Origin: Pseudomonas akapageensis | GTDB taxonomy: Bacteria > Pseudomonadota > Gammaproteobacteria > Pseudomonadales > Pseudomonadaceae | Assembly: GCF_011355085.1 (NCBI RefSeq) | Contig: NZ_VXCP01000016.1 | Location: 248,001 to 312,000 of the forward strand | Length of the DNA stretch: 64,000 bases | Direction of reading: 5' to 3' | Shown here: piece after piece, positions 1 to 64,000 of the stretch | Position numbering within the stretch: the stretch's first letter is position 1 | Layout of the letters: each line of letters starts with the position of its first letter | Notes under the pieces: model-generated | The model's input: the letters and a program-made list of their open reading frames with translations, nothing else | The model's database searches: none | What the model was told of the DNA's origin: nothing | Translations under genes and position numbers: made by a program

Positions 1-302
1 CCGGGGTAGAACAGCTGGCTTTCGCGCTCCCTGGTCTGGAATATATCCAGGGCGCCATCGGCCTGGCCTTGCTCAAGCATTGCCAGGCAACGCTTCCAGG
101 GCAGGAACTGCCATTCGACGTCTATGCCCAGGCGCTGGAAAACCAGTGCTGTGGCCTCGTAGTCCAGCCCCTTGGGTTTGCCGTTTTCCAGATAGACATA
201 CGGCGGCCAGGGTTCGGTGACAATGCGCAACTTCTCGCCATGAGCGGTCAAGCTCAGGCAAGTGAATAGCAAGGCTGTCAAAAGCTGGACAATAGATGGC
301 AT
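1..302 (-). CDS. Periplasmic solute-binding protein, family 3 (3' end outside window)
   Basis: Reading the minus strand from an ATG at 302 gives an open frame of 100 codons that runs off the window edge, so only the N-terminal part is seen. It starts with a signal peptide (hydrophobic LLTALLFTCLSLTAHG), followed by KLRIVTEPWPPYVYLENGKP and GLDYEATALVFQRLGID, the usual start of an SBP_bac_3 domain. This family binds amino acids or similar small solutes in the periplasm for ABC uptake or signalling. The ligand cannot be told from this part. No strong ribosome binding site is evident before the ATG. A second protein of the same type lies at 25168-25905. Confidence 0.75.
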   Translation of the reverse strand, partial: MPSIVQLLTALLFTCLSLTAHGEKLRIVTEPWPPYVYLENGKPKGLDYEATALVFQRLGIDVEWQFLPWKRCLAMLEQGQADGALDIFQTRERESQLFYP

Positions 303-363
303 GGCTGGAGAGTACGACGACCGGCCGAGGATGGCTAGAGGCGTAGCGCTCTGGGTTGCACCT

Positions 364-1449
364 TCAGCTGGCTTGTTGGTGTGTCAAGTGCTGATAGATC
401 ACCTTGCGCTGGCTGCCCAACGCCAGCCGCAGGATCGGCTGATTCAGCCAGCGTTCGAGCAACTGGGGCTCCAGCGGCTTGCCCAGGCGTTTTTCAGCGT
501 TCGCCTTGGCCTTTTCCCACCAGACTGGCGCGCAGGCCTGATCGAACTCGTTTTTATGCCGGTAGCAACCGTAGAGAATCTCGAGGGAAAACTGGCGTTG
601 TTGCGCCGGCATTCCCACGGTGAGGCATTTGTAGCCCAGGCGCTGGATTGCGGGTGGGCGAGGCAGTTGCGCAGTGACCAGACGCGTATCGTCGAGTGCT
701 TCCTGCGTGAGTGGGGCGGCTTCGTGCTTGCGTAGCCAGGCTTGTATCTTTGCCCGGAAAAGCTCTTTTCGGCTCCAGTAATGGTGAATCAGGTCGGGGC
801 ACTCACGCACCTGGCAGGATCGATAGGCTGCCACCGACAAACAGAACTCTTCAAGGTTGTAAGGGCCTTCAACCATCAAGGGGAAGCATTCGTCGATCAG
901 CTCGATGGTTTTGTCGAGTACGTGGACGTCACTTTGATGCAGGCCAATGACGCCGGAGTTGAGCAGGGGCGTCTGGTCGTCCGCCAGGCCTCGCGCGCTC
1001 AACAAGGGCGCCAGATAGCGGTAGTGCGGGGTGGTTTTATGAGTACCGAAACGTTGGAGAATGGCATTGCACAGCAGGGTGCCAGGCTCGATGCGACGAA
1101 ACAGTTCCAGGGGGGATGCATGGAAAAAGGTGTCGGTGTCGATCAGCAGGGCCAGCGTCGACTCGTCCAGCACTTTGCGCAAGGCAACGGGTTTGGCCCG
1201 AAAGTGATAGCCATGGGGGCCGCTCCAGGATTGGCGTGTGGTCTCGTCCAGCGGGCGCACACGCACCGGTAGCTGGCGATAAGGCTCGGCGTTGTCGCTG
1301 AAAACCTGGATGTCGAGTGGTTCGCCCGGGGTTTCGCGCATGCCGGCGAGGGCACTGGCAATACTGAAGACGGCTTCCTGATGGTAGGTGTCCTTGCCAT
1401 ATACCAGGTAGACCAGTTGCGGGGCGGTGCTGCTGTCCGTCGAAAACAT
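364..1449 (-). CDS. Hypothetical protein, possibly glycosyltransferase-like
   Basis: This 361-residue soluble protein has no signal peptide or membrane segment. Near residue 100 it has LALLIDTDTFF, a hydrophobic strand ending in a D-x-D motif as in the nucleotide-sugar/metal site of GT-A glycosyltransferases. A later segment, LLNSGVIGL, resembles the N-S-G motif of GT8-type enzymes. That suggests a sugar transferase, but I do not recognise the family and the acceptor is unknown. It ends 62 bases from the upstream solute-binding gene on the same strand and is separated from metF by a terminator hairpin, so it is probably its own unit or co-transcribed with the solute-binding gene. Confidence 0.6.
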   Translation of the reverse strand: MFSTDSSTAPQLVYLVYGKDTYHQEAVFSIASALAGMRETPGEPLDIQVFSDNAEPYRQLPVRVRPLDETTRQSWSGPHGYHFRAKPVALRKVLDESTLALLIDTDTFFHASPLELFRRIEPGTLLCNAILQRFGTHKTTPHYRYLAPLLSARGLADDQTPLLNSGVIGLHQSDVHVLDKTIELIDECFPLMVEGPYNLEEFCLSVAAYRSCQVRECPDLIHHYWSRKELFRAKIQAWLRKHEAAPLTQEALDDTRLVTAQLPRPPAIQRLGYKCLTVGMPAQQRQFSLEILYGCYRHKNEFDQACAPVWWEKAKANAEKRLGKPLEPQLLERWLNQPILRLALGSQRKVIYQHLTHQQAS

Positions 1450-1479
1450 TGGGCGTCATTACCCCTGAGTCGGTACCGG

Positions 1480-1511
1480 AAAAGGCCTTGAGCTTACGCC
1501 AAGGCCTTTTT
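1480..1511. terminator. Rho-independent terminator between metF and the hypothetical gene
   Basis: An inverted repeat (arms near AAAAGGCCTTG and CAAGGCCTTTT) surrounds a ten-base loop. It is A-rich on the left and T-rich on the right, so it can act in both directions. Its position just past the metF stop on the minus strand fits termination of the ahcY-metF operon. Confidence 0.8.
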
Positions 1512-1525
1512 CAGGGGAATGCAGG

Positions 1526-2371
1526 TTAACGCGGCAGCTGGAGATTGTTCCAGATCGCCAGGCTTGGCTCTGCCTGATTCAGGGTATAGAAGTGCAGCCC
1601 TGGTGCCCCGCCTTGCAGCAGGCTTTCGCACATTTCGCTGATGATCTGTTCGCCAAACGCCTGGATGCTTTGTACATCGTCGCCGTAGGCTTCCAGTTGT
1701 TTGCGAATCCAGCGCGGAATCTCTGCACCGCATGCATCGGAGAAGCGCGCCAGCTTGCTGTAGTTGGTGATCGGCATGATGCCCGGCACGATCGGAATGT
1801 TCACACCCAGCTTCTGTACGCGCTCGACGAAGTAGAAGTAGCTGTCGGCATTGAAGAAGTACTGGGTGATGGCACTGTCGGCGCCGGCATTGGCCTTGCG
1901 AACGAAGTTGTTCAGATCGTCTTCGAAATTGCGCGCCTGCGGGTGCATCTCAGGGTAAGCGGCGACTTCGATATGGAAATGATTGCCGGTTTCTTCACGA
2001 ATGAAATCGACCAGGTCATTGGCATGGCGCAGCTCGCCGCTGGCCATCCCCATACCTGACGGCAGGTCACCGCGCAGGGCAACGATGCGCTTGATGCCAG
2101 CGGCCTTGTACTGGGCCAGCAACGAGCGCAAATCGTCCTTGCTGTCGCCGACACACGAGAGGTGCGGAGCAGCAGGGATTTTTACTTCGCTTTCCAGTTG
2201 CAGCACGGTATTGAGCGTGCGGTCGCGGGTCGAACCGCCAGCACCATAGGTGCAGGAAAAGAAGTCCGGGTTGTAGCTGGCCAGCTGACGGGCAGTGGCG
2301 AGGAGTTTTTCTTGCCCAGCATCGGTCTTGGTCGGGAAGAACTCGAAACTGTAGCGACGTTCTTGGGACAT
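1526..2371 (-). CDS. metF: 5,10-methylenetetrahydrofolate reductase
   Basis: The 281-residue protein is a full-length bacterial MetF. This FAD enzyme reduces 5,10-methylene-THF to 5-methyl-THF, the methyl donor for methionine synthesis. The N-terminus RRYSFEFFPTKT carries the catalytic glutamate region, FFSCTYGAGGSTRDRT is the conserved first loop, and LRGDLP, HIEVAAYPEMHP and ITQYFFN are signature blocks of the TIM barrel. It lies 134 bases downstream of ahcY on the same strand, with a palindromic repeat in the gap, and probably shares the riboswitch-controlled transcript. This couples SAH removal with methyl regeneration. Confidence 0.97.
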   Translation of the reverse strand: MSQERRYSFEFFPTKTDAGQEKLLATARQLASYNPDFFSCTYGAGGSTRDRTLNTVLQLESEVKIPAAPHLSCVGDSKDDLRSLLAQYKAAGIKRIVALRGDLPSGMGMASGELRHANDLVDFIREETGNHFHIEVAAYPEMHPQARNFEDDLNNFVRKANAGADSAITQYFFNADSYFYFVERVQKLGVNIPIVPGIMPITNYSKLARFSDACGAEIPRWIRKQLEAYGDDVQSIQAFGEQIISEMCESLLQGGAPGLHFYTLNQAEPSLAIWNNLQLPR

Positions 2372-2410
2372 GGTCGTATCCTTGGAAGCTCGAAGGCCGG
2401 ACGCTCCCCG

Positions 2411-2488
2411 TGTAGGAGCTGGCTTGCCAGCGATTCAGGCAACGCGGTGTGTCAGACACACCGCATCGCGGGCAAGCCCGCTCCTACA
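2411..2488. repeat. REP doublet (family A)
   Basis: Two inverted copies of a Pseudomonas REP-type palindrome. The left copy is TGTAGGAGCTGGCTTGCCAG. The right is its inverted variant GGGCAAGCCCGCTCCTACA. They flank about 30 bases. Similar doublets occur at 10939, 32432, 38021, 42357 and 49649. This one lies in the ahcY-metF gap, where it could affect mRNA stability. Confidence 0.85.
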
Positions 2489-2505
2489 AAGGGAGCGGGG
2501 GCTGA

Positions 2506-4044
<1,539 letters not shown>

Positions 4045-4241
4045 GTGGCGGGAAAACGGTAGCAAGTGAAGATGACCGTTTTGAAACGGAGGCGATTATA
4101 GCCGTGCCGACGCTTCTGCCAAAGGATTTCCGTCGGGCGATGTTCGAACGGTTAATTCAGACCATGGTCGATACTCCATAGAGCCCCGTCCGTGGGTCTG
4201 CCATGATGGTTGTATCAATCGGCAGACGGTCAGGAGTGAGC

Positions 4242-4643
4242 ATGAATTTCCACACCCGCAAATGGGTCAAGCCCGAAGACCTCAATCCCAATGGCACCCT
4301 GTTCGGTGGCAGCCTGTTGCGCTGGATCGACGAAGAAGCGGCGATCTATGCCATCGTCCAGCTGGGTAACCAGCGTGTGGTGACCAAGTACATCTCTGAA
4401 ATCAACTTCGTCAGCGCTTCTCGCCAGGGCGACATCATCGAACTGGGCATCACCGCCACCGGGTTCGGTCGCACGTCCATTACGCTGCAGTGTGAAGTGC
4501 GTAATAAGATCACCCGCAAGAGCATTCTCACGATCGACAAAATGGTCTTCGTCAATCTGGGTGAGGACGGCTTGCCTGCGCCCCATGGCCGCACTGAAAT
4601 CAAGTACATCAAAGACCAGTTCGGTGCTGATCAAGTGGAGTGA
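4242..4643 (+). CDS. Acyl-CoA thioesterase, hotdog fold (YciA-like)
   Basis: The 133-residue protein is a single hotdog domain. PNGTLFGGSLLRWIDEEAAI is the typical helix with the catalytic acidic residue, followed by strands such as VTKYISEINFVSASRQGDIIEL. YciA-type enzymes hydrolyse short to medium acyl-CoA in the cytoplasm. I chose the ATG at 4242 because AGGAG sits just before it. An in-frame ATG at 4203 has no such site. The gene is divergent from ahcY and followed 18 bases later by a GNAT gene, so the two may be co-transcribed. The natural substrate is unknown. Confidence 0.85.
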   Translation: MNFHTRKWVKPEDLNPNGTLFGGSLLRWIDEEAAIYAIVQLGNQRVVTKYISEINFVSASRQGDIIELGITATGFGRTSITLQCEVRNKITRKSILTIDKMVFVNLGEDGLPAPHGRTEIKYIKDQFGADQVE

Positions 4644-4661
4644 AGCAAGGGGGGCTGACAG

Positions 4662-5405
4662 ATGAGCCTGGCACGCACCCAGCAGGGCAATTTTCTGGAA
4701 GTTCTTCAGCGAATGTCGACTGTGCCCGGCTGGGAAATCCTGCAATCCGATCGAGTGATGGCGCTCAAGGCGCCCGGTGAGATTCCCTTTGTCAATATGG
4801 CCTGGGGAATACCGAGCGTTGAGTCCATCAAGGCAGTGCGGCAATTTTATACGGGGCGCCCCTATTGCTGGCTTGCCGAAGGTCATCCATCAGGTCTTGA
4901 AGATTACGGTTTCCTGGCGGCTACGGAGTTTCCGGAGATGCTGCTGTCTCTGGACACCTATCCCTCACTCACATACTCCTCAAAGATAACGGTAGAAGAA
5001 GTCTCTTCCGATTCGCAGCTTCAGGTTTGGTCGGCAACGGCTGTCGATAGCTTCGGATTCGATATCACCTGCTTCCGGGATTTCTTCTATCCCATCATCA
5101 GGGTTGCGGGCTGCCAGCCTTTTCTGGCCTGTTACGAGGGGGTGCCGGCGGCTACTGCACTTATCTACAACGGACAGTTCGAAGTCGGCGTCTATACGAT
5201 GTCGACAAGGGTGGAGTTTCGCCGCAAAGGGCTTGCAAGTGCTGTCCTGGCAGCCGCGCTGGAAGTGGCCAAAGCAAATGGCGCGCGCTGTGCAGTGCTT
5301 TATGCCACCGAAATGGGCGAGCCTTTGTATGATCGGTTGGGTTTTGCAGTGACCAACCTCTTCAATGAGTTCAGTTTTGTGGGTAGCAAGCCAAGAGGGA
5401 ATTGA
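4662..5405 (+). CDS. GNAT family N-acetyltransferase
   Basis: The 247-residue protein has its acetyl-CoA binding motif in the C-terminal half: VEFRRKGLASAVLAAALEVA matches motif A (R-x-x-G-x-A). It is followed by ARCAVLYATEMGEPLYDRLGF, the usual strand and L-Y-x-x-x-G-F of GNAT enzymes. The N-terminal 110 residues resemble no substrate domain I recognise. It starts 18 bases after the thioesterase gene, with AGGGGGGC-like purines before the ATG. Substrate unknown. Confidence 0.85.
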   Translation: MSLARTQQGNFLEVLQRMSTVPGWEILQSDRVMALKAPGEIPFVNMAWGIPSVESIKAVRQFYTGRPYCWLAEGHPSGLEDYGFLAATEFPEMLLSLDTYPSLTYSSKITVEEVSSDSQLQVWSATAVDSFGFDITCFRDFFYPIIRVAGCQPFLACYEGVPAATALIYNGQFEVGVYTMSTRVEFRRKGLASAVLAAALEVAKANGARCAVLYATEMGEPLYDRLGFAVTNLFNEFSFVGSKPRGN

Positions 5406-5501
5406 TTTAATTGTCATGGGCGTAAATAGTGGGCCGCCGCAGTAAAAGCAGCTGCGTACCTGTGACTCATCAATTCCGTCGACCCGGACAAGGAGCGGAC
5501 C

Positions 5502-6335
5502 GTGCTGGCGACAGCCCTGGTGTTAATGGCGGCGCTATTGCATGCGGCCTGGAATACCCTGATCAAATTCAGCGCGGAGCGCCTGCTGGTCGTGGCCTGC
5601 ATGGACGCCGTGGCGTTGCTGGTCGTGGTGCCACTGCTGGGTTTCGTCTCGCTCCCACCTGCTGCAATCTGGCCTTGGCTCATTGCCTCGGCGCTGTTCG
5701 AATTGCTCTATCGCTACCTCTTGATCAAAGCCTATCGGGTCGGCGACCTAGGCCTGGTCTACCCTTTGATGCGCGGTCTTTCGCCGCTGGTGGTGCTGGC
5801 CCTGACCCTGATATTTGCCGGTGAGGTACTCAGCACTCAGCAGATCGTCGGCATCCTGTTGATTCCATTCGGGATGCTCTGCCTGCTTTGGCAGGGTGGT
5901 GGTGGCGATCGCCTGCCTTGGTCGATGTTGCCGGTGGTCTTGCTGATAGGCCTGTGCATCGGCTGTTACACCTTTCTCGACGGGCAGGCCTTGCGGCGCT
6001 GGCCGCAGCCTCTGGATTACCTGGTGTGGTTGACCCTGATCAGTGCCTGGCCATTCCCGCTATTGGCGCTGACCCGCAAGCGGCCTGCATTTTCGTTGTT
6101 CTGGCGCACGCAATGGCGACTGGGGCTGAGCGTCGGTTTCTGTGTGTTGTTCAGCTACGCTTTGGTGCTCTGGGCCATGCAGTTGGGCTCGATCGCCGAG
6201 GCGGCGGCATTGCGCGAGATCAGTGTGATTCTGGTGGTGTTGCTGGGGATGCGTTACCTCAAGGAGCCGTTCGGCCGACCGCGACTTCTAGCGTGCACTC
6301 TGGTGTTGGTCGGCATGCTCGTGATGAAACTCTGA
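5502..6335 (+). CDS. EamA/DMT family transporter
   Basis: This 277-residue membrane protein has about ten hydrophobic segments arranged as two repeated five-helix EamA units, as in drug/metabolite transporters that export amino acids or similar metabolites. The helix-end motifs GDLGLVYPLMRGLSPLVV and IAEAAALREISVILVVLLG are typical of the two repeats. Translation probably begins at the GTG at 5502, preceded by AAGGAGCG. The next gene begins 13 bases after its stop. Substrate cannot be inferred. Confidence 0.88.
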   Translation: MLATALVLMAALLHAAWNTLIKFSAERLLVVACMDAVALLVVVPLLGFVSLPPAAIWPWLIASALFELLYRYLLIKAYRVGDLGLVYPLMRGLSPLVVLALTLIFAGEVLSTQQIVGILLIPFGMLCLLWQGGGGDRLPWSMLPVVLLIGLCIGCYTFLDGQALRRWPQPLDYLVWLTLISAWPFPLLALTRKRPAFSLFWRTQWRLGLSVGFCVLFSYALVLWAMQLGSIAEAAALREISVILVVLLGMRYLKEPFGRPRLLACTLVLVGMLVMKL

Positions 6336-6348
6336 AAAGGATCTACCC

Positions 6349-6732
6349 ATGATTGTTGCTTTCTGGTGTGTATTGATCGCCATCTTCCTGCCTTTCCTGT
6401 GCGCCGTGATCGCCAAGGCTGGCGGTGGCTACGGGCTGAAGCAGAACCACGATCCACGTGCCTATCTCGACAGCCTCCAGGGTTATGCCCGGCGCGCCAA
6501 TGCAGCGCAATTGAACAGCTTCGAAATCATTCCAGCGTTCGCGGCGGCGGTGATCATTGCCTACATCACCGAAGGTGCAGACCTGGTGACCATCAATGTA
6601 TTGGCAGTGATGTTCATCACCAGTCGTCTGCTCTACATCATTTGCTACCTGGCAGACTGGGCCGTTTTGCGTTCGCTGGTGTGGTTCGTCGGCATGGGCA
6701 TTGTCGCCAGTTTCTTCTTCGTTTCGATGTGA
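6349..6732 (+). CDS. MAPEG family membrane protein
   Basis: A 127-residue protein with four hydrophobic helices and the MAPEG signature around residues 40-60 (ARRANAAQLNSFEIIPAFAAAV). Eukaryotic members are glutathione-dependent membrane enzymes. The bacterial short forms are of uncertain function. An AAGG site precedes the ATG, and the gene follows the EamA gene by 13 bases, suggesting an operon. It converges with mltA, with only 14 bases between the stops. Confidence 0.9.
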   Translation: MIVAFWCVLIAIFLPFLCAVIAKAGGGYGLKQNHDPRAYLDSLQGYARRANAAQLNSFEIIPAFAAAVIIAYITEGADLVTINVLAVMFITSRLLYIICYLADWAVLRSLVWFVGMGIVASFFFVSM

Positions 6733-6746
6733 GTGGGCACCGACAC

Positions 6747-7919
6747 CTATTGGGCGTCGGCGACCTGAGGAACCTGAGGCAGCGCGACCCCCTTGGGCCA
6801 CAGCATCCAGATCTGGCCTTGCTGCTTCATGTCCCCGGCCAGCTTGCCGGCGGCATCTCCGGTCCCCCAGAACAGGTCGGCACGGACTTCGCCGGTGATA
6901 GCGCCGCCGGTATCCTGGGCGGCCACGGGGCGTACCAATGCACTGCCATCGGGCGTGGTGGTCGACAGCCATAGCAGGCTGCCGAGAGGAACCACTTTGC
7001 GGTCCACCGCGACGCTATAGCCGGCGGTCAACGGAACATTGAGCGAACCCCGCGGCCCCTCGTTGCTGTCCGGGCGGGTGCTGAAAAAGACATAGCTGGG
7101 GTTGCTTGCCAGCAGTTCGGGGATCCGCGTCGGATGGGCCTTGGCCCAGGCATCGATGCTGCCCATGGTGACGTCTTCTTTTTTCAATTCGCCTTGTTCG
7201 ACCAGCCAGCGGCCGATGGGCCGATAGGGGTGACCGTTCTGATCGGCATAGCCGATCCGTAGCTGCCGCCCGCCCTCGAGCTGGATGCGCCCCGAGCCCT
7301 GGATCTGCAAGAACTGCAGGTCCATCGGATCGGTCAGCCAGGCCAGCACCGGAGCTTTCACGCCCTGTGCGTTGATAACGCCTGCAACATCGTAAGGCTT
7401 GAGGGTGCGGCCCTCGATCCGCCCGCGCAGGCGTTTGCCCTTGAGTTCCGGGTAGACGCTGTCGAGCGCGACCACGATCAGGTCTTCGGGCACGCCGTAG
7501 ACCGGAATGTTGTGCTCGCTGGTTTTCACCAGGCTGCCAGGGTAGACCGGTTCGTAATAGCCGGTGATCAAGCCGTTGGGCGTGCCATTGGCCGAGCGCA
7601 GGCCGTAGACATCCAGATGCTCCTGAAGAAAACCTCGAATGGCTTGCGGCGTCTGGGTCACGCCGGCCGCTGCGCTGCAGGTTGGGGCCCAGTTGGCATC
7701 GGCCTTGAGTCGCTCGCAAGCGCTGCGCCAGGAAGCGAAGCCGGCCAGCAGGTCATTGTCGGAAACGGCAGGCAGTGCGTCCCAGCTTGCATTGGCATAG
7801 GTTGCAACGGCATGCGTGTGGGGTTTTTCATTGTTGCCGCCATTGCAGCCGGCAAGCAGTGTAGCCAGCGGCAAAGCCAGGCTCAGGCTGCGGCACCACT
7901 GCTTGTAAGGGATGTTCAT
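6747..7919 (-). CDS. mltA: Membrane-bound lytic murein transglycosylase A
   Basis: The 390-residue lipoprotein cleaves peptidoglycan glycan strands at the outer membrane, leaving 1,6-anhydro ends. The signal peptide ends in a lipobox LLAGC (Cys 25). The MltA core follows (GLITGYYEPVYPGS, DLQFLQIQGSGRIQL), and the C-terminal 3D domain holds the catalytic region VRPVAAQDTGGAITG with its essential aspartates. I place the start at 7919, where AAGGA precedes the ATG. The frame extends 44 codons upstream without a better site. Confidence 0.96.
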   Translation of the reverse strand: MNIPYKQWCRSLSLALPLATLLAGCNGGNNEKPHTHAVATYANASWDALPAVSDNDLLAGFASWRSACERLKADANWAPTCSAAAGVTQTPQAIRGFLQEHLDVYGLRSANGTPNGLITGYYEPVYPGSLVKTSEHNIPVYGVPEDLIVVALDSVYPELKGKRLRGRIEGRTLKPYDVAGVINAQGVKAPVLAWLTDPMDLQFLQIQGSGRIQLEGGRQLRIGYADQNGHPYRPIGRWLVEQGELKKEDVTMGSIDAWAKAHPTRIPELLASNPSYVFFSTRPDSNEGPRGSLNVPLTAGYSVAVDRKVVPLGSLLWLSTTTPDGSALVRPVAAQDTGGAITGEVRADLFWGTGDAAGKLAGDMKQQGQIWMLWPKGVALPQVPQVADAQ

Positions 7920-8049
7920 GAAGTTTTTTCCTTGGAAGGTTACCGGGTGCCTTCGAGTGCCCGTGCAACCCGCATTATTAATGTGGCTATTGGTCTTTGC
8001 CGATGACGCGAGGATACTGGCCGCCGTTTTCTCGTGATTTGAAGCCATC

Positions 8050-8499
8050 ATGACTCTTAAAAGACTTTCCGTTGTATTGCTGGCCTGTCTGTCCCTGTCC
8101 GCCTGCGGCGGGGTCGATCCGAACTCTCCGCTGGGTCAGCGCAAAGCCATTTTCAAGCAAATGCTCAAGACCAGCGAAGACATGGGCGGAATGCTGCGTG
8201 GTCGCCTGCCGTTCGACGGGCAGAAATTCGCCGATGGCGCGGTCAAGCTCGACGCCTTGTCCCATGAACCCTGGAAGCATTTTCCGCAGGTCAGGGAAGA
8301 GGATCACACCAGCGCCAAGGCCGAAGTCTGGCAGAAACAGGCGCGTTTTCAGGAGCTTGCACGGTCGCTGGAATCGGCGACAGGAGAGCTGGTCATCGCC
8401 ACGCGAAACCAACCACTACAAGCTCCGAACTTGACTGCCCCGATGCAAAAAGTCGAAGACAGCTGCAAGGCCTGCCACACCGAGTTTCGCGATCACTGA
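8050..8499 (+). CDS. Cytochrome c-prime-type lipoprotein
   Basis: The 149-residue protein begins with a lipoprotein signal peptide (lipobox LSAC, Cys 19) and ends with a single heme-binding CKACH at residues 139-143, ten residues or fewer from the C-terminus. A four-helix bundle with a C-terminal C-x-x-C-H is the class II cytochrome c (cytochrome c-prime) layout. It would be anchored in the periplasm and may bind gaseous ligands or carry electrons. It is divergent from mltA. The start codons are 130 bases apart. Confidence 0.88.
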   Translation: MTLKRLSVVLLACLSLSACGGVDPNSPLGQRKAIFKQMLKTSEDMGGMLRGRLPFDGQKFADGAVKLDALSHEPWKHFPQVREEDHTSAKAEVWQKQARFQELARSLESATGELVIATRNQPLQAPNLTAPMQKVEDSCKACHTEFRDH

Positions 8500-8516
8500 C
8501 AAACTTCGTAGATACA

Positions 8517-8614
8517 CTCGTTCCCACGCTCTGCGTGGGAATGCCTCCCCTGACGCGCAGTAAAGCGACGCAGAGCGTCTGTCACTGCATTCCCACGCAG
8601 AGCGTGGGAACGAG
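8517..8614. repeat. Palindromic repeat (family B, CGTTCCCACGCT type)
   Basis: The element begins CTCGTTCCCACGCTCTGCGT and ends with the inverse ending GCGTGGGAACGAG. Each end is itself a small palindrome (CCCACGC..GCGTGGG). Four further copies lie at 11675, 29412, 36146 and 48957, always between genes. Confidence 0.85.
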
Positions 8615-8650
8615 GTCACAGCTGCTACGGAAGTGGGCGGTCACATCGGA

Positions 8651-9046
8651 TCATTTGTCCAGTTCGTCCAGTGCCTCTTGCAGCTCCTTGCGCGATTCGG
8701 CCAGTTTGTCCTTGCGCGAATTGATCTTGTCCGGATCGCCTTTGCTCATTGCTTTTTCCAGGTCGGCCTGACGCTTGCTCACTTCATGTCTGGCCTCGAG
8801 CACTTTGTTTTCGCGCTCTTTCTTCAAGGATGCATCGTTGCAGTTGGAGGTCACTTCACTCAACGCAGTTTCCAGGCCCGCCTGCTGATCGCTGTTGCCG
8901 TTGGCGCGCGCTTGTTCGAGCTGATCGCTGATGGCCTGGCGCTTGGCTGCGCAGCCGGTGAGGCCTGGCGCGTCTTCGGCTGCCATGAGCGGTGTGCACA
9001 GCAATGCGCAGACTGTGATCAGGGCCAGGCGAGAGGGGAAATTCAT
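8651..9046 (-). CDS. DUF1090 family periplasmic protein
   Basis: The 131-residue protein has a cleavable signal peptide (ending CTPLMA-AED) and then an almost entirely helical, charged body with predicted coiled coil (residues 75-131, rich in K, E, R, L). Two cysteines (GCAAKRQ and SNCNDASLKKE) match the pattern of DUF1090/YqjC proteins, which are periplasmic and of unknown function. The start at 9046 is the ATG preceding the signal peptide. The longer frame to 9130 adds residues unlike a signal sequence. Confidence 0.88.
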   Translation of the reverse strand: MNFPSRLALITVCALLCTPLMAAEDAPGLTGCAAKRQAISDQLEQARANGNSDQQAGLETALSEVTSNCNDASLKKERENKVLEARHEVSKRQADLEKAMSKGDPDKINSRKDKLAESRKELQEALDELDK

Positions 9047-9159
9047 AGAGGCTCCATAGGCAAGATAGCGCTGGAGACTCGCTACTTGCGGTTGTTCAGT
9101 CAGACCCGTTGGAATCGAACCGGGTTCCATGCCCCGAATCCTGCCGCGATCGCGGGAAA

Positions 9160-10875
<1,716 letters not shown>

Positions 10876-10892
10876 TCAAAGCCTAGGAACAA

Positions 10893-10919
10893 AAAAGCCT
10901 CGGCGTCAGCGAGACTTTT
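10893..10919 (-). terminator. Terminator-like hairpin upstream of ligB with no visible gene to terminate
   Basis: Read on the minus strand, AAAAGTCTCG pairs with CGAGGCTTTT (one G-U pair) over a seven-base loop, followed by further U residues. This is a convincing intrinsic terminator for minus-strand transcription. It stands 39 bases before the ligB start, and no minus-strand gene is visible between it and metK. Confidence 0.65.
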
Positions 10920-10938
10920 AAGCGGATATGTCGGCCTA

Positions 10939-11015
10939 ATCGCTGGCAAGCCAGCTCCCACAGGGCACCCACTGAGATCTGTTGTGAACTCTGTGGGAGC
11001 TGGCTTGCCAGCGAT
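10939..11015. repeat. REP doublet (family A)
   Basis: Two inverted REP copies, ATCGCTGGCAAGCCAGCTCC at the left and its inverse GGAGCTGGCTTGCCAGCGAT at the right, separated by about 30 bases. It lies between the orphan hairpin and the DUF3077 leader. Confidence 0.88.
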
Positions 11016-11121
11016 AGCGGACTACCTGTAGGCGAATTCTTTATTTCTTGAGTGACATTTCCCAAGCATAATCAGCACGCCTTGAATGCGGTTGCGCCAG
11101 TGTTTACCGATGGCTAGTCTT

Positions 11122-11364
11122 GCCCAGTCGTTGACAATTCAACGACCGGGCTTGGTAACCCACGGAACGAAAGGCGCAACAGCGCCCATTCTACGATTGC
11201 AGGCGTTTTTTTCATGTCTGCATTTGCGTTTTATGGCGGCTGTGCGCGGGAGGCATTCGTGCCTGCCGGGTTCCTTTCGTCCCGGTTTACCAACCTGCGT
11301 ACAGCTGCCACCCTAATTCGCTTGGTAACGAACGTGGCAGCTCCACTACGAGAGGAGCTACACC
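11122..11364 (+). promoter_or_regulatory. Multi-hairpin leader of the DUF3077 gene (candidate cis-regulatory RNA)
   Basis: The 240 bases before the DUF3077 start contain a chain of inverted repeats. GCCC-a-GTCGTTG pairs with CAACGAC-c-GGGC (11122-11151). GGCGC-AACA-GCGCC spans 11173-11186, with a run of seven T at 11206-11212. AGGC/GCCT and CCGGG/CCCGG hairpins lie around 11250-11285. AGCTGCCAC pairs with GTGGCAGCT (11303-11311 with 11334-11342). AGCTCC pairs with GGAGCT (11339-11344 with 11354-11359), and the last arm contains the ribosome site GAGGAG. The last two stems share bases 11339-11342 and exclude each other. CTTGGTAAC occurs twice. I do not recognise a described riboswitch class. 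Confidence 0.5.
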
Positions 11365-11661
11365 ATGATCAAAATAGTCCCCGATCCACCCGCATCAACC
11401 CCCTCACTGTTCACCTACGAAAAACCCTTCGGCACCGTCGACAGCAACGGCCAGCCCATGTTCACCGTACGCGGCGGCATCCCGGCCGAAGACGCCCTGG
11501 CCCATGCCACGACCTTGATCGAATACGCCGAAGCCATGGCCTGGGATGTGGTCGATCACTTGCACCTGAATGACAAATCGCTGGTGCTCGGGCTGATTCA
11601 TCAGCTTGATGCGGCGCAGGCGTTTATTGGCGCGGTGCTGGAGCAGCCCGGTACTCGCTGA
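11365..11661 (+). CDS. DUF3077 domain protein
   Basis: A 98-residue soluble protein without signal peptide. The block GGIPAEDALAHATTLIEYAEAMAWDV followed by a second helix (LVLGLIHQLDAAQAFIGAVL) fits the DUF3077 family, common in Pseudomonas in several paralogues and of unknown function. The ATG follows AGAGGAGCTACACC, and that ribosome site lies inside a hairpin stem, so translation may be controlled by RNA folding. A family B repeat and a bidirectional terminator follow the gene. Confidence 0.85.
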   Translation: MIKIVPDPPASTPSLFTYEKPFGTVDSNGQPMFTVRGGIPAEDALAHATTLIEYAEAMAWDVVDHLHLNDKSLVLGLIHQLDAAQAFIGAVLEQPGTR

Positions 11662-11674
11662 CCAACGCCGATCC

Positions 11675-11786
11675 CTCGTTCCCACGCTCCGCGTGGGAAT
11701 GCATCCCGTGACGCTCTGCGTTACGCTCCGGGGCGACGACGCTGGAGCGTCTTGCTCTGCATTCCCACGCGGAGCGTGGGAACGAG
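11675..11786. repeat. Palindromic repeat (family B)
   Basis: Starts CTCGTTCCCACGCTCCGCGT and ends GGAGCGTGGGAACGAG, with about 80 bases between the two small palindromes. Same family as the elements at 8517, 29412, 36146 and 48957. Confidence 0.85.
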
Positions 11787-11800
11787 AAAAATAGATAAAA

Positions 11801-11834
11801 AAAGCCCCGGCCGGTTTTCCGGTCGGGGCTTTTT
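11801..11834. terminator. Bidirectional terminator between DUF3077 gene and metK
   Basis: AGCCCCG and CCGG arms pair with CCGG and CGGGGCT around TTTT, with A residues before and T residues after. It can end both the plus-strand DUF3077 transcript and the minus-strand metK transcript, whose genes converge here. Confidence 0.9.
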
Positions 11835-11848
11835 GCCAGCGGCGGCGC

Positions 11849-13039
11849 TTACAGGCCAGCAGCAGCGCGCAGTGCGTCGGCGCGGTCGGTACGTTCCCAG
11901 GTGAACGTGGTGAAGGTGTCGTCGCCGACGGTCTTCAGTTCCGGAGTGCGGCCGAAGTGGCCGTAGGCTGCGGTTTCCTGGTACATCGGGTGCAGCAGGT
12001 CGAGCATTTTGGTGATCGCGTATGGACGCAGGTCGAAGTGCTCGCGTACCAGCTGGATGATTTTCTCATCCGCCAGTTTGCCGGTGCCGAAGGTGTTCAG
12101 CGAGATCGAGGTCGGTTGAGCGACGCCGATTGCGTAGGAAACCTGAATCTCGCAGCGATCGGCAAGGCCCGAGGCCACGATGTTCTTGGCAACGTAACGG
12201 CCGGCGTAGGCGGCGGAACGGTCAACCTTCGATGGATCCTTGCCGGAGAACGCGCCACCACCGTGACGGGCCATGCCGCCGTAGGTGTCGACGATGATCT
12301 TGCGGCCGGTCAGGCCGCAGTCGCCCACCGGGCCACCGATGATGAAGTTTCCGGTCGGGTTGATGTGGAACTGAGTGTCCTTGTGCAGCAGCTCGGCTGG
12401 CAGCACGTGCTTGACGATCAGCTCCATCACGCCTTCGCGCAGGTCTTTGTAGGAAACCTCAGGGTTGTGCTGGGTCGACAGAACGACAGCATCGATACCC
12501 ACGACACGGCCGTTTTCGTAGCGGCAGGTCACCTGGGACTTGGCGTCCGGGCGCAGCCAAGGCAGCAGGCCGGATTTACGAGCTTCGGCCTGACGTTCCA
12601 CCAGACGGTGGGAGAAGCAGATCGGCGCAGGCATCAGTACGTCGGTTTCGTTGCTGGCGTAGCCGAACATCAGGCCCTGGTCGCCAGCGCCCTGATCTTC
12701 CGGCTTGCTGCGGTCAACGCCTTGGGCGATGTCTACCGACTGCTTGCCGATGATGTTCATGACGGCGCAGGTGGCGCCGTCGAAGCCGACGTTGGAACTG
12801 TTGTAGCCGATGTCGACGATGACTTTACGGACGATGTCTTCCAGATCGACCCAGGCCGAAGTGGTGACTTCGCCGGCGATGATGGCAACGCCTGTTTTCA
12901 CCAGAGTTTCGCACGCAACGCGAGCGAATTTGTCTTCGGCAATGATGGCGTCCAGCACCGCATCAGAAATCTGGTCGGCGATTTTGTCCGGATGCCCTTC
13001 AGACACGGACTCGGAGGTGAAAAGGGAGTATTCGCTCAT
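11849..13039 (-). CDS. metK: S-adenosylmethionine synthetase
   Basis: The 396-residue enzyme makes S-adenosylmethionine from methionine and ATP. Signatures present: [13 protein letters not shown] at the N-terminus, [12 protein letters not shown], and [19 protein letters not shown]. Length is normal. An AGGAAA site precedes the ATG. It lies 18 bases downstream of the ArsR-methyltransferase fusion gene and is almost certainly in its operon, placing SAM synthesis under a regulator that itself has a SAM-binding fold. Confidence 0.98.
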
Positions 13040-13057
13040 CTCGACGGTTTCCTAAAT

Positions 13058-14053
13058 TTACCGATGGTGAGTGTCGCCAGTCGGTCGCTGAAAATGGCGG
13101 ACCTGAATCTGGAAACCATTACGTAAGCCTACATAGAGGCTGTCCCCGGGAACGAGTCCCGCAGCGGTGGCCCAACGGGCCAGATCATCCTGTTCAAAAC
13201 CCAGCCAGAGATCACCGCAGGCCTCCTTGGCCCAACTCTGGTCGTGGCTGCACAACTCTGTCACCAACAAGCTACCACCGGGTTTCACCCGTGTGGATAA
13301 TTGCTTGAGGGCGTCGGCCGGCGCGGTGAAATGGTGCAGTACCATGTTCAACACGACGCAATCGGCCTGGCTACCGGGCTCGCTCAATGCATCGGCCAGT
13401 TGCAGGGATACGTTAGCCAAGCCTTCGCGCAGGCAAACCTTGCGTGCCAGCTCGAGCATTGCCGGGCTGTTGTCCAACGCGGTGACCTGCGCGAAGCGCC
13501 TGGCCAGCTCGGGGAGGAATTCACCATCACCCGGGCCCACTTCAAGTGCGACGGCCTGGCTGTCGAAATTGAGGTTGTCGAGCAAGGCCAGCAGGCTTTC
13601 GCGATATTGCGCAAGGCCGGCAATCAAATCCTGCTGGGCGCGGAATTTCTCCTCGACCCGGGAAAAGAAATCCTGACTGGCAGCAGCACGCTGCTGCTGG
13701 ACCTGGCGGATGCGCATTTGCACATCAAGCGGCAGATCCAGGCTGTCGACCTCTTCAAGCAGCGCCGCATGCAATCGGCCGCCCACGTCAGTGGGATCGG
13801 GCAGGGCGCGGCGATAGAAGATGGCATTACCTTCGCGCCGGGTCGCCACCAGGTCGGCCTGGGCCAGGACCTTCAGGTGATGGCTCATGCCGGACTGGCC
13901 GATGGCGAAGATCTGCGCCAGTTCCAGAACGCCGAACGAATCATTGGTCAAGGCGCGCAACACATTCAGCCGCAGCGGGTCACCGCCGGCCTTGCACAGG
14001 GCAGCCAGCTCGTCGCAGTGTTCATGGCCGATAGTGGGTACGCGCAAGTTCAT
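13058..14053 (-). CDS. ArsR-type regulator fused to a SAM-dependent methyltransferase domain
   Basis: The 331-residue protein has an ArsR winged helix (about residues 10-95: GDPLRLNVLRAL, LAQIFAIGQSGMSHHLKVLAQADLV, wing REGNAIFYRR) and a class I methyltransferase fold (about 150-310: VALEVGPGDGEFLPELA as motif I, LDNSPAMLELA as the acidic loop, ADCVVLNMVLHHF as motif IV). The metal-binding cysteines of classical ArsR proteins are missing from the helix 3 region, so SAM or SAH is a more likely ligand than a metal. ArsR-family SahR regulators of the SAM cycle are known in Proteobacteria, and this may be a relative. metK follows. A 26-bp palindrome lies 37 bases before the start. Confidence 0.88.
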   Translation of the reverse strand: MNLRVPTIGHEHCDELAALCKAGGDPLRLNVLRALTNDSFGVLELAQIFAIGQSGMSHHLKVLAQADLVATRREGNAIFYRRALPDPTDVGGRLHAALLEEVDSLDLPLDVQMRIRQVQQQRAAASQDFFSRVEEKFRAQQDLIAGLAQYRESLLALLDNLNFDSQAVALEVGPGDGEFLPELARRFAQVTALDNSPAMLELARKVCLREGLANVSLQLADALSEPGSQADCVVLNMVLHHFTAPADALKQLSTRVKPGGSLLVTELCSHDQSWAKEACGDLWLGFEQDDLARWATAAGLVPGDSLYVGLRNGFQIQVRHFQRPTGDTHHR

Positions 14054-14090
14054 GGGGCGGCAGTCTAGTGAGCGGGGGCGCTGCCTGCAA

Positions 14091-14116
14091 GGGCAATATC
14101 AAAAAGTTTTGATATT
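14091..14116. promoter_or_regulatory. 26-bp perfect palindrome, probable operator of the ArsR-methyltransferase regulator
   Basis: Arms GCAATATCAAAA and TTTTGATATTGC around a two-base centre, all 12 positions matching. It lies 37 bases upstream of the regulator start and 184 bases upstream of tktA. Size and position suit a dimeric winged-helix repressor acting on the regulator-metK operon. Confidence 0.7.
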
Positions 14117-14300
14117 GCACGATGAGCGGAGTCGAAATGCCCGTTAAGCGGTCAATAATCAGGCGTTGCCTCGGGTTTGCCCGCTCAATGACAGGAAAAA
14201 TGCGATCAACGACCATCTGTCATTGCCCAGAGGCATGTTTCTCGGGGAAAATGCCTGTCTTTTTTCCGTTTCGTTCTATTTAAGCCCCAGGAGATAAGCG

Positions 14301-16298
14301 ATGCCCAGCCGTCGTGAGCGTGCCAACGCCATTCGTGCCCTCAGCATGGATGCCGTGCAAAAAGCCAACAGCGGCCATCCCGGTGCCCCAATGGGTATGG
14401 CGGATATCGCCGAAGTACTTTGGCGTGACTTCCTGAAACACAACCCAAGCAACCCGGCCTTTGCCGACCGCGACCGTTTTGTCATGTCGAACGGCCACGG
14501 CTCGATGCTGGTCTATTCGTTGCTGCATCTGACTGGCTACGACCTGTCGATCGACGACCTGAAAAACTTCCGTCAGCTGCACAGCCGCACGCCGGGTCAC
14601 CCGGAATACGGCTACACCCCGGGTGTCGAGACCACCACCGGTCCTCTGGGCCAGGGCCTGGCCAACGCCGTGGGTTTTGCCCTGGCGGAAAAAGTGCTGG
14701 CAGCCCAGTTCAACCGTGAAGGTCACAACATCGTCGACCACCACACCTATGTGTTCCTGGGTGACGGTTGCATGATGGAAGGCATTTCCCACGAAGTCAG
14801 CTCCCTGGCCGGTACCCTGGGCCTGGGCAAACTGATCGCCTTCTACGACGACAACGGCATCTCCATCGACGGCGAAGTCGAAGGCTGGTTCACCGACGAT
14901 ACGCCAAAGCGTTTCGAAGCCTACAACTGGCAGGTGATCCGCAATGTCGACGGCCATGACGCCGACGAAATCAAGACCGCCATCGAAACCGCGCGCAAGA
15001 GCGATCGGCCAACCCTGATCTGCTGCAAGACCACCATCGGCTTCGGCTCGCCGAACAAGCAAGGCAAGGAAGACTGCCACGGCGCGCCACTGGGTGCCGA
15101 GGAAATCGCCCTGACCCGTGCTGCGCTGAAATGGAACCATGGCCCGTTCGAAATCCCGGCTGATATCTATGCCGAGTGGAACGCCAAGGAAGCCGGTGCT
15201 GCTGTCGAAGCCGAGTGGGACCAGCGTTTCGCTGCTTACTCCGCTGCGTACCCGGAGCTGGCTAACGAGCTGATCCGTCGCCTGAGCGGTGAGCTGCCGG
15301 CTGACTTCGCTGAAAAAGCGACCGCTTACATCGCTGAGGTCGCTGCCAAGGGCGAAAACATCGCCAGCCGCAAGGCCAGCCAGAATGCCCTGAATGCATT
15401 CGGCCCGTTGCTGCCGGAATTCCTCGGTGGTTCGGCTGACCTGGCCGGTTCCAACCTGACCCTGTGGAAAGGTTGCAAGGGTGTCAGCTCTACGGATGCC
15501 AGCGGTAACTACATGTTCTACGGTGTGCGCGAGTTCGGCATGAGCGCGATCATGAACGGTGTAGCCCTGCACGGTGGTTTCGTGCCGTACGGCGCGACCT
15601 TCCTGATCTTCATGGAATACGCGGCCAACGCCGTGCGCATGTCCGCACTGATCAAGAAGCGTGTGCTGTATGTGTTCACCCACGACTCCATCGGTCTGGG
15701 CGAAGACGGCCCGACGCACCAGCCAATCGAGCAGTTGGCCAGCCTGCGCTGCACGCCGAACCTCGATACCTGGCGTCCAGCTGATGCGGTCGAATCGGCC
15801 GTGGCCTGGAAGTACGCTATCGAGCGCAACGATGGCCCGTCGGCGCTGGTGTTCTCCCGCCAGAACCTGACGCATCAGAACCGCACGGCCCTGCAGATCG
15901 GCGACATCGCTCGCGGTGGCTACGTGCTGCGTGACTGCGCTGGCGAGCCGGAGCTGATCCTGATCGCAACCGGTTCGGAAGTGGGGCTGGCTGTTCAGGC
16001 CTTCGACAAACTGACCGAGCAAGGCCGCAAGGTGCGTGTGGTTTCCATGCCGTGCACCTCGGTGTTCGATGCCCAGGACGCCAGTTACAAGCAGTCGGTA
16101 CTGCCGCTGCAGGTCAGCGCGCGGATCGCCATCGAAGCCGCTCACGCCGACTACTGGTACAAGTATGTTGGCCTGGAAGGCCGCGTCATCGGCATGACCA
16201 CCTTCGGCGAGTCGGCGCCTGCGCCAGCCCTGTTCGAAGAGTTCGGATTCACCCTGGAAAACGTCCTGGGTACGGCTGACGAGCTGCTGGAAGACTAA
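14301..16298 (+). CDS. tktA: Transketolase
   Basis: The 665-residue thiamine-diphosphate enzyme transfers two-carbon units between sugar phosphates in the pentose phosphate pathway. It has the cofactor motif GDGCMMEG with the downstream N of [10 protein letters not shown], the N-terminal [23 protein letters not shown], and the pyrimidine-domain [15 protein letters not shown]. An AGGAG site lies before the ATG. It begins a plus-strand series tktA-epd-pgk-fba common to pseudomonads, joining pentose phosphate, vitamin B6 and triose metabolism. Confidence 0.98.
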
Positions 16299-16376
16299 GT
16301 AGCTAGCTGAGCTCAGCTCCCACAAAAGCAGGTCTTTGTTGTACCTGACAATGGCTTCAGTACTTGCGAGCGCCTC

Positions 16377-17438
16377 ATGCCTCAATCGCGTCCCTACAAA
16401 GTTGCACTCAACGGCTACGGCCGTATTGGTCGTTGCGTCTTGCGAGCGCTGTTCGAGCGAGGGGCGAAGGCCGGTTTTGAAATTGTTGCGATCAACGATC
16501 TGGCCGATATGGCCAGCATCGAATACCTGACACGCTTCGACTCCACCCACGGGCGTTTTCCCGGTGAGGTGAAGGTCGAAGGAGACTGTCTCTATATCAA
16601 CGGCGACTGTGTGAAGGTTCTGCGCAGCGCTACGCCTGAAGGCATCGATTGGGCCGCCCTGGGCGTCGATCTGGTGCTGGAATGCTCGGGTGCCTATCAC
16701 ACCCGCGAAGACGGCCAGCGGTTCCTCGATGCCGGCGCTCCCCGGGTGCTGTTCTCGCAGCCGATGGCCAGCGAAGCGGACGTCGATGCCACGATTGTCT
16801 ATGGCATCAACCAGGATCGCCTGACCGGCAACGAACGTCTGGTGTCGAACGCATCCTGCACGACCAACTGCGGTGTCCCCCTGTTGCGTCTGCTCGATCA
16901 GGCCTTCGGCCTGGAGTACGTTTCGATCACCACCATTCACTCGGCGATGAACGATCAGCCGGTCATCGACGCCTATCACCACGAAGACCTGCGGCGTACC
17001 CGTTCGGCCTTCCAGTCAGTGATTCCGGTGTCCACCGGCCTTGCCCGAGGAATCGAACGCTTGCTGCCGGAACTTGCCGGGCGAATTCAGGCCAAAGCAG
17101 TGCGTGTGCCGACCGTCAACGTGTCGTGCCTGGATATCACCTTGCAGACCGCTCGCGATACCGATGCGACCGAGGTCAACCGGGTCCTGCGCGAAGCCGC
17201 CTCGAGCGGCCCGCTCAAGGGGCTGTTGGCCTACACTGAATTGCCGCACGCCAGTTGTGATTTCAACCACGATCCTCATTCGGCCATTGTCGATGCGAGT
17301 CAGACCCGTGTTTCCGGCCCGAGGCTGGTTAACTTGCTGGCCTGGTTCGACAATGAATGGGGTTTTGCCAATCGCATGCTCGACGTTGCGGAGCACTATC
17401 TGCACGTCTTACACCAACCCAGCCTGCAAAAACTGTAA
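16377..17438 (+). CDS. epd: D-erythrose-4-phosphate dehydrogenase
   Basis: The 353-residue protein is a GapA-like dehydrogenase: N-terminal Rossmann NGYGRIGRCVLRAL, catalytic SNASCTTNC (Cys in the middle), and C-terminal WFDNEWGFANRM. The position between tktA and pgk and the closer fit to Epd than to GapA support erythrose-4-phosphate as substrate, giving 4-phosphoerythronate for pyridoxal phosphate synthesis. It follows tktA by 78 bases, which include a degenerate REP-like half-site (AGCTCCCACA) near 16315, and precedes pgk by 22 bases. Confidence 0.93.
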   Translation: MPQSRPYKVALNGYGRIGRCVLRALFERGAKAGFEIVAINDLADMASIEYLTRFDSTHGRFPGEVKVEGDCLYINGDCVKVLRSATPEGIDWAALGVDLVLECSGAYHTREDGQRFLDAGAPRVLFSQPMASEADVDATIVYGINQDRLTGNERLVSNASCTTNCGVPLLRLLDQAFGLEYVSITTIHSAMNDQPVIDAYHHEDLRRTRSAFQSVIPVSTGLARGIERLLPELAGRIQAKAVRVPTVNVSCLDITLQTARDTDATEVNRVLREAASSGPLKGLLAYTELPHASCDFNHDPHSAIVDASQTRVSGPRLVNLLAWFDNEWGFANRMLDVAEHYLHVLHQPSLQKL

Positions 17439-17460
17439 ACAGCCCTGAAGGACTGCATTC

Positions 17461-18624
17461 ATGACCGTGTTGAAGATGACCGACCTCGATCTGCAAGGTA
17501 AACGCGTACTGATCCGCGAAGACCTCAACGTCCCTGTGAAGGACGGCGTGGTCACCAGCGACGCGCGCATCCTTGCCTCGCTGCCGACCATCAAGCTGGC
17601 GCTGGAGAAAGGCGCGGCCGTAATGGTTTGCTCGCACCTGGGGCGTCCGACCGAAGGCGAGTTCTCGGCCGAAAACAGCCTCAAGCCCGTTGCCGATTAC
17701 CTCAGCAAGGCGCTGGGCCGTGAAGTCCCGCTGGTTGCCGAGTACCTCGACGGCGTCGACGTGAAGGCCGGTGACATCGTCCTGTTCGAAAACGTGCGCT
17801 TCAACAAGGGCGAGAAAAAGAACGCCGACGACCTGGCGCAAAAATACGCTGCGCTGTGCGACGTGTTCGTCATGGATGCCTTTGGCACCGCGCACCGTGC
17901 CGAGGGTTCGACCCACGGCGTGGCCAAATTTGCCAAGGTCGCTGCTGCCGGTCCTTTGCTGGCGGCCGAGCTGGAAGCACTGGGCAAGGCCCTGGGCGCT
18001 CCGGCCAAGCCAATGGCTGCCATCGTTGCCGGCTCCAAGGTTTCCACCAAGCTGGACGTGCTCAACAGCCTGAGCCAGATCTGCGACCAGTTGATCGTCG
18101 GTGGCGGTATCGCCAATACCTTCCTGGCGGCAGCCGGGCATAAAGTCGGCAAGTCCCTGTACGAGCCAGACCTGCTGGACACTGCCCGCGCCATCGCGGC
18201 CAAGGTCAGCGTGCCGCTGCCGGTCGACGTGGTGGTTGCCAAGGAGTTTGCCGAAAGCGCCGCTGCGACCGTCAAGCTGATCGCCGATGTGGCCGATGAC
18301 GACATGATCCTGGACATCGGGCCACAGACCGCCGCGAATTTCGCCGAGCTGTTGAAGTCGTCGAAAACCATCTTGTGGAACGGTCCCGTCGGAGTCTTCG
18401 AATTCGACCAGTTCGGCAACGGTACCAAGGTGCTGGCCAAGGCCATCGCCGAGAGCTCGGCGTTCTCGATTGCTGGTGGTGGCGACACCCTGGCGGCCAT
18501 CGACAAGTATGGCGTTGCGTCTGATATCTCCTACATTTCGACCGGCGGCGGTGCTTTCCTCGAGTTCGTCGAAGGCAAGGTCCTGCCGGCTGTAGAAGTG
18601 CTGGAGCAACGGGCCAAGGCCTGA
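17461..18624 (+). CDS. pgk: Phosphoglycerate kinase
   Basis: The 387-residue monomer interconverts 1,3-bisphosphoglycerate and 3-phosphoglycerate with ADP/ATP. Typical blocks are [76 protein letters not shown] and [12 protein letters not shown]. An AAGGA site lies before the ATG, and the gene is closely spaced with epd and the small lipoprotein gene after it. Confidence 0.98.
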
Positions 18625-18656
18625 TTCCCGGCATGCTCGGCAAAGGGAGAGTCCTG

Positions 18657-18878
18657 ATGGTCAAGGCATTGCCGCTACTCATCATTGCAGGCCTGGTCAC
18701 CGGCTGCGCCAGTTCGTCGCAGCCGGCGTCGGAACAGACGCCAGGCCAGCCGAAAGGCGGCTGTTATCAGTCCGAGTGGCAGGCGGAAACAGTGCCAGTG
18801 ATCAACAAGCGACTGGGCCCCGACGGCCTGGAAAAGTATGACGTCGAGAACCAGCAAAAAGCCCGCGGTTGTCCTTGA
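18657..18878 (+). CDS. Small lipoprotein of unknown function
   Basis: A 73-residue protein with a lipoprotein signal (LVTGC, Cys 17) followed by a short Ser/Pro/Gln-rich linker and a small region with two more cysteines (GGCYQSEW and ARGCP), which could form a disulfide. The ATG at 18657 follows AGGGAGAG. It begins 33 bases after pgk and is probably transcribed with it. No known family recognised. Confidence 0.75.
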   Translation: MVKALPLLIIAGLVTGCASSSQPASEQTPGQPKGGCYQSEWQAETVPVINKRLGPDGLEKYDVENQQKARGCP

Positions 18879-18916
18879 ACGATCCGGGCAGCTGCTGTTC
18901 TGATTAAGGATGTGTA

Positions 18917-19243
18917 ATGAAGGGACTTATAGCCCTGGCAGCAGTTGCAGTGCTCGGCGGTTGCGCAAGCTTCCAGAGCCAGACTCCGACGCCGGAAAAC
19001 TGGACGCGCTGGGTTTGCGATACCCAGACCGAAGTGCTCTGGCGTTTTGCCGACACTGACCGTCAGCAAGTCGATGTACGCCTGGGTGGCGGTGATCAGG
19101 TGTATCGTTTGAAGTCTGAGCCCGGTGCATCGGGTGCGCTTTACAGCGATGGCGTCCTGGCGTTCCACACTAAAGGTGATGAAGGCCTGATTTACTGGGT
19201 CGCCACCAACGATTTGATAGGCCGGGGCTGCAAGGCACCGTGA
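18917..19243 (+). CDS. MliC-like lysozyme inhibitor lipoprotein
   Basis: The 108-residue protein has a lipobox (LGGC, Cys 16) and then a short beta-rich domain starting with WTRWVCDTQTEVLWRF and ending with a second cysteine (GRGCKAP), the layout of MliC/PliC proteins that block C-type lysozyme at the outer membrane. Conserved blocks of the family (VYRLKSEPGASGALYSDG, LAFHTKGDEGLI) are visible. It sits 38 bases after the previous lipoprotein gene and 101 bases before fba. Confidence 0.82.
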   Translation: MKGLIALAAVAVLGGCASFQSQTPTPENWTRWVCDTQTEVLWRFADTDRQQVDVRLGGGDQVYRLKSEPGASGALYSDGVLAFHTKGDEGLIYWVATNDLIGRGCKAP

Positions 19244-19249
19244 CTGGCC

Positions 19250-19269
19250 GGATCGGCTCGAGCCGATCC
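19250..19269. other. 20-bp perfect palindrome between mliC-like gene and fba
   Basis: GGATCGGCTCGAGCCGATCC reads the same on both strands. It starts six bases after the stop of the lysozyme inhibitor gene and 75 bases before fba. There is no T run, so it is not an ordinary intrinsic terminator. It may be a protein site or an mRNA 3' stem. Confidence 0.5.
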
Positions 19270-19344
19270 ACACTACTTGAATAGCAGCCGCCGCTACGGC
19301 AGGCTTGCACGATTAACGACCCTCGTCCGGGAGAGATACAGATA

Positions 19345-20409
19345 ATGGCACTCATTAGCATGCGCCAGATGTTGGACCACGCCGCTGAATTCGGTTACGG
19401 CGTTCCAGCTTTCAACGTCAACAACCTTGAGCAGATGCGCGCCATCATGGAAGCCGCTGACAAGACTGACTCTCCGGTGATCGTCCAGGCTTCGGCCGGT
19501 GCACGTAAATACGCCGGCGCGCCTTTCCTGCGTCACCTGATCCTGGCCGCAATCGAAGAATTCCCGCATATCCCGGTGTGCATGCACCAGGACCACGGCA
19601 CCAGCCCTGACGTCTGCCAGCGCTCGATCCAGCTGGGCTTCAGCTCGGTAATGATGGACGGTTCCCTGGGTGAAGACGGCAAGACGCCGACCGACTATGA
19701 CTACAACGTCCGTGTGACCCAACAGACCGTGGCCATGGCTCACGCCTGTGGCGTGTCGGTAGAAGGCGAGCTGGGCTGCCTGGGCTCCCTGGAAACCGGT
19801 ATGGCCGGTGAAGAAGACGGCATCGGCGCTGAAGGCGTTCTGGATCACAGCCAAATGCTGACCGACCCGGAAGAAGCCGCTGACTTCGTCAAGCGCACTC
19901 AGGTCGACGCTCTGGCCATCGCCATTGGCACCAGCCACGGTGCCTACAAGTTCACCAAGCCACCTACCGGTGACGTGCTGGCCATCGACCGCATCAAGGA
20001 AATCCACAAGCGCATCCCCAACACTCACCTGGTGATGCACGGTTCTTCCTCGGTACCGCAAGAGTGGCTGGCGATCATCAACCAGTACGGCGGTGACATC
20101 AAAGAGACCTACGGCGTACCGGTTGAAGAAATCGTCGAAGGCATCAAGTACGGCGTGCGCAAGGTCAACATCGACACCGACCTGCGCCTGGCTTCCACCG
20201 GCGCCATGCGTCGCCTGATGGCCACCAACCCGAGCGAGTTCGACCCGCGCAAATTCTTCGGTGCCACCGTCACCGCCATGCGTGATGTCTGCATCGCCCG
20301 TTACGAAGCTTTCGGCACCGCCGGCAACGCCTCGAAGATCAAGCCGATCTCCCTGGAAGGCATGTACCAGCGTTACCTCAAGGGTGAGCTGAACGCCAAG
20401 GTCAACTGA
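19345..20409 (+). CDS. fba: Fructose-1,6-bisphosphate aldolase, class II
   Basis: The 354-residue zinc enzyme reversibly cleaves fructose 1,6-bisphosphate into two triose phosphates and serves mainly gluconeogenesis in pseudomonads. Zinc-binding histidines appear in [20 protein letters not shown] and [10 protein letters not shown], and [10 protein letters not shown]-like [14 protein letters not shown] binds phosphate. GAGAG precedes the ATG. It ends the tktA-fba cluster and is followed by a terminator. Confidence 0.98.
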
Positions 20410-20424
20410 GTTCGACCCGGTATG

Positions 20425-20453
20425 AAAAAACCCGCAGCGATGCGGGTTTTTTT
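20425..20453. terminator. Terminator after fba
   Basis: CCCGCA pairs with TGCGGG around GCGA, with six A before and seven T after. It ends fba and, in the other direction, the alginate lyase gene. Confidence 0.93.
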
Positions 20454-20464
20454 ATGCGCGGGGT

Positions 20465-21136
20465 TCAGGTCTTGTTGTGATCGATATCCAGCTTATAGAA
20501 CGTCACTTTCCCGCCCTCGCTGGTGTAGCCGGTATTGTCCTGGGTATAGACACCGGCCTTGAAGTACAGCGGCTTGTCGCGCCAGGTCTTGCTGATCGGG
20601 CTATCCCAGTGAGAGCCGGCCGCCGCAATACCCAACGCGCCACCCGGACTCAGGTGAATCAAGTAGGAAAACTGCCTGTTGAGCGCCACGTTCTCGGCGA
20701 TGATGATGACCCGGCCTTCATCGTCGTCGGGGCGGATGCGGACCTTGGCAACGATGTTGCCTCTGTTTGTGCTGCTCTTGTACTGGTACTCCACCTTCAC
20801 AAGAGGCTTGGTACTTCCGTAGGCGTGTATCTGGCCGATCACGACCTTGCCTGATGAGGGCACCTGGTTCACGGCCAGGGTCGCCCTGAGCAAGTTATCT
20901 GCGCTTGGGTAAGTCCAATTGTGCAAGGTGCCATTGGAATAGGTTTCGCGAAGTTCGGTGCGAGGGTAGATGGCATTCTCGGTTTTCGAACCGGTGACCG
21001 GTGCCCAGAAGAACAGCGTGCCGTTCTCGGAATTGAAGTATTGGTCCTTGAAACCATTGACCAGGCGGGGGGTGTCGATGGTGGCAGGTGGGCTGCCGAC
21101 AGGAACGCTCAAGTTCCAGGTAGCGAGGTCAATCAT
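20465..21136 (-). CDS. Alginate lyase, polysaccharide lyase family 7
   Basis: The 223-residue protein carries the three PL7 signatures: RTELR (residues 59-63), QIH (102-104) and YFKAGVYTQ (191-199), which line the active-site groove that cleaves alginate by beta-elimination. There is no signal peptide from the chosen ATG (AGAAGG site before it) nor in the longer upstream frame, so the enzyme appears cytoplasmic or is exported another way. The known P. aeruginosa PL7 enzyme PA1167 has, as I recall, a similar size. It converges with fba. Confidence 0.93.
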   Translation of the reverse strand: MIDLATWNLSVPVGSPPATIDTPRLVNGFKDQYFNSENGTLFFWAPVTGSKTENAIYPRTELRETYSNGTLHNWTYPSADNLLRATLAVNQVPSSGKVVIGQIHAYGSTKPLVKVEYQYKSSTNRGNIVAKVRIRPDDDEGRVIIIAENVALNRQFSYLIHLSPGGALGIAAAGSHWDSPISKTWRDKPLYFKAGVYTQDNTGYTSEGGKVTFYKLDIDHNKT

Positions 21137-21449
21137 GTTCAACCTTCTCGTCATGCACGACCTGAAACGGCCGGAAAAATCGACCCGATGGCTTTGGCAC
21201 GGGCTTGCGCGGCGGTCTTTATATCGCCTGGCAGCCGGATTGTTAATGCTGTTTTGCCGAGCGCAGGGCGGCTGGCTTTTTGCTACGACTGCTGCATGCC
21301 CGGCAGGAGCGGCGTTGCGGGCTATGACCGTTAGTCGGTTCGGGGGCAATTAATGGCGTGATGGCACTTTGGTTACTTCAGCTTTATTGGATCCACGGCT
21401 AGAGTTAGTTTCAGCCAAACTCCGGTATGTCTCTGCAACGAGAAGCAGC
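21137..21449. other. Divergent intergenic region between the alginate lyase and GGDEF-EAL genes
   Basis: These 313 bases must hold the promoters of both divergent genes. Frames on either strand here have no ribosome site or recognisable protein content. I see no convincing operator, repeat or terminator. Confidence 0.5.
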
Positions 21450-23570
21450 ATGGAATGCGTGCAACCCCAGACTCACGATGGCGACTCGGTGATACTGGTC
21501 GTCGATGATTATGTCGAAAACCTGATCAGCATGCGTGCTCTGCTCGAGCGTCATGACTGGAAGGTGTTGACTGCACAATCAGGCGTCGAGGCGCTCAACG
21601 CCTTGCTTGAGCAAGAAGTCGACCTGGTGCTGCTCGATGTACAGATGCCCGGCATGGATGGCTTCGAAGTGGCGCGTTTGATGCGCGGCAGCCAGCGTAC
21701 ATGCCTGACGCCCATCATCTTCCTGACGGCCAACGAGCAATCCCAGTCTGCCGTTCTCCAGGGCTATGCCAGTGGTGCCGTGGATTATCTGTTCAAACCC
21801 TTCGACCCGCAGATCCTCAAACCCAAAGTACAGGCACTGCTGGAACATCAACGTGATCGGCGTGCGCTGCAGCGCCTAACCCATGATCTGGAAGCGGCCA
21901 GGGCATTCAACGCTTCGGTTCTGGAGAACGCCGCCGAAGGTATTCTGGTGGTCGATGAAAGCGGCCGGATCAGTTTTGCCAACCCGGCCATTTCGCGCCT
22001 GCTCAACGCCACGGTGCAGGAATTGCAGGGTGTGGAACTGTTGCGGTTCATCCAGTCGCCACCGGTGACCATTTGGCGTGAGTCGGCGTTTTACCGGGCT
22101 TATCTCAATCATGACACCTACAGGGTTCATGATGCGGTACTGCGCACCGCGCCTGGCCAGCTGTTGCCGGTGGCCTTGTCTTGCGCGCCATTGCCCGGAG
22201 AGCAGCGGGCCATGGTGGTGACGATTCTGGATATGTCGGTGGTACGCAGCCTGCACCAGCAGCTCGAGTATCAGGCCGTGACCGACCCCTTGACCGGTCT
22301 GCTCAACCGCCGCGGTTTTTATCAGACCGCGGAAAGTACGCTATTGCGTAACGAGCGCTCGGACAATGTACAGGCGTTGCTCTACCTGGACCTCGATGGC
22401 TTCAAACGCATCAATGACTGCCATGGGCATGATGCGGGTGATCGAGTGCTGCGCTGGGTTGCAGAGCAGTTGAAGGAGTGCCTGCGCCCCTATGATGTCG
22501 TGGCGCGCATGGGAGGGGATGAATTCACCGCGTTGCTCGATTCGCTGGAGTATCCCGAACAAGCCGCCAACGTCGCGGAAAAGCTCATCGAGCGCATGTC
22601 GGTCTGCCGCCAGATTGACGGTCTGGATGTCACCCTGGGTGTCAGCATCGGGATCGCGACCTATCCCGAATGCAGCGCTACGCTCGATGGTTTGCTGCGC
22701 GCAGCCGACGCCGCCATGTACGCCGCCAAGCAGGCCGGGCGGCAGCAGTATCGCTTCTATGATCAGGACCTCAACGGAAGGGCCCGCTCGCGGTTGTTGC
22801 TTGAGAGCAGCGTGCGCAGCGCGATCGAGAACAAAAACTTCACGATGGTGTATCAGCCGCAGGTGGCACTCGAAGGCGGGCGCCTGCGAGGATTCGAGGC
22901 ATTGCTGCGCTGGCACCATCCCAGCGTCGGTGATGTTTCGCCAGGCCTGTTTATTCCATTGCTGGAGGAGGCTCGCCTGATCAATCAGCTGAGCAGCTGG
23001 ATCTATTCCGAGGCTGCAGTCCAGCGCAGATCCTGGAAAGGCCGTTTCGCTCCGGACCTGGTGTTGAGTGTGAGCCTGAGTAACGCGCAATTCACCTTGC
23101 CCAACCTGGTCACCGAGTTGCGGCATGTGATTGCCTGTAACGAGTTGCAGCCCTGGCAGTTGGAAGTCGAGGTAACCGAGAGGATCTTGATGCTGAATCT
23201 GGAAGAGTCCGGCAAGCAACTGCGACGTCTGCGTGAGTTGGGCGTGCGCATTGCCCTGGATGATTTTGGAGCGGCAAACTGTTCCTTGAGCCTACTGCGT
23301 GATTTCCCGATCGATACCCTCAAGCTTGACCGGAATCTGATCGCGCAGGTCACGCAATCGCCCCGCGACGATGCCTTGGTGCGCAGTATTATCGACCTGT
23401 GCAGGCAGTATGAAGTGGCCGTGATTGCCCAAGGAGTCGAGACCTCGAAACAATCCCGCTGGTTGAGGGATAACGGTTGTGAATTCGTCCAGGGCTTGCT
23501 TGTGGCCCAGCCAATGACGGTTGAAGACGTCGATGGTTTTCCGATGAGGTTTGACTGGGGGGCGCTTTAG
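21450..23570 (+). CDS. Response regulator with PAS, GGDEF and EAL domains (c-di-GMP turnover)
   Basis: The 706-residue protein has a receiver domain (about 12-130; acidic pair D19/D20, phosphate acceptor D63, lysine 116), a PAS-like domain (about 145-265), a GGDEF domain with intact GGDEF (355-359) and an intact inhibitory site RPYD (346-349), and an EAL domain with EALLRW (483-488) and DDFGAANCSLSLL. Both the cyclase and phosphodiesterase motifs look complete, so the net activity may depend on phosphorylation. The ATG at 21450 fits the receiver start. No sensor kinase gene lies nearby. Confidence 0.93.
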   Translation: MECVQPQTHDGDSVILVVDDYVENLISMRALLERHDWKVLTAQSGVEALNALLEQEVDLVLLDVQMPGMDGFEVARLMRGSQRTCLTPIIFLTANEQSQSAVLQGYASGAVDYLFKPFDPQILKPKVQALLEHQRDRRALQRLTHDLEAARAFNASVLENAAEGILVVDESGRISFANPAISRLLNATVQELQGVELLRFIQSPPVTIWRESAFYRAYLNHDTYRVHDAVLRTAPGQLLPVALSCAPLPGEQRAMVVTILDMSVVRSLHQQLEYQAVTDPLTGLLNRRGFYQTAESTLLRNERSDNVQALLYLDLDGFKRINDCHGHDAGDRVLRWVAEQLKECLRPYDVVARMGGDEFTALLDSLEYPEQAANVAEKLIERMSVCRQIDGLDVTLGVSIGIATYPECSATLDGLLRAADAAMYAAKQAGRQQYRFYDQDLNGRARSRLLLESSVRSAIENKNFTMVYQPQVALEGGRLRGFEALLRWHHPSVGDVSPGLFIPLLEEARLINQLSSWIYSEAAVQRRSWKGRFAPDLVLSVSLSNAQFTLPNLVTELRHVIACNELQPWQLEVEVTERILMLNLEESGKQLRRLRELGVRIALDDFGAANCSLSLLRDFPIDTLKLDRNLIAQVTQSPRDDALVRSIIDLCRQYEVAVIAQGVETSKQSRWLRDNGCEFVQGLLVAQPMTVEDVDGFPMRFDWGAL

Positions 23571-23610
23571 TTCGATACACTGATGCTTCCACCCTATCTA
23601 TCGCTGCCCC

Positions 23611-24123
23611 ATGACCCCGCTCAAGTACCTGCAAGCCTACCCTCAGACCCTGCAAGATCAGGTGCGCCAGATGATCGCCCAGGACCGCCTGGGTGCGTAT
23701 TTGCAGCAGCGCTATCCCGATCGCCATGCCGTGCAGAGCGACAAGGCACTCTATGCCTACGTATTGGCCTTGAAGCAGGCGCATTTGCGCAACGCGCCAA
23801 ACCTGGACAAGGTGTTGTTCGACAACCGCCTGGATCTGACGCACCGGGCGCTGGGCTTGCACACGGCGGTCTCTCGCGTACAAGGTGGCAAGCTGAAGGC
23901 CAAGAAGGAAATCCGCATCGCCTCGTTGTTCAAGGAGGCTGCACCGCAGTTTCTGCGAATGATCGTGGTGCACGAACTGGCGCACTTGAAAGAGTCGGAC
24001 CACAACAAGGCGTTCTACCAGCTCTGCGAGTACATGCAGCCCGGTTATCACCAGTTGGAGTTCGACTTGCGCGTCTACCTGACTTACCGTGACCTGCCCG
24101 GCGTCGCCATTACTGCTCCGTGA
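23611..24123 (+). CDS. YgjP-type metal-dependent hydrolase
   Basis: The 170-residue protein contains VVHELAHLKESDHNKAFY, the HExxH zinc site with the downstream His of the YgjP/DUF45 group, related to M48 peptidases and SprT. It has no signal peptide. The ribosome site is weak. It is followed 16 bases after its stop by a small helix-turn-helix gene, suggesting one transcript. Function unknown. Confidence 0.85.
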   Translation: MTPLKYLQAYPQTLQDQVRQMIAQDRLGAYLQQRYPDRHAVQSDKALYAYVLALKQAHLRNAPNLDKVLFDNRLDLTHRALGLHTAVSRVQGGKLKAKKEIRIASLFKEAAPQFLRMIVVHELAHLKESDHNKAFYQLCEYMQPGYHQLEFDLRVYLTYRDLPGVAITAP

Positions 24124-24139
24124 CCAACAAGGATTTTCG

Positions 24140-24436
24140 ATGGAAGTCAGCAAGACCAAAACCAGCTTCTACCGCCGCCTGTACGTGGCCTGGCTGATCG
24201 ACAGCCAGGTCGCCACCAGTGTTCCGGCCCTGACGGAGGTCACCGGAATGCCGCGGCGCACGGCCCAGGACACCATCGCGGCCATGGCCGAGCTGGATAT
24301 CATTTGCGAGTTCGAACAGCAGGACGGCGCCCGCAACCATGCCGGGAACTACCGCATACGTGATTGGGGAGCCATCGACAAACGCTGGATCGCCCAACAC
24401 CTGGAGCAGATCAAGCAGGTGCTCGGTTACCCGTGA
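24140..24436 (+). CDS. Small winged-helix protein
   Basis: The 98-residue protein begins MEVSKTKTSFYRRLYVAWLID and holds a helix-turn-helix region (VPALTEVTGMPRRTAQDTIAAMAELDIICEF) followed by a wing, consistent with a short winged-helix DNA-binding protein. AAGGA precedes the ATG. Its end overlaps the convergent ElaA-like gene by ten bases. Targets unknown. Confidence 0.8.
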   Translation: MEVSKTKTSFYRRLYVAWLIDSQVATSVPALTEVTGMPRRTAQDTIAAMAELDIICEFEQQDGARNHAGNYRIRDWGAIDKRWIAQHLEQIKQVLGYP

Positions 24437-24888
24437 TGGCCGCGGCGCATGCCGATGTGCGGGATGTTGTCCTCGAGGTACTCGGTGCCTGTCGCTACAA
24501 AGCCATAACCGGCGTAATAGGCTTGCAGGTGAGCCTGGGCCGACAGGTAGACCGGTAGTTCAGGCCAGCGTTTTTCGGCTTGCTTGAGCGCTTGCTCCAT
24601 CAACGCGTGGCCAAGCCTTTGACCGCGAGCGGCCGCAGCGACCACCACACGGCCGATCACCACGTCACCGCCCTGAGTCTCGGGATCGAGCAAGCGCAAG
24701 TAGGCGACCAGCTCGCCATCCTGCCAGCCCATCAGATGGCAGGTATCCCCTTGCAGATCCTGGCCATCGACGTCCTGATAAGGGCAATTCTGTTCAACCA
24801 CGAATACTTCCGTGCGCAGCTTCAGGATGGCGTAGAGTTGCTCCTTGCCGAGGTCCTCGTGATGTTTGCAGATCCAGTCGATGGACAT
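24427..24888 (-). CDS. ElaA-like GNAT acetyltransferase
   Basis: The 153-residue protein has the ElaA start (YAILKLRTEVFVVEQNCPYQDVDGQD) and GNAT motif A (VVVAAAARGQRLGHALMEQAL), followed by YLSAQAHLQAYYAGYGFV. ElaA proteins are acetyltransferases of unknown substrate. AAGGAAACC precedes the ATG at 24888. The 3' end overlaps the winged-helix gene on the other strand. Confidence 0.9.
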   Translation of the reverse strand: MSIDWICKHHEDLGKEQLYAILKLRTEVFVVEQNCPYQDVDGQDLQGDTCHLMGWQDGELVAYLRLLDPETQGGDVVIGRVVVAAAARGQRLGHALMEQALKQAEKRWPELPVYLSAQAHLQAYYAGYGFVATGTEYLEDNIPHIGMRRGHHG

Positions 24889-25167
24889 GATGGTTTCCTT
24901 GAATAGATGACGGACCCTTCGATCATAAAGCGAGATCGGGCTGTGTCGCATCGCTGAAATCAATTGAATCCCTTTTTTCTGTGCAACTCCAGGAAACGGT
25001 GGAGCAGCCGTGCTAGAGGGGCCGCCGATCGGTGGCTGAAATCGCGGTCGAAAAGTGAAGGCATTTTGCTATTTATGCCGCTGCCCCAATCCGACTTCTT
25101 TGTGTAATCTGCATTCGGACGATAGTGCTAACGCTCTAACGATTTGGCCCGTTATAGGATCTTGAGC

Positions 25168-25905
25168 ATGCTGCAATCGCTTCGAGTCTTGGGATTGCTC
25201 GGGATGCTACTGATGGCGGGTACGGCCTCGGCCGATCGGCTGCGCCTGGTGGCGGATGCCTGGCCGCCTTTCACCGATGCGACCATGGTCAATGGCGGGC
25301 TCGCCACCGACATCGTCAGCACGGCATTGGCTCGCGCCGGCTTTGCCAGCGAGTTCGAACAAGTGCCGTGGGCGCGCGCCATGCTCGGGTTGGGCGAAGG
25401 GCGCTACGATGTGCTGGTGAGTGCCTGGTACAGCGAGGAGCGGACCCGATTGGGCCAGTTCTCGTCCGGTTACCTGGTGAACCGGATTCGCCTGCTCAAA
25501 CGCAAGGACGACGCCGTTGATTACAACGCGCTGGCTGATCTTTATTCGCTGCCCGTTGCCGTAGTGCGCGGCTACGCCTATTCCCCGCCTTTCGACAACG
25601 ATGAAAAGGTGCTCAAGGTGCCGGTGCACAGCTTCTCGATGGCGGCCAAGATGCTGGCCGCAGGGCGAGTAAAGCTGACCCTGGAAGATGAGTACGTCGC
25701 CCGCTATTACCTGGCGCGCGAGACACCGCGCCTGCGCAACCGCCTGGAGTTCCTGCCCAAGCCCCTGAGCGAGAACAGCCTGCATATCCTGGTGAGCCTG
25801 AAGCACCCGGAGCACCAACGGATCGTCGCCGGTTTCGACAAGGCCATTGCCGAAATGAAAGCCGATGGTACCTACGAGCGTCTGCTCCAACAGCATGGCA
25901 TGTGA
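25168..25905 (+). CDS. Periplasmic solute-binding protein, family 3
   Basis: The 245-residue protein has a signal peptide (LLGMLLMAGTASA-D) and an SBP_bac_3 domain: RLRLVADAWPPFTD, GLATDIVSTALARAGFASEFEQVPWARAMLGLGEGRYDVL. No permease genes are nearby, so it may act alone, feed a distant ABC transporter, or belong to the periplasmic sensor-like group. It ends just before the convergent YccS gene. The 279 bases upstream, between it and the ElaA-like gene, show no further feature. Confidence 0.88.
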   Translation: MLQSLRVLGLLGMLLMAGTASADRLRLVADAWPPFTDATMVNGGLATDIVSTALARAGFASEFEQVPWARAMLGLGEGRYDVLVSAWYSEERTRLGQFSSGYLVNRIRLLKRKDDAVDYNALADLYSLPVAVVRGYAYSPPFDNDEKVLKVPVHSFSMAAKMLAAGRVKLTLEDEYVARYYLARETPRLRNRLEFLPKPLSENSLHILVSLKHPEHQRIVAGFDKAIAEMKADGTYERLLQQHGM

Positions 25906-28086
25906 TCAGGCCGGCGCGTCCTTGACCAAATGCGCCGCCAGGGTACGCAACGGCCCCAATTGCCGGCAGATCAAGGCCAATTGGGTTTGCACCAGACGCT
26001 GACCTTCATCGACCTCTTCAGGCATCTGCTCGAGCGAGTTGGCCAGCGCCTCTTCGTCATCGCTGTGAATGGCAACCGGCAGCTTGCTCGACAGGCCGGC
26101 GGCAATCTCGTCGATACTGCAGGCCAGGCTTTCGCCGACGCCATCGATCAATTGCTCGCGCACCGGCGCAGGCAGCGGCGTTTCCCGGTGTGCGCCCAAC
26201 CCCGAGAGATAGCTGAGCAGCGTGTGCGAGAGCACCAGGAAGCGAAAGCCCACGTCCGCGTCCTTACGAAAGTGCCCAGGCTCCATCAACATGTTGGCCA
26301 GCGTGGTCGAGAGCGCCGCATCGGCATTGTGGGCGTTGCGCCGGGCCAGCCGGTAGGCCAGGTCGTCGCGCTTGCCATGGGCGTACTGCTGCATGATCTG
26401 GCGCAGGTAGATGCTGTTGCAGCTGAGGGTCGTGGCCAGCACTTTGTTCAGACTCCGGCCCTGCCAGTCAGGAAGGAACAGCAATACCGCCAGGCCCGCG
26501 ATCAGGCTGCCAATCAGGGTATCGAACAGGCGTGGCAGGAACAGACCGTAGCCATCGCCGATCTGGTTGAAGCAGAACAGCACCATCAGGGTGATCGCAG
26601 CAGTCGCCAGGGTGTAGCGGGTGGTCCGGTGGACGAAGAAGACCACGCCTGCGGCGACGGCGAACATCGACTGGATGATCGCGCTGGGGAACAGGTCGAA
26701 CAAGGCCCAGCCCACAGTCAGGCCGATGGCTGTACCGATGATCCGTTGCACCAGTTTACGTCGCGTCGCGCCATAGTTGGGCTGGCAGACGAACAGGGTG
26801 GTGAGCATGATCCAGTAACCCTGGGTGGGGTGGATCAGGTGCACCATGCCATAGCCGATCGACAATGCCAGGGGCAGGCGCAGGGCATGGCGAAACAGCA
26901 ACGAGGTCGGGGTCAACTGTTGCCGCAGGCGGCTCCAGACATCCGCCAGGTTACGCGGCGAGCGGTCGAGCAAGCTGCTGTCGGTGGCATCGGCAAGGGT
27001 GTCCGGGTTGCTGGCGTCGCTGAGCAGGCGATCGAGGGTGGCCAGGTTGGCAGCCAATGCTCGCAATGAGCGCAGCAGGCTGCGCCAGGCAGGGTTGTTC
27101 TGGCTGCGCAGATGCTCCAGAGAGGCATCCAGGTCGCTCAGTGCTTCGGCAAAGCTTGCGTCATAGGTGAAGGGCTGGCGTAGCTGGATCGACTCCGAAA
27201 GACGCCGACAGGCCGCCCCTTGCTGGCGCAGCAGGCGTTGGCAGCGAAACAGCACGTCGCTATGAAAGAAAGCCTCGGCCAGCGCGTTGTAGGGGTAATG
27301 CGAGGAACTGGCGCGTTCGTGAATGTCCTGGGCCAGGAAGTACAGCTTCAAATACCGGCTGACCTTGGAGCCCGGGCGGCCATCGCCGACCCGGTGCAGA
27401 ATGATTTCCTTGGCGGCATTGAGCGCGGCGACCACGCGGCCGTTTTGCTGGGCCAGCTCCAGACGCCGGGCTTCCACATCGAGCTGGCGGATCGGTTCGA
27501 ACAGCGTGGCCTTGAGCTTCAGGTAATAGCCCAGCTCGCGAAACAGGCGCGCCAGGCTTTGCTGTACTGGCTGATTGGAAAACAGCACCTGCCACAGCAC
27601 CGAGAGCAAGCCGTACCAGGCAGCGCCGGCCACCAACAGCAGTGGTTCATGCCAGACGTCGGTCACTTCGCCGCCGCGCTGGTCCACGCCGATCATGGTG
27701 TAGACCGAGAGGATCAGCGTGGCCGAGGCAATTGCGCCATAGCGCTCGCCGAGTGCACCGAGCATGGTCAGGCCAAAACTGGCCAGCGCCAGGGCGCAGA
27801 CGAAAATGATGGGGTAGGGGAACAGCAATTCGACCGACAGTGCCGCGACGGTGAAACACACCAGGGTCACTGCCAGCGCATTGAGCCGGCCTTGCCAGCT
27901 ATCGTCGGTTTCGGCCAGGGCGCTGGCGATGATCCCGAGAAACAGCGGGATCAACAATGCCATTTCGTCCTGGAACCAGCACAGCGCCATGCTGCCGGTC
28001 AGGGCGATGAAGACCCGTACGCTGTAACTGAACTTGTCCAGCGCCCACAGGCGCCGCATGGAGTGGCGAAACGAAGTCGATGACAT
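25906..28086 (-). CDS. yccS: YccS/FUSC family inner-membrane protein
   Basis: The 726-residue protein has two groups of about five to six membrane helices (residues about 25-165 and 395-530), each followed by a long cytoplasmic helical domain, the YccS layout. LRLPLALSIGYGMVHLIHPTQGYWIMLTTLFVCQPNYGATRRKLVQRIIGT is the conserved FUSC core of the second half. Members are thought to export aromatic acids or similar compounds, but YccS substrates are not established. The gene converges with the solute-binding protein gene with no gap. Confidence 0.9.
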   Translation of the reverse strand: MSSTSFRHSMRRLWALDKFSYSVRVFIALTGSMALCWFQDEMALLIPLFLGIIASALAETDDSWQGRLNALAVTLVCFTVAALSVELLFPYPIIFVCALALASFGLTMLGALGERYGAIASATLILSVYTMIGVDQRGGEVTDVWHEPLLLVAGAAWYGLLSVLWQVLFSNQPVQQSLARLFRELGYYLKLKATLFEPIRQLDVEARRLELAQQNGRVVAALNAAKEIILHRVGDGRPGSKVSRYLKLYFLAQDIHERASSSHYPYNALAEAFFHSDVLFRCQRLLRQQGAACRRLSESIQLRQPFTYDASFAEALSDLDASLEHLRSQNNPAWRSLLRSLRALAANLATLDRLLSDASNPDTLADATDSSLLDRSPRNLADVWSRLRQQLTPTSLLFRHALRLPLALSIGYGMVHLIHPTQGYWIMLTTLFVCQPNYGATRRKLVQRIIGTAIGLTVGWALFDLFPSAIIQSMFAVAAGVVFFVHRTTRYTLATAAITLMVLFCFNQIGDGYGLFLPRLFDTLIGSLIAGLAVLLFLPDWQGRSLNKVLATTLSCNSIYLRQIMQQYAHGKRDDLAYRLARRNAHNADAALSTTLANMLMEPGHFRKDADVGFRFLVLSHTLLSYLSGLGAHRETPLPAPVREQLIDGVGESLACSIDEIAAGLSSKLPVAIHSDDEEALANSLEQMPEEVDEGQRLVQTQLALICRQLGPLRTLAAHLVKDAPA

Positions 28087-28206
28087 TTAGGGGAGCAGGC
28101 CTGCAGGGCGATTATCTAAATTGAGCCAGTATCGACGGCAGCGCAATGCAGCCGTTCGTTCGTACCGGCAAAATTTGTTCCGTGATACGCCGATAGTACC
28201 TGCGAT

Positions 28207-29391
28207 TCAGACGAACTGCGCTGCTGCGTAAGCGCTGGCCCAGGCCCACTGGAAGTTGAAACCGCCCAGGTGACCACTGACGTCCAGTACTTCACCGATA
28301 AAGTACAGGCCCGGGCTTTTCAGCGATTCCATGGTCTTGGAGGAGACTTCGTGGGTATCGACCCCGCCCAGGGTAACCTCCGCCGTACGATAGCCTTCGG
28401 TGCCGGCCGGAACCACTTGCCAGCTGGCGAGCTTGCCCGCGACCTCGTTGAGCTCGGCCGGAGTGTATTGCTTCATGGGCTTGGACACGAACCACTGGTC
28501 CGCCAGCAGGTTGGCCATCTTCTTGGTAAAGATCTCCCCGAGCAGGGTTTTCAACTCGCTGTTCGGACGTTCGGCCTGTTGCTGTTGCAGCCATTCCAGG
28601 GCGTCGTGGTCAGGCAGCAGGTTGATCTCGACGCTGTCGCCCGGTTCCCAGAACGAGGAAATCTGCAGGATCGCCGGGCCGCTGAGGCCGCGATGGGTGA
28701 ACAGGATGTTTTCGCGAAAACTGGTGCCGTTGCAGCTGACCAGGCTGTCGACCGAGGTCCCGGACAGTTCGGTGCACAGTTCCTTGAGCTGGTCGGTGAT
28801 GGTGAACGGCACCAGCCCCGCGCGGGTCGGCAAGACACTGTGGCCGAACTGCCGTGCGATCTGATAACCGAAGCCCGTTGCGCCCAGGGTCGGAATCGAC
28901 AGGCCGCCGGTGGCGATCACCAGCGACTCGCATTGCACCTGGCCAAGGCTGGTTTGCAGCAGGTAGCCGACTTCCAGCTTCTCGATGTGGGTCACCGAGG
29001 TGTCCATGCGCAGGTCGACCTGGACTTGCTCGCACTCGGCCAGCAGCAGGCCGAGGATGTCGCTGGATTTGTTGTCGCAGAACAACTGGCCGAGCTTTTT
29101 CTCGTGGTAGGGCACGCCGTGCTTGCTCACCAGTTCGATGAAGTCCCACTGGGTGTAGCGCGCCAGGGCAGACTTGCAGAAATGCGGGTTCTGCGAAAGA
29201 AAATTGCTCGGCTCGGTGTACATGTTGGTGAAATTGCAACGACCACCGCCGGACATCAGGATTTTCTTGCCGGGCTTGTTCGCATGGTCGATCAGCAGCA
29301 CCTTGCGCCCACGGCCGGCGGCGGTCAGGGCGCACATCAAGCCTGCGGCGCCAGCGCCAATGATGATTACGTCGGTAGAGCGCAAAGCCAT
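28207..29391 (-). CDS. HI0933/YhiN family flavoprotein
   Basis: The 394-residue protein begins with an FAD-binding motif (DVIIIGAGAAGLMCALTAAGRGRKVLLID) and has GGGRCNFTN, the HI0933-family signature, plus SLVIATGGLSIPTLGATGFGYQIA. The C-terminus FIGEVLDVSGHLGGFNFQWAWASAYAAA is the second FAD contact. The enzyme is a predicted oxidoreductase. Its substrate is unknown. Confidence 0.92.
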   Translation of the reverse strand: MALRSTDVIIIGAGAAGLMCALTAAGRGRKVLLIDHANKPGKKILMSGGGRCNFTNMYTEPSNFLSQNPHFCKSALARYTQWDFIELVSKHGVPYHEKKLGQLFCDNKSSDILGLLLAECEQVQVDLRMDTSVTHIEKLEVGYLLQTSLGQVQCESLVIATGGLSIPTLGATGFGYQIARQFGHSVLPTRAGLVPFTITDQLKELCTELSGTSVDSLVSCNGTSFRENILFTHRGLSGPAILQISSFWEPGDSVEINLLPDHDALEWLQQQQAERPNSELKTLLGEIFTKKMANLLADQWFVSKPMKQYTPAELNEVAGKLASWQVVPAGTEGYRTAEVTLGGVDTHEVSSKTMESLKSPGLYFIGEVLDVSGHLGGFNFQWAWASAYAAAQFV

Positions 29392-29411
29392 TTCCTCGAT
29401 TGAAACCTTAT

Positions 29412-29510
29412 CTCGTTCCCACGCTCCGCGTGGGAATGCCGTGTGAGGCGCTCCGCGCCGGGACGCAGGAGCGTCCGGGGATGCATTCCCACGCGGAGCG
29501 TGGGAACGAG
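29412..29510. repeat. Palindromic repeat (family B)
   Basis: Begins CTCGTTCCCACGCTCCGCGT and ends with the inverse GGAGCGTGGGAACGAG. It lies between the dbpA stop and the YhiN-like gene start. Confidence 0.85.
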
Positions 29511-29522
29511 GAATGCAGTGAG

Positions 29523-30923
29523 TTAGAGAATCCTCACCCGCAACGAACGCCCCTTGATCTTGCCGCTGTTCAAACGCTGCAGCGCTTGTTTGGCGATCCC
29601 GCGCTCGACCGCAACATAGGCCTGGAAGTCGAAAATCGCGATTTTGCCAACCTGGGCACCGGGGATGCCGGCTTCACCGGTCAGGGCGCCGAGGATATCG
29701 CCCGGACGAACCTTGTCCTTGCGTCCAGCGCCGATGCACAGGGTGCTCATCGGTGGCAGCAGCGGCGCGCCGCCCTGGGATTTCAGCGAATCGAGCTGTT
29801 CCCACTTGAGCGGGGACTTCTGCAGGTCCTCGATGGCCTGGGCGCGATGGCCTTCGGACGGCGCCACCAGGCTGACCGCCAGGCCTTTCTCGCCGGCACG
29901 GCCGGTGCGGCCAACGCGGTGCACGTGGATTTCCGAGTCGCGGGCCAGTTCGACGTTGATGACCATGTCCAATGCATCGATATCCAGGCCACGGGCAGCG
30001 ACGTCGGTAGCTACCAGCACCGAGGTGCTGCGGTTGGCGAACATCGCCAGGACCTGGTCGCGATCGCGCTGTTCCAGGTCACCGTGCAGGGCCACGGCCG
30101 AAATGCCCTTGGCGACCAGATGGTCGACCACTTCCTGGCACTGCTGCTTGGTGAAGCAGAACGCCACGCACGACTGCGGACGGAAATGCGCGAGGGTCTT
30201 CACCACCGCTTCCATGCGCTGTTCGGGATCGATCTCGTAGAAACGCTGCTCGATCTGGGTGTCGTCATGCAGTGCTTCGGCCTTCACCTGCTGCGGGTTG
30301 CGCATGAACTTCGAAGACAGTTGCTTGATGCCCGCCGGGTAGGTGGCCGAGAACAGCAGGGTCTGACGGCGCTCCGGGGTTTGCTCGATGATATCGGCAA
30401 TGGCATCGTAGAAGCCCATGTCGAGCATGCGGTCGGCTTCATCGAGGATCAGCGTATTGAGGCCGTCGAGCACCAGTGAACCCTTGCGCAGGTGCTGCTG
30501 GATGCGACCCGGGGTGCCGACGATGATGTGTGCGCCGTGTTCCAGCGAGCCGATCTGCGGGCCGAGGGACACGCCGCCACACAGGGTCAGGACCTTGATG
30601 TTGTCTTCGGCGCGGGCCAGCCGGCGGATTTCCTTGGCCACCTGGTCGGCCAGCTCGCGAGTCGGGCACAGGACCAGTGCCTGGCAGCCGAAAAAGCGCG
30701 GGTTGATCGGGTTCAGCAGGCCGATGCCGAAGGCGGCGGTCTTGCCGCTGCCGGTCTTGGCCTGGGCGATCAGGTCCATGCCCTTGAGGATCACCGGCAA
30801 GCTCTGCGCCTGGATCGGCGTCATCTGGGCATAACCGAGGGAGTCGAGGTTAGCCAGCATGGCGGCGGACAGCGGCAGAGTATTAAAAGCGGTGGCAATG
30901 GTGGTCACGAGACTGGCCTGCAA
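29523..30923 (-). CDS. dbpA: ATP-dependent RNA helicase DbpA
   Basis: The 466-residue DEAD-box protein has motif I AKTGSGKT, motif II DEAD (LILDEADRMLD), motif III SAT and motif VI HRVGRTGRAGEKG, then a C-terminal RNA-recognition domain (about 395-466: KVRPGDILGALTGEAGIPGAQVGKI and AIFDFQAYVAVERG) that in E. coli DbpA binds helix 92 of 23S rRNA. It assists large-subunit ribosome assembly. Length is typical. Confidence 0.96.
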   Translation of the reverse strand: MQASLVTTIATAFNTLPLSAAMLANLDSLGYAQMTPIQAQSLPVILKGMDLIAQAKTGSGKTAAFGIGLLNPINPRFFGCQALVLCPTRELADQVAKEIRRLARAEDNIKVLTLCGGVSLGPQIGSLEHGAHIIVGTPGRIQQHLRKGSLVLDGLNTLILDEADRMLDMGFYDAIADIIEQTPERRQTLLFSATYPAGIKQLSSKFMRNPQQVKAEALHDDTQIEQRFYEIDPEQRMEAVVKTLAHFRPQSCVAFCFTKQQCQEVVDHLVAKGISAVALHGDLEQRDRDQVLAMFANRSTSVLVATDVAARGLDIDALDMVINVELARDSEIHVHRVGRTGRAGEKGLAVSLVAPSEGHRAQAIEDLQKSPLKWEQLDSLKSQGGAPLLPPMSTLCIGAGRKDKVRPGDILGALTGEAGIPGAQVGKIAIFDFQAYVAVERGIAKQALQRLNSGKIKGRSLRVRIL

Positions 30924-30965
30924 AACAAAATGTCGCGCAGTGTACCAGCCTCATGGCCTTTAGCC

Positions 30966-32393
30966 CTAAGCCTCCATCTCCGGTTCCGGACGGACAGCAC
31001 GCCTTCCGTCTGTCCTGGACAACTGCAGGAAAATCGCCGCGGCCATCATGGACATCACACCAACGGTCAAAAAGGTCAGCTGGAAGGCCTCAAGTGTGGT
31101 GCTTACGCCTTCGCTTTCGCCTGCCGCGCTAAAGCCGCCGAGCAGGGCGCCAGCGCAAGCGACGCCGAGGCTCAGGGCCAGTTGTGCGACGACGGAAAGC
31201 AGACTGTTGCCGCTGCTGGCGCTGGCATCGTCGAGGTCGATCAGGGTCACCGCGTTCATTGCCGTGAACTGCAGTGAGTTGACCGCTCCCAGTACGGCGA
31301 GCTGAAACAGCAACAGGGCATAGGGTGTGTGCTCATCCACCAGGCCCAGGCTTGCCAGCAGCAGCCCCAGCAGCAAGGTGTTGCCGGTCAGCACGATGCG
31401 ATAGCCGAAGCGTTCGATCAGTGGCCTGGCAACCGACTTGGCAACCATGGCTGCCGCGGCCAGAGGGATCATGCTCATTCCGGCCTGCGACGGTGAATAA
31501 CCCAACGCGATTTGCAGCAGCAAGGGCACCAGAAACGGCAGGGCACCACTGCCCAGGCGGGCGAACACATTGCCGAGGATGCCCACGGCAAAGCTGCGCG
31601 TGCGGAACAACAGTGGCGAAAACAGCGGATTGTCGACCTGCCCTGCCCGCAGCCAATAGGCTGCCAGGCACGCCATGCCGGCAAACAACAGGAGCATGAC
31701 CCGCAAATGCGGCATGTGCAGCTCGCCGAGCCCTTCCATGGCAATGGTGATCAGGACCATCGCTGCGCCGAACAGAACGAAGCCGAGGCTATCGAAACGG
31801 GTGCGCTCGCTGCCACGCAGGTCCGGAATGAACCGCCATACCGCGTAACAGCCCACCAGGCCGACCGGCAGGTTCAGCAGAAAGATCCAGTGCCAGCTCA
31901 AATACTCCACCAGCCAGCCACCCATGGTCGGGCCGAGCAGCGGGCCGAGCAGGCCGGGAATGGTGATGAAACCCATGATGCGCACCAGCTCCGAGCGTGG
32001 GTAGGCGCGCAGCACCACCAGCCTGCCGACCGGCAGCATAAGGGCACCGCCCAGGCCCTGGATCACCCGCGCCGCTACCAGCATGCTCAGGCTGCTGGAC
32101 AGTGCGCAGAGCAGTGAGCCGAAGCTGAACAGCAGGATGGCACCGAAGAAGATGCGCTTGGTGCCGAAACGATCGGCGATCCAGCCTGAAGCCGGGATCA
32201 GAATGGCCACGGTGAGCATGTAGGCGATGATCACCGACTGCATGCGCAGCGGGTCTTCGGCCAGGTCCCGGGCCATGGCGGGCAGGGCGGTGTTGAGGAT
32301 GGTGCCATCGAGCGACTGCATGAAAAAGGCAATCGCCACGACCCAGGGTATCCAGCGTGCGGTGATGGCATCGAGGGGCGGGCGGTTGGGCAT
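30966..32393 (-). CDS. MFS exporter, DHA2 family (MdtD-like)
   Basis: A 475-residue membrane protein with about 14 hydrophobic segments. MQSLDGTILNTALPAMARDL is motif D1 of 14-helix drug exporters, GWIADRFGTKRIF is the loop 2-3 motif A, and GLLGPLLGPTMGGWLVEYLSWHWIFLLNLPVG is motif C. Overall it resembles MdtD/HsrA. The substrate is unpredictable. It lies 42 bases upstream of dbpA on the same strand. Confidence 0.9.
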   Translation of the reverse strand: MPNRPPLDAITARWIPWVVAIAFFMQSLDGTILNTALPAMARDLAEDPLRMQSVIIAYMLTVAILIPASGWIADRFGTKRIFFGAILLFSFGSLLCALSSSLSMLVAARVIQGLGGALMLPVGRLVVLRAYPRSELVRIMGFITIPGLLGPLLGPTMGGWLVEYLSWHWIFLLNLPVGLVGCYAVWRFIPDLRGSERTRFDSLGFVLFGAAMVLITIAMEGLGELHMPHLRVMLLLFAGMACLAAYWLRAGQVDNPLFSPLLFRTRSFAVGILGNVFARLGSGALPFLVPLLLQIALGYSPSQAGMSMIPLAAAAMVAKSVARPLIERFGYRIVLTGNTLLLGLLLASLGLVDEHTPYALLLFQLAVLGAVNSLQFTAMNAVTLIDLDDASASSGNSLLSVVAQLALSLGVACAGALLGGFSAAGESEGVSTTLEAFQLTFLTVGVMSMMAAAIFLQLSRTDGRRAVRPEPEMEA

Positions 32394-32431
32394 GTCGGTC
32401 CTTGTTTTGTCAGTTATTCCGTGTTGCCTTC

Positions 32432-32521
32432 ATCGTGGGCAAGCCCGCTCCCACAGGGGGTTCTGTGTCCAAAAATGGCCTGCCTGGCACGGGCCTCTGT
32501 GGGAGCTGGCTTGCCAGCGAT
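32432..32521. repeat. REP doublet (family A)
   Basis: GGGCAAGCCCGCTCCCACA on the left and GTGGGAGCTGGCTTGCCAGC on the right, inverted with about 40 bases between. Confidence 0.85.
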
Positions 32522-32535
32522 AGCCGCACCTCGGT

Positions 32536-33873
32536 CTACAGGGTCAACGTCAACCGATTGATCAACGCCCCCGGCAAATGCGTCGAAGACGTCTGCCGTT
32601 CGCTGTACGTCCCCGTCGACAGAATCAACTCACGCTCCCGGGTCAACGCCTCCAGGTGCGTACCCAGCAGGCTGTAGACACTGTCATCGAAACGCATGGT
32701 ACTGACCGGCGCCTGTATCTGGCCATTCTCCACCCAGAAGGTGGCAAAGCGCGTCAGGCCAGTCATTCGCGCGGCCGGCTGATCGGAGTAATTCAGGTAC
32801 CACAGGTTGCTGATGTACAACCCAGTGCCGAGCTGCTGCAGGACTTCAGCCAGGGGCAGGTCGCCTGCCGTCATGCTCAGGGCGCTGGGCGATTCACCGG
32901 CGTCGGCCCCATTGCAGATCAGGCCATATTCGGCGGCGCTGCGCGAGTTGATCAACCGGTCCCGGGCTTTGCCGGCCTGTATCAAGGTCAGGTCCGATCG
33001 CGGGTAACCTTCCCCGGAAAACGCCGGGCTGAGTGAGCCACTGACCTGCTCGGCCATCGTCACCAGCGGGCTCAGGTGGGTATCGCCTCCATACAAGCGT
33101 TGCAGAGGGCTGTCCTTGTTGGCGATGGACTGCGCGGAAAAGCCGCCCCAACACAGCATGCCGATGATTTCGTCCAGCGCGGCCGGGGCCAGATAAGCTC
33201 GATATTGTCCCGGCGCCAGGGTTTTCAAAGGGCGGCCAAGGAACGCCAGTTGCTCGGTGGCACTGTTCAGGCGCTGGGCGAAGGCTTCGTTGCTCCAGTT
33301 CTCACCGGCATAGTTGGCCTTGACCGCCTCGCCGTTGGCGTGGAACAGGCTCCAGTCCAGGTTGAAGCTGTTGGCCTGGTGCCAGCCGAACGCGCCCCAT
33401 GAGCTGGCGTAGCCGCGGCTTATGGGGCCGACGGCATAGATGCCGACCAGATCGAAACCCTGCGCGCCTTGGCGTATCTGCTCAAGGACCTGCGCGCTGT
33501 CCGGCAGTGGTTGTTCCTGCACGGCGTGGCTTTGCCAGGCGTCGGTGTTGAGTTGCAGATAAGGGTCCGGGGCAACCAGCGGCAGAATTTCGCGCAGCTG
33601 TTGCACAGCCTCGGCCAACCGTTGGTAGTCCACGTCGTATTCGCCGCTGAGGGTCAGATGCAGGTCGGCCTGGTGGCCCTCGCGGATCAACTTCAGGCTG
33701 ACGCTGGCTTGCTGCACCTGCCCGGCCTGGCGCACCCTGGCATGGTTGAAGCGAATGAACTGCGACGCTTCGGCGTTGTAGCTCAGAGTGAAGTGCTCGG
33801 GCTCCTTGACGGCTTCGCGCAGCCAGTCGACCAGCGCTCGGAAGGTGTCGACGCTATTGAGGGCGGCAGGCAT
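32536..33873 (-). CDS. TldD/PmbA family protein, TldE-like (no metal site)
   Basis: The 445-residue protein aligns by layout with the TldE/PmbA half of TldD-TldE proteases: N-terminal domain with EGHQADLHLTLSGEYDVD, middle GQYRAYLAPAALDEIIGMLCWGGFSAQSIANKDSPL, and C-terminal GLYISNLWYLNYSDQPAARMTGLTRFATFWVENG. It lacks the HExxxH of its partner. The ATG at 33873 overlaps the partner stop by one base, so translation is coupled and a heterodimer is likely. Confidence 0.87.
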   Translation of the reverse strand: MPAALNSVDTFRALVDWLREAVKEPEHFTLSYNAEASQFIRFNHARVRQAGQVQQASVSLKLIREGHQADLHLTLSGEYDVDYQRLAEAVQQLREILPLVAPDPYLQLNTDAWQSHAVQEQPLPDSAQVLEQIRQGAQGFDLVGIYAVGPISRGYASSWGAFGWHQANSFNLDWSLFHANGEAVKANYAGENWSNEAFAQRLNSATEQLAFLGRPLKTLAPGQYRAYLAPAALDEIIGMLCWGGFSAQSIANKDSPLQRLYGGDTHLSPLVTMAEQVSGSLSPAFSGEGYPRSDLTLIQAGKARDRLINSRSAAEYGLICNGADAGESPSALSMTAGDLPLAEVLQQLGTGLYISNLWYLNYSDQPAARMTGLTRFATFWVENGQIQAPVSTMRFDDSVYSLLGTHLEALTRERELILSTGTYSERQTSSTHLPGALINRLTLTL

Positions 33874-35315
33874 CAGGCATCTCCCCCGAATACGTCGATC
33901 TGGCTGAAAACACAGGCCGGTGAAGCGTGGCCGACGCGCACCACCTGGTTGGGTTCGCCTTTGCCGCAATTGGGCGTACCGAGAACCTGGAAGGTGCTGG
34001 CATCGCCCACCGCGCTGAGGTTGCGCCAGAAGTCTGCGGAAATACCGCGATAGTTCGGATTCTTGACCACGCCCTTGAGTTCTCCGTTCTCGATCAATTG
34101 GCCCCATTCGCAGCCGAACTGGAACTTGTTGCGGGCATCGTCGATGGACCAGGAGCGGTTGGTCGACATCAGTACGCCGTGTTCGATGCCAGCGATCAGC
34201 TGTGGCAGGCTCTTGTCGCCCGGTTCGATATTGAGGTTGGCCATGCGGTCGATCGGGGCGCGGTTCCAGCCGCAGGCGCGACTGTTGGCAACGCCGTCGA
34301 GCCCAGAGCGAAATTGCGAAAGCGCACCACCCAGCGGACGGATCAGCAGGCCTTCGCGGATCAGGAATTGCTTGTGCGCCGCAGTGCCATCGTCGTCGTG
34401 GGAGTAGCTGGCCAGTTGTTCGGGGATATCCGGGTCAAAGGTGACATTGAGCAACCTGGAGCCGTACTGCAGGGTGCCGAAGTCGGTGGTTTTGACGAAA
34501 CTGGTGCCGGCGTAATTGCGTTCATCGCCCAGGATGCGGTCCAGCTCCAGCGGGTGGCCGATGGATTCGTGGATCTGCAGCATCATCTGGTCCGGCATCA
34601 GCAGGATGTCTCGCCTGCCCTGAGGTGTATTGGGTGCCAGGAGCAATTGCAGGGCCTGGTCGGCGACCTTGGCCCCTGCGCCGATCAAGCCACAACGGCT
34701 GATCACGTCAGCGCCGCCTTGCTGGCCGAAGTTTTCCCGGCCCAGGCTGCGGGTCTGGCTGTCCTGACCGTCATAGGCCGTGACGCTCAGGCCTGGGAAT
34801 ACAAAGCGCTGGGCCTGGCGGTTCTCGGCGCCGGCGGTGTTCAGGTAGATCTGCTCGACAGTGCTCACCCCGAGGCTGACTTGCCAGTTCACCAGGCGTT
34901 CGTCATGGGGCACGGCGGCCGACTCCCGGCCCAGCAGTTCATAGCAATCGCCCAGAGACGGGAAGGGTTGTTCGAGGTTGGGCGAACAGTAATCGGCACG
35001 GCCCTGGGCCACTGGCTGGTTACGCAGGTCGAGCAGCGCATGGGCGCTTATCCGTTCGGCCAGATCTTCGGCCTGCTGCAAGGCCAGTTGCAGGCCTTGC
35101 TGCGAGAGGTCGCCGGTGGCGGCATAGGCTTCGACACCGTTCAGGCGCACCGTCAGCATTGCCCCTTCGTCACGGCTCAGGCTCGGTGGCTCGGCAACGT
35201 TCTTGCGCACGGACAGGTGCTGGCTGGACTGGCGAACATGGCGCAGCGAGAAGAACTCGGCGCGGCTGCGCAGGGCGGCGAAGCGCTGCTTCAGCAGGGT
35301 GGTGGTTTCGAACAT
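33873..35315 (-). CDS. TldD-like metalloprotease subunit
   Basis: The 480-residue protein carries HESIGHPLELDR, the HExxxH zinc motif of TldD, followed by the Asp of LDRILGDERNY. It also shows GGALSQFRSGLDGVANSRACGWNRAPIDRMANLNIEPGD, conserved in TldD. TldD-TldE pairs cleave unfolded peptides and mature some microcins and redox cofactors. I chose the ATG at 35315 because of the AAGGAGG site before it. Together with the following gene it makes a second TldD/E pair whose peptide target is unknown. No small precursor gene is visible nearby. Confidence 0.9.
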   Translation of the reverse strand: MFETTTLLKQRFAALRSRAEFFSLRHVRQSSQHLSVRKNVAEPPSLSRDEGAMLTVRLNGVEAYAATGDLSQQGLQLALQQAEDLAERISAHALLDLRNQPVAQGRADYCSPNLEQPFPSLGDCYELLGRESAAVPHDERLVNWQVSLGVSTVEQIYLNTAGAENRQAQRFVFPGLSVTAYDGQDSQTRSLGRENFGQQGGADVISRCGLIGAGAKVADQALQLLLAPNTPQGRRDILLMPDQMMLQIHESIGHPLELDRILGDERNYAGTSFVKTTDFGTLQYGSRLLNVTFDPDIPEQLASYSHDDDGTAAHKQFLIREGLLIRPLGGALSQFRSGLDGVANSRACGWNRAPIDRMANLNIEPGDKSLPQLIAGIEHGVLMSTNRSWSIDDARNKFQFGCEWGQLIENGELKGVVKNPNYRGISADFWRNLSAVGDASTFQVLGTPNCGKGEPNQVVRVGHASPACVFSQIDVFGGDA

Positions 35316-35356
35316 GCGAACCTCCTTGTGAATGGCGGCGCCCGAAAGCAAACAAC

Positions 35357-36052
35357 CTAAATCGGGCAACCTTTACTACGCAAAATCGCATCAAACCGAT
35401 CCGGATCCAGCGTCCCGGCCTCGATGGCCGCCAAGGTCGCCTTCTCCCGTGCCAGCAGATCATGGCAACGCACCAGCAGCTCCGGCAATTCGGAGCGTGC
35501 AGCCGAAACGACACCATCACCGTCACCGATCATCAGATCCCCCGGCATCACCAGCATCCCCGCGCAGGAGATCGGCACGTTGATCTCGCCACCACCATCG
35601 GTACTCGGGCCGCGGTGCACGCCGTCGAGGGCATAGGCGGGCAGTTCGCCCGTTCGCCATTCGTCCAGATCACGCAGGGCGCCGTTGATCACCACGCCGA
35701 CAATCCCGGCCTTGAGCGCCATGGCACGCATGATCCCGCCGAACACGGCGCGGGTCAGGTCGCCGCTGCCGTCGATGACCAGCACATCGCCAGGGCGGGC
35801 CATTTGCATGGCCTTGAGGATCATCAAGTTGTCACCGGGGCGAACCCGTACCGTCAGGGCGCTGCCGAGCATCGGTGCGCAGCCGTGGAAGGGCTTGAGG
35901 CCAAGACCGCCGACATTGCGGCCCAGGCAATCGCTGACGGCAGCGGCGGGGATCTGGCTGAATTCCTTCAGCCACTTGGGGTCGAGGGGTTCGGCGTTGG
36001 GGTTTATCAGATAGCCGGTGGGCCATTTGCTTGAAGAAACGACATCAAACAT
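35357..36052 (-). CDS. RraA-family protein (possible 4-hydroxy-4-methyl-2-oxoglutarate aldolase)
   Basis: The 231-residue protein has the RraA-fold signatures GDVLVIDGSGDLTRAVFGGIMRAMALKAGIVGVVINGALRDLDEW, where the R-D pair binds substrate and metal in HMG aldolases, and VRPGDNLMI earlier. Family members are aldolases/oxaloacetate decarboxylases or regulators of RNase E. This one is longer than the E. coli RraA regulator and more like the enzymes. It lies 41 bases upstream of the TldD-like gene on the same strand. Confidence 0.85.
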   Translation of the reverse strand: MFDVVSSSKWPTGYLINPNAEPLDPKWLKEFSQIPAAAVSDCLGRNVGGLGLKPFHGCAPMLGSALTVRVRPGDNLMILKAMQMARPGDVLVIDGSGDLTRAVFGGIMRAMALKAGIVGVVINGALRDLDEWRTGELPAYALDGVHRGPSTDGGGEINVPISCAGMLVMPGDLMIGDGDGVVSAARSELPELLVRCHDLLAREKATLAAIEAGTLDPDRFDAILRSKGCPI

Positions 36053-36145
36053 GAGATTGCCTCAAAGCCAGCGAGCGCCAGCGTGTCGGATGGGGGGGGA
36101 AGGTCTAGCTTAGGCTTGTGATGAGGGAGGGGGCAAGTGTGGACA

Positions 36146-36250
36146 CTCGTTCCCACGCTCCGCGTGGGAATGCATCCGGCGATGCTCCGCGTCGCGCTGG
36201 CGACGCTGGAGCGTCTGTGTCGGCATTCCCACGCAGAGCGTGGGAACGAG
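36146..36250. repeat. Palindromic repeat (family B)
   Basis: Begins CTCGTTCCCACGCTCCGCGT and ends AGAGCGTGGGAACGAG. It lies between betA and the RraA-family gene. Confidence 0.85.
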
Positions 36251-36259
36251 GGGGTAAAA

Positions 36260-37963
36260 TTACTGTGAAACTTGTTTCACATCACGCTGCGCCTTGCCTT
36301 TGACTGGCGCGCCATTGGCAACGTAGTACTTGGCGGTGCTGCGCGGCAGGGGCTTGCGGCCACGGATCTTGTCGGCGATTTTCTCGGCCATCATGATCGT
36401 TGGCGCGTTGAGGTTGCCTGTCGGGATTAGTGGCATGATCGAGGCATCGACCACTCGCAGGCCCTGCATGCCATGCACGCGGCCCTGGCTGTCGACCACC
36501 GCCATTTCATCGGTGCCCATCTTGCACGAGCAGGACGGATGGAAGGCGGTTTCGGCGTGTTCACGGATGAACTTGTCCAGTTGCTCGTCCGTCTGCACTT
36601 CGATACCCGGGCTGATCTCGCGACCGCGGTAGGCGTCCAGTGCCGGCTGGGCCATGATTTCGCGGGTCAGGCGGATGCCGTCGCGGAATTCCTGCCAGTC
36701 CTGCTCGGTTGCCATGTAGTTGAACAGAATGCTCGGGTGCTGGCGCGGGTCCTTGGACTTGACGCGGATGCGACCGCGGCTCGGCGAACGCATGGAGCCC
36801 ATGTGTGCCTGGAAGCCGTGTTCCTGTACGCCATTGCTGCCGTTGTAGTTAATCGCAACGGGCAGGAAGTGGTACTGGATGTTCGGCCATTCGAACTCCG
36901 GACGGGTACGGATGAAGCCGCCGGCTTCGAACTGGTTGCTCGCGCCGATGCCCTTGCCGAGGAACAGCCACTCGGCACCGATGGCCGGCTGGTTGCGCAG
37001 CAGCAGTGAAGGGTACAGCGACACGGGCTGGGTGCAAGCGTACTGCAGGTACAGCTCAAGGTGGTCCTGCAGGTTTTCGCCGACGCCCGGCAGGTCGTGA
37101 ACCACCGGAATGTCGAGCTCTTTGAGCAGTTTGGCCGGGCCGACGCCCGAGCGCTGCAGCAGTTGCGGAGAGGCAATGGCGCCGCTGCAGACGATGACTT
37201 CCTTGCGCGCACGGGCCTCGACGCGTTCTTCGCTGGCACCGACCAGGTAGGTCACGCCGATGGCGCGCTTGCCGTTGAACAGGACACGATCGGTCAGGGC
37301 GTGGGTGACGATGGTCAGGGTTTCGCGTTGCTTGGCCTGGTCCAGGTAGCCGCGAGCGGTGCTGGAGCGACGGCCTTTGGGCGTCACGGTACGGTCCATC
37401 GGGCCGAAACCTTCCTGCTGGTAGCCGTTCAGGTCTTCGGTACGCGGGTAGCCGGCCTGTACGCCGGCTTCGACCATGGCGTGGAATAGTGGGTTGTTGC
37501 CGGCCTTGGGCGTGGTCACGCTGACCGGGCCTTCGCCGCCGTGGTAGTCGTTCGGGCCGATGTCGCGGGTTTCCGCCTTGCGGAAGTACGGCAGGCAGTC
37601 CAGGTAGGTCCAGTCTTCCAGGCCTGGCAGTTTCGCCCAGCCGTCGTAGTCCATGGCGTTGCCACGGATGTAGCACATGCCGTTGATCAGCGAGGAGCCG
37701 CCCAGGCCCTTGCCGCGGCCGCATTCCATCCGGCGGTTGTCCATGTACGGTTCCGGGTCGGTCTCGTAGGCCCAGTTGTAGCGACGACCCTGCAGCGGGA
37801 ATGCCAGCGCAGCGGGCATTTGGGTACGGAAGTCGAGGCGGTAGTCGGGGCCGCCGGCTTCGAGCAGCAGAACGGTGACGCCCGGGTCTTCGGTCAGACG
37901 GGTCGCCAGGGTGTTACCGGCAGAGCCGGCACCCACGATGATGTAGTCGAATTCTTGGGACAT
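36260..37963 (-). CDS. betA: Choline dehydrogenase
   Basis: The 567-residue GMC-family flavoprotein oxidises choline to betaine aldehyde and further to glycine betaine, feeding electrons to the respiratory chain at the inner membrane. FAD motif [18 protein letters not shown] (residues 5-22), GMC signature [15 protein letters not shown], second signature [15 protein letters not shown], and catalytic-region HPSCSCKMG are present. ATG 37963 is chosen. A GTG nine bases earlier is an alternative. It is last in the betI-betB-betA operon, with a REP doublet between betB and betA. Confidence 0.97.
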
Positions 37964-38020
37964 TGAATGCACCCTCTTTGAATGTGGTCAGGGGGCCGTT
38001 TTGCGAGTGCTTTGCACTCG

Positions 38021-38085
38021 ATCGCTGGCAAGCCAGCTCCCACATGGGCAGCGCATACCGCTGTGGGAGCGGGCTTGCCCGCGAT
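38021..38085. repeat. REP doublet (family A) in the betB-betA gap
   Basis: ATCGCTGGCAAGCCAGCTCC and, inverted, GGAGCGGGCTTGCCCGCGAT with a short spacer of about 17 bases. Being inside the operon, it could form an mRNA hairpin that changes betB/betA stoichiometry. Confidence 0.87.
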
Positions 38086-38114
38086 GACGGCTTCGCGGGC
38101 GAAAGAGGGCTTTC

Positions 38115-39587
38115 TTAGAAAACCGAACCGTAGTTGCCCAGCTCGACCTGTACCGATTTGATGCGAGTGTACTGAGCCAGCGAGCTGATGCCGTTTTCAC
38201 GGCCGACACCGGACTGCTTGTAGCCGCCGACCGGCATTTCTGCCGGCGACTCGCCCCAGGCGTTGATCCAGCAGATACCGGCTTCCAGTTGATGGATGAC
38301 GCGGTGAGCGCGGGTCAGGTCGTTGGTGACGATACCGGCGGCCAGGCCGAATTCGGTGTCGTTGGCGCGACGGATGACTTCTTCCTCGCTGTCGTAGCTG
38401 AGGATGCTCATTACCGGGCCGAAGATTTCTTCGCGCACGATGGTCATGTCATCGGTGCAATCGGTGAAGACGGTCGGTGCGACGAAGGCGCCCTTGGCGA
38501 ATTCACCTTCGGTCACACGCTCGCCGCCGCACAGTACGCGTGCGCCTTCTTCCTTGCCCTTGGCGATGTAACCCAGCACGTTTTCCATGTGGGCGAAGCT
38601 GACCAGTGGGCCGAAGTTGGTGTTCTCGTCCTGCGGATTGCCGATGCGGATGCGTGCAACACGCTCGGCGATCTTGGCTTCCAGTGCGGCCTTGAGTGCG
38701 GTCGGCACGAATACACGGGTACCGTTGGTGCAGACCTGACCGGAGCTGTAGAAGTTGGCCATCATGGCGATGTCGGCAGCGCGATCCAGGTCCGCGTCTT
38801 CGAAGATGATCAGTGGCGACTTGCCGCCCAGTTCCATGGTGACTTCCTTGAGCGAAGAGCTCGAGGCGCTGGCCATGACCTTCTTGCCGGTGTCGGTGCC
38901 GCCGGTGAAGGAGATTTTCTCGATGCGCGGGTGCTCGGTCAGCCAGGTGCCGACTTCGCGGCCGCTGCCGGTCAGGACGTTGAACACGCCATCGGGCAGG
39001 CCGGCTTCGGTGTAGATCTCGGCCAGTTTCAGGGTGGTCAGCGAGGTGACTTCACTTGGCTTGAAGATCATTGCGTTGCCAGCGGCCAGGGCCGGGGCGG
39101 ATTTCCACAGGGCGATCTGGATCGGGTAGTTCCAGGCGCCGATACCGACAGTCACGCCCAGCGGCTCGCGGCGGGTGTAGACGAACGAAGTGGTGCGCAG
39201 CGGGATCTGCTCGCCTTCGATGGCCGGTACCAGGCCTGCATAGTATTCCAGCACGTCGGCGCCGGTGACGATGTCGACGTAGCGGGTTTCGGAGTAGGAC
39301 TTGCCGGTGTCCAGGGTTTCCAGCATGGCCAGTTCGTCATTGCGCTCGCGCAGGATTTCCACGGCGCGGCGCAGGATGCGCGAGCGCTGCATGGCGGTCA
39401 TTGCGGCCCAGACTTTCTGGCCTTTTTCGGCGCTGACGACAGCGCGCTCGACGTCTTCTTTCGACGCACGTTGCACCTGTGCAAGAACTTCGCCGTTGGC
39501 CGGGTTGATGGCTTCAAATGTGGCGTCGCTGGACGCGTCCACGTAACCACCATCGATGTAGAGTTTTTGCAGTTCGAAACGGGCCAT
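38115..39587 (-). CDS. betB: Betaine aldehyde dehydrogenase
   Basis: The 490-residue NAD(P)-dependent aldehyde dehydrogenase converts betaine aldehyde to glycine betaine. Catalytic Glu in MELGGKSPL, nucleophile Cys in [15 protein letters not shown], and [10 protein letters not shown] for NAD binding are all present. Length is exactly that of other Pseudomonas BetB. I chose the ATG at 39587 ([15 protein letters not shown]) because the upstream in-frame extension has no family similarity. It sits 31 bases downstream of betI. Confidence 0.98.
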
Positions 39588-39618
39588 AGTGTCCTCGCAA
39601 GTGCATTGTGGTTGGCGG

Positions 39619-40287
39619 TTACCGCCGCATCGATGCCTCTGTCTGTTGGGCGACCTTTGCGCGCGGCTGTTCAGGGGCGTGGCTCTGTATGCCTGGGCTC
39701 GCCTGTTTTGCCAGTTGTAGATCCATGTATTCGTAAGCGATTTGCAGGGCCTGGTCGACGTCGAAAGCATCTCCCGACAGCGCACCGCGCAACCACAAAC
39801 CATCAATCAACGCCGCCAGGCCACGCGCCGCGCTGCGTGCTTCGTGCAACGGCAGGGCACGGCGGAACTCGCAGCACAGGTTGGAATACAAGCGGTGATC
39901 GTTGATCCGCTGCAACCGGTGCAGTGACGGCTGGTGCATGCTGGCGGCCCAGAAGGCCAGCCAGGTTTTCATTGCCGGGCCATTGACCTGGCTCGCGTCG
40001 AAGTTGCCTTCGATGATGACCTGCAGGTGAGCCCGCGGGCTGTCATCTCCGAGCGCCAGTCGGCGCGCTACGACGTTTTCACTCAAAGCACTCATCAGGT
40101 AACGCATGGTCGCTGCGATCAGGCCGTTCTTGTCCTGAAAGTAGTGACTGATGATGCCGTTCGACACGCCGGCGAGTCGGGCGATCAGTGCAATGCTTGC
40201 ATCCCCCATTCCGACCTGGTCGATGGCCATCAACGTGGCTTCGATCAATTGCTGGCGGCGTATGGGCTGCATACCGACCTTGGGCAT
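39619..40287 (-). CDS. betI: TetR-family repressor of choline genes
   Basis: The 222-residue protein has an N-terminal TetR helix-turn-helix ([48 protein letters not shown]) matching BetI closely. BetI represses the bet genes until choline is present. Most BetI proteins I know end near residue 195-200. This one carries about 20 extra C-terminal residues ([21 protein letters not shown]), of low complexity. Its probable operator lies 69 bases upstream of the start. It leads the betIBA operon and is divergent from betT. Confidence 0.95.
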
Positions 40288-40356
40288 TTGTAAATCTCCT
40301 CAGGCCTGCGACCAGTCGTCGCAATGACGACCCGGCGAAAGCCAGTCTATTTTGTT

Positions 40357-40376
40357 TTGATTGAACGTTCAATCAA
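40357..40376. promoter_or_regulatory. BetI operator, 20-bp perfect palindrome
   Basis: TTGATTGAACGTTCAATCAA is perfectly symmetric and stands in the betI-betT divergent region, close to betI. Size and symmetry fit a TetR dimer pair and the known BetI-type sites, so it should autoregulate betIBA and may also affect betT. Confidence 0.85.
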
Positions 40377-40597
40377 CAAAGAATAAGCTCTGCGACAAAT
40401 TGTGCCATTGACATGCTTTTCGGCGCGTCGAGCTGGCACAAATTGGCACCTGGATACGTGCGAAACCCAGTGTTTGCTGGGATCGCGATTGTTCGAGGTG
40501 CTTTTATATCACTCGTAGCTGTGTGGCTATTGCACCATTTGCTCGGGTGATGCGTTTGATTGTGTCTTTCTCTCGCACTGCCTGGAGCATCTGTGCA
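40377..40597. other. Rest of the betI-betT divergent region
   Basis: Besides the BetI palindrome, this stretch has three TGGCAC sequences: one inverted (GTGCCA at 40402-40407) and two direct (40434 and 40444, ten bases apart). They could be activator sites for betT, but I do not recognise the binding protein. No gene is seen. Confidence 0.4.
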
Positions 40598-42277
40598 ATG
40601 AGTTCTGCCTCCCTGATGAAGACCCCTCCCGAGAGGGTCCGGCTCAACGGGGTCGTGTTCTATACATCGACCGTGTTGATTTTGTTGCTGACTGCGTTGC
40701 TGATTGCAGTCCCCGAAACCGCAGGCCTCGTACTGGGCCAGGCCCAGGAATGGCTGTCGCGAAGTTTCGGCTGGTATTACATGGTGGTGATCGGCGGCTA
40801 TCTGCTGTTTGTCCTGGTCCTGGCGTTTTCGTCCTATGGCAAGCTCAAGCTGGGCAGCAAGGATGACACCCCGGACTTCAGCTACGGTGCCTGGGCGGGG
40901 ATGCTGTTCTCCTCCGGTATCGGCATCTCGCTGCTGTACTTCGGTGCCTCCGAACCCCTGGATCACTACTTCAACCCGCCTGAAGGCGCGTCGGCGACCA
41001 ACCTGGCAGCGCGCCAGGGCTTGCAACTGACGTTCCTGCACTGGGGCCTGCACGGCTGGGCGATCTATGCGCTGGTCGGTCTGGCCGTGGCCTACTTCGC
41101 TTACCGCCATAATCAGCCGCTGGCCTTGCGTTCGGCGCTGTACCCGCTGGTTGGCGAGCGTTGGGTCAAGGGCGCGGCCGGCCATGCGGTGGACGGTTTC
41201 GGCATGTTCGTGACCCTGCTGGGTCTGGTGACCAACCTCGGTATCGGCGCCATGCAGGTGTCTTCCGGGCTGGAGTACCTGTTCGGCATGGAGCACAGCA
41301 ATACCAACCTGCTGATAGTGATCCTGGTCATGAGCACCGTGGCGACCATTGCTGCGGTGTCGGGTGTGGAGAACGGTATTCGCCGCCTGTCCAACCTGAA
41401 CATCCTGCTGTTCAGCGGCCTGCTGCTGTTCGTGCTGTTCAACGGCCCGACCCTGCACCTGCTCAACAGCTTCGTCCAGAACATCGGTGACTACCTCAAC
41501 GGCGCGGTGTTGAAGACCTTCGACCTGTACGTTTATGAAGGCGACGAGGCCAAGTCCGAGCACTGGCTGGGCCTGTGGACCGTGTTCTACTGGGCCTGGT
41601 GGATTTCCTGGGCACCGTTCGTAGGCATGTTCATCGCACGTATCTCCCGTGGTCGTACCGTGCGTGAACTGGTTGCTGGCGTACTACTGATTCCGTTGGG
41701 TTTCACCCTGGCGTGGCTGTCGATCTTCGGTAACACCGCACTGGACCTGGTGATGAACCATGGCGCCGTGGAGCTGGGACGCACGGCGCTCGAGCAACCA
41801 TCGATGTCGATTTACCAACTGCTGGAGCATTACCCGGCGTCGAAGATCGTGGTCGGTGTGGCGATTTTTGTTGGCTTCGTGCTGTTCCTGACCCCGGCGG
41901 ATTCGGGTGCAGTGATGATGGCCAACCTGTCATGCAAAGGCGGCCAGGTCGATGAAGATGCCCCGCACTGGCTGCGCATCCTCTGGTCGGTGGTGATCAC
42001 TCTGGTGACGATCGGCCTGTTGTTCGCCGGTAACTTCGCCGCGATGCAGACCATGGTGGTACTGGCCGGTCTGCCGTTCTCGCTGGTGCTGGTGGTGTTC
42101 ATGTTCGGCCTGTACAAGGCCATGAAGCAGGACACCCAGCTCGAGCAGGAACAAGCCGAGCTGGCAGCGCAAGTTCATCGTGATTTCGTCGAGCGTATGA
42201 GTCTGGTGGAGCTGCCATCTTTGGCTGCGCAACAGCGCTCAGGGGCACGATCTGCTGCGCGTCACGCCGAAGCGTGA
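40598..42277 (+). CDS. betT: BCCT-family choline transporter
   Basis: The 559-residue protein has about 12 membrane segments and the BCCT signatures GWYYMVVIGGYLLFVLVLAF, SSGIGISLLYFGASEPL and WAWWISWAPFVGMFIARISRGRTVRE. It imports choline with a cation gradient. The C-terminal tail after the last helix is only about 50 residues, shorter than the long osmosensing tail of E. coli-type BetT, which fits uptake for catabolism. The ATG at 40598 follows GGAG. Divergent from betI. Confidence 0.92.
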   Translation: MSSASLMKTPPERVRLNGVVFYTSTVLILLLTALLIAVPETAGLVLGQAQEWLSRSFGWYYMVVIGGYLLFVLVLAFSSYGKLKLGSKDDTPDFSYGAWAGMLFSSGIGISLLYFGASEPLDHYFNPPEGASATNLAARQGLQLTFLHWGLHGWAIYALVGLAVAYFAYRHNQPLALRSALYPLVGERWVKGAAGHAVDGFGMFVTLLGLVTNLGIGAMQVSSGLEYLFGMEHSNTNLLIVILVMSTVATIAAVSGVENGIRRLSNLNILLFSGLLLFVLFNGPTLHLLNSFVQNIGDYLNGAVLKTFDLYVYEGDEAKSEHWLGLWTVFYWAWWISWAPFVGMFIARISRGRTVRELVAGVLLIPLGFTLAWLSIFGNTALDLVMNHGAVELGRTALEQPSMSIYQLLEHYPASKIVVGVAIFVGFVLFLTPADSGAVMMANLSCKGGQVDEDAPHWLRILWSVVITLVTIGLLFAGNFAAMQTMVVLAGLPFSLVLVVFMFGLYKAMKQDTQLEQEQAELAAQVHRDFVERMSLVELPSLAAQQRSGARSAARHAEA

Positions 42278-42295
42278 TCATCTGATAGCTGAGTG

Positions 42296-42332
42296 AAAGG
42301 GGGCCCTGTCGTTATGCGACAGGGCCCTTTTT
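42296..42332 (+). terminator. Terminator after betT
   Basis: GGGCCCTGTCG (42301-42311) pairs with CGACAGGGCCC (42317-42327) around TTATG, followed by TTTTTC. Confidence 0.95.
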
Positions 42333-42356
42333 CTTTGTGTTGTTTGTTCGGGCCCC

Positions 42357-42448
42357 ATCGCTGGCAAGCCAGCTCCCACAGGGTTCAGCTGTGCTCCAAC
42401 CATTGCCAGACACGACGTAACCTCTGTGGGAGCGGGCTTGCCCGCGAT
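42357..42448. repeat. REP doublet (family A)
   Basis: ATCGCTGGCAAGCCAGCTCC and inverse GGAGCGGGCTTGCCCGCGAT around a spacer of about 45 bases, between the convergent betT and choV genes. Confidence 0.87.
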
Positions 42449-42500
42449 AAGGTCCGAAGGACCTTCCTGCAACCTCGAATCCAACCCAAATCCCAGGCAC

Positions 42501-42535
42501 AAAAAAGGGGGATCGCAATCCAGTGCGATCCCCCT
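42501..42535 (-). terminator. Terminator after choV
   Basis: Minus-strand stem of GGGGGATCGCA and TGCGATCCCCC (42534-42524 and 42517-42507) followed by a U run (plus-strand AAAAAA at 42501-42506). It ends the choXWV operon 17 bases after the choV stop. Confidence 0.95.
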
Positions 42536-42551
42536 CCGAGAGTATATGGGC

Positions 42552-43730
42552 TTAACCGAGATTCTTGCCCAGCAACGCGTGATACAGCTCGCTGTCGCCC
42601 AGTATCCCGACAACACGGTTGTTGTCTTGCAGGACCAGCTTGTTGCCGGTCTGGTAGCGGATCTGCAGTGCGTCGCGCATGCCGATGTTGGAGTCCACCA
42701 GGGTAGGACGACGACCGAGGCCTTCGACAGCCTGGCCTGGTACCCAGTTCTGCAGATCGAGGCTGTCGCCGCCCTGGCGTGCACCCTTGATGGTCTGGTC
42801 TTTGGTCAGGTCCAGCCAGGAGTCGACGCCCGGGTCGATGCAGACCGAACCATTGATGCGTTTGCAGTTGTCCAGCGTGCGCATCAGGCTGCGGCCGCAC
42901 AGCACGTTCAGTGGGTTGGTGTGGGCAACGAAAGTGCGGACATATTCGTCGGCCGGGTTGAGCACGATTTCTTCGGGCTTGCTGTACTGGATGATCCGGC
43001 CGTCTTTCATGATGGCGATCCGGGTGCCCAGTTTCAGGGCCTCATCGAGGTCATGGCTAACGAAAACGATGGTCTTTTGCAGCTTGCGTTGCAGTTCCAG
43101 CAATTCGTCCTGCAGACCCTGGCGGATCAGTGGGTCGAGTGCCGAGAAGGGTTCGTCCATCAGCAGGATATCGGCGTCCATCGCCAGAGCACGGGCCAGG
43201 CCGACCCGTTGTTGCATGCCGCCGGAGAGCTCATCGGGTTTCTTGTTGCGCCATTGGGTCAGGCCAACCAGTTCGAGTTTTTCATCCACCAGTCGACGTC
43301 GCTCATCGGCTGGGCGGCCCTGCATTTCCAGGCCGAAGCTGATGTTCTCGCGAACAGTCAGCCAAGGCATCAGGGCGAACTTCTGGAACACCATGGCGAT
43401 ACGCTTGGTGCGCATCATTTTCAGTTCTGCCGGTGTGCACGAGGCGATGTTGATCTGCGATCCTTCATGTTCGACGAACAGCTTGCCACGGCTGACCGTG
43501 TTCAGGCCGTTGATGCAGCGCAGCAGGCTCGACTTGCCCGAGCCGGACAGGCCCATCAGTACGCAGATTTCGCCTTTGTTAATGTCCAGGCTGGCTTTTT
43601 CCACGCCAACCACCAGGCCGGTCTTCTTCAGAATCTGTTCACGCGTGAGGCCCTGGTCGAGCAGGCTCAGGGCCTCACGCGGTTTGTTGGAGAAGATTAC
43701 GTCCACCTCTTCGAAGCGAATAATGCTCAT
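42552..43730 (-). CDS. choV: Choline ABC transporter, ATP-binding subunit
   Basis: The 392-residue ATPase has Walker A GLSGSGKSS, signature LSGGMQQRVGLARAL, Walker B DILLMDEPFSALD and the H-loop FVSHDLDEA. The C-terminal part (about 270-392) contains CBS-like segments (MRTLDNCK, DALQIRYQTGNKLVLQDNNRVVGILG), as in quaternary-amine importers of the ProV/OpuA type. It energises uptake of choline/betaine/carnitine with choW and binding proteins ChoX and CaiX (CbcV in P. aeruginosa). The start overlaps the choW stop by four bases (ATGA). Confidence 0.95.
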   Translation of the reverse strand: MSIIRFEEVDVIFSNKPREALSLLDQGLTREQILKKTGLVVGVEKASLDINKGEICVLMGLSGSGKSSLLRCINGLNTVSRGKLFVEHEGSQINIASCTPAELKMMRTKRIAMVFQKFALMPWLTVRENISFGLEMQGRPADERRRLVDEKLELVGLTQWRNKKPDELSGGMQQRVGLARALAMDADILLMDEPFSALDPLIRQGLQDELLELQRKLQKTIVFVSHDLDEALKLGTRIAIMKDGRIIQYSKPEEIVLNPADEYVRTFVAHTNPLNVLCGRSLMRTLDNCKRINGSVCIDPGVDSWLDLTKDQTIKGARQGGDSLDLQNWVPGQAVEGLGRRPTLVDSNIGMRDALQIRYQTGNKLVLQDNNRVVGILGDSELYHALLGKNLG

Positions 43731-44572
43731 GCTTCACCCCTCACCTGTACATCGGGTTGTTTGCAGATTCGGTCGAGCATGATCGCCAGCAATACGATCG
43801 CCAGGCCTGCTTCGAAGCCCAGGGCGATATCGGCAGTGTTCAGTGCATTGACCACGGGTTTGCCCAGACCATCGGCACCCACCAGCGCCGCGATGACCAC
43901 CATCGACAGCGACAGCATGATGCATTGCGTGACACCGGCAGCGATGCTGGGCATGGCATGGGGCAGTTCGATACGTGACAGCAGTTGCCGGCGCGAGCAG
44001 CCAAAGGCCTTGCCGGCGTCCAGCAGCTCTTGCGGTACGTCGCAGATGCCCAGGTAGGTCAGGCGGATCGGTGCGGCGATGGCGAAGACCACCGTCGAGA
44101 TCAGGCCAGGTACCACACCCAGGCCGAACAGGGTCAGGGTCGGGATCAGATAGACGAAGGTGGGTACGGTCTGCATCAAGTCCAGGACCGGACGCATCAT
44201 TGTGTAGAACATCGGCTTGTGCGCCGCGACAATGCCTAGCGGCACGCCGATGGCGACGCAGACAAAGGTTGCAAACATCACCTGGGCCAGCGTCTCCATG
44301 GTTTCTTGCCAGTATCCCAGGTTGAAGATCAGCAGAAACGACAGCACGCAAAAAAGGGTCAGACCCCATTTACGCTGAATGAAGTGGGCGATCACCGCGA
44401 TCAGGCCGATCAGGACGAAGGGGTTGAACCAGGTCAGGGCGCCGGTGACGCCGTGAATCATAAATTCCAGTCCTTGCGCGATGGCATCGAAGTAATTGGC
44501 GCCGTTTTGCGTCAACCATTCAACGAATCCCGCGATGTACTGGCCCAGAGGTATTTTTTGATCGATCAGCAT
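43727..44572 (-). CDS. choW: Choline ABC transporter, permease subunit
   Basis: The 281-residue membrane protein has about six to seven hydrophobic helices and the permease coupling motif AGKAFGCSRRQLLSRIELPHAMPSIAAGV typical of ProW/OpuAB. I chose the ATG at 44572 (MLIDQKIPLGQYI) by family resemblance. An in-frame ATG at 44590 adds six residues, and neither has a strong ribosome site. It overlaps choV by four bases and follows choX by 70 bases. Confidence 0.94.
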   Translation of the reverse strand: MLIDQKIPLGQYIAGFVEWLTQNGANYFDAIAQGLEFMIHGVTGALTWFNPFVLIGLIAVIAHFIQRKWGLTLFCVLSFLLIFNLGYWQETMETLAQVMFATFVCVAIGVPLGIVAAHKPMFYTMMRPVLDLMQTVPTFVYLIPTLTLFGLGVVPGLISTVVFAIAAPIRLTYLGICDVPQELLDAGKAFGCSRRQLLSRIELPHAMPSIAAGVTQCIMLSLSMVVIAALVGADGLGKPVVNALNTADIALGFEAGLAIVLLAIMLDRICKQPDVQVRGEA

Positions 44573-44642
44573 GATAGTGAACGTCCACATGCGAGAAGAT
44601 GGATTACGGATCCAGGCGGGTGACCCCGCCTGGAGTCAGTGT

Positions 44643-45590
44643 TTACTGCGAAAGCTTGGCTTTGACGGCCTCCAGGCCCGGTTTGCCATCAATGGTCGTG
44701 ACGCCCGCCAGCCAGGTATCGAGCACCTGCGGGTTCTTTTTCAGCCAGGCCTTGGCTGCAGCGTCGGGCTTCATCTTGTCGTCCAGGATGTTGCCCATCA
44801 GTGAGCTTTCCATGTTCAGGGTGAATGACAGGTTTTTCAGCAATTGGCCTACGTTGCTGCATTCCTGGGTATAGCCCTTGCGGGTATTGGTGTAGACAGT
44901 CGCCTGACCGAAGTTGGGGCCGAAATAGTCATCGCCGCCGGTCAGGTACTGCATCTTGAAGCGGGTGTTCATCGGGTGCGGTTCCCAGCCCAGGAAAACC
45001 ACGTCTGTGCCACGGCGGGCGGCACGGTCTACCTGCGAGAGCATGCCGGCTTCGCTGGACTCGACGACCTTGAAACCTGCCGTCTTCAATCCGAAAGCAT
45101 CTTTATCAATCATACTCTGGATCATGCGGTTGCCGTCGTTACCCGGCTCGATACCGTAGATCTTGCCGTCGAGTTCTTTCTTGAATTTGGCGATGTCGGC
45201 GAAGTCATGCAGTCCCTTGTCGTACAGCGCCTGCGGAACGGCGAGGGTGTACTTGGCGTTTTCCAGGTTGGCGCGCACGGTTTCCACGGTGCCGGCATCG
45301 CGGTACTGCTTGATGTCGTTTTCCATGGTGGGCATCCAGTTACCGAGGAACACATCCATGTTTTTGCCGTCAGCCAGGGACTTGTAGGTCACCGGGACAG
45401 AAATCATGGTGGTCCTGGCCTTGTAGCCGAGGGATTCGAGCACGACGCTGGTCACTGCCGTGGTAGCGGTGATGTCGGTCCAGCCGACATCGGAAAAGTT
45501 TACGGTGCTGCATTGTTCCGGCTCGGCGGCCTGGGACAGCACCGGCAGACTCAGCACTGCGGCCAACAACAACGAGGGTGAACCTTTCAT
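44643..45590 (-). CDS. choX: Choline ABC transporter, periplasmic binding protein
   Basis: The 315-residue protein has a signal peptide (LLLAAVLSLPVLSQA-AEPEQC) and an OpuAC domain: CSTVNFSDVGWTDITATTAVTSVVLESLGY, MDVFLGNWMP and VVFLGWEPHPMNTRF carry the aromatic residues that cage trimethylammonium groups. It is the CbcX counterpart. AAGGAG precedes the ATG. It leads choXWV and has the same length as the CaiX protein at 52205. A pair of direct repeats 171-203 bases upstream is a likely GbdR site. Confidence 0.95.
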   Translation of the reverse strand: MKGSPSLLLAAVLSLPVLSQAAEPEQCSTVNFSDVGWTDITATTAVTSVVLESLGYKARTTMISVPVTYKSLADGKNMDVFLGNWMPTMENDIKQYRDAGTVETVRANLENAKYTLAVPQALYDKGLHDFADIAKFKKELDGKIYGIEPGNDGNRMIQSMIDKDAFGLKTAGFKVVESSEAGMLSQVDRAARRGTDVVFLGWEPHPMNTRFKMQYLTGGDDYFGPNFGQATVYTNTRKGYTQECSNVGQLLKNLSFTLNMESSLMGNILDDKMKPDAAAKAWLKKNPQVLDTWLAGVTTIDGKPGLEAVKAKLSQ

Positions 45591-45673
45591 GAATTGACTC
45601 CTTGGTGTTTTTTTTGGCGGCTCTCCCGAAGGCTGCCGCACTTATATTTGGTTGCGGTTGGAGGCGAGGCAGA

Positions 45674-45689
45674 GCAGTTGGATAACTGC
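45674..45689. other. Inverted repeat in the choX upstream region
   Basis: GCAGTTGGATAACTGC has six-base arms around GGAT and lies between the predicted GbdR repeats and choX. It may be an operator or an RNA stem. The evidence is weak. Confidence 0.35.
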
Positions 45690-45760
45690 ACTGGGCAGGT
45701 GCCTTGCAATCGAGTCGAGACTGATCATGTAACAGGGAAAATCAAACGCCTACAGGGTGC

Positions 45761-45793
45761 GTCGTATCCAGTACAGACAGAGTCGCATCCAGT
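45761..45793. promoter_or_regulatory. Direct repeats upstream of choXWV, probable GbdR box
   Basis: GTCGTATCCAGT (45761-45772) and GTCGCATCCAGT (45782-45793) match in 11 of 12 positions with a spacing of exactly 21 bases. On the choX strand they read ACTGGATGCGAC and ACTGGATACGAC. Two direct half-sites two helical turns apart are the usual arrangement for AraC-family activators, and GbdR controls cbcXWV in P. aeruginosa. Confidence 0.7.
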
Positions 45794-46048
45794 GTCGGTG
45801 AGGTCGTTTACAGCTTTTTTGCACGCTGCAAACGCGATTCCTGGCCATCTGTACCGCCTGAAAACGGCCAAAAAACGCCGCAACGACTGGGCGGCGTTAG
45901 TGGGCAAGAGTGAGTCGGTTGCAGACGTAAGGCACCGCGACAAAAGACTGATGATGCGCGCATCCCGGCGGATTGCTCTTTCAGCGTAGCAGCTCCGTCA
46001 CCCGGTGCTGCGGCGCCGGGAGTCAGTCTATTCAGGAGGTTCGCGGTA
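45794..46048. other. sdaB upstream region with RNA stems
   Basis: No gene seen. It holds a minus-strand terminator-like hairpin (45870-45898), a 12-bp palindrome GATGCGCGCATC (45953-45964) and a strong hairpin CCCGGTGC/GCGCCGGG (46001-46020) just before the sdaB ribosome site AGGAGG. The sdaB transcript may therefore be structured. Confidence 0.45.
45870..45898 (-). terminator. Terminator-like hairpin with no visible gene to terminate
   Basis: On the minus strand AACGCCGC (45898-45891) pairs with GCGGCGTT (45881-45874), then UUUU follows. It would stop minus-strand transcription between sdaB and choX, although no minus-strand gene lies in the 150 bases before it. Confidence 0.6.
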
Positions 46049-47425
46049 ATGGCCATCAGCGTGTTTGACCTGTTCAAAATCGGCATCGGCCCTTCCAGTT
46101 CGCACACCGTCGGGCCCATGCGCGCTGCTGCGCTGTTCGTCCAGGGGCTGCGCGAACGCGATGAGTTGAATCGCGTACGTCGCATCGAAGTGCGCCTGTA
46201 CGGCTCGCTGTCAGCCACCGGCATCGGCCATGGCAGCGACAATGCCGTGATCATGGGCCTGATGGGCGAGTGGCCCGACTCCATCGACCCGACGACGATC
46301 GGCCTGCACATCGCTACCCTGCGTGAAACCGACACCTTGCAACTCGATGGCCGCCTGCCGGTGCCCTTCGTCTGGCAGCGTGACATGCTCCTGCTCGACG
46401 AAAACCTGCCTTACCATCCCAATGCCATGACCCTGATCGCCGAAGGCGAAGAGGGTGAGCTGCACCGCGATACCTACTATTCGGTCGGCGGCGGCTTTGT
46501 CGTCGATGAGGCCCAGGCTGCCAGCGGCGTGCTGGACGCGGACAACACCGTGCTGCCCTACGACTTCAACAGCGCGGTCGAATTGCTTGAGCTCTGCCAG
46601 CGCCACAATCTGCGCATCTCGGAACTGATGCTGGCCAATGAAAAAGTCTGGCGTAGCGAGGCAGAAATCCGCGCGGGTCTGATGACGCTCTGGCGGGCAA
46701 TGCAGGACTGTGTCGAGCACGGCTTGAGGCACGAAGGCATTCTCCCGGGCGGGCTGCATGTTCGGCGCCGCGCAGCGAAGTTGCACCGCAGCCTGCAGGA
46801 GCTGAACAAGCCCAACGTGATCGGATCGACCCTCAGTGCCATGGAATGGGTCAACCTGTTCGCCCTGGCCGTCAACGAAGAAAACGCTGCCGGAGGGCGC
46901 ATGGTTACCGCACCCACCAATGGTGCGGCAGGCATCATCCCGGCGGTGCTGCACTACTATATGAAGTTCAGCGACGAGGTCAGTGAAGCCAATGTCGTCG
47001 ACTTCTTCCTGGGCGCGGCGGCGGTCGGCATCCTCTGCAAGAAGAACGCGTCGATTTCAGGTGCCGAGGTGGGCTGTCAGGGCGAAGTCGGTTCGGCCTG
47101 CGCCATGGCTGCAGCGGGCCTTGCCGAGGTGCTCGGAGCTACCCCTGAGCAAGTGGAGAACGCAGCGGAAATCGGCCTGGAGCATAACCTGGGACTGACC
47201 TGTGATCCTGTGGGCGGCCTGGTGCAGGTGCCGTGCATCGAGCGCAATGCGATTGCGGCGGTCAAGGCCATCAACGCTGCGCAGATGGCCTTGCGCGGTG
47301 ACGGCAATCACTTCATCTCGCTGGATAGGGTGATCCGCACCATGCGCGACACCGGCGCCGACATGCACGACAAATACAAGGAAACCTCACGTGGAGGCTT
47401 GGCGGTCAGCGCCATCGAGTGCTGA
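46049..47425 (+). CDS. sdaB: L-serine ammonia-lyase
   Basis: The 458-residue enzyme deaminates L-serine to pyruvate using an iron-sulfur cluster. [24 protein letters not shown] is the N-terminal signature. [29 protein letters not shown] and [31 protein letters not shown] hold cluster cysteines, with a further C in [26 protein letters not shown] lies upstream of the ATG. Its place beside gbdR fits disposal of the serine formed when glycine betaine is demethylated to glycine. Confidence 0.96.
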
Positions 47426-47724
47426 CAGGCGCATAGCACTCCCTGCGCCTTTATTGCCCACATTGCGATGAGCGCGCTGCCTTTTGGCGCGTTTGATCGA
47501 CTGACCCTTCCCCGTCAGCGGTTGGTCGCTTCCAGTGCGACCGACCGTTGATCCCCGTGCCAGGGGTGACACTCGCGCATGTCGTTTCCTGACATCGTAC
47601 ACACAAGTGCTACCGAACTGCCCATCTCCTTGCTGCAAGCCGACTGGCCCGCGCCTTTGAGCGCGGAAGCGACATCCTGTGTCGTGCCCAATCAGACGCC
47701 GCGCGACGTCGTTTTCAGGAGTTA
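47426..47724. other. sdaB-gbdR intergenic region, upstream part
   Basis: No gene is seen. It contains small inverted repeats (GGTCGC/GCGACC at about 47525-47543, CGACA/TGTCG near 47690). Enhancer sites for a sigma54 activator would be expected here, but I could not identify one with confidence. Confidence 0.4.
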
Positions 47725-47740
47725 TTGAATGCCCATTCAA
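47725..47740. promoter_or_regulatory. BetI-like palindrome upstream of gbdR
   Basis: TTGAATGCCCATTCAA has six-base arms (TTGAAT/ATTCAA) similar to the core of the betI operator at 40357. It ends five bases before the predicted sigma54 promoter. BetI control of gbdR has been reported in P. aeruginosa, which supports this reading. Confidence 0.5.
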
Positions 47741-47744
47741 ATTT

Positions 47745-47760
47745 AGGCATGGCATTTGCG
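47745..47760 (+). promoter_or_regulatory. Sigma54-type promoter of gbdR
   Basis: AGGCATGGCATTTGCG has GG and GC exactly 12 bases apart and keeps GGCA and TTGC of the consensus TGGCAC-N5-TTGC. It lies about 90 bases before the gbdR ATG. From memory, P. aeruginosa gbdR is transcribed by sigma54 with NtrC/CbrB, IHF and BetI input. Confidence 0.6.
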
Positions 47761-47849
47761 TTGTGTTTGCAAAGCCCGCTTACAAAAGAGGGCAATAACA
47801 AGAGCCTGCGCCTGAGGCCATCACCTGCTTTGTGTGAGGAGATACCGCG

Positions 47850-48953
47850 ATGACGTCGTACAACTCCGGGGCCCAACCCCAGAACCGCACGCCACAATCC
47901 ATCGGCTTTCTGCTGCTGGATAATTTCACGCTGATTTCCCTGGCCTCGGCGGTCGAACCGCTACGGATGGCCAACCAGTTGTCCGGCCGTGAGTTGTATC
48001 GCTGGACGACCCTGAGCGTGGACGGCGGTCAGGTCTGGGCCAGCGACGGTCTGCAGATCACCCCGGATGCGTCCATGCACAAAGCCCCGGCCATGGACAC
48101 CGTGATTGTCTGCGGCGGCATCGGCATTCAACGCACCGTAACCCGCGAACATGTGACCTGGCTGCAGAGCCAGGCGCGCCAGTCCCGTCGCCTGGGCGCG
48201 GTGTGCACCGGCAGTTGGGCATTGGCCTGTGCCGGCCTGCTCGACGGATTCGATTGCAGCGTGCACTGGGAATGTCTGGCGGCCATGCAGGAAGCTTTCC
48301 CGCGGGTGGCCATGAGCACTCGGTTGTTCACCCTCGATCGCAACCGTTTCACCAGCTCCGGCGGTACTGCTCCGCTGGACATGATGCTGCACCTGATCAG
48401 CCGTGATCACGGTCGTGAGCTGTCGGCGGCCATCTCGGAAATGTTCGTCTATGAGCGCATTCGTAACGAACAGGATCACCAGCGTGTTCCGCTCAAGCAC
48501 ATGCTGGGCACCAACCAGCCGAAGCTGCAGGAAATCGTCGCGCTGATGGAAGCCAACCTTGAAGAGCCGATCGACCTGGATGAATTGGCCGTGTATGTCT
48601 CGGTTTCGCGTCGCCAGCTCGAGCGTCTGTTCCAGAAATACCTGCACTGCTCGCCATCGCGCTACTACTTGAAACTGCGCTTGGTCCGGGCGCGGCAATT
48701 GCTCAAGCAGACACCAATGTCGATCATCGAAGTGGCTTCGGTGTGTGGCTTCGTTTCCACCCCGCACTTCTCCAAGTGCTACCGCGAGTATTTCGGTATT
48801 CCGCCACGGGATGAGCGCGTAGGTTCCAACACCGCGCAACAAGTGGCGATGATGCCGATTCCGCAGGCACTGGTGCTTTCGCCGCTTTCGGGGCCGATGT
48901 CGGCTTTGAGTCAGGCGCGCAACGAGTCGACTTTCGCCAGCGTTCGCCTCTGA
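47850..48953 (+). CDS. gbdR: GbdR, AraC-family activator of glycine betaine catabolism
   Basis: The 367-residue protein has an N-terminal GATase1/DJ-1-like ligand domain (IGFLLLDNFTLISLASAVEPLRMANQL, VCTGSWALACAGLLDG) and a C-terminal AraC DNA-binding region (LDELAVYVSVSRRQLERLFQKYLHCSPSRYYLKLRLVRARQLL, IIEVASVCGFVSTPHFSKCYREYFG). GbdR responds to glycine betaine and dimethylglycine and activates gbc, dgc, cbc and other genes. GAGGAGA lies upstream of the ATG. The predicted promoter is sigma54-type. Confidence 0.95.
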   Translation: MTSYNSGAQPQNRTPQSIGFLLLDNFTLISLASAVEPLRMANQLSGRELYRWTTLSVDGGQVWASDGLQITPDASMHKAPAMDTVIVCGGIGIQRTVTREHVTWLQSQARQSRRLGAVCTGSWALACAGLLDGFDCSVHWECLAAMQEAFPRVAMSTRLFTLDRNRFTSSGGTAPLDMMLHLISRDHGRELSAAISEMFVYERIRNEQDHQRVPLKHMLGTNQPKLQEIVALMEANLEEPIDLDELAVYVSVSRRQLERLFQKYLHCSPSRYYLKLRLVRARQLLKQTPMSIIEVASVCGFVSTPHFSKCYREYFGIPPRDERVGSNTAQQVAMMPIPQALVLSPLSGPMSALSQARNESTFASVRL

Positions 48954-48956
48954 CTA

Positions 48957-49053
48957 CTCGTTCCCACACTCTGCGTGGGAATGCATCCGCTGACGCTCCG
49001 CGTCGACGCTGGAGCGTCTTTCACGGCATTCCCACGCGGAGCGTGGGAACGAG
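48957..49053. repeat. Palindromic repeat (family B)
   Basis: Begins CTCGTTCCCACACTCTGCGT and ends GGAGCGTGGGAACGAG. It lies directly after gbdR. Confidence 0.82.
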
Positions 49054-49081
49054 GTGGCGATCGAGGGCGAAGCGCTCGTTC

Positions 49082-49345
49082 TCAGGCGCGCTTCTGTTGC
49101 TTGTACTGCGCCAGCGCCGGCAACAGCTGCCTATCAATCGCCTGGCGCACCGCCGGCAGGATCGTCGCATTACCGGTAAGCATCTGCTCAACCATACCCT
49201 TGAGTGCCTTGGCTCGAGCATCGCTCAACCCCCGCACTGCGCATTCGCAGGCCTGGTCAGCGGTGGCGCCTGCCGGCATTTCGAAACCCAGGGCTCTCAG
49301 TTGGCCGAGCAGGTCATCCTGGTCAATCAAATCCGCGTGCATCAT
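49082..49345 (-). CDS. Small hypothetical protein
   Basis: An 87-residue, mainly helical soluble protein: LIDQDDLLGQLRALGFEMPAGATADQACECAVRGLSDARAKAL. AAGGAT precedes two ATG codons (49345 and 49342). The C-terminus is basic. I do not recognise a family. It lies where P. aeruginosa carries genes between gbdR and the carnitine operon. Confidence 0.65.
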   Translation of the reverse strand: MMHADLIDQDDLLGQLRALGFEMPAGATADQACECAVRGLSDARAKALKGMVEQMLTGNATILPAVRQAIDRQLLPALAQYKQQKRA

Positions 49346-49648
49346 GGCGCTTATCCTTGTTCAGGGAGGGAGGGCGTGGCTCGATTCTGGTGTCGCCCGG
49401 CGGTGTCGGCAAGGGCGAATTGTCGCAATGGCCGAGATACCTATGAACAGGTCGTTTTCGGCTAAATCGGTGGTCGGGCTTGGGTGCACACTGGCGTCAA
49501 GCATGTATCGAGAGGGTTTGGTCACCCACTCTGTGCGGCGTGAATTGCTCACACCTCGGCCTCGGTTTTGTCACGGCTTAACCGGGGTCTTTTTTTGCCT
49601 AAAAAAAGACATCGCCAGCAAGAGATAGCCCCTGTGGGAGACAACCAC
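49346..49648. other. Non-coding stretch after the carnitine operon
   Basis: No plausible gene on either strand. Frames that span it lack family resemblance and ribosome sites. A short GTGGGAG fragment near 49634 looks like a decayed REP unit. Confidence 0.45.
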
Positions 49649-49750
49649 TGTGGGAGCTGGCTTGCCAGCGATGCAGGCGACGCGGTTTGTCCGATTCACC
49701 GAGGTGATGCTATCGCTGGCAAGTCGAGTCGTCGCACCGCAGCTCCCACA
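49649..49750. repeat. REP doublet (family A) with altered right copy
   Basis: The left copy is GTGGGAGCTGGCTTGCCAGC. The right copy starts ATCGCTGGCAAG but then has about 17 extra bases (TCGAGTCGTCGCACCGC) before AGCTCCCACA, so it is an interrupted version. Confidence 0.75.
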
Positions 49751-49753
49751 ACA

Positions 49754-50224
49754 TCAGGCAGGCAGTGCAATCACCCGACCAACGTATTCGGGTTTGGGCA
49801 GGTCGCTCTGCTCGGCAACAATGGTCGCCAAGCGCTCCAGCGCCACCTCGCCGAACGGTGCCGAACGCGGCCCCGCCAGGTCCACATGCAACAGCATCTG
49901 TTCATTGGCCGCCAAGGGCTCATCGAAACCTTTCAAGTGCAGACTGTGATACAGGTGCAGACGCTTGCGGTCATGGCCGATGACCTGGGTGCGCACTTCG
50001 ACCTCGGTCCCCAGCTTCACCTCATGCAGGTAATTGAGGTGGCACTCCAGGGTGAACAGTGAATTGCCGCTGGCGCTGCGGTTGTCGCTGTCCAGGCCAA
50101 TGCGATCCATGAAGGCATCGGTGGCATAGCTGAAAATCAACAGGTAGAAGGCATCGCGCAGATGCCCGTTATAGTCGACCCAGTCCTTCAGGACTGGGGT
50201 TTGGTAGGTGATCAGAGCAGGCAT
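49754..50224 (-). CDS. cdhB: Thioesterase of carnitine catabolism (betainyl-CoA)
   Basis: The 156-residue hotdog-fold protein begins TPVLKDWVDYNGHLRDAFYLLIFSYATDAFMDRIG, the 4-hydroxybenzoyl-CoA-thioesterase-like active-site block with D-Y-N-G-H-x-R. In the known pathway CdhC makes betainyl-CoA, and this enzyme would release glycine betaine. It is last in caiX-cdhC-cdhA-cdhB, 14 bases after cdhA. The hocS gene that follows in P. aeruginosa is not present here. Confidence 0.88.
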   Translation of the reverse strand: MPALITYQTPVLKDWVDYNGHLRDAFYLLIFSYATDAFMDRIGLDSDNRSASGNSLFTLECHLNYLHEVKLGTEVEVRTQVIGHDRKRLHLYHSLHLKGFDEPLAANEQMLLHVDLAGPRSAPFGEVALERLATIVAEQSDLPKPEYVGRVIALPA

Positions 50225-50238
50225 GTCGCAGGTCCGCC

Positions 50239-51207
50239 TTATTCGTTGAAGGCCATGCCGTGCTTGGCCTTGGTGGTTTTGACCGCTTCGAGCACGGCCA
50301 TCAGGCAGTCGTCGCGATAGCGTTCCAGTGCGCTGATGCTGTGGCGGCCCAACTGTTCGCTGGTGCCGTCGACCACATCGTCGATCAGCTTGTCGGTCAG
50401 TTCCGGAGCCGGCAGGTAAGTCCAGGGTAGCTGCAACGCCGGGCCGAATTGCGCCATGAAATGGCGCATACCGGCGTCGCCTCCGGCCAGGGTGTAGGTC
50501 AGGAACGTCCCCATGAACGACCAGCGCAAGCCGGCGCCGAAACGGATCGCGTCATCGATTTCGCCGGTGGTGGCGACACCGTCATTGACCAGGTGCAGCG
50601 CCTCGCGCCAGAGCGCTTCGAGCAGGCGGTCGGCGATGAAGCCAGGTACTTCCTTGCGTACGTGCAAGGGGCGCATGCCCAGCGATTCGTAGACTTTGAT
50701 CGCTGCCTGGATCGCCTCGGGGGCGGTCTGCTTGCCACCGACCACTTCGACCAGAGGCAGCAGGTAAACCGGGTTGAACGGGTGACCGACCACGCAACGT
50801 TCCGGGTGGGTCGCTCCCTCGTAGAACTCGCTTGGTAACAGCCCGGATGTGCTCGAGCCGATCAGTGCATCGGGCTTGGCCGCGGCGCTGATCTTGCTGT
50901 GCAATTCCAGCTTCAGCTCCAGGCGCTCCGGGGCGCTCTCCTGGATGAAATCCGCATCCTTCACGCACTCTTCGATGGTGGCGACAAAGCGCAGGCGATC
51001 CTGCGAAGCGCCGGGCGCCAACCCCTGTTTCTCCAGTGCACCCCAGGCATTGGCAACGCGTTTGCGTAAAGCGGCTTCAGCGCCAGGCGCCGGGTCCCAG
51101 GCCACCACGTCCAGGCCATGGGCGAGGGCGCGAGATACCCAGCCACTGCCGATTACGCCACTGCCCAGGGCTGCGAAGGTCTTGATCTCGGTGATAAAGG
51201 TCATCAT
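50239..51207 (-). CDS. cdhA: L-carnitine dehydrogenase
   Basis: The 322-residue NAD enzyme oxidises L-carnitine to 3-dehydrocarnitine. It has a 3-hydroxyacyl-CoA dehydrogenase fold: Rossmann [39 protein letters not shown], catalytic-region [16 protein letters not shown] and [22 protein letters not shown]. It starts at 51207 or three bases later. Located between cdhC (27-base gap) and cdhB. Confidence 0.95.
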
Positions 51208-51234
51208 GAATTCCTGAATGAGTAAGTGACGGGA

Positions 51235-52119
51235 TCAGCGGCGGGTCAGGTTCATCTTGGTGCGGCCTTCGGCGGGCGTCAGGACGCGGGCACCCAGGCG
51301 GCTGAGGATTTCCGTGGCGCGTTCGACCAGTTGGCCATTGCTGGCCAGCACACCGCGATCGAGCCAGAGGTTGTCTTCCAGGCCAACCCTTACGTTACCG
51401 CCGAGCAATACCGCCTGGGCGGCCATTGGCATCTGCATGCGCCCGATACCGAAACCGGCCCAGGTCGCGCCCGCAGGCAGGTTGTCGACCATGGCTTTCA
51501 TGGTGGTGGTGTCGGCCGGCGCGCCCCATGGGATGCCCAGGCACAGTTGGAACAGCGGGTCGTCGAGCAGGCCTTCCTTGATCATCTGTTTGGCGAACCA
51601 CAGGTGACCGGTGTCGAAGATTTCCAGTTCGGCTTTCACGCCCAGTTCGGTGATGCGCTTGGCGCCGGCGCGCAGCTGTGCCGGGGTGGACACATAGATG
51701 GTGTCGCCGTCGCCGAAGTTCAGGGTGCCGCAGTCCAGGGTGCAGATTTCCGGGAGCAGTTCTTCGACGTGGGCCAGGCGGGTCAGCGGGCCGACCAGGT
51801 CGGTGTTGGGGCCGAATTCCATGGGGCTCTCGCCCGGGCCGATCTCCAGGTCGCCACCCATGCCGGCGGTCAGGTTGACGATGATGTCCACGTCGGACTC
51901 ACGGATGCGTTCCATCACTTCGCGGTAGAGGGCGACGTCGCGGCTGAACTTGCCGGTCTCGGGGTCGCGGACATGGCAGTGCACAACGGTGGCGCCAGCC
52001 TTGGCGGCTTCCACCGCAGCGGCGGCGATTTGTTTGGGCGTGATCGGGACAAGATGACTTTTGCCCGTGGTATCGCCAGCACCGGTCAGTGCGCAGGTGA
52101 TGATGACGTCGTGGTTCAT
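51235..52119 (-). CDS. cdhC: 3-Dehydrocarnitine cleavage enzyme (BKACE family)
   Basis: The 294-residue TIM-barrel enzyme condenses acetyl-CoA with 3-dehydrocarnitine to give acetoacetate and betainyl-CoA. The zinc-binding [17 protein letters not shown] is the BKACE (DUF849) signature. [16 protein letters not shown] and [12 protein letters not shown] are also family blocks. It sits between caiX (85-base gap) and cdhA. Confidence 0.95.
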
Positions 52120-52204
52120 GTTCGGGTTCCTTCAGGCTCGGTTTTCAGGGCGTACTTGTCCATTCCGCAGCCGAGGGTGGCTGCGGATGTGCGAAACGGT
52201 CGGC

Positions 52205-53152
52205 TTATGGGTTGGTTGTCAGATTCAGGTTTTCGGCTGCGGGCTTGCCGTCGAAGGTGGTCACGCCTTCAAGCCAGCGCTGCTTGTCCTGAGGGTGGTC
52301 CCTGAGCCACTGCTTGGCCGCTTCCAGCGCGTCCTTGTGGTCGAGCAGCGGTTGCATCATCCGGCTCTCGTCTTCGGCGGTGAAGCTAAGGTTAGTCAAC
52401 AACTTGTTGGCGTTCGGGCAACGGCTGGCGTAATCCGGGGAGGTTACGGTCCAGACGGTGGCCATGCCTTCGTTCGGGCCCAGGGCATCGTCGCTGCCGG
52501 TGAGGTAAGTCATCTTCTGGTTGACGTTCATCGGGTGCGGCGCCCAGCCGAAGAAGACGATGGCTTCGTTGCGTTTCACGGCGCGGGTCACCGCCGAGAG
52601 CATGCCTGCTTCACTGGATTCGACCAGCTGGAACTTGCCGAGGCCAAACTGGTTCTTGGCGATCATTTCCTTGATCTGGGTATTGGCACCCGAACCCGGC
52701 TCGATGCCGTAGATCTTGCCGCCCAACTCTTTCTCGAACCTGGCGATGTCGGCAAAGGTCTTCAGGCCCTTGTCAGCCAGGTAAGTAGGGACCGCCAGGG
52801 TTGCACGGGCGTCCTTGAGGCTCGGTTCGGCAAGTACCTTGACTTGCTTCTGATCGACGAAGGGGGTGATGGTCTGGGTCATCAGCGGGTTCCAGTAGCC
52901 CAGGAACATGTCCAGGCGCTGGTCGCGGATGCCGGCGAAGATGATTTGCTGGGAAGCACTGGTTTGCTTGGTTTTGTACCCCAAGCCGTCGAGCAATACC
53001 TGGGTCATGGAGCTGGTGGCAATCACGTCGGTCCAGTTCACCACGCCGAGGCGTACATTCTGGCATTCGGCGGGTTCGGCGGCGACGGCGCTGTTGCTGA
53101 GGATCGTGGTACCGGTGAGCATCAGCAGACAGCAGCTGATCAGTCTTTTCAT
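52205..53152 (-). CDS. caiX: Carnitine-binding protein CaiX
   Basis: The 315-residue periplasmic protein has a signal peptide (LISCCLLMLTGTTILSNSAVA-AEPAEC) and an OpuAC domain: CQNVRLGVVNWTDVIATSSMTQVLLDGLGY, MFLGYWNP, VFFGWAPHPMNVNQ. It parallels ChoX in length and motifs. In P. aeruginosa it delivers carnitine to the shared CbcWV transporter. AGGAG lies before the ATG. It heads the carnitine operon, divergent from cdhR. Confidence 0.95.
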   Translation of the reverse strand: MKRLISCCLLMLTGTTILSNSAVAAEPAECQNVRLGVVNWTDVIATSSMTQVLLDGLGYKTKQTSASQQIIFAGIRDQRLDMFLGYWNPLMTQTITPFVDQKQVKVLAEPSLKDARATLAVPTYLADKGLKTFADIARFEKELGGKIYGIEPGSGANTQIKEMIAKNQFGLGKFQLVESSEAGMLSAVTRAVKRNEAIVFFGWAPHPMNVNQKMTYLTGSDDALGPNEGMATVWTVTSPDYASRCPNANKLLTNLSFTAEDESRMMQPLLDHKDALEAAKQWLRDHPQDKQRWLEGVTTFDGKPAAENLNLTTNP

Positions 53153-53246
53153 GATGGCTCCTCTAACGGCAGTTCTAATTGTTATAGGGGGATCGGTGTC
53201 TGAGCACCGTGAGGTCAAATTACGCAGTAAAAACGACAGGAAATCG

Positions 53247-53280
53247 CACTGCGGCGACCAGCACTTGCACAGTGGCGACC
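53247..53280. promoter_or_regulatory. Direct repeats between caiX and cdhR, probable CdhR box
   Basis: CACTGCGGCGACC (53247-53259) and CACAGTGGCGACC (53268-53280) agree in 11 of 13 positions at a 21-base period, the spacing of tandem half-sites for AraC-family proteins. The site lies 95-128 bases upstream of caiX and 60-93 upstream of cdhR. Confidence 0.7.
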
Positions 53281-53339
53281 TGAGGGTTATTAACGGGAGT
53301 ATTCCGTGCGCTCTGCAACGTCTTCAGCGAGTCCAGCGA

Positions 53340-54296
53340 ATGTCTCAAGACTTCTACTTTCTGTTGCTGCCTGGCTTTTCGGCCATTGGTTTCATTTCCG
53401 CCGTGGAGCCGCTGCGCGTGGCCAACCGTTTTCGTGGCGAGCTGTACCGCTGGCATGTGCTGAGCCTCGATGGCGGGCCGGTACTGGCGAGCAATGGCAT
53501 GTCGGTCAATGCCGATGCCGCACTGGAAAACCTGCAAAAAGGGGCGACCTTGCTGGTGGTCGCCGGATTCGAGCCGCTCAAGACGTATTCGCCCACACTG
53601 CATCATTGGTTGCGTCGCCTCGACCATGAAGGCGTGACCCTGGGCGGTATCGATACGGGCAGTTTCATACTGGCCGAGTCCGGGTTGCTCGATGGCTACC
53701 GGATGACCCTGCACTGGGAAGCATTGGATGCCTTCAAGGAGTCTTATCCGAAGCTGGAGGTCACGCAGGAACTCTTCGAAATCGATCGCCGTCGCATCAC
53801 GTCGGCCGGAGGGACGGCCTCGATCGACTTGATGCTCAATCTGATCGACCAGGCCTACGGCCCTGAACTCGCGATCCAGGTCTCTGAACAATTCGTGCTG
53901 GGCCGTATCCGTCCGCGTCAGGACCACCAGCGCATGCAGGTGGCTTCACGCTATGGCATCAACAACAAGAAGCTGGTGCAGGTAATAGGCGAGATGGAGC
54001 AAAACACCGAGCCGCCGCTGAGCACCCTGGCCCTGGCCGAGTCGATCAATGTTACTCGGCGTCAACTTGAGCGGCTTTTCCAGCTGCACCTCAAGGACAC
54101 CCCTCGCAACTTCTATTTGCGCCTGCGTCTTGAAAAGGCCAGGCAGTTATTGCGCCAGACGGACATGAGCGTGCTGGAAGTGAGCATCGCCTGCGGCTTC
54201 GAGTCGCCGTCCTATTTCACCCGCAGTTATCGGGCGCGGTATGCGCGATGCCCACGGGAGGACCGGCATCGGGAACGGGGGGAGGTCGTTGACTAA
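53340..54296 (+). CDS. cdhR: CdhR, AraC-family activator of carnitine catabolism
   Basis: The 318-residue protein has a GATase1-like N-terminus (FYFLLLPGFSAIGFISAVEPLRVANRF, GSFILAESGLLDGY) and AraC helix-turn-helix pair (LALAESINVTRRQLERLFQLHLKDTPRNFYLRLRLEKARQLL, VLEVSIACGFESPSYFTRSYRARY). It activates the divergent carnitine operon in response to carnitine. The ATG at 53340 is chosen by family resemblance. The ribosome site is weak (GCGAG). Confidence 0.93.
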   Translation: MSQDFYFLLLPGFSAIGFISAVEPLRVANRFRGELYRWHVLSLDGGPVLASNGMSVNADAALENLQKGATLLVVAGFEPLKTYSPTLHHWLRRLDHEGVTLGGIDTGSFILAESGLLDGYRMTLHWEALDAFKESYPKLEVTQELFEIDRRRITSAGGTASIDLMLNLIDQAYGPELAIQVSEQFVLGRIRPRQDHQRMQVASRYGINNKKLVQVIGEMEQNTEPPLSTLALAESINVTRRQLERLFQLHLKDTPRNFYLRLRLEKARQLLRQTDMSVLEVSIACGFESPSYFTRSYRARYARCPREDRHRERGEVVD

Positions 54297-54546
54297 CGTC
54301 ATTGTATTTTTTGTTTTTTATAATTGTGCCCATGGAAAACGTTTGCGCACTCATGGAAGAAAGCGCTTTTAACGGGCTTTTCACCGGTTTTTGACGTTTG
54401 CTTCGTTACGGTTAAATCCGCTACAAGCGTTTAAAGTTTCATCTGAATTAAATTCAAGATGCTGGCGTTGTTATTAACACTGCCGGTCGCATGCTGTCGT
54501 CCGACATAAAGCAAAAAGACCGGTACCTCACTTTCGTTACATATGG

Positions 54547-56202
54547 ATGAAAGTAACTTTGAGTAGTCTTTATTCTCGTGCAGGTCTCGTTCTGGTCTGG
54601 GCACTGCTCACTGTTGTAGCTCTGTGGACGCGCCCGCTGATTCCGATCGACGAAACTCGCTACGCGGCCGTCGCCTGGGAGATGTGGCTGCGTGGCGACT
54701 GGCTGGTGCCCTATATCAACGGCGAGCCCTACAGCCACAAGCCGCCAATGCTGTTCTGGCTGATCAATATCGGTTGGGCGGTTTTGGGGGTGAGTGACTG
54801 GGTGCCGCGCCTGGTCACGGCGCTGGCATCCCTTGCCGACCTGTTCCTGCTGGGGGCGCTGGCCCGCCGCTTGTGGCCGGATGATTCGCGTACAGCGCAT
54901 CTCGTACCCTGGATGTTCTACGGGTGCCTGATCATTGCTCTGTTCGCCACGACCTTGATGTTCGACCTGCTGATGACGGTGACGATGTTGCTCGGTCTGC
55001 TCGGCGTGGTGGGCGCGTGGCGAGAGGGAAGCTGGAAAAACTGGGCGCTGTATGGACTGGGAATCGGCTTGGGCATTTTGACCAAGGGCCCGGCAATTCT
55101 GATCTATCTGTTGCCTGTTGCACTGCTGGCACCGTGGTGGATGGGCACTCGCTACCCGGGTGGTTGGGGGCGTTGGTACCGCAATACCGGTCTGGCGCTG
55201 CTGGCAGGCATCTGCCTGGCACTGTGCTGGGCAATTCCGGCAGTGATTCACGGCGGCGACCAATACCGCGAGATGATCTTGTGGGGGCAGACCGCGGGAC
55301 GGATGGTCCAGTCCTTCGCCCATGCGCGGCCCTGGTGGTGGTACCTGCCGATTCTGCCGCTGCTGCTGTTGCCGTGGACGCTATGGTTGCCATTGTGGCG
55401 GAGCTTGCCGGCGCTGCGCTCAGAGTTCGGTGCTGGCGAGCGCTTTTGCCTGGCGTGGTTCGTACCGGGCTTTCTGGTCTTTTCGGTGGTCAGCGGCAAG
55501 CAGATCCACTACCTCCTGCCATTGCTCGCGGCGTTGATCCTGCTGTTGGCCCGAGTGCTGACACGGCGCCCGGATGCACAAGCGCCCAGCCGATTCGCCG
55601 TGGCCCTGGTGCTCTTGCCCTTTGTGCTGATCGGCGCCGCGGTTGCCATTGCTCCGCATCTTGCCGCACAGCGTAACTGGCCGGACTGGGTTGGGGCGTT
55701 GTCGCCGATCGCCGGGCTGGCGCTGATTGCCGTTGTGTTGCCATGGGCGTTCCTGTTGCGCAGGCCGGCGGCGAATGTCTGGCTCGCGGCTTTGCCGGCG
55801 GTTTTTCTGGCAGTACTGCATGTGACCGTATTGCGGGTCGCTTCACCGGCCTTCGAAATGCGCGAGCTCACTGCGGGTATCGCGGCATTGCAAGATCAGG
55901 GCAAGGTGGTTGCGCTGTCGTCGCAGTACCGGGACCAATACCCGTTTTCCCAGCGTATGAATCGGCCGCTCCAGCTGGTCCCCGAAGGGCAGGAGCTGGC
56001 ATGGGCACGGGCCAATCCCGAGGGTGCGCTGGTGATCGACCACAAGGGGCTGACCGATGAACAGCGCAAGGCTGCGCAGGTTGTGCAGCGGGTTGGTCGG
56101 GAAGACAGTGTGCTCTGGTCGGCTGCAGCGCTTGTGGCGCATCCCGAGTACCTGGGCAGTGAACGCGTGGAGCGAAACAACGATCTCAGCGCAGCTGATT
56201 GA
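54547..56202 (+). CDS. GT39/ArnT-like membrane glycosyltransferase
   Basis: The 551-residue protein has about 10-12 membrane segments. RPLIPIDETRYAAVAWEMWLRGDWLVPYINGEPYSHKPPMLFWLI holds the catalytic-region D-E of the PMT/ArnT superfamily, and LTKGPAILIY is another family block. The C-terminal 100 residues form a periplasmic domain. Members transfer sugars from lipid carriers to proteins or lipid A. Length matches the ArnT class, but the acceptor and donor are unknown, and no arn operon is here. Confidence 0.85.
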   Translation: MKVTLSSLYSRAGLVLVWALLTVVALWTRPLIPIDETRYAAVAWEMWLRGDWLVPYINGEPYSHKPPMLFWLINIGWAVLGVSDWVPRLVTALASLADLFLLGALARRLWPDDSRTAHLVPWMFYGCLIIALFATTLMFDLLMTVTMLLGLLGVVGAWREGSWKNWALYGLGIGLGILTKGPAILIYLLPVALLAPWWMGTRYPGGWGRWYRNTGLALLAGICLALCWAIPAVIHGGDQYREMILWGQTAGRMVQSFAHARPWWWYLPILPLLLLPWTLWLPLWRSLPALRSEFGAGERFCLAWFVPGFLVFSVVSGKQIHYLLPLLAALILLLARVLTRRPDAQAPSRFAVALVLLPFVLIGAAVAIAPHLAAQRNWPDWVGALSPIAGLALIAVVLPWAFLLRRPAANVWLAALPAVFLAVLHVTVLRVASPAFEMRELTAGIAALQDQGKVVALSSQYRDQYPFSQRMNRPLQLVPEGQELAWARANPEGALVIDHKGLTDEQRKAAQVVQRVGREDSVLWSAAALVAHPEYLGSERVERNNDLSAAD

Positions 56203-56228
56203 GTCTGAAGGTGAGCCGCCAGCCCGGG

Positions 56229-56756
56229 CTACTGGGGCGGCTCATCCTTGCTGCAGTCGGGTTTGACGGTGAAGGTACGGGACACATCCACCAACCCCAG
56301 GTTTTCCAGGGTTCTACGCCCGATAAGCACCGGATAGTTCATCTTGCTCCGATCCTTGAGTGAAAACTGCTCTTCGTAAACCTGATTGCCTATGCAGATC
56401 TGCATCAACACCACGGGGCGGTGTTCAATGCCTCCGGCACCGCGCACCCTGATATTGCGTTCGATACGGCGCAAGAACGGTGCACTGACTGTTGTGCCGG
56501 TGTCATTGTCTTTTGCCTCGATCTGAAAACGAACCCAATGTTCCCCGTTGATCTTGACGAGCTCCAGGTCCTTCGCATCCATGGAAGAGGTCAACGCACC
56601 GGTGTCCATCTTGATTTTGACCGGGATGTTTTCCGGCTGGATCAGACCTTCCTCGACCCAGCCAAAGACTTTCGGTTCTGTTTCTTGCGCCAATGCGCAG
56701 TTTGATGACAACGCAAGAACCAGCGGGACAATGAAATTCCAGTGGGTCGGGTTCAA
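56229..56756 (-). CDS. Retropepsin-like zinc/aspartic protease-family protein
   Basis: The 175-residue protein has a signal peptide (FIVPLVLALSSNCALA-QE) and a retropepsin-like domain: VKIKMDTGALTSSMDAKDLELV with the catalytic-type DTGA, then YPVLIGRRTLENLGLVDVSRTF. Proteins like this are annotated as ATP-dependent zinc proteases but look like single-domain aspartic proteases. I chose a TTG start at 56756 because GGAGG lies seven bases before it and the signal peptide follows. The longer frame to 56819 has no ribosome site. Confidence 0.8.
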   Translation of the reverse strand: MNPTHWNFIVPLVLALSSNCALAQETEPKVFGWVEEGLIQPENIPVKIKMDTGALTSSMDAKDLELVKINGEHWVRFQIEAKDNDTGTTVSAPFLRRIERNIRVRGAGGIEHRPVVLMQICIGNQVYEEQFSLKDRSKMNYPVLIGRRTLENLGLVDVSRTFTVKPDCSKDEPPQ

Positions 56757-56944
56757 GGCATGCCTCCGCGCAACAATGATGCGAACACTGTGTAGCGGGT
56801 GGTGTGAATATCTCGTCAAGCGATGTGCGAAGTCCGACGAAGTGCTTCAAGGAACGCTTTCACTAGCCGATGAGTAGTTATGTCCCGCGTCCGCGGATCC
56901 AAGCCTTCCCGTGCCCTCAGAGCCAAAACAAAAAAGGTAACGTC

Positions 56945-58552
56945 ATGAACTTTCGCCAGAAAATGATGGGTTTTGCCATTGTCAGCGTGCTGGCTGCCGC
57001 TACCCTCGGCGGTATCGGCTATCTGGGGCAGGTTCGATTGGGTACGGCGCTGGCCGAGACCGAGCTCAATGCCAGCGCGCTGCGCAACCATCTTGAAGGC
57101 GACATGATGCACGATGCGCTGCGTGCCGACGTGTTGACTGCGTTCCTGACGGGCAATACCGATCCAGCGGGTGCAGAACAGACACGACGTGATCTGCGCG
57201 AGCACGCCGAGCGCTTTCAGCGTGTGTTGAATACCAACGCCAATCTGCCGCTGGATGCCGAAATCAAGCGCGAACTCGGTGCAGTGCAACCAACACTCAC
57301 CGCTTACATCGGGCAGACCGAACGAATTGTCGAATTGGCCCTGAAAGATCCGACTGCCGCGCGTGCGGAACTGCCGGCCTTCGAGCGAGTGTTCAGCGAA
57401 CTGGAAGAAAAGCAGGAGGCAATCAGCTCCCGTATCGAACAGCAAGTGGCCAAGACCCGTAGCGACAGCGATGCCAAGATAGAGCAATCGGTGTGGTGGC
57501 TGGTGATTGGCATACTGGTGGTCTGCGGCCTGCTTGGCCTGTTGAGCCGGCAATTGATGAAGGCGGTACTGCGACCGCTGGAGCAAAGCATAGCGGTGGC
57601 TCGTTCGATCGCCCGGGGGAATCTGGGCAATGAAATTGTTATCAACAGCAAAGATGAAGCCGGCCAACTCCAGCAGGCGTTGTCGGAGATGCAGAATTAC
57701 CTGCGCCAGATGATCGAAACCATTCGAGCCGAGAGCGAGCAGCTGCGTCACACCGCCCATGCCTTGAACGACACCTCGCAAAGTATGGTGCAAGACACTG
57801 GCGAGCAATCCGATAGCGCCACCAGCATGGCCGCGGCGATGGAACAGATGATCACCAACATCGATCAGATCGCAGGCCATGCGCGCAGTGCACAGACCAT
57901 TTCGGCGCAATCGGAGCAGTTGGCCGGCAGTGGCGGCCAGGTGATCCTGGGTGTGGTCGAGGGCATGAACCGGATCGCCCATGCGGTCAACGAGTCTTCG
58001 ACAACCATTACTGCGCTCGGCCAGTCCTCGGAAGAGATCTATTCGATCATCCAGGTGATCAAGAGCATTGCGGAGCAGACCAATTTGCTGGCGCTCAACG
58101 CCGCCATCGAAGCGGCCCGTGCAGGTGAAGCCGGGCGGGGTTTTGCGGTGGTGGCCGATGAAGTCCGCAGCCTGGCTGCGCGTACCGCCCAGTCGACCCA
58201 GGAAATCACCGGGATGATCCAGCGCATTCGCGGCAGCACCGAGCAGGCGGTCAACAGCATGCAAACCGGTGTCAGCAGGGTCAACGATGGTGTCGATCTG
58301 GCACGTCAGGCCGGTGAGTCGATCAATGAAATTCGCGGCGGCGCCCAGCGGGCGGCGGCAGTGGTCGAAGAAATTTCCCAGACCATCAGCGAGCAGTCCA
58401 AGGCCAGCAGCGAGGTGGCGCAGCGGGTCGAGCAAATTGCCCAGATGTCGCAACACAACAACCGCGCCGCACGCGATCTGGCCCAGGCTGCTCAGCGTCT
58501 GGATAGCGTGGCCGCGACCATGCAGGCTTCCGTTTCGCTGTTCCGGACCTGA
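56945..58552 (+). CDS. Methyl-accepting chemotaxis protein
   Basis: The 535-residue receptor has an N-terminal membrane helix (about 10-30), a periplasmic helical domain of about 150 residues (4-helix-bundle type), a second helix (about 187-205), a HAMP region and the signalling hairpin [50 protein letters not shown] precedes the ATG. The ligand is unknown. A role in betaine or choline taxis is possible from location only. Confidence 0.9.
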
Positions 58553-58562
58553 CAGCGCAGCG

Positions 58563-58979
58563 TCAGGCTTTCATCAGGACCGCACAGGCCGTTTTAAAGG
58601 CTTCGTGCTGGTACTTGGTCAATGAAGCGGGCAGGGCGAAGTCGAACTTCTTGCTCTGCGCGCTGACGGTCTGCGGCGAAACCAGCATGACCTGACAATC
58701 GTTCAGCAACTGGAATACGCCTTCGATCTTGAACGTCGTCGGGCCACCGGCGAACTCGCCCTTCTTGCTGCGTTTCTTGATGGCAATTCGATCGATACCA
58801 TTGTCCTTCACGAAGCGCTCGACGTGGCCCGCGAAGGCTTTGACGCTGGCAGACTCATCGTCGTCTTCCAGGGTGATTTTCCGGGTGCTGATGTTGAGGT
58901 GCTCGGGAACCTTGTCCTGGAGAGAGGCCACGGCGAAGATCGCTTCGCTGCCCTTGATTTCAATGCCGCAGATTTTCAT
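58563..58979 (-). CDS. DUF3010 family protein
   Basis: The 138-residue soluble protein begins MKICGIEIKGSEAIFAV and has RIAIKKRSKKGEFAGGPTTFKIEGVFQLL, features of DUF3010, a family with an RNase H-like or actin-like fold and no known function. It ends ten bases from the MCP stop, convergent with it. Confidence 0.85.
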   Translation of the reverse strand: MKICGIEIKGSEAIFAVASLQDKVPEHLNISTRKITLEDDDESASVKAFAGHVERFVKDNGIDRIAIKKRSKKGEFAGGPTTFKIEGVFQLLNDCQVMLVSPQTVSAQSKKFDFALPASLTKYQHEAFKTACAVLMKA

Positions 58980-59053
58980 TGGAGCGCCCTGTTTGAATCG
59001 TCAAGAGATGAACGGTTCGGAGCAAGGTACGCCATTCTCGCCGCTTGTCGTAC

Positions 59054-59878
59054 TTACAGTGAAAATTTCGGCTGGTCAGGTAACAAGGCAACCGCGTTTT
59101 CTTCGTCCATGTTCTTGCGTTGATCCCGCATGAACTGGTCGAACTGATCGACACGAATAATGCCGCGTCGTGGAAACTCGAAATCGAGGATGACGTACAT
59201 CACGCTGACCATGACCAGCGCATAGCCAAGGCCGTGCAGCCAATTGCGCCTGGCCGAACCGGCCATGCCAAAACCGATCAGCAGGGCGCTGACCAGCGTC
59301 AATGCGAGCAGCATCAGGTAGATCACCACTGGCGGGTGAGTTTTTTGCGCCACGCTGCGAGTGGTGGTGATATCGATCATTTCGTTGAGCGCTTGCAGCG
59401 CACTGATGCCGGGGGCAGGGCTGGACATCTGTTGCACGGCGGCAACGGCCTGTTTCCAGATCTGCAACTGCGCTGTCATGGCGCGCGTGTACTCTTTCGC
59501 CGCGGTTTCGTTGTCTGTCAGACCGCCGTAGTAAGCAATGCGGGCATCCACATAATCCCTGAACAGTGCGCGCAAGGCGGGCTGGCTGTCATCTGGAAGC
59601 AAGTCCAGGCGCAACCAGGCCGTGCCGATGGCGTTGGTCTCTTCGGTGATCAGGGTGCGCCGTTGATCCATCCTGCTGGCGGCACCGGAAAAGGTAAACG
59701 CGATCAGTAATGCAAGCAGGCCGAAGACGGCGCCTTCAATCGCGCTGATACCGGTGCGTGCGCCGACAGGGTCCAGGCGCAATTGGCGTTCGCCTATGCG
59801 CCTGCCGACTTCGAGCAGTACAACGATGGCAGCAAAAATTGCCAAGGCATAAGTGGGGGCGGCGGCGAGCGATTGCAT
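59054..59878 (-). CDS. DUF4239-like (bestrophin-like) membrane protein
   Basis: The 274-residue protein has two hydrophobic helices near the N-terminus (ALAIFAAIVVLLEVG, GAVFGLLALLIAFTFSGAA), a long helical middle with conserved ETNAIGTAWLRLDLLP, and two further helices (VVIYLMLLALTLVSALLIGFGMA, GLGYALVMVSVMYVILDFEFPRRG). This layout matches DUF4239-type proteins related to bestrophin channels. I chose the ATG at 59878, which has AAGGA eight bases before it. Function unknown. Confidence 0.83.
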   Translation of the reverse strand: MQSLAAAPTYALAIFAAIVVLLEVGRRIGERQLRLDPVGARTGISAIEGAVFGLLALLIAFTFSGAASRMDQRRTLITEETNAIGTAWLRLDLLPDDSQPALRALFRDYVDARIAYYGGLTDNETAAKEYTRAMTAQLQIWKQAVAAVQQMSSPAPGISALQALNEMIDITTTRSVAQKTHPPVVIYLMLLALTLVSALLIGFGMAGSARRNWLHGLGYALVMVSVMYVILDFEFPRRGIIRVDQFDQFMRDQRKNMDEENAVALLPDQPKFSL

Positions 59879-59982
59879 GATGCGATCCTTGCAGTCAGAC
59901 AAGTAGTCCGCCAAGTTTCATTTATTGCCGGGTGCAGTTATAGCTGTCAGTTCTGATAGGTAGACAAACCTGGTTGAGGGTT

Positions 59983-60396
59983 TTATTCGGCACCGGAGTC
60001 CGAGTCCGAGAAAAGTGATTGCAGGTATTCCGAACGCTCATCGCTCTTTTGCGCTATGCAAGTGTTCTGGGCATTGTCGAATTCCCTGCCTTTCTTGGCC
60101 TGGGACGTTTCCACCGCACAATCGGCATCACGCAGCTTGGTCCACAGCCCCTGTGCAGCCTTGATCCTGGTCGAAATTTCATTGATTTGATCCGGGTGCC
60201 CGGCAAGTTGGGCTTTCACTCGATCGAGCAGTTCCTTGTTTGACGTGCTCAATTCGCTTTCCGCGGTTTGCTTGTTGTACACCACGCAGGCGTCCTCCTG
60301 CGCGAGGGTTTGCGGGTTGTCACAAGGGGTGGTTTCTTCTTCGGCTTGAGCACCGAACGCCAGCACTGCCAGCGCAATCATCATCATACGTCTCAT
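59983..60396 (-). CDS. LprI-like (DUF1311) periplasmic protein
   Basis: The 137-residue protein has a signal peptide (MIALAVLAFGAQA-EE) and four cysteines spaced as in LprI/DUF1311 (PCDNPQTLAQEDACVVY, LRDADCAVETS, NAQNTCIAQKSDERSEYLQSL). Mycobacterial LprI inhibits lysozyme. For Pseudomonas members this is only inferred. It starts at 60396 (GAGGGG before it). Confidence 0.85.
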   Translation of the reverse strand: MRRMMMIALAVLAFGAQAEEETTPCDNPQTLAQEDACVVYNKQTAESELSTSNKELLDRVKAQLAGHPDQINEISTRIKAAQGLWTKLRDADCAVETSQAKKGREFDNAQNTCIAQKSDERSEYLQSLFSDSDSGAE

Positions 60397-60633
60397 TCGC
60401 GACACCCCTCGCTCGCTGTCAAAGAATCAGGATCCGATTCTCGCTTAGGTGCCTGACAAAGAACAGAGGGAAGCCTTGTATCGCGGTTCTGTAGAGCCCT
60501 TTGTCGCCCTTTGACGCTTTCGGCAATTCCCCTGTCGTTTTTGCACCCGGCTCCCTCGCCCCTCAGGCATATGCTGGCCCCAAAGCGCCGGCAGACGATT
60601 CGGCGCATGAATCGCCAACAAGGGGACAGCCTG

Positions 60634-61611
60634 ATGAGCCCAGCCGAATTGCACGCAGACAGCATCGTTATCGACGGGCTGATTATTGCCAAGTGGAACC
60701 GTGAGCTGTTCGAAGACATGCGCAAGGGCGGGCTCACCGCTGCCAACTGCACCGTGTCGGTGTGGGAAGGCTTCCAGGCCACCGTCAACAACATTGCCGC
60801 CAGCCAGAAACTGATTCGCGAAAACAGCGACCTGGTGATGCCCGTGCGCACCACCGCCGATATCCGCAAGGCCAAGGAGCTGGGCAAGACCGGCATCCTC
60901 TTCGGCTTCCAGAATGCCCACGCCTATGAAGACCAGATCGGCTATGTCGATGTCTTCAAGCAGCTGGGCGTCGGTATCGTGCAGATGTGCTACAACACCC
61001 AGAACCTGGTCGGCACCGGTTGCTACGAGCGTGACGGCGGCCTGTCGGGCTTCGGTCGCGAGATCGTTGCCGAGATGAACCGCGTCGGCGTCATGTGCGA
61101 CCTGTCCCACGTGGGTTCCAAGACTTCCGAAGAAGTGATCCTCGAGTCGAAGAAGCCGGTTTGCTACTCCCACTGCCTGCCGTCGGGGCTCAAGGAGCAC
61201 CCGCGCAACAAGTCCGATGAAGAGCTGAAGTTCATCGCCGACCACGGTGGTTTCGTCGGCGTGACCATGTTCGCGCCGTTCCTGGCCAAGGGCATCGATT
61301 CGACCATCGACGACTACGCCGAAGCCATCGAATACACCATGAACATCGTCGGTGAAGACGCCATCGGTATCGGTACCGACTTCACCCAGGGCCACGGCCA
61401 GGAATTCTTTGAATACTTGACCCACGACAAGGGCTACGCCCGTCGCCTGACCAACTTCGGCAAGATCATCAACCCGCTGGGCATCCGCACCGTGGGCGAA
61501 TTCCCCAACCTCACCGAGACCCTGCTCAAGCGCGGTCACTCTGAAAGGGTTGTGCGAAAAATCATGGGCGAAAACTGGGTCAACGTCTTGAAAGACGTCT
61601 GGGGCGAGTAA
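60634..61611 (+). CDS. Renal-dipeptidase (M19) family protein with altered metal site
   Basis: The 325-residue TIM-barrel protein corresponds to PA5396, first in the dimethylglycine operon. M19 enzymes bind two zincs via H-x-D, a Glu and two His. Here the H-x-D position reads GLIIAKWN (residues 15-22), and the Glu position reads FQNAH (Q93). Only the two later histidines (DLSHVG, H159; CYSHCLP, H180) and PRNKSDEE remain. Dipeptidase activity is therefore doubtful. A different role, perhaps in betaine-derived metabolite binding, is possible. AAGGGG lies before the ATG. Confidence 0.85.
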   Translation: MSPAELHADSIVIDGLIIAKWNRELFEDMRKGGLTAANCTVSVWEGFQATVNNIAASQKLIRENSDLVMPVRTTADIRKAKELGKTGILFGFQNAHAYEDQIGYVDVFKQLGVGIVQMCYNTQNLVGTGCYERDGGLSGFGREIVAEMNRVGVMCDLSHVGSKTSEEVILESKKPVCYSHCLPSGLKEHPRNKSDEELKFIADHGGFVGVTMFAPFLAKGIDSTIDDYAEAIEYTMNIVGEDAIGIGTDFTQGHGQEFFEYLTHDKGYARRLTNFGKIINPLGIRTVGEFPNLTETLLKRGHSERVVRKIMGENWVNVLKDVWGE

Positions 61612-61639
61612 CCCCTCCCAAGCCCACCACCGTCCGGCT

Positions 61640-61674
61640 CCCTCTCCCGTAGGAGAGAGGGCTGGGGTGAGGGG
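61640..61674. repeat. Short intergenic hairpin repeat
   Basis: CCCTCTCCCGTAGGAGAGAGGG forms a stem and is followed by CTGGGGTGAGGGG, a motif I have seen often between Pseudomonas genes. It may fold in the operon mRNA between the dipeptidase-like gene and the DUF5943 gene. Confidence 0.6.
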
Positions 61675-61720
61675 TGGCATGACGCCGAATCAATCAAAAA
61701 TTTTCTGGAGTTAAGTTTCC

Positions 61721-62251
61721 ATGGCCAAGATCGCCCCGCAATTGCCAATCGAAGTCGACAGCGAAACCGGTGTCTGGACCTCCGACGCCCTGCCGATGCT
61801 CTACGTGCCTCGCCATTTCTTCGTCAACAACCACATGGGCATCGAAGAAGTACTGGGCGCCGACGCCTACGCCGAGATCCTCTACAAGGCCGGCTACAAG
61901 TCCGCCTGGCACTGGTGTGAGAAAGAAGCCGAATGCCATGGCCTGGAAGGGGTCGCGGTGTTCGAACACTACATGAAACGCCTGTCGCAACGCGGCTGGG
62001 GCCTGTTCAAGATCCAGGACATCGATCTGGAGAAAGGCACCGCCAGCGTCAAGCTCGAGCACTCTGCATTCGTCTATGTGTACGGCAAGGTCGGGCGCAA
62101 GGTCGATTACATGTTCACGGGCTGGTTCGCCGGCGCCATGGACCAGATCCTGGCTGCCAAAGGCAGCTCGATCCGCACAGTCGCCGAGCAAGTCTACGGC
62201 GGTTCGGAAGAAGGCCACGACGACGGCCTGTTTATCGTCAAGCCGTTGTAA
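61721..62251 (+). CDS. DUF5943 family protein
   Basis: The 176-residue soluble protein matches the conserved PA5397-type gene between the dipeptidase-like protein and dgcA. The C-terminal part (VDYMFTGWFAGAMDQILAAKGSSIRTVAEQVYGGSEEGHDDGLFIVKPL) is laid out like a V4R (4-vinyl reductase) small-molecule-binding domain, but without its cysteine pair. A metabolite-binding or assembly role in dimethylglycine catabolism is plausible. No activity is known to me. Confidence 0.85.
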   Translation: MAKIAPQLPIEVDSETGVWTSDALPMLYVPRHFFVNNHMGIEEVLGADAYAEILYKAGYKSAWHWCEKEAECHGLEGVAVFEHYMKRLSQRGWGLFKIQDIDLEKGTASVKLEHSAFVYVYGKVGRKVDYMFTGWFAGAMDQILAAKGSSIRTVAEQVYGGSEEGHDDGLFIVKPL

Positions 62252-62266
62252 GTCGAGGAACCCGCC

Positions 62267-64000
62267 ATGGCTTTCGAAGCAATGTTCCAGCCGATCCAGA
62301 TCGGCAAACTGACCATCCGCAACCGCGTGCTCAGCACCGCGCACGCCGAGGTCTATGCCACCGACGGCGGTATGACCACCGATCGGTATGTGAAGTACTA
62401 CGAAGAGAAAGCCAAGGGCGGGATCGGCCTGGCCATCTGCGGCGGTTCGTCGAGCGTTGCCATCGACAGCCCGCAAGGCTGGTGGAAGTCGGTCAACCTG
62501 GCCGACGATCGTATCATTCCGCACTTCCAGAATCTGGCTGATGCCATGCACAAGCATGGCGCCAAGATCATGATCCAGATTACCCACATGGGCCGCCGTT
62601 CCCGTTGGGACGGCGAGCACTGGCCAACCCTGCTGTCGCCATCGGGCATCCGCGAGCCGGTACACCGCGCGACCTGCAAGACCATCGAGCCGGAAGAAAT
62701 CTGGCGGGTGATCGGCAACTACGCCACCGCAGCGGCGCGGGCCAAGGCCGGCGGCCTGGACGGCGTCGAACTGTCGGCCGTGCACCAGCACATGATCGAC
62801 CAGTTCTGGAGCCCACGGGTCAACAAGCGCACCGATGAATGGGGTGGCAGCTTCGAGAACCGCATGCGTTTCGGCCTGGAAGTGATCAAGGCCGTGCGCA
62901 AGGAAGTCGGCCCTGACTTCTGTGTCGGTATCCGTATCTGTGGTGACGAATTCCACCCTGATGGCCTGAGCCATGAGGACATGAAGCAGATCGCCAAGTA
63001 CTACGACGACACCGGCATGATCGACTTCATCGGTGTAGTCGGCTCGGGTTGTGATACCCACAACACCCTGGCCAACGTGATCCCGAACATGAGTTATCCA
63101 CCGGAGCCGTTCCTGCACCTGGCTGCCGGCATCAAGGAAGTGGTCAAGGCGCCGGTTCTGCACGCGCAGAACATCAAGGACCCGAACCAGGCCACGCGCA
63201 TTCTCGAGGGCGGTTACGTCGACATGGTCGGCATGACCCGTGCGCACATCGCCGACCCGCACCTGATCGCCAAGATCAAGATGGGCCAGGTCGACCAGAT
63301 CAAGCAATGCGTCGGTGCCAACTACTGCATCGACCGTCAGTATCAGGGCTTGGATGTGCTGTGCATCCAGAACGCCGCGACCTCCCGTGAATACATGGGT
63401 GTGCCGCACATCATCGAGAAATCCACCGGGCCGAAACGCAAGGTGGTGGTGGTCGGTGCGGGGCCTGCCGGTATGGAGGCTGCCCGTGTGGCTGCCGAAC
63501 GTGGCCACGACGTGACCCTGTTCGAGAAGAAAGACTTCATCGGCGGGCAGATCACTACGGCATCGAAGGCGCCGCAGCGCGACCAGATCGCCGGTATCAC
63601 CCGCTGGTTCCAGCTGGAGCTGGCACGCTTGAAAGTCGACCTGCGCCTGGGTACCGCGGCCGATGCCGCAACCATCCTGGACCTGCGTCCGGACGTGGTG
63701 GTACTGGCGGTCGGCGGGCATCCGTTCCTGGAGCAGAACGAACACTGGGGCGCCGCCGAAGGGCTGGTGGTCAGCAGCTGGGACGTGCTCGACGGCAAGG
63801 TTGCGCCGGGCAAGAACGTGCTGGTCTACGACACCATCTGCGAGTTCACCGGGATGTCGGTTGCCGACTACCTGGCCGACAAGGGCAGCCAGGTCGAGAT
63901 CGTCACCGACGACATCAAGCCGGGCGTGGCCATCGGCGGTACATCGTTCCCGACTTACTACCGCAGCATGTACCCCAAAGAAGTGATCATGACCGGCGAC
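62267..64000 (+). CDS. dgcA: Dimethylglycine demethylation flavoprotein DgcA (3' end outside window)
   Basis: The frame stays open for 578 codons to the window end. Residues 1-370 form an old-yellow-enzyme-like barrel (MFQPIQIGKLTIRNRVLSTAHAE, HPDGLSHEDMKQIAKYYDD, GYVDMVGMTRAHIADPHL), and residues about 390 on form a nucleotide-binding half (KVVVVGAGPAGMEAARVAAERGHDVTLFEKKD, then GGQI). The cluster-binding segment reads CVGANYCIDRQYQGLDVLC, not the usual C-x-x-C-x-x-x-C. With dgcB it demethylates dimethylglycine to sarcosine. The start is set by CGAGGAACCCGCC before ATG. Confidence 0.95.
   Translation, partial: MAFEAMFQPIQIGKLTIRNRVLSTAHAEVYATDGGMTTDRYVKYYEEKAKGGIGLAICGGSSSVAIDSPQGWWKSVNLADDRIIPHFQNLADAMHKHGAKIMIQITHMGRRSRWDGEHWPTLLSPSGIREPVHRATCKTIEPEEIWRVIGNYATAAARAKAGGLDGVELSAVHQHMIDQFWSPRVNKRTDEWGGSFENRMRFGLEVIKAVRKEVGPDFCVGIRICGDEFHPDGLSHEDMKQIAKYYDDTGMIDFIGVVGSGCDTHNTLANVIPNMSYPPEPFLHLAAGIKEVVKAPVLHAQNIKDPNQATRILEGGYVDMVGMTRAHIADPHLIAKIKMGQVDQIKQCVGANYCIDRQYQGLDVLCIQNAATSREYMGVPHIIEKSTGPKRKVVVVGAGPAGMEAARVAAERGHDVTLFEKKDFIGGQITTASKAPQRDQIAGITRWFQLELARLKVDLRLGTAADAATILDLRPDVVVLAVGGHPFLEQNEHWGAAEGLVVSSWDVLDGKVAPGKNVLVYDTICEFTGMSVADYLADKGSQVEIVTDDIKPGVAIGGTSFPTYYRSMYPKEVIMTGD

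Follow-up and report, generated by a model that had tools for sequence, protein, structure and literature searches.

Copies of the phage-type C4 antisense RNA, each with its own target sites, adjoin DUF3077 genes in Pseudomonas

Introduction

RNase P releases C4 antisense RNAs as molecules of about 77 bases, which repress in trans. The class takes in the antisense RNA of the immunity region of phages P1 and P7, the loop b' of which is described as covering a ribosome site, while the segment a' confers specificity (PMC5320573). Such RNAs also occur in numbers within single genomes: the group 1 small RNAs of Acinetobacter baumannii AB5075 comprise 21 C4-like RNAs, with a variable a' and indications that they are processed at a GG site (PMC5320573). 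Related arrangements are described in two other mobile elements. In the IsrK-orf45-anrP locus of the Salmonella prophage Gifsy-1, a 5' RNA resembling the a1/b1 element runs to a terminator, with read-through leading to a C4-like RNA and the regulated gene, and the short IsrK RNA is reported as an activator (PMC4825925). The CI RNA of P4 is likewise an antisense RNA, processed out of its own leader, which pairs both upstream and downstream, through seqA and seqC, and brings about early termination (PMC4825925).

This work concerns a leader RNA and the gene behind it in a stretch of 64,000 nucleotides of Pseudomonas DNA (the window), together with the other copies of this pair in the same genome. 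The leader shares with the C4 RNAs of P1 and P7, as described, the fold, the single-stranded a' and b', the targets a1 and b1 upstream and a2 and b2 downstream, and the position of b2 on the ribosome site (PMC5320573, PMC12197685, PMC8546580); a promoter upstream in the same transcript, predicted in the Pseudomonas copies, is a further likeness. It differs in being chromosomal, in having 49 copies each with a code of its own, and in preceding a DUF3077/DUF6124 gene rather than icd-ant. The nearest precedent for many C4-like RNAs in one genome is the Acinetobacter set, compared here by its description, which leaves the targets open and proposes phage or host RNAs (PMC5320573), whereas every Pseudomonas copy analysed adjoins a matched target gene. 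The Salmonella arrangement, by contrast, is a single prophage locus with an antirepressor gene, and IsrK activates (PMC4825925); the P4 CI RNA, likened by description and not by sequence, acts on satellite replication genes. DUF3077 itself appears in print in PMC9630843, which describes a DUF3077 pseudogene of P. putida that was altered in a furfural-tolerant line. The C4 class is already known, and searches of an open-licence library showed no account of a C4-DUF3077 set in Pseudomonas.

Results

The leader RNA is a C4 antisense RNA

An earlier note on this DNA read 11122-11364 as a structured regulatory RNA that precedes a DUF3077 gene and pairs over its ribosome site, and this reading is borne out by Rfam, by Pfam and by the pairing of b' with b2. 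The inverted repeats it listed all lie at the positions it named, and the region folds at -111.2 kcal/mol (z -6.35; 0/200 shuffles as good), although the list lacked the main C4 stem (11229-11315), which is the largest element. The note took the RNA to be of an unrecognised class. Instead, 11229-11315 passes the Rfam C4 model RF01695 with 87.3 bits against a cut-off of 45, and a riboswitch of unknown class is rejected, as Rfam names the RNA as C4. Folded alone, the C4 reaches -48.8 kcal/mol, with a long outer stem, two inner hairpins and a GG on the 5' side of the stem. Across 45 copies this fold has 98.9% of cells paired and a covariation of 0.404 (0.187 when shuffled), with 15/27 stem pairs changed on both sides. 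Both a' and b' are complementary to sites upstream and downstream of the C4, b2 lying over the ribosome site (Table 1), and the repetition of CTTGGTAAC in two loops, which the note had picked out, turns out to be the C4 target pair a1/a2. The a1/b1-type element RF03163 (c4-a1b1) matches 11114-11166 with 46.1 bits, just under its cut-off of 46.7, and passes that cut-off in five phage relatives (L235, L262, L286, L144 and L238). The isrK model RF01394 reaches 35.6 bits at 11127-11211, below its cut-off of 50.

Table 1. Features of the leader and its gene, in window coordinates
Feature	Position	Strand	Basis or remark
Predicted sigma-70-type promoter, TTGCGC - 17 - TAGTCT	11092-11120	+	Pattern; start predicted near 11127
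Leader 5' hairpin, arms 11122-11134/11139-11151	11122-11151	+	13 positions, 92% complementary; within the RF03163 match
a1, C4 a' target, TTGGTAA	11152-11158	+	7-base complement of a'
b1, C4 b' target, ACGAAAGG	11167-11174	+	8-base complement of b'
Candidate antiterminator hairpin, GGCGC 11173-11177/GCGCC 11182-11186	11173-11186	+	5' arm shares 2 bases with b1
Candidate intrinsic terminator, AGCGCC ... GGCGTT + T run	11181-11212	+	Excludes the GGCGC/GCGCC hairpin; strict pattern; GGCG and seven T at 11202-11212
C4 antisense RNA	11229-11315	+	RF01695, 87.3 bits, E 7.2e-16
C4 b' loop, GTTCCTTTCGT	11270-11280	+	Complementary to b1 and b2
C4 a' segment, TTACCAA	11287-11293	+	Complementary to a1 and a2
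a2, C4 a' target, TTGGTAA	11322-11328	+	a'-a2 pairing
GTGGCAGCT, complement of C4 3' strand 11303-11311	11334-11342	+	9/9 paired; weak covariation
b2, C4 b' target, ACGAGAGGAGC	11348-11358	+	Covers ribosome site AGGAG 11353-11357
Stem over ribosome site	11339-11347/11351-11359	+	89% complementary
98-aa gene, DUF3077/DUF6124 family, target of adjoining C4	11365-11661	+	Pfam

Two stems near the ribosome site had been proposed to exclude one another. The stem 11303-11342 is conserved with weak covariation, 90.1% of its cells being paired (88.1% in shuffles) with 12 two-sided cells against 3.2. The stem 11339-11359, directly over the ribosome site, is likewise conserved, with 85.6% of cells paired, yet its covariation is no stronger than in shuffles, 258/500 of which reach its score. 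A cruder own-versus-other test favoured this stem (0/10,000 permutations), as it also did 11303-11342, and so disagrees with the covariation test on 11339-11359. The conservation of 11339-11359 may reflect constraint on the ribosome site, and as a switch this stem is rejected, being conserved without covariation, against the favourable result of the cruder test. The well-supported pairing over the ribosome site is that of the C4 loop b' with b2.

The surroundings hold other structured elements. Inverted repeats of REP-like type flank the module (window 10942-11018 and 11680-11790). Insertion through such repeats was considered as well, and REP-type patterns lie near 23/49 C4 copies, compared with 25% of random window stretches. 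An SAH riboswitch occurs elsewhere in the window, on the minus strand at 3938-4044 (RF01057, 61.4 bits, cut-off 37).

Forty-nine copies and their genes

The genome carries 49 C4 copies, all above the RF01695 cut-off. An open gene of 84-130 aa begins 46-55 bases 3' of the C4 in 45/49 of them; 41 of these 45 genes match DUF3077 (L005, L014, L015 and L028 do not), and a PDPP/PNPP motif opens 43 (all except L015 and L065). The association is as close when followed from the genes, since 42 of the 43 DUF3077 matches in the genome lie directly behind a C4 and in its orientation. The sole match without a C4 just upstream is L080 (G000:C8:153898-154104). Three copies have lost their gene start or have a doubtful one (L020, L025 and L070). 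A degenerate C4 without a gene of its own (L079 1501-1591; G000:C8:142970-143060) sits directly upstream of the intact copy L023.

The window gene is a weak member of its family, scoring 27.2 bits for DUF3077 (PF11275; cut-off 21) and 28 bits for DUF6124 (cut-off 27); DUF3077 scores in phage relatives rise to 109.7 and 119.2 bits. No antirepressor gene of the P1/P7 icd-ant type follows the window C4, its place being taken by the DUF3077/DUF6124 gene. AlphaFold2 models the 98-aa protein with a disordered N-terminus and a helical hairpin (41-63/68-93), at a mean pLDDT of 75.5. Comparison of this fold returned generic helical hairpins only (best Z 9.6, a designed binder), and PHROGs gave two matches, both of unknown function. 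There was no match for two family members in PADLOC, none in a PDB sequence search, nothing for the window protein in NCBIfam, and no viral structure model with an E of 0.001 or below; tblastn of three family members against a phage collection, with one query lacking its last residues, found no match, and a homologue search with the window protein in viral contigs confirmed no relative. The median dN/dS over 50 close pairs is 0.16 (largest 0.57), and hence the DUF3077-type proteins are kept, under purifying selection.

Each copy has a private recognition code

The recognition segments vary together with their targets. Best uninterrupted pairings of each a' and b' with the flanks of its own copy were compared with those against the flanks of other copies, for 48 copies with the degenerate L079 dropped, and own exceeded other at every site: 18.2 versus 12.3 for a'-a1, 17.9 versus 11.7 for a'-a2, 19.4 versus 13.0 for b'-b1, and 20.3 versus 12.7 for b'-b2, each with 0/10,000 permutations, which ignore shared ancestry among the C4 copies. 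When the four sites were summed, the own copy topped 43/48 rows, and was not the best in 5/48. The covariation check on homologous leaders that the earlier note suggested gave a concordant answer for a'-a2, for b'-b2 and for the C4 fold. In the alignment of 45/49 copies (L020, L025, L070 and L079 dropped), a'-a2 had 97.5% of 315 cells paired and a covariation of 0.840, and no shift of 1-3 columns gave more than 0.151, while b'-b2 had 77.7% of 488 cells paired and a covariation of 0.466, falling to at most 0.201 when slid.

There are 25 distinct a' and 42 distinct b' among the 48 copies, forming 48 distinct pairs, a count that is unremarkable alone, as 7,139/10,000 shuffles of a' against b' also gave 48. 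The 61 protein pairs more than 78% identical have a' in common in 17 cases, b' in 1 and both in 0. Among close pairs, 12 that do not overlap have b' loops 57% identical, compared with 88% for the C4 stems (b' below stems, Wilcoxon p 0.0005) and 90% for the coding sequences; the a' segment is no more divergent than the stems in these pairs (82% versus 88%, p 0.39). Insulation is imperfect, with 52/1,980 non-cognate pairs reaching 90% of the cognate a2+b2 score. Because a change of code in the C4 loop goes with matching changes at the two target sites, each C4 RNA probably silences mainly its own gene. The tandem paralogues L018 and L061 (G000 contig C9) have coding sequences 97% identical and C4 stems only 62% identical, as if leaders had been swapped between copies.

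Transcription and attenuation

A sigma-70-type promoter pattern occurs within 230 bases upstream of the C4 in 46/48 copies, against 10/48 shuffled, and lies 88-139 bases before the C4 in 45 of them, that of L064 being elsewhere. A transcription start downstream of 11303, which would have spoken against the leader as first read, is at odds with the predicted promoter at 11092-11120, which lies upstream. Between b1 and the C4, a strict terminator pattern is present in 16/48 copies (2/48 shuffled), and a GGCGC/GCGCC hairpin follows b1 in 16/48 copies (0/48 shuffled controls); the own b'-b1 pairing enters the 5' arm of this hairpin in 16/16 copies.

From this layout, a single promoter would give one transcript with a1/b1, the C4, a2/b2 and the gene. 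The C4 would be cut out and fold as a small RNA with a' and b' single-stranded, whereupon a' would pair with a2, and b' with b2 over the ribosome site, leaving the gene untranslated. In copies with both the GGCGC hairpin and the terminator, the window copy among them, b'-b1 would also invade the antiterminator arm and favour early termination: as this pairing runs into the 5' arm of the hairpin, it would free GCGCC for the terminator, and the C4 would thereby end transcription early at a1/b1, as well as blocking translation at a2/b2. Most likely, then, translation is the step at which the C4 silences its own gene, with early termination added in a subset of copies. The sign of control could differ, because IsrK, in a related arrangement, is described as an activator (PMC4825925).

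Other genomes and viral relatives

C4 RNAs are widespread in the genus, occurring in 54/59 sampled genomes, with copy numbers of 0 to 54; DUF3077 was found in 45/59 of these genomes and DUF6124 in 47/59. Private codes recur in two further genomes, of which the best-scoring 30 of 55 C4 matches (G049) and the best-scoring 30 of 36 (G010) were analysed: own beats other at all four sites (0/5,000 permutations), with 30/30 distinct code pairs in G049 and 29/30 in G010, the exception being the tandem pair L355/L363. Across the order, 30/195 sampled genomes carry a C4, and the 22 C4-positive genomes outside the family have from at least 1 to at least 6 copies each, with 21 candidates per genome scored. 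Other Pseudomonas have a different gene after the C4, a Bro-N protein with an antirepressor-type domain (L090, by Pfam; L087, L089 and L092 look alike by eye). One regular expression, of unmeasured recall, found no C4 in the ligB regions of 29 relatives (L113-L141), and no relative found has a LigB more than about 65% identical. A looser expression (recall 45/49 own copies) gave 42 matches in 34 of 80 named Pseudomonas loci, which by eye are coding sequence and not C4.

One consensus pattern yielded 84 viral stretches, of which 80 were read, giving 61 C4s past the filter with 32 distinct code pairs. A DUF3077-like frame lies just downstream in 24/61. In L235 the C4 and a DUF3077 gene (109.7 bits) are joined by an integrase-like protein and a regulator of the Ogr/Delta type, a combination known from P2-like phages; in some of the other viral contigs the sequence stops at the gene, and the flank there may be host DNA. 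In the phage and plasmid records L144 (PP003922.1), L145 (KU708005.1) and L149 (NZ_CP077991.1), the C4 stands between integrase or AlpA and primase genes, the layout of a P4-like satellite, and in phage DVM-2008 (L148) it precedes a TPNPP protein adjoining prtR. The b' codes of L144, L145 and L149 recur in chromosomal copies. Because phage contigs carry C4 before DUF3077 genes, the simplest reading is that the C4-DUF3077 modules are likely to be of phage origin. Only 1 of the 32 viral code pairs is common to this genome (0.21 expected), with 0 common to G049 and 0 to G010. A bank of phage codes was accordingly rejected, as viral code pairs are in no clear excess in the three genomes.

Discussion

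The reading that best accommodates these observations, to which we give a probability of about 0.82, is that the leader and gene constitute a self-contained antisense module of the phage-immunity type, with matched codes by which each C4 mainly silences its own gene. The same layout might instead represent a toxin-antitoxin-like set, in which the free protein would be harmful, the C4 would be an RNA antitoxin, and the private codes would keep each antitoxin on its own toxin. We think this unlikely: it would account for one antisense RNA per gene, for the many copies with low cross-match and for proteins kept by selection, but the C4 is predicted to lie on the gene's own transcript without a separate promoter, the modelled protein is a soluble-looking helical hairpin rather than a small membrane peptide, and PADLOC recognised neither of two members. 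The fast divergence of b', and C4 leaders of the same layout in phage and P4-like satellite records (L144, L145, L148 and L149), would suit a bank for phage sensing or immunity, the C4 RNAs hitting incoming same-code transcripts of phages or satellites in trans, or being titrated by them and freeing one protein. Such a bank is decidedly improbable, however, given that the codes are already explained by the adjacent genes and that viral code pairs in this genome show no clear excess over expectation.

A third arrangement would reverse the sign of control, with the terminated a1/b1 RNA binding the C4 or the leader and turning the gene on, while the 11303-11342 stem competes with the ribosome-site hairpin. 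The IsrK precedent (PMC4825925), the terminator at 11181-11212 and the isrK match, albeit below its cut-off, all point this way, yet only 16/48 copies have the terminator pattern and the ribosome-site stem lacks covariation; we therefore regard activation as doubtful, and it could in any case be superimposed on repression instead of competing with it as an explanation. That the copies are scattered remains of prophage immunity, with no present function, was already disfavoured and is very improbable indeed: the RNA and gene are of phage type and a few copies are broken, but 45/49 genes are open, the codes change in step at three places, and the dN/dS values are those of maintained proteins.

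Returning to the self-silencing module, its value lies partly in what earlier multi-copy C4 listings gave no account of, namely targets, which the copies here supply themselves: adjacent, matched at three places, and differing from copy to copy. The copies amount to roughly fifty naturally occurring antisense pairs that share one architecture and lend themselves to measurements of insulation. They also raise the question of why some fifty silenced genes of phage type should be maintained by purifying selection in a bacterium. One tentative answer, put forward with low confidence, is that a phage immunity RNA may have become, in Pseudomonas, a bank of tens of mutually insulated antisense switches, each gating one family member, with selection driving codes apart after duplication, and members being released singly, perhaps through titration of the C4 by a phage or satellite transcript that bears the same code. 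The pairing of antisense RNA and gene thereby offers a testable function for a large, uncharacterised protein family.
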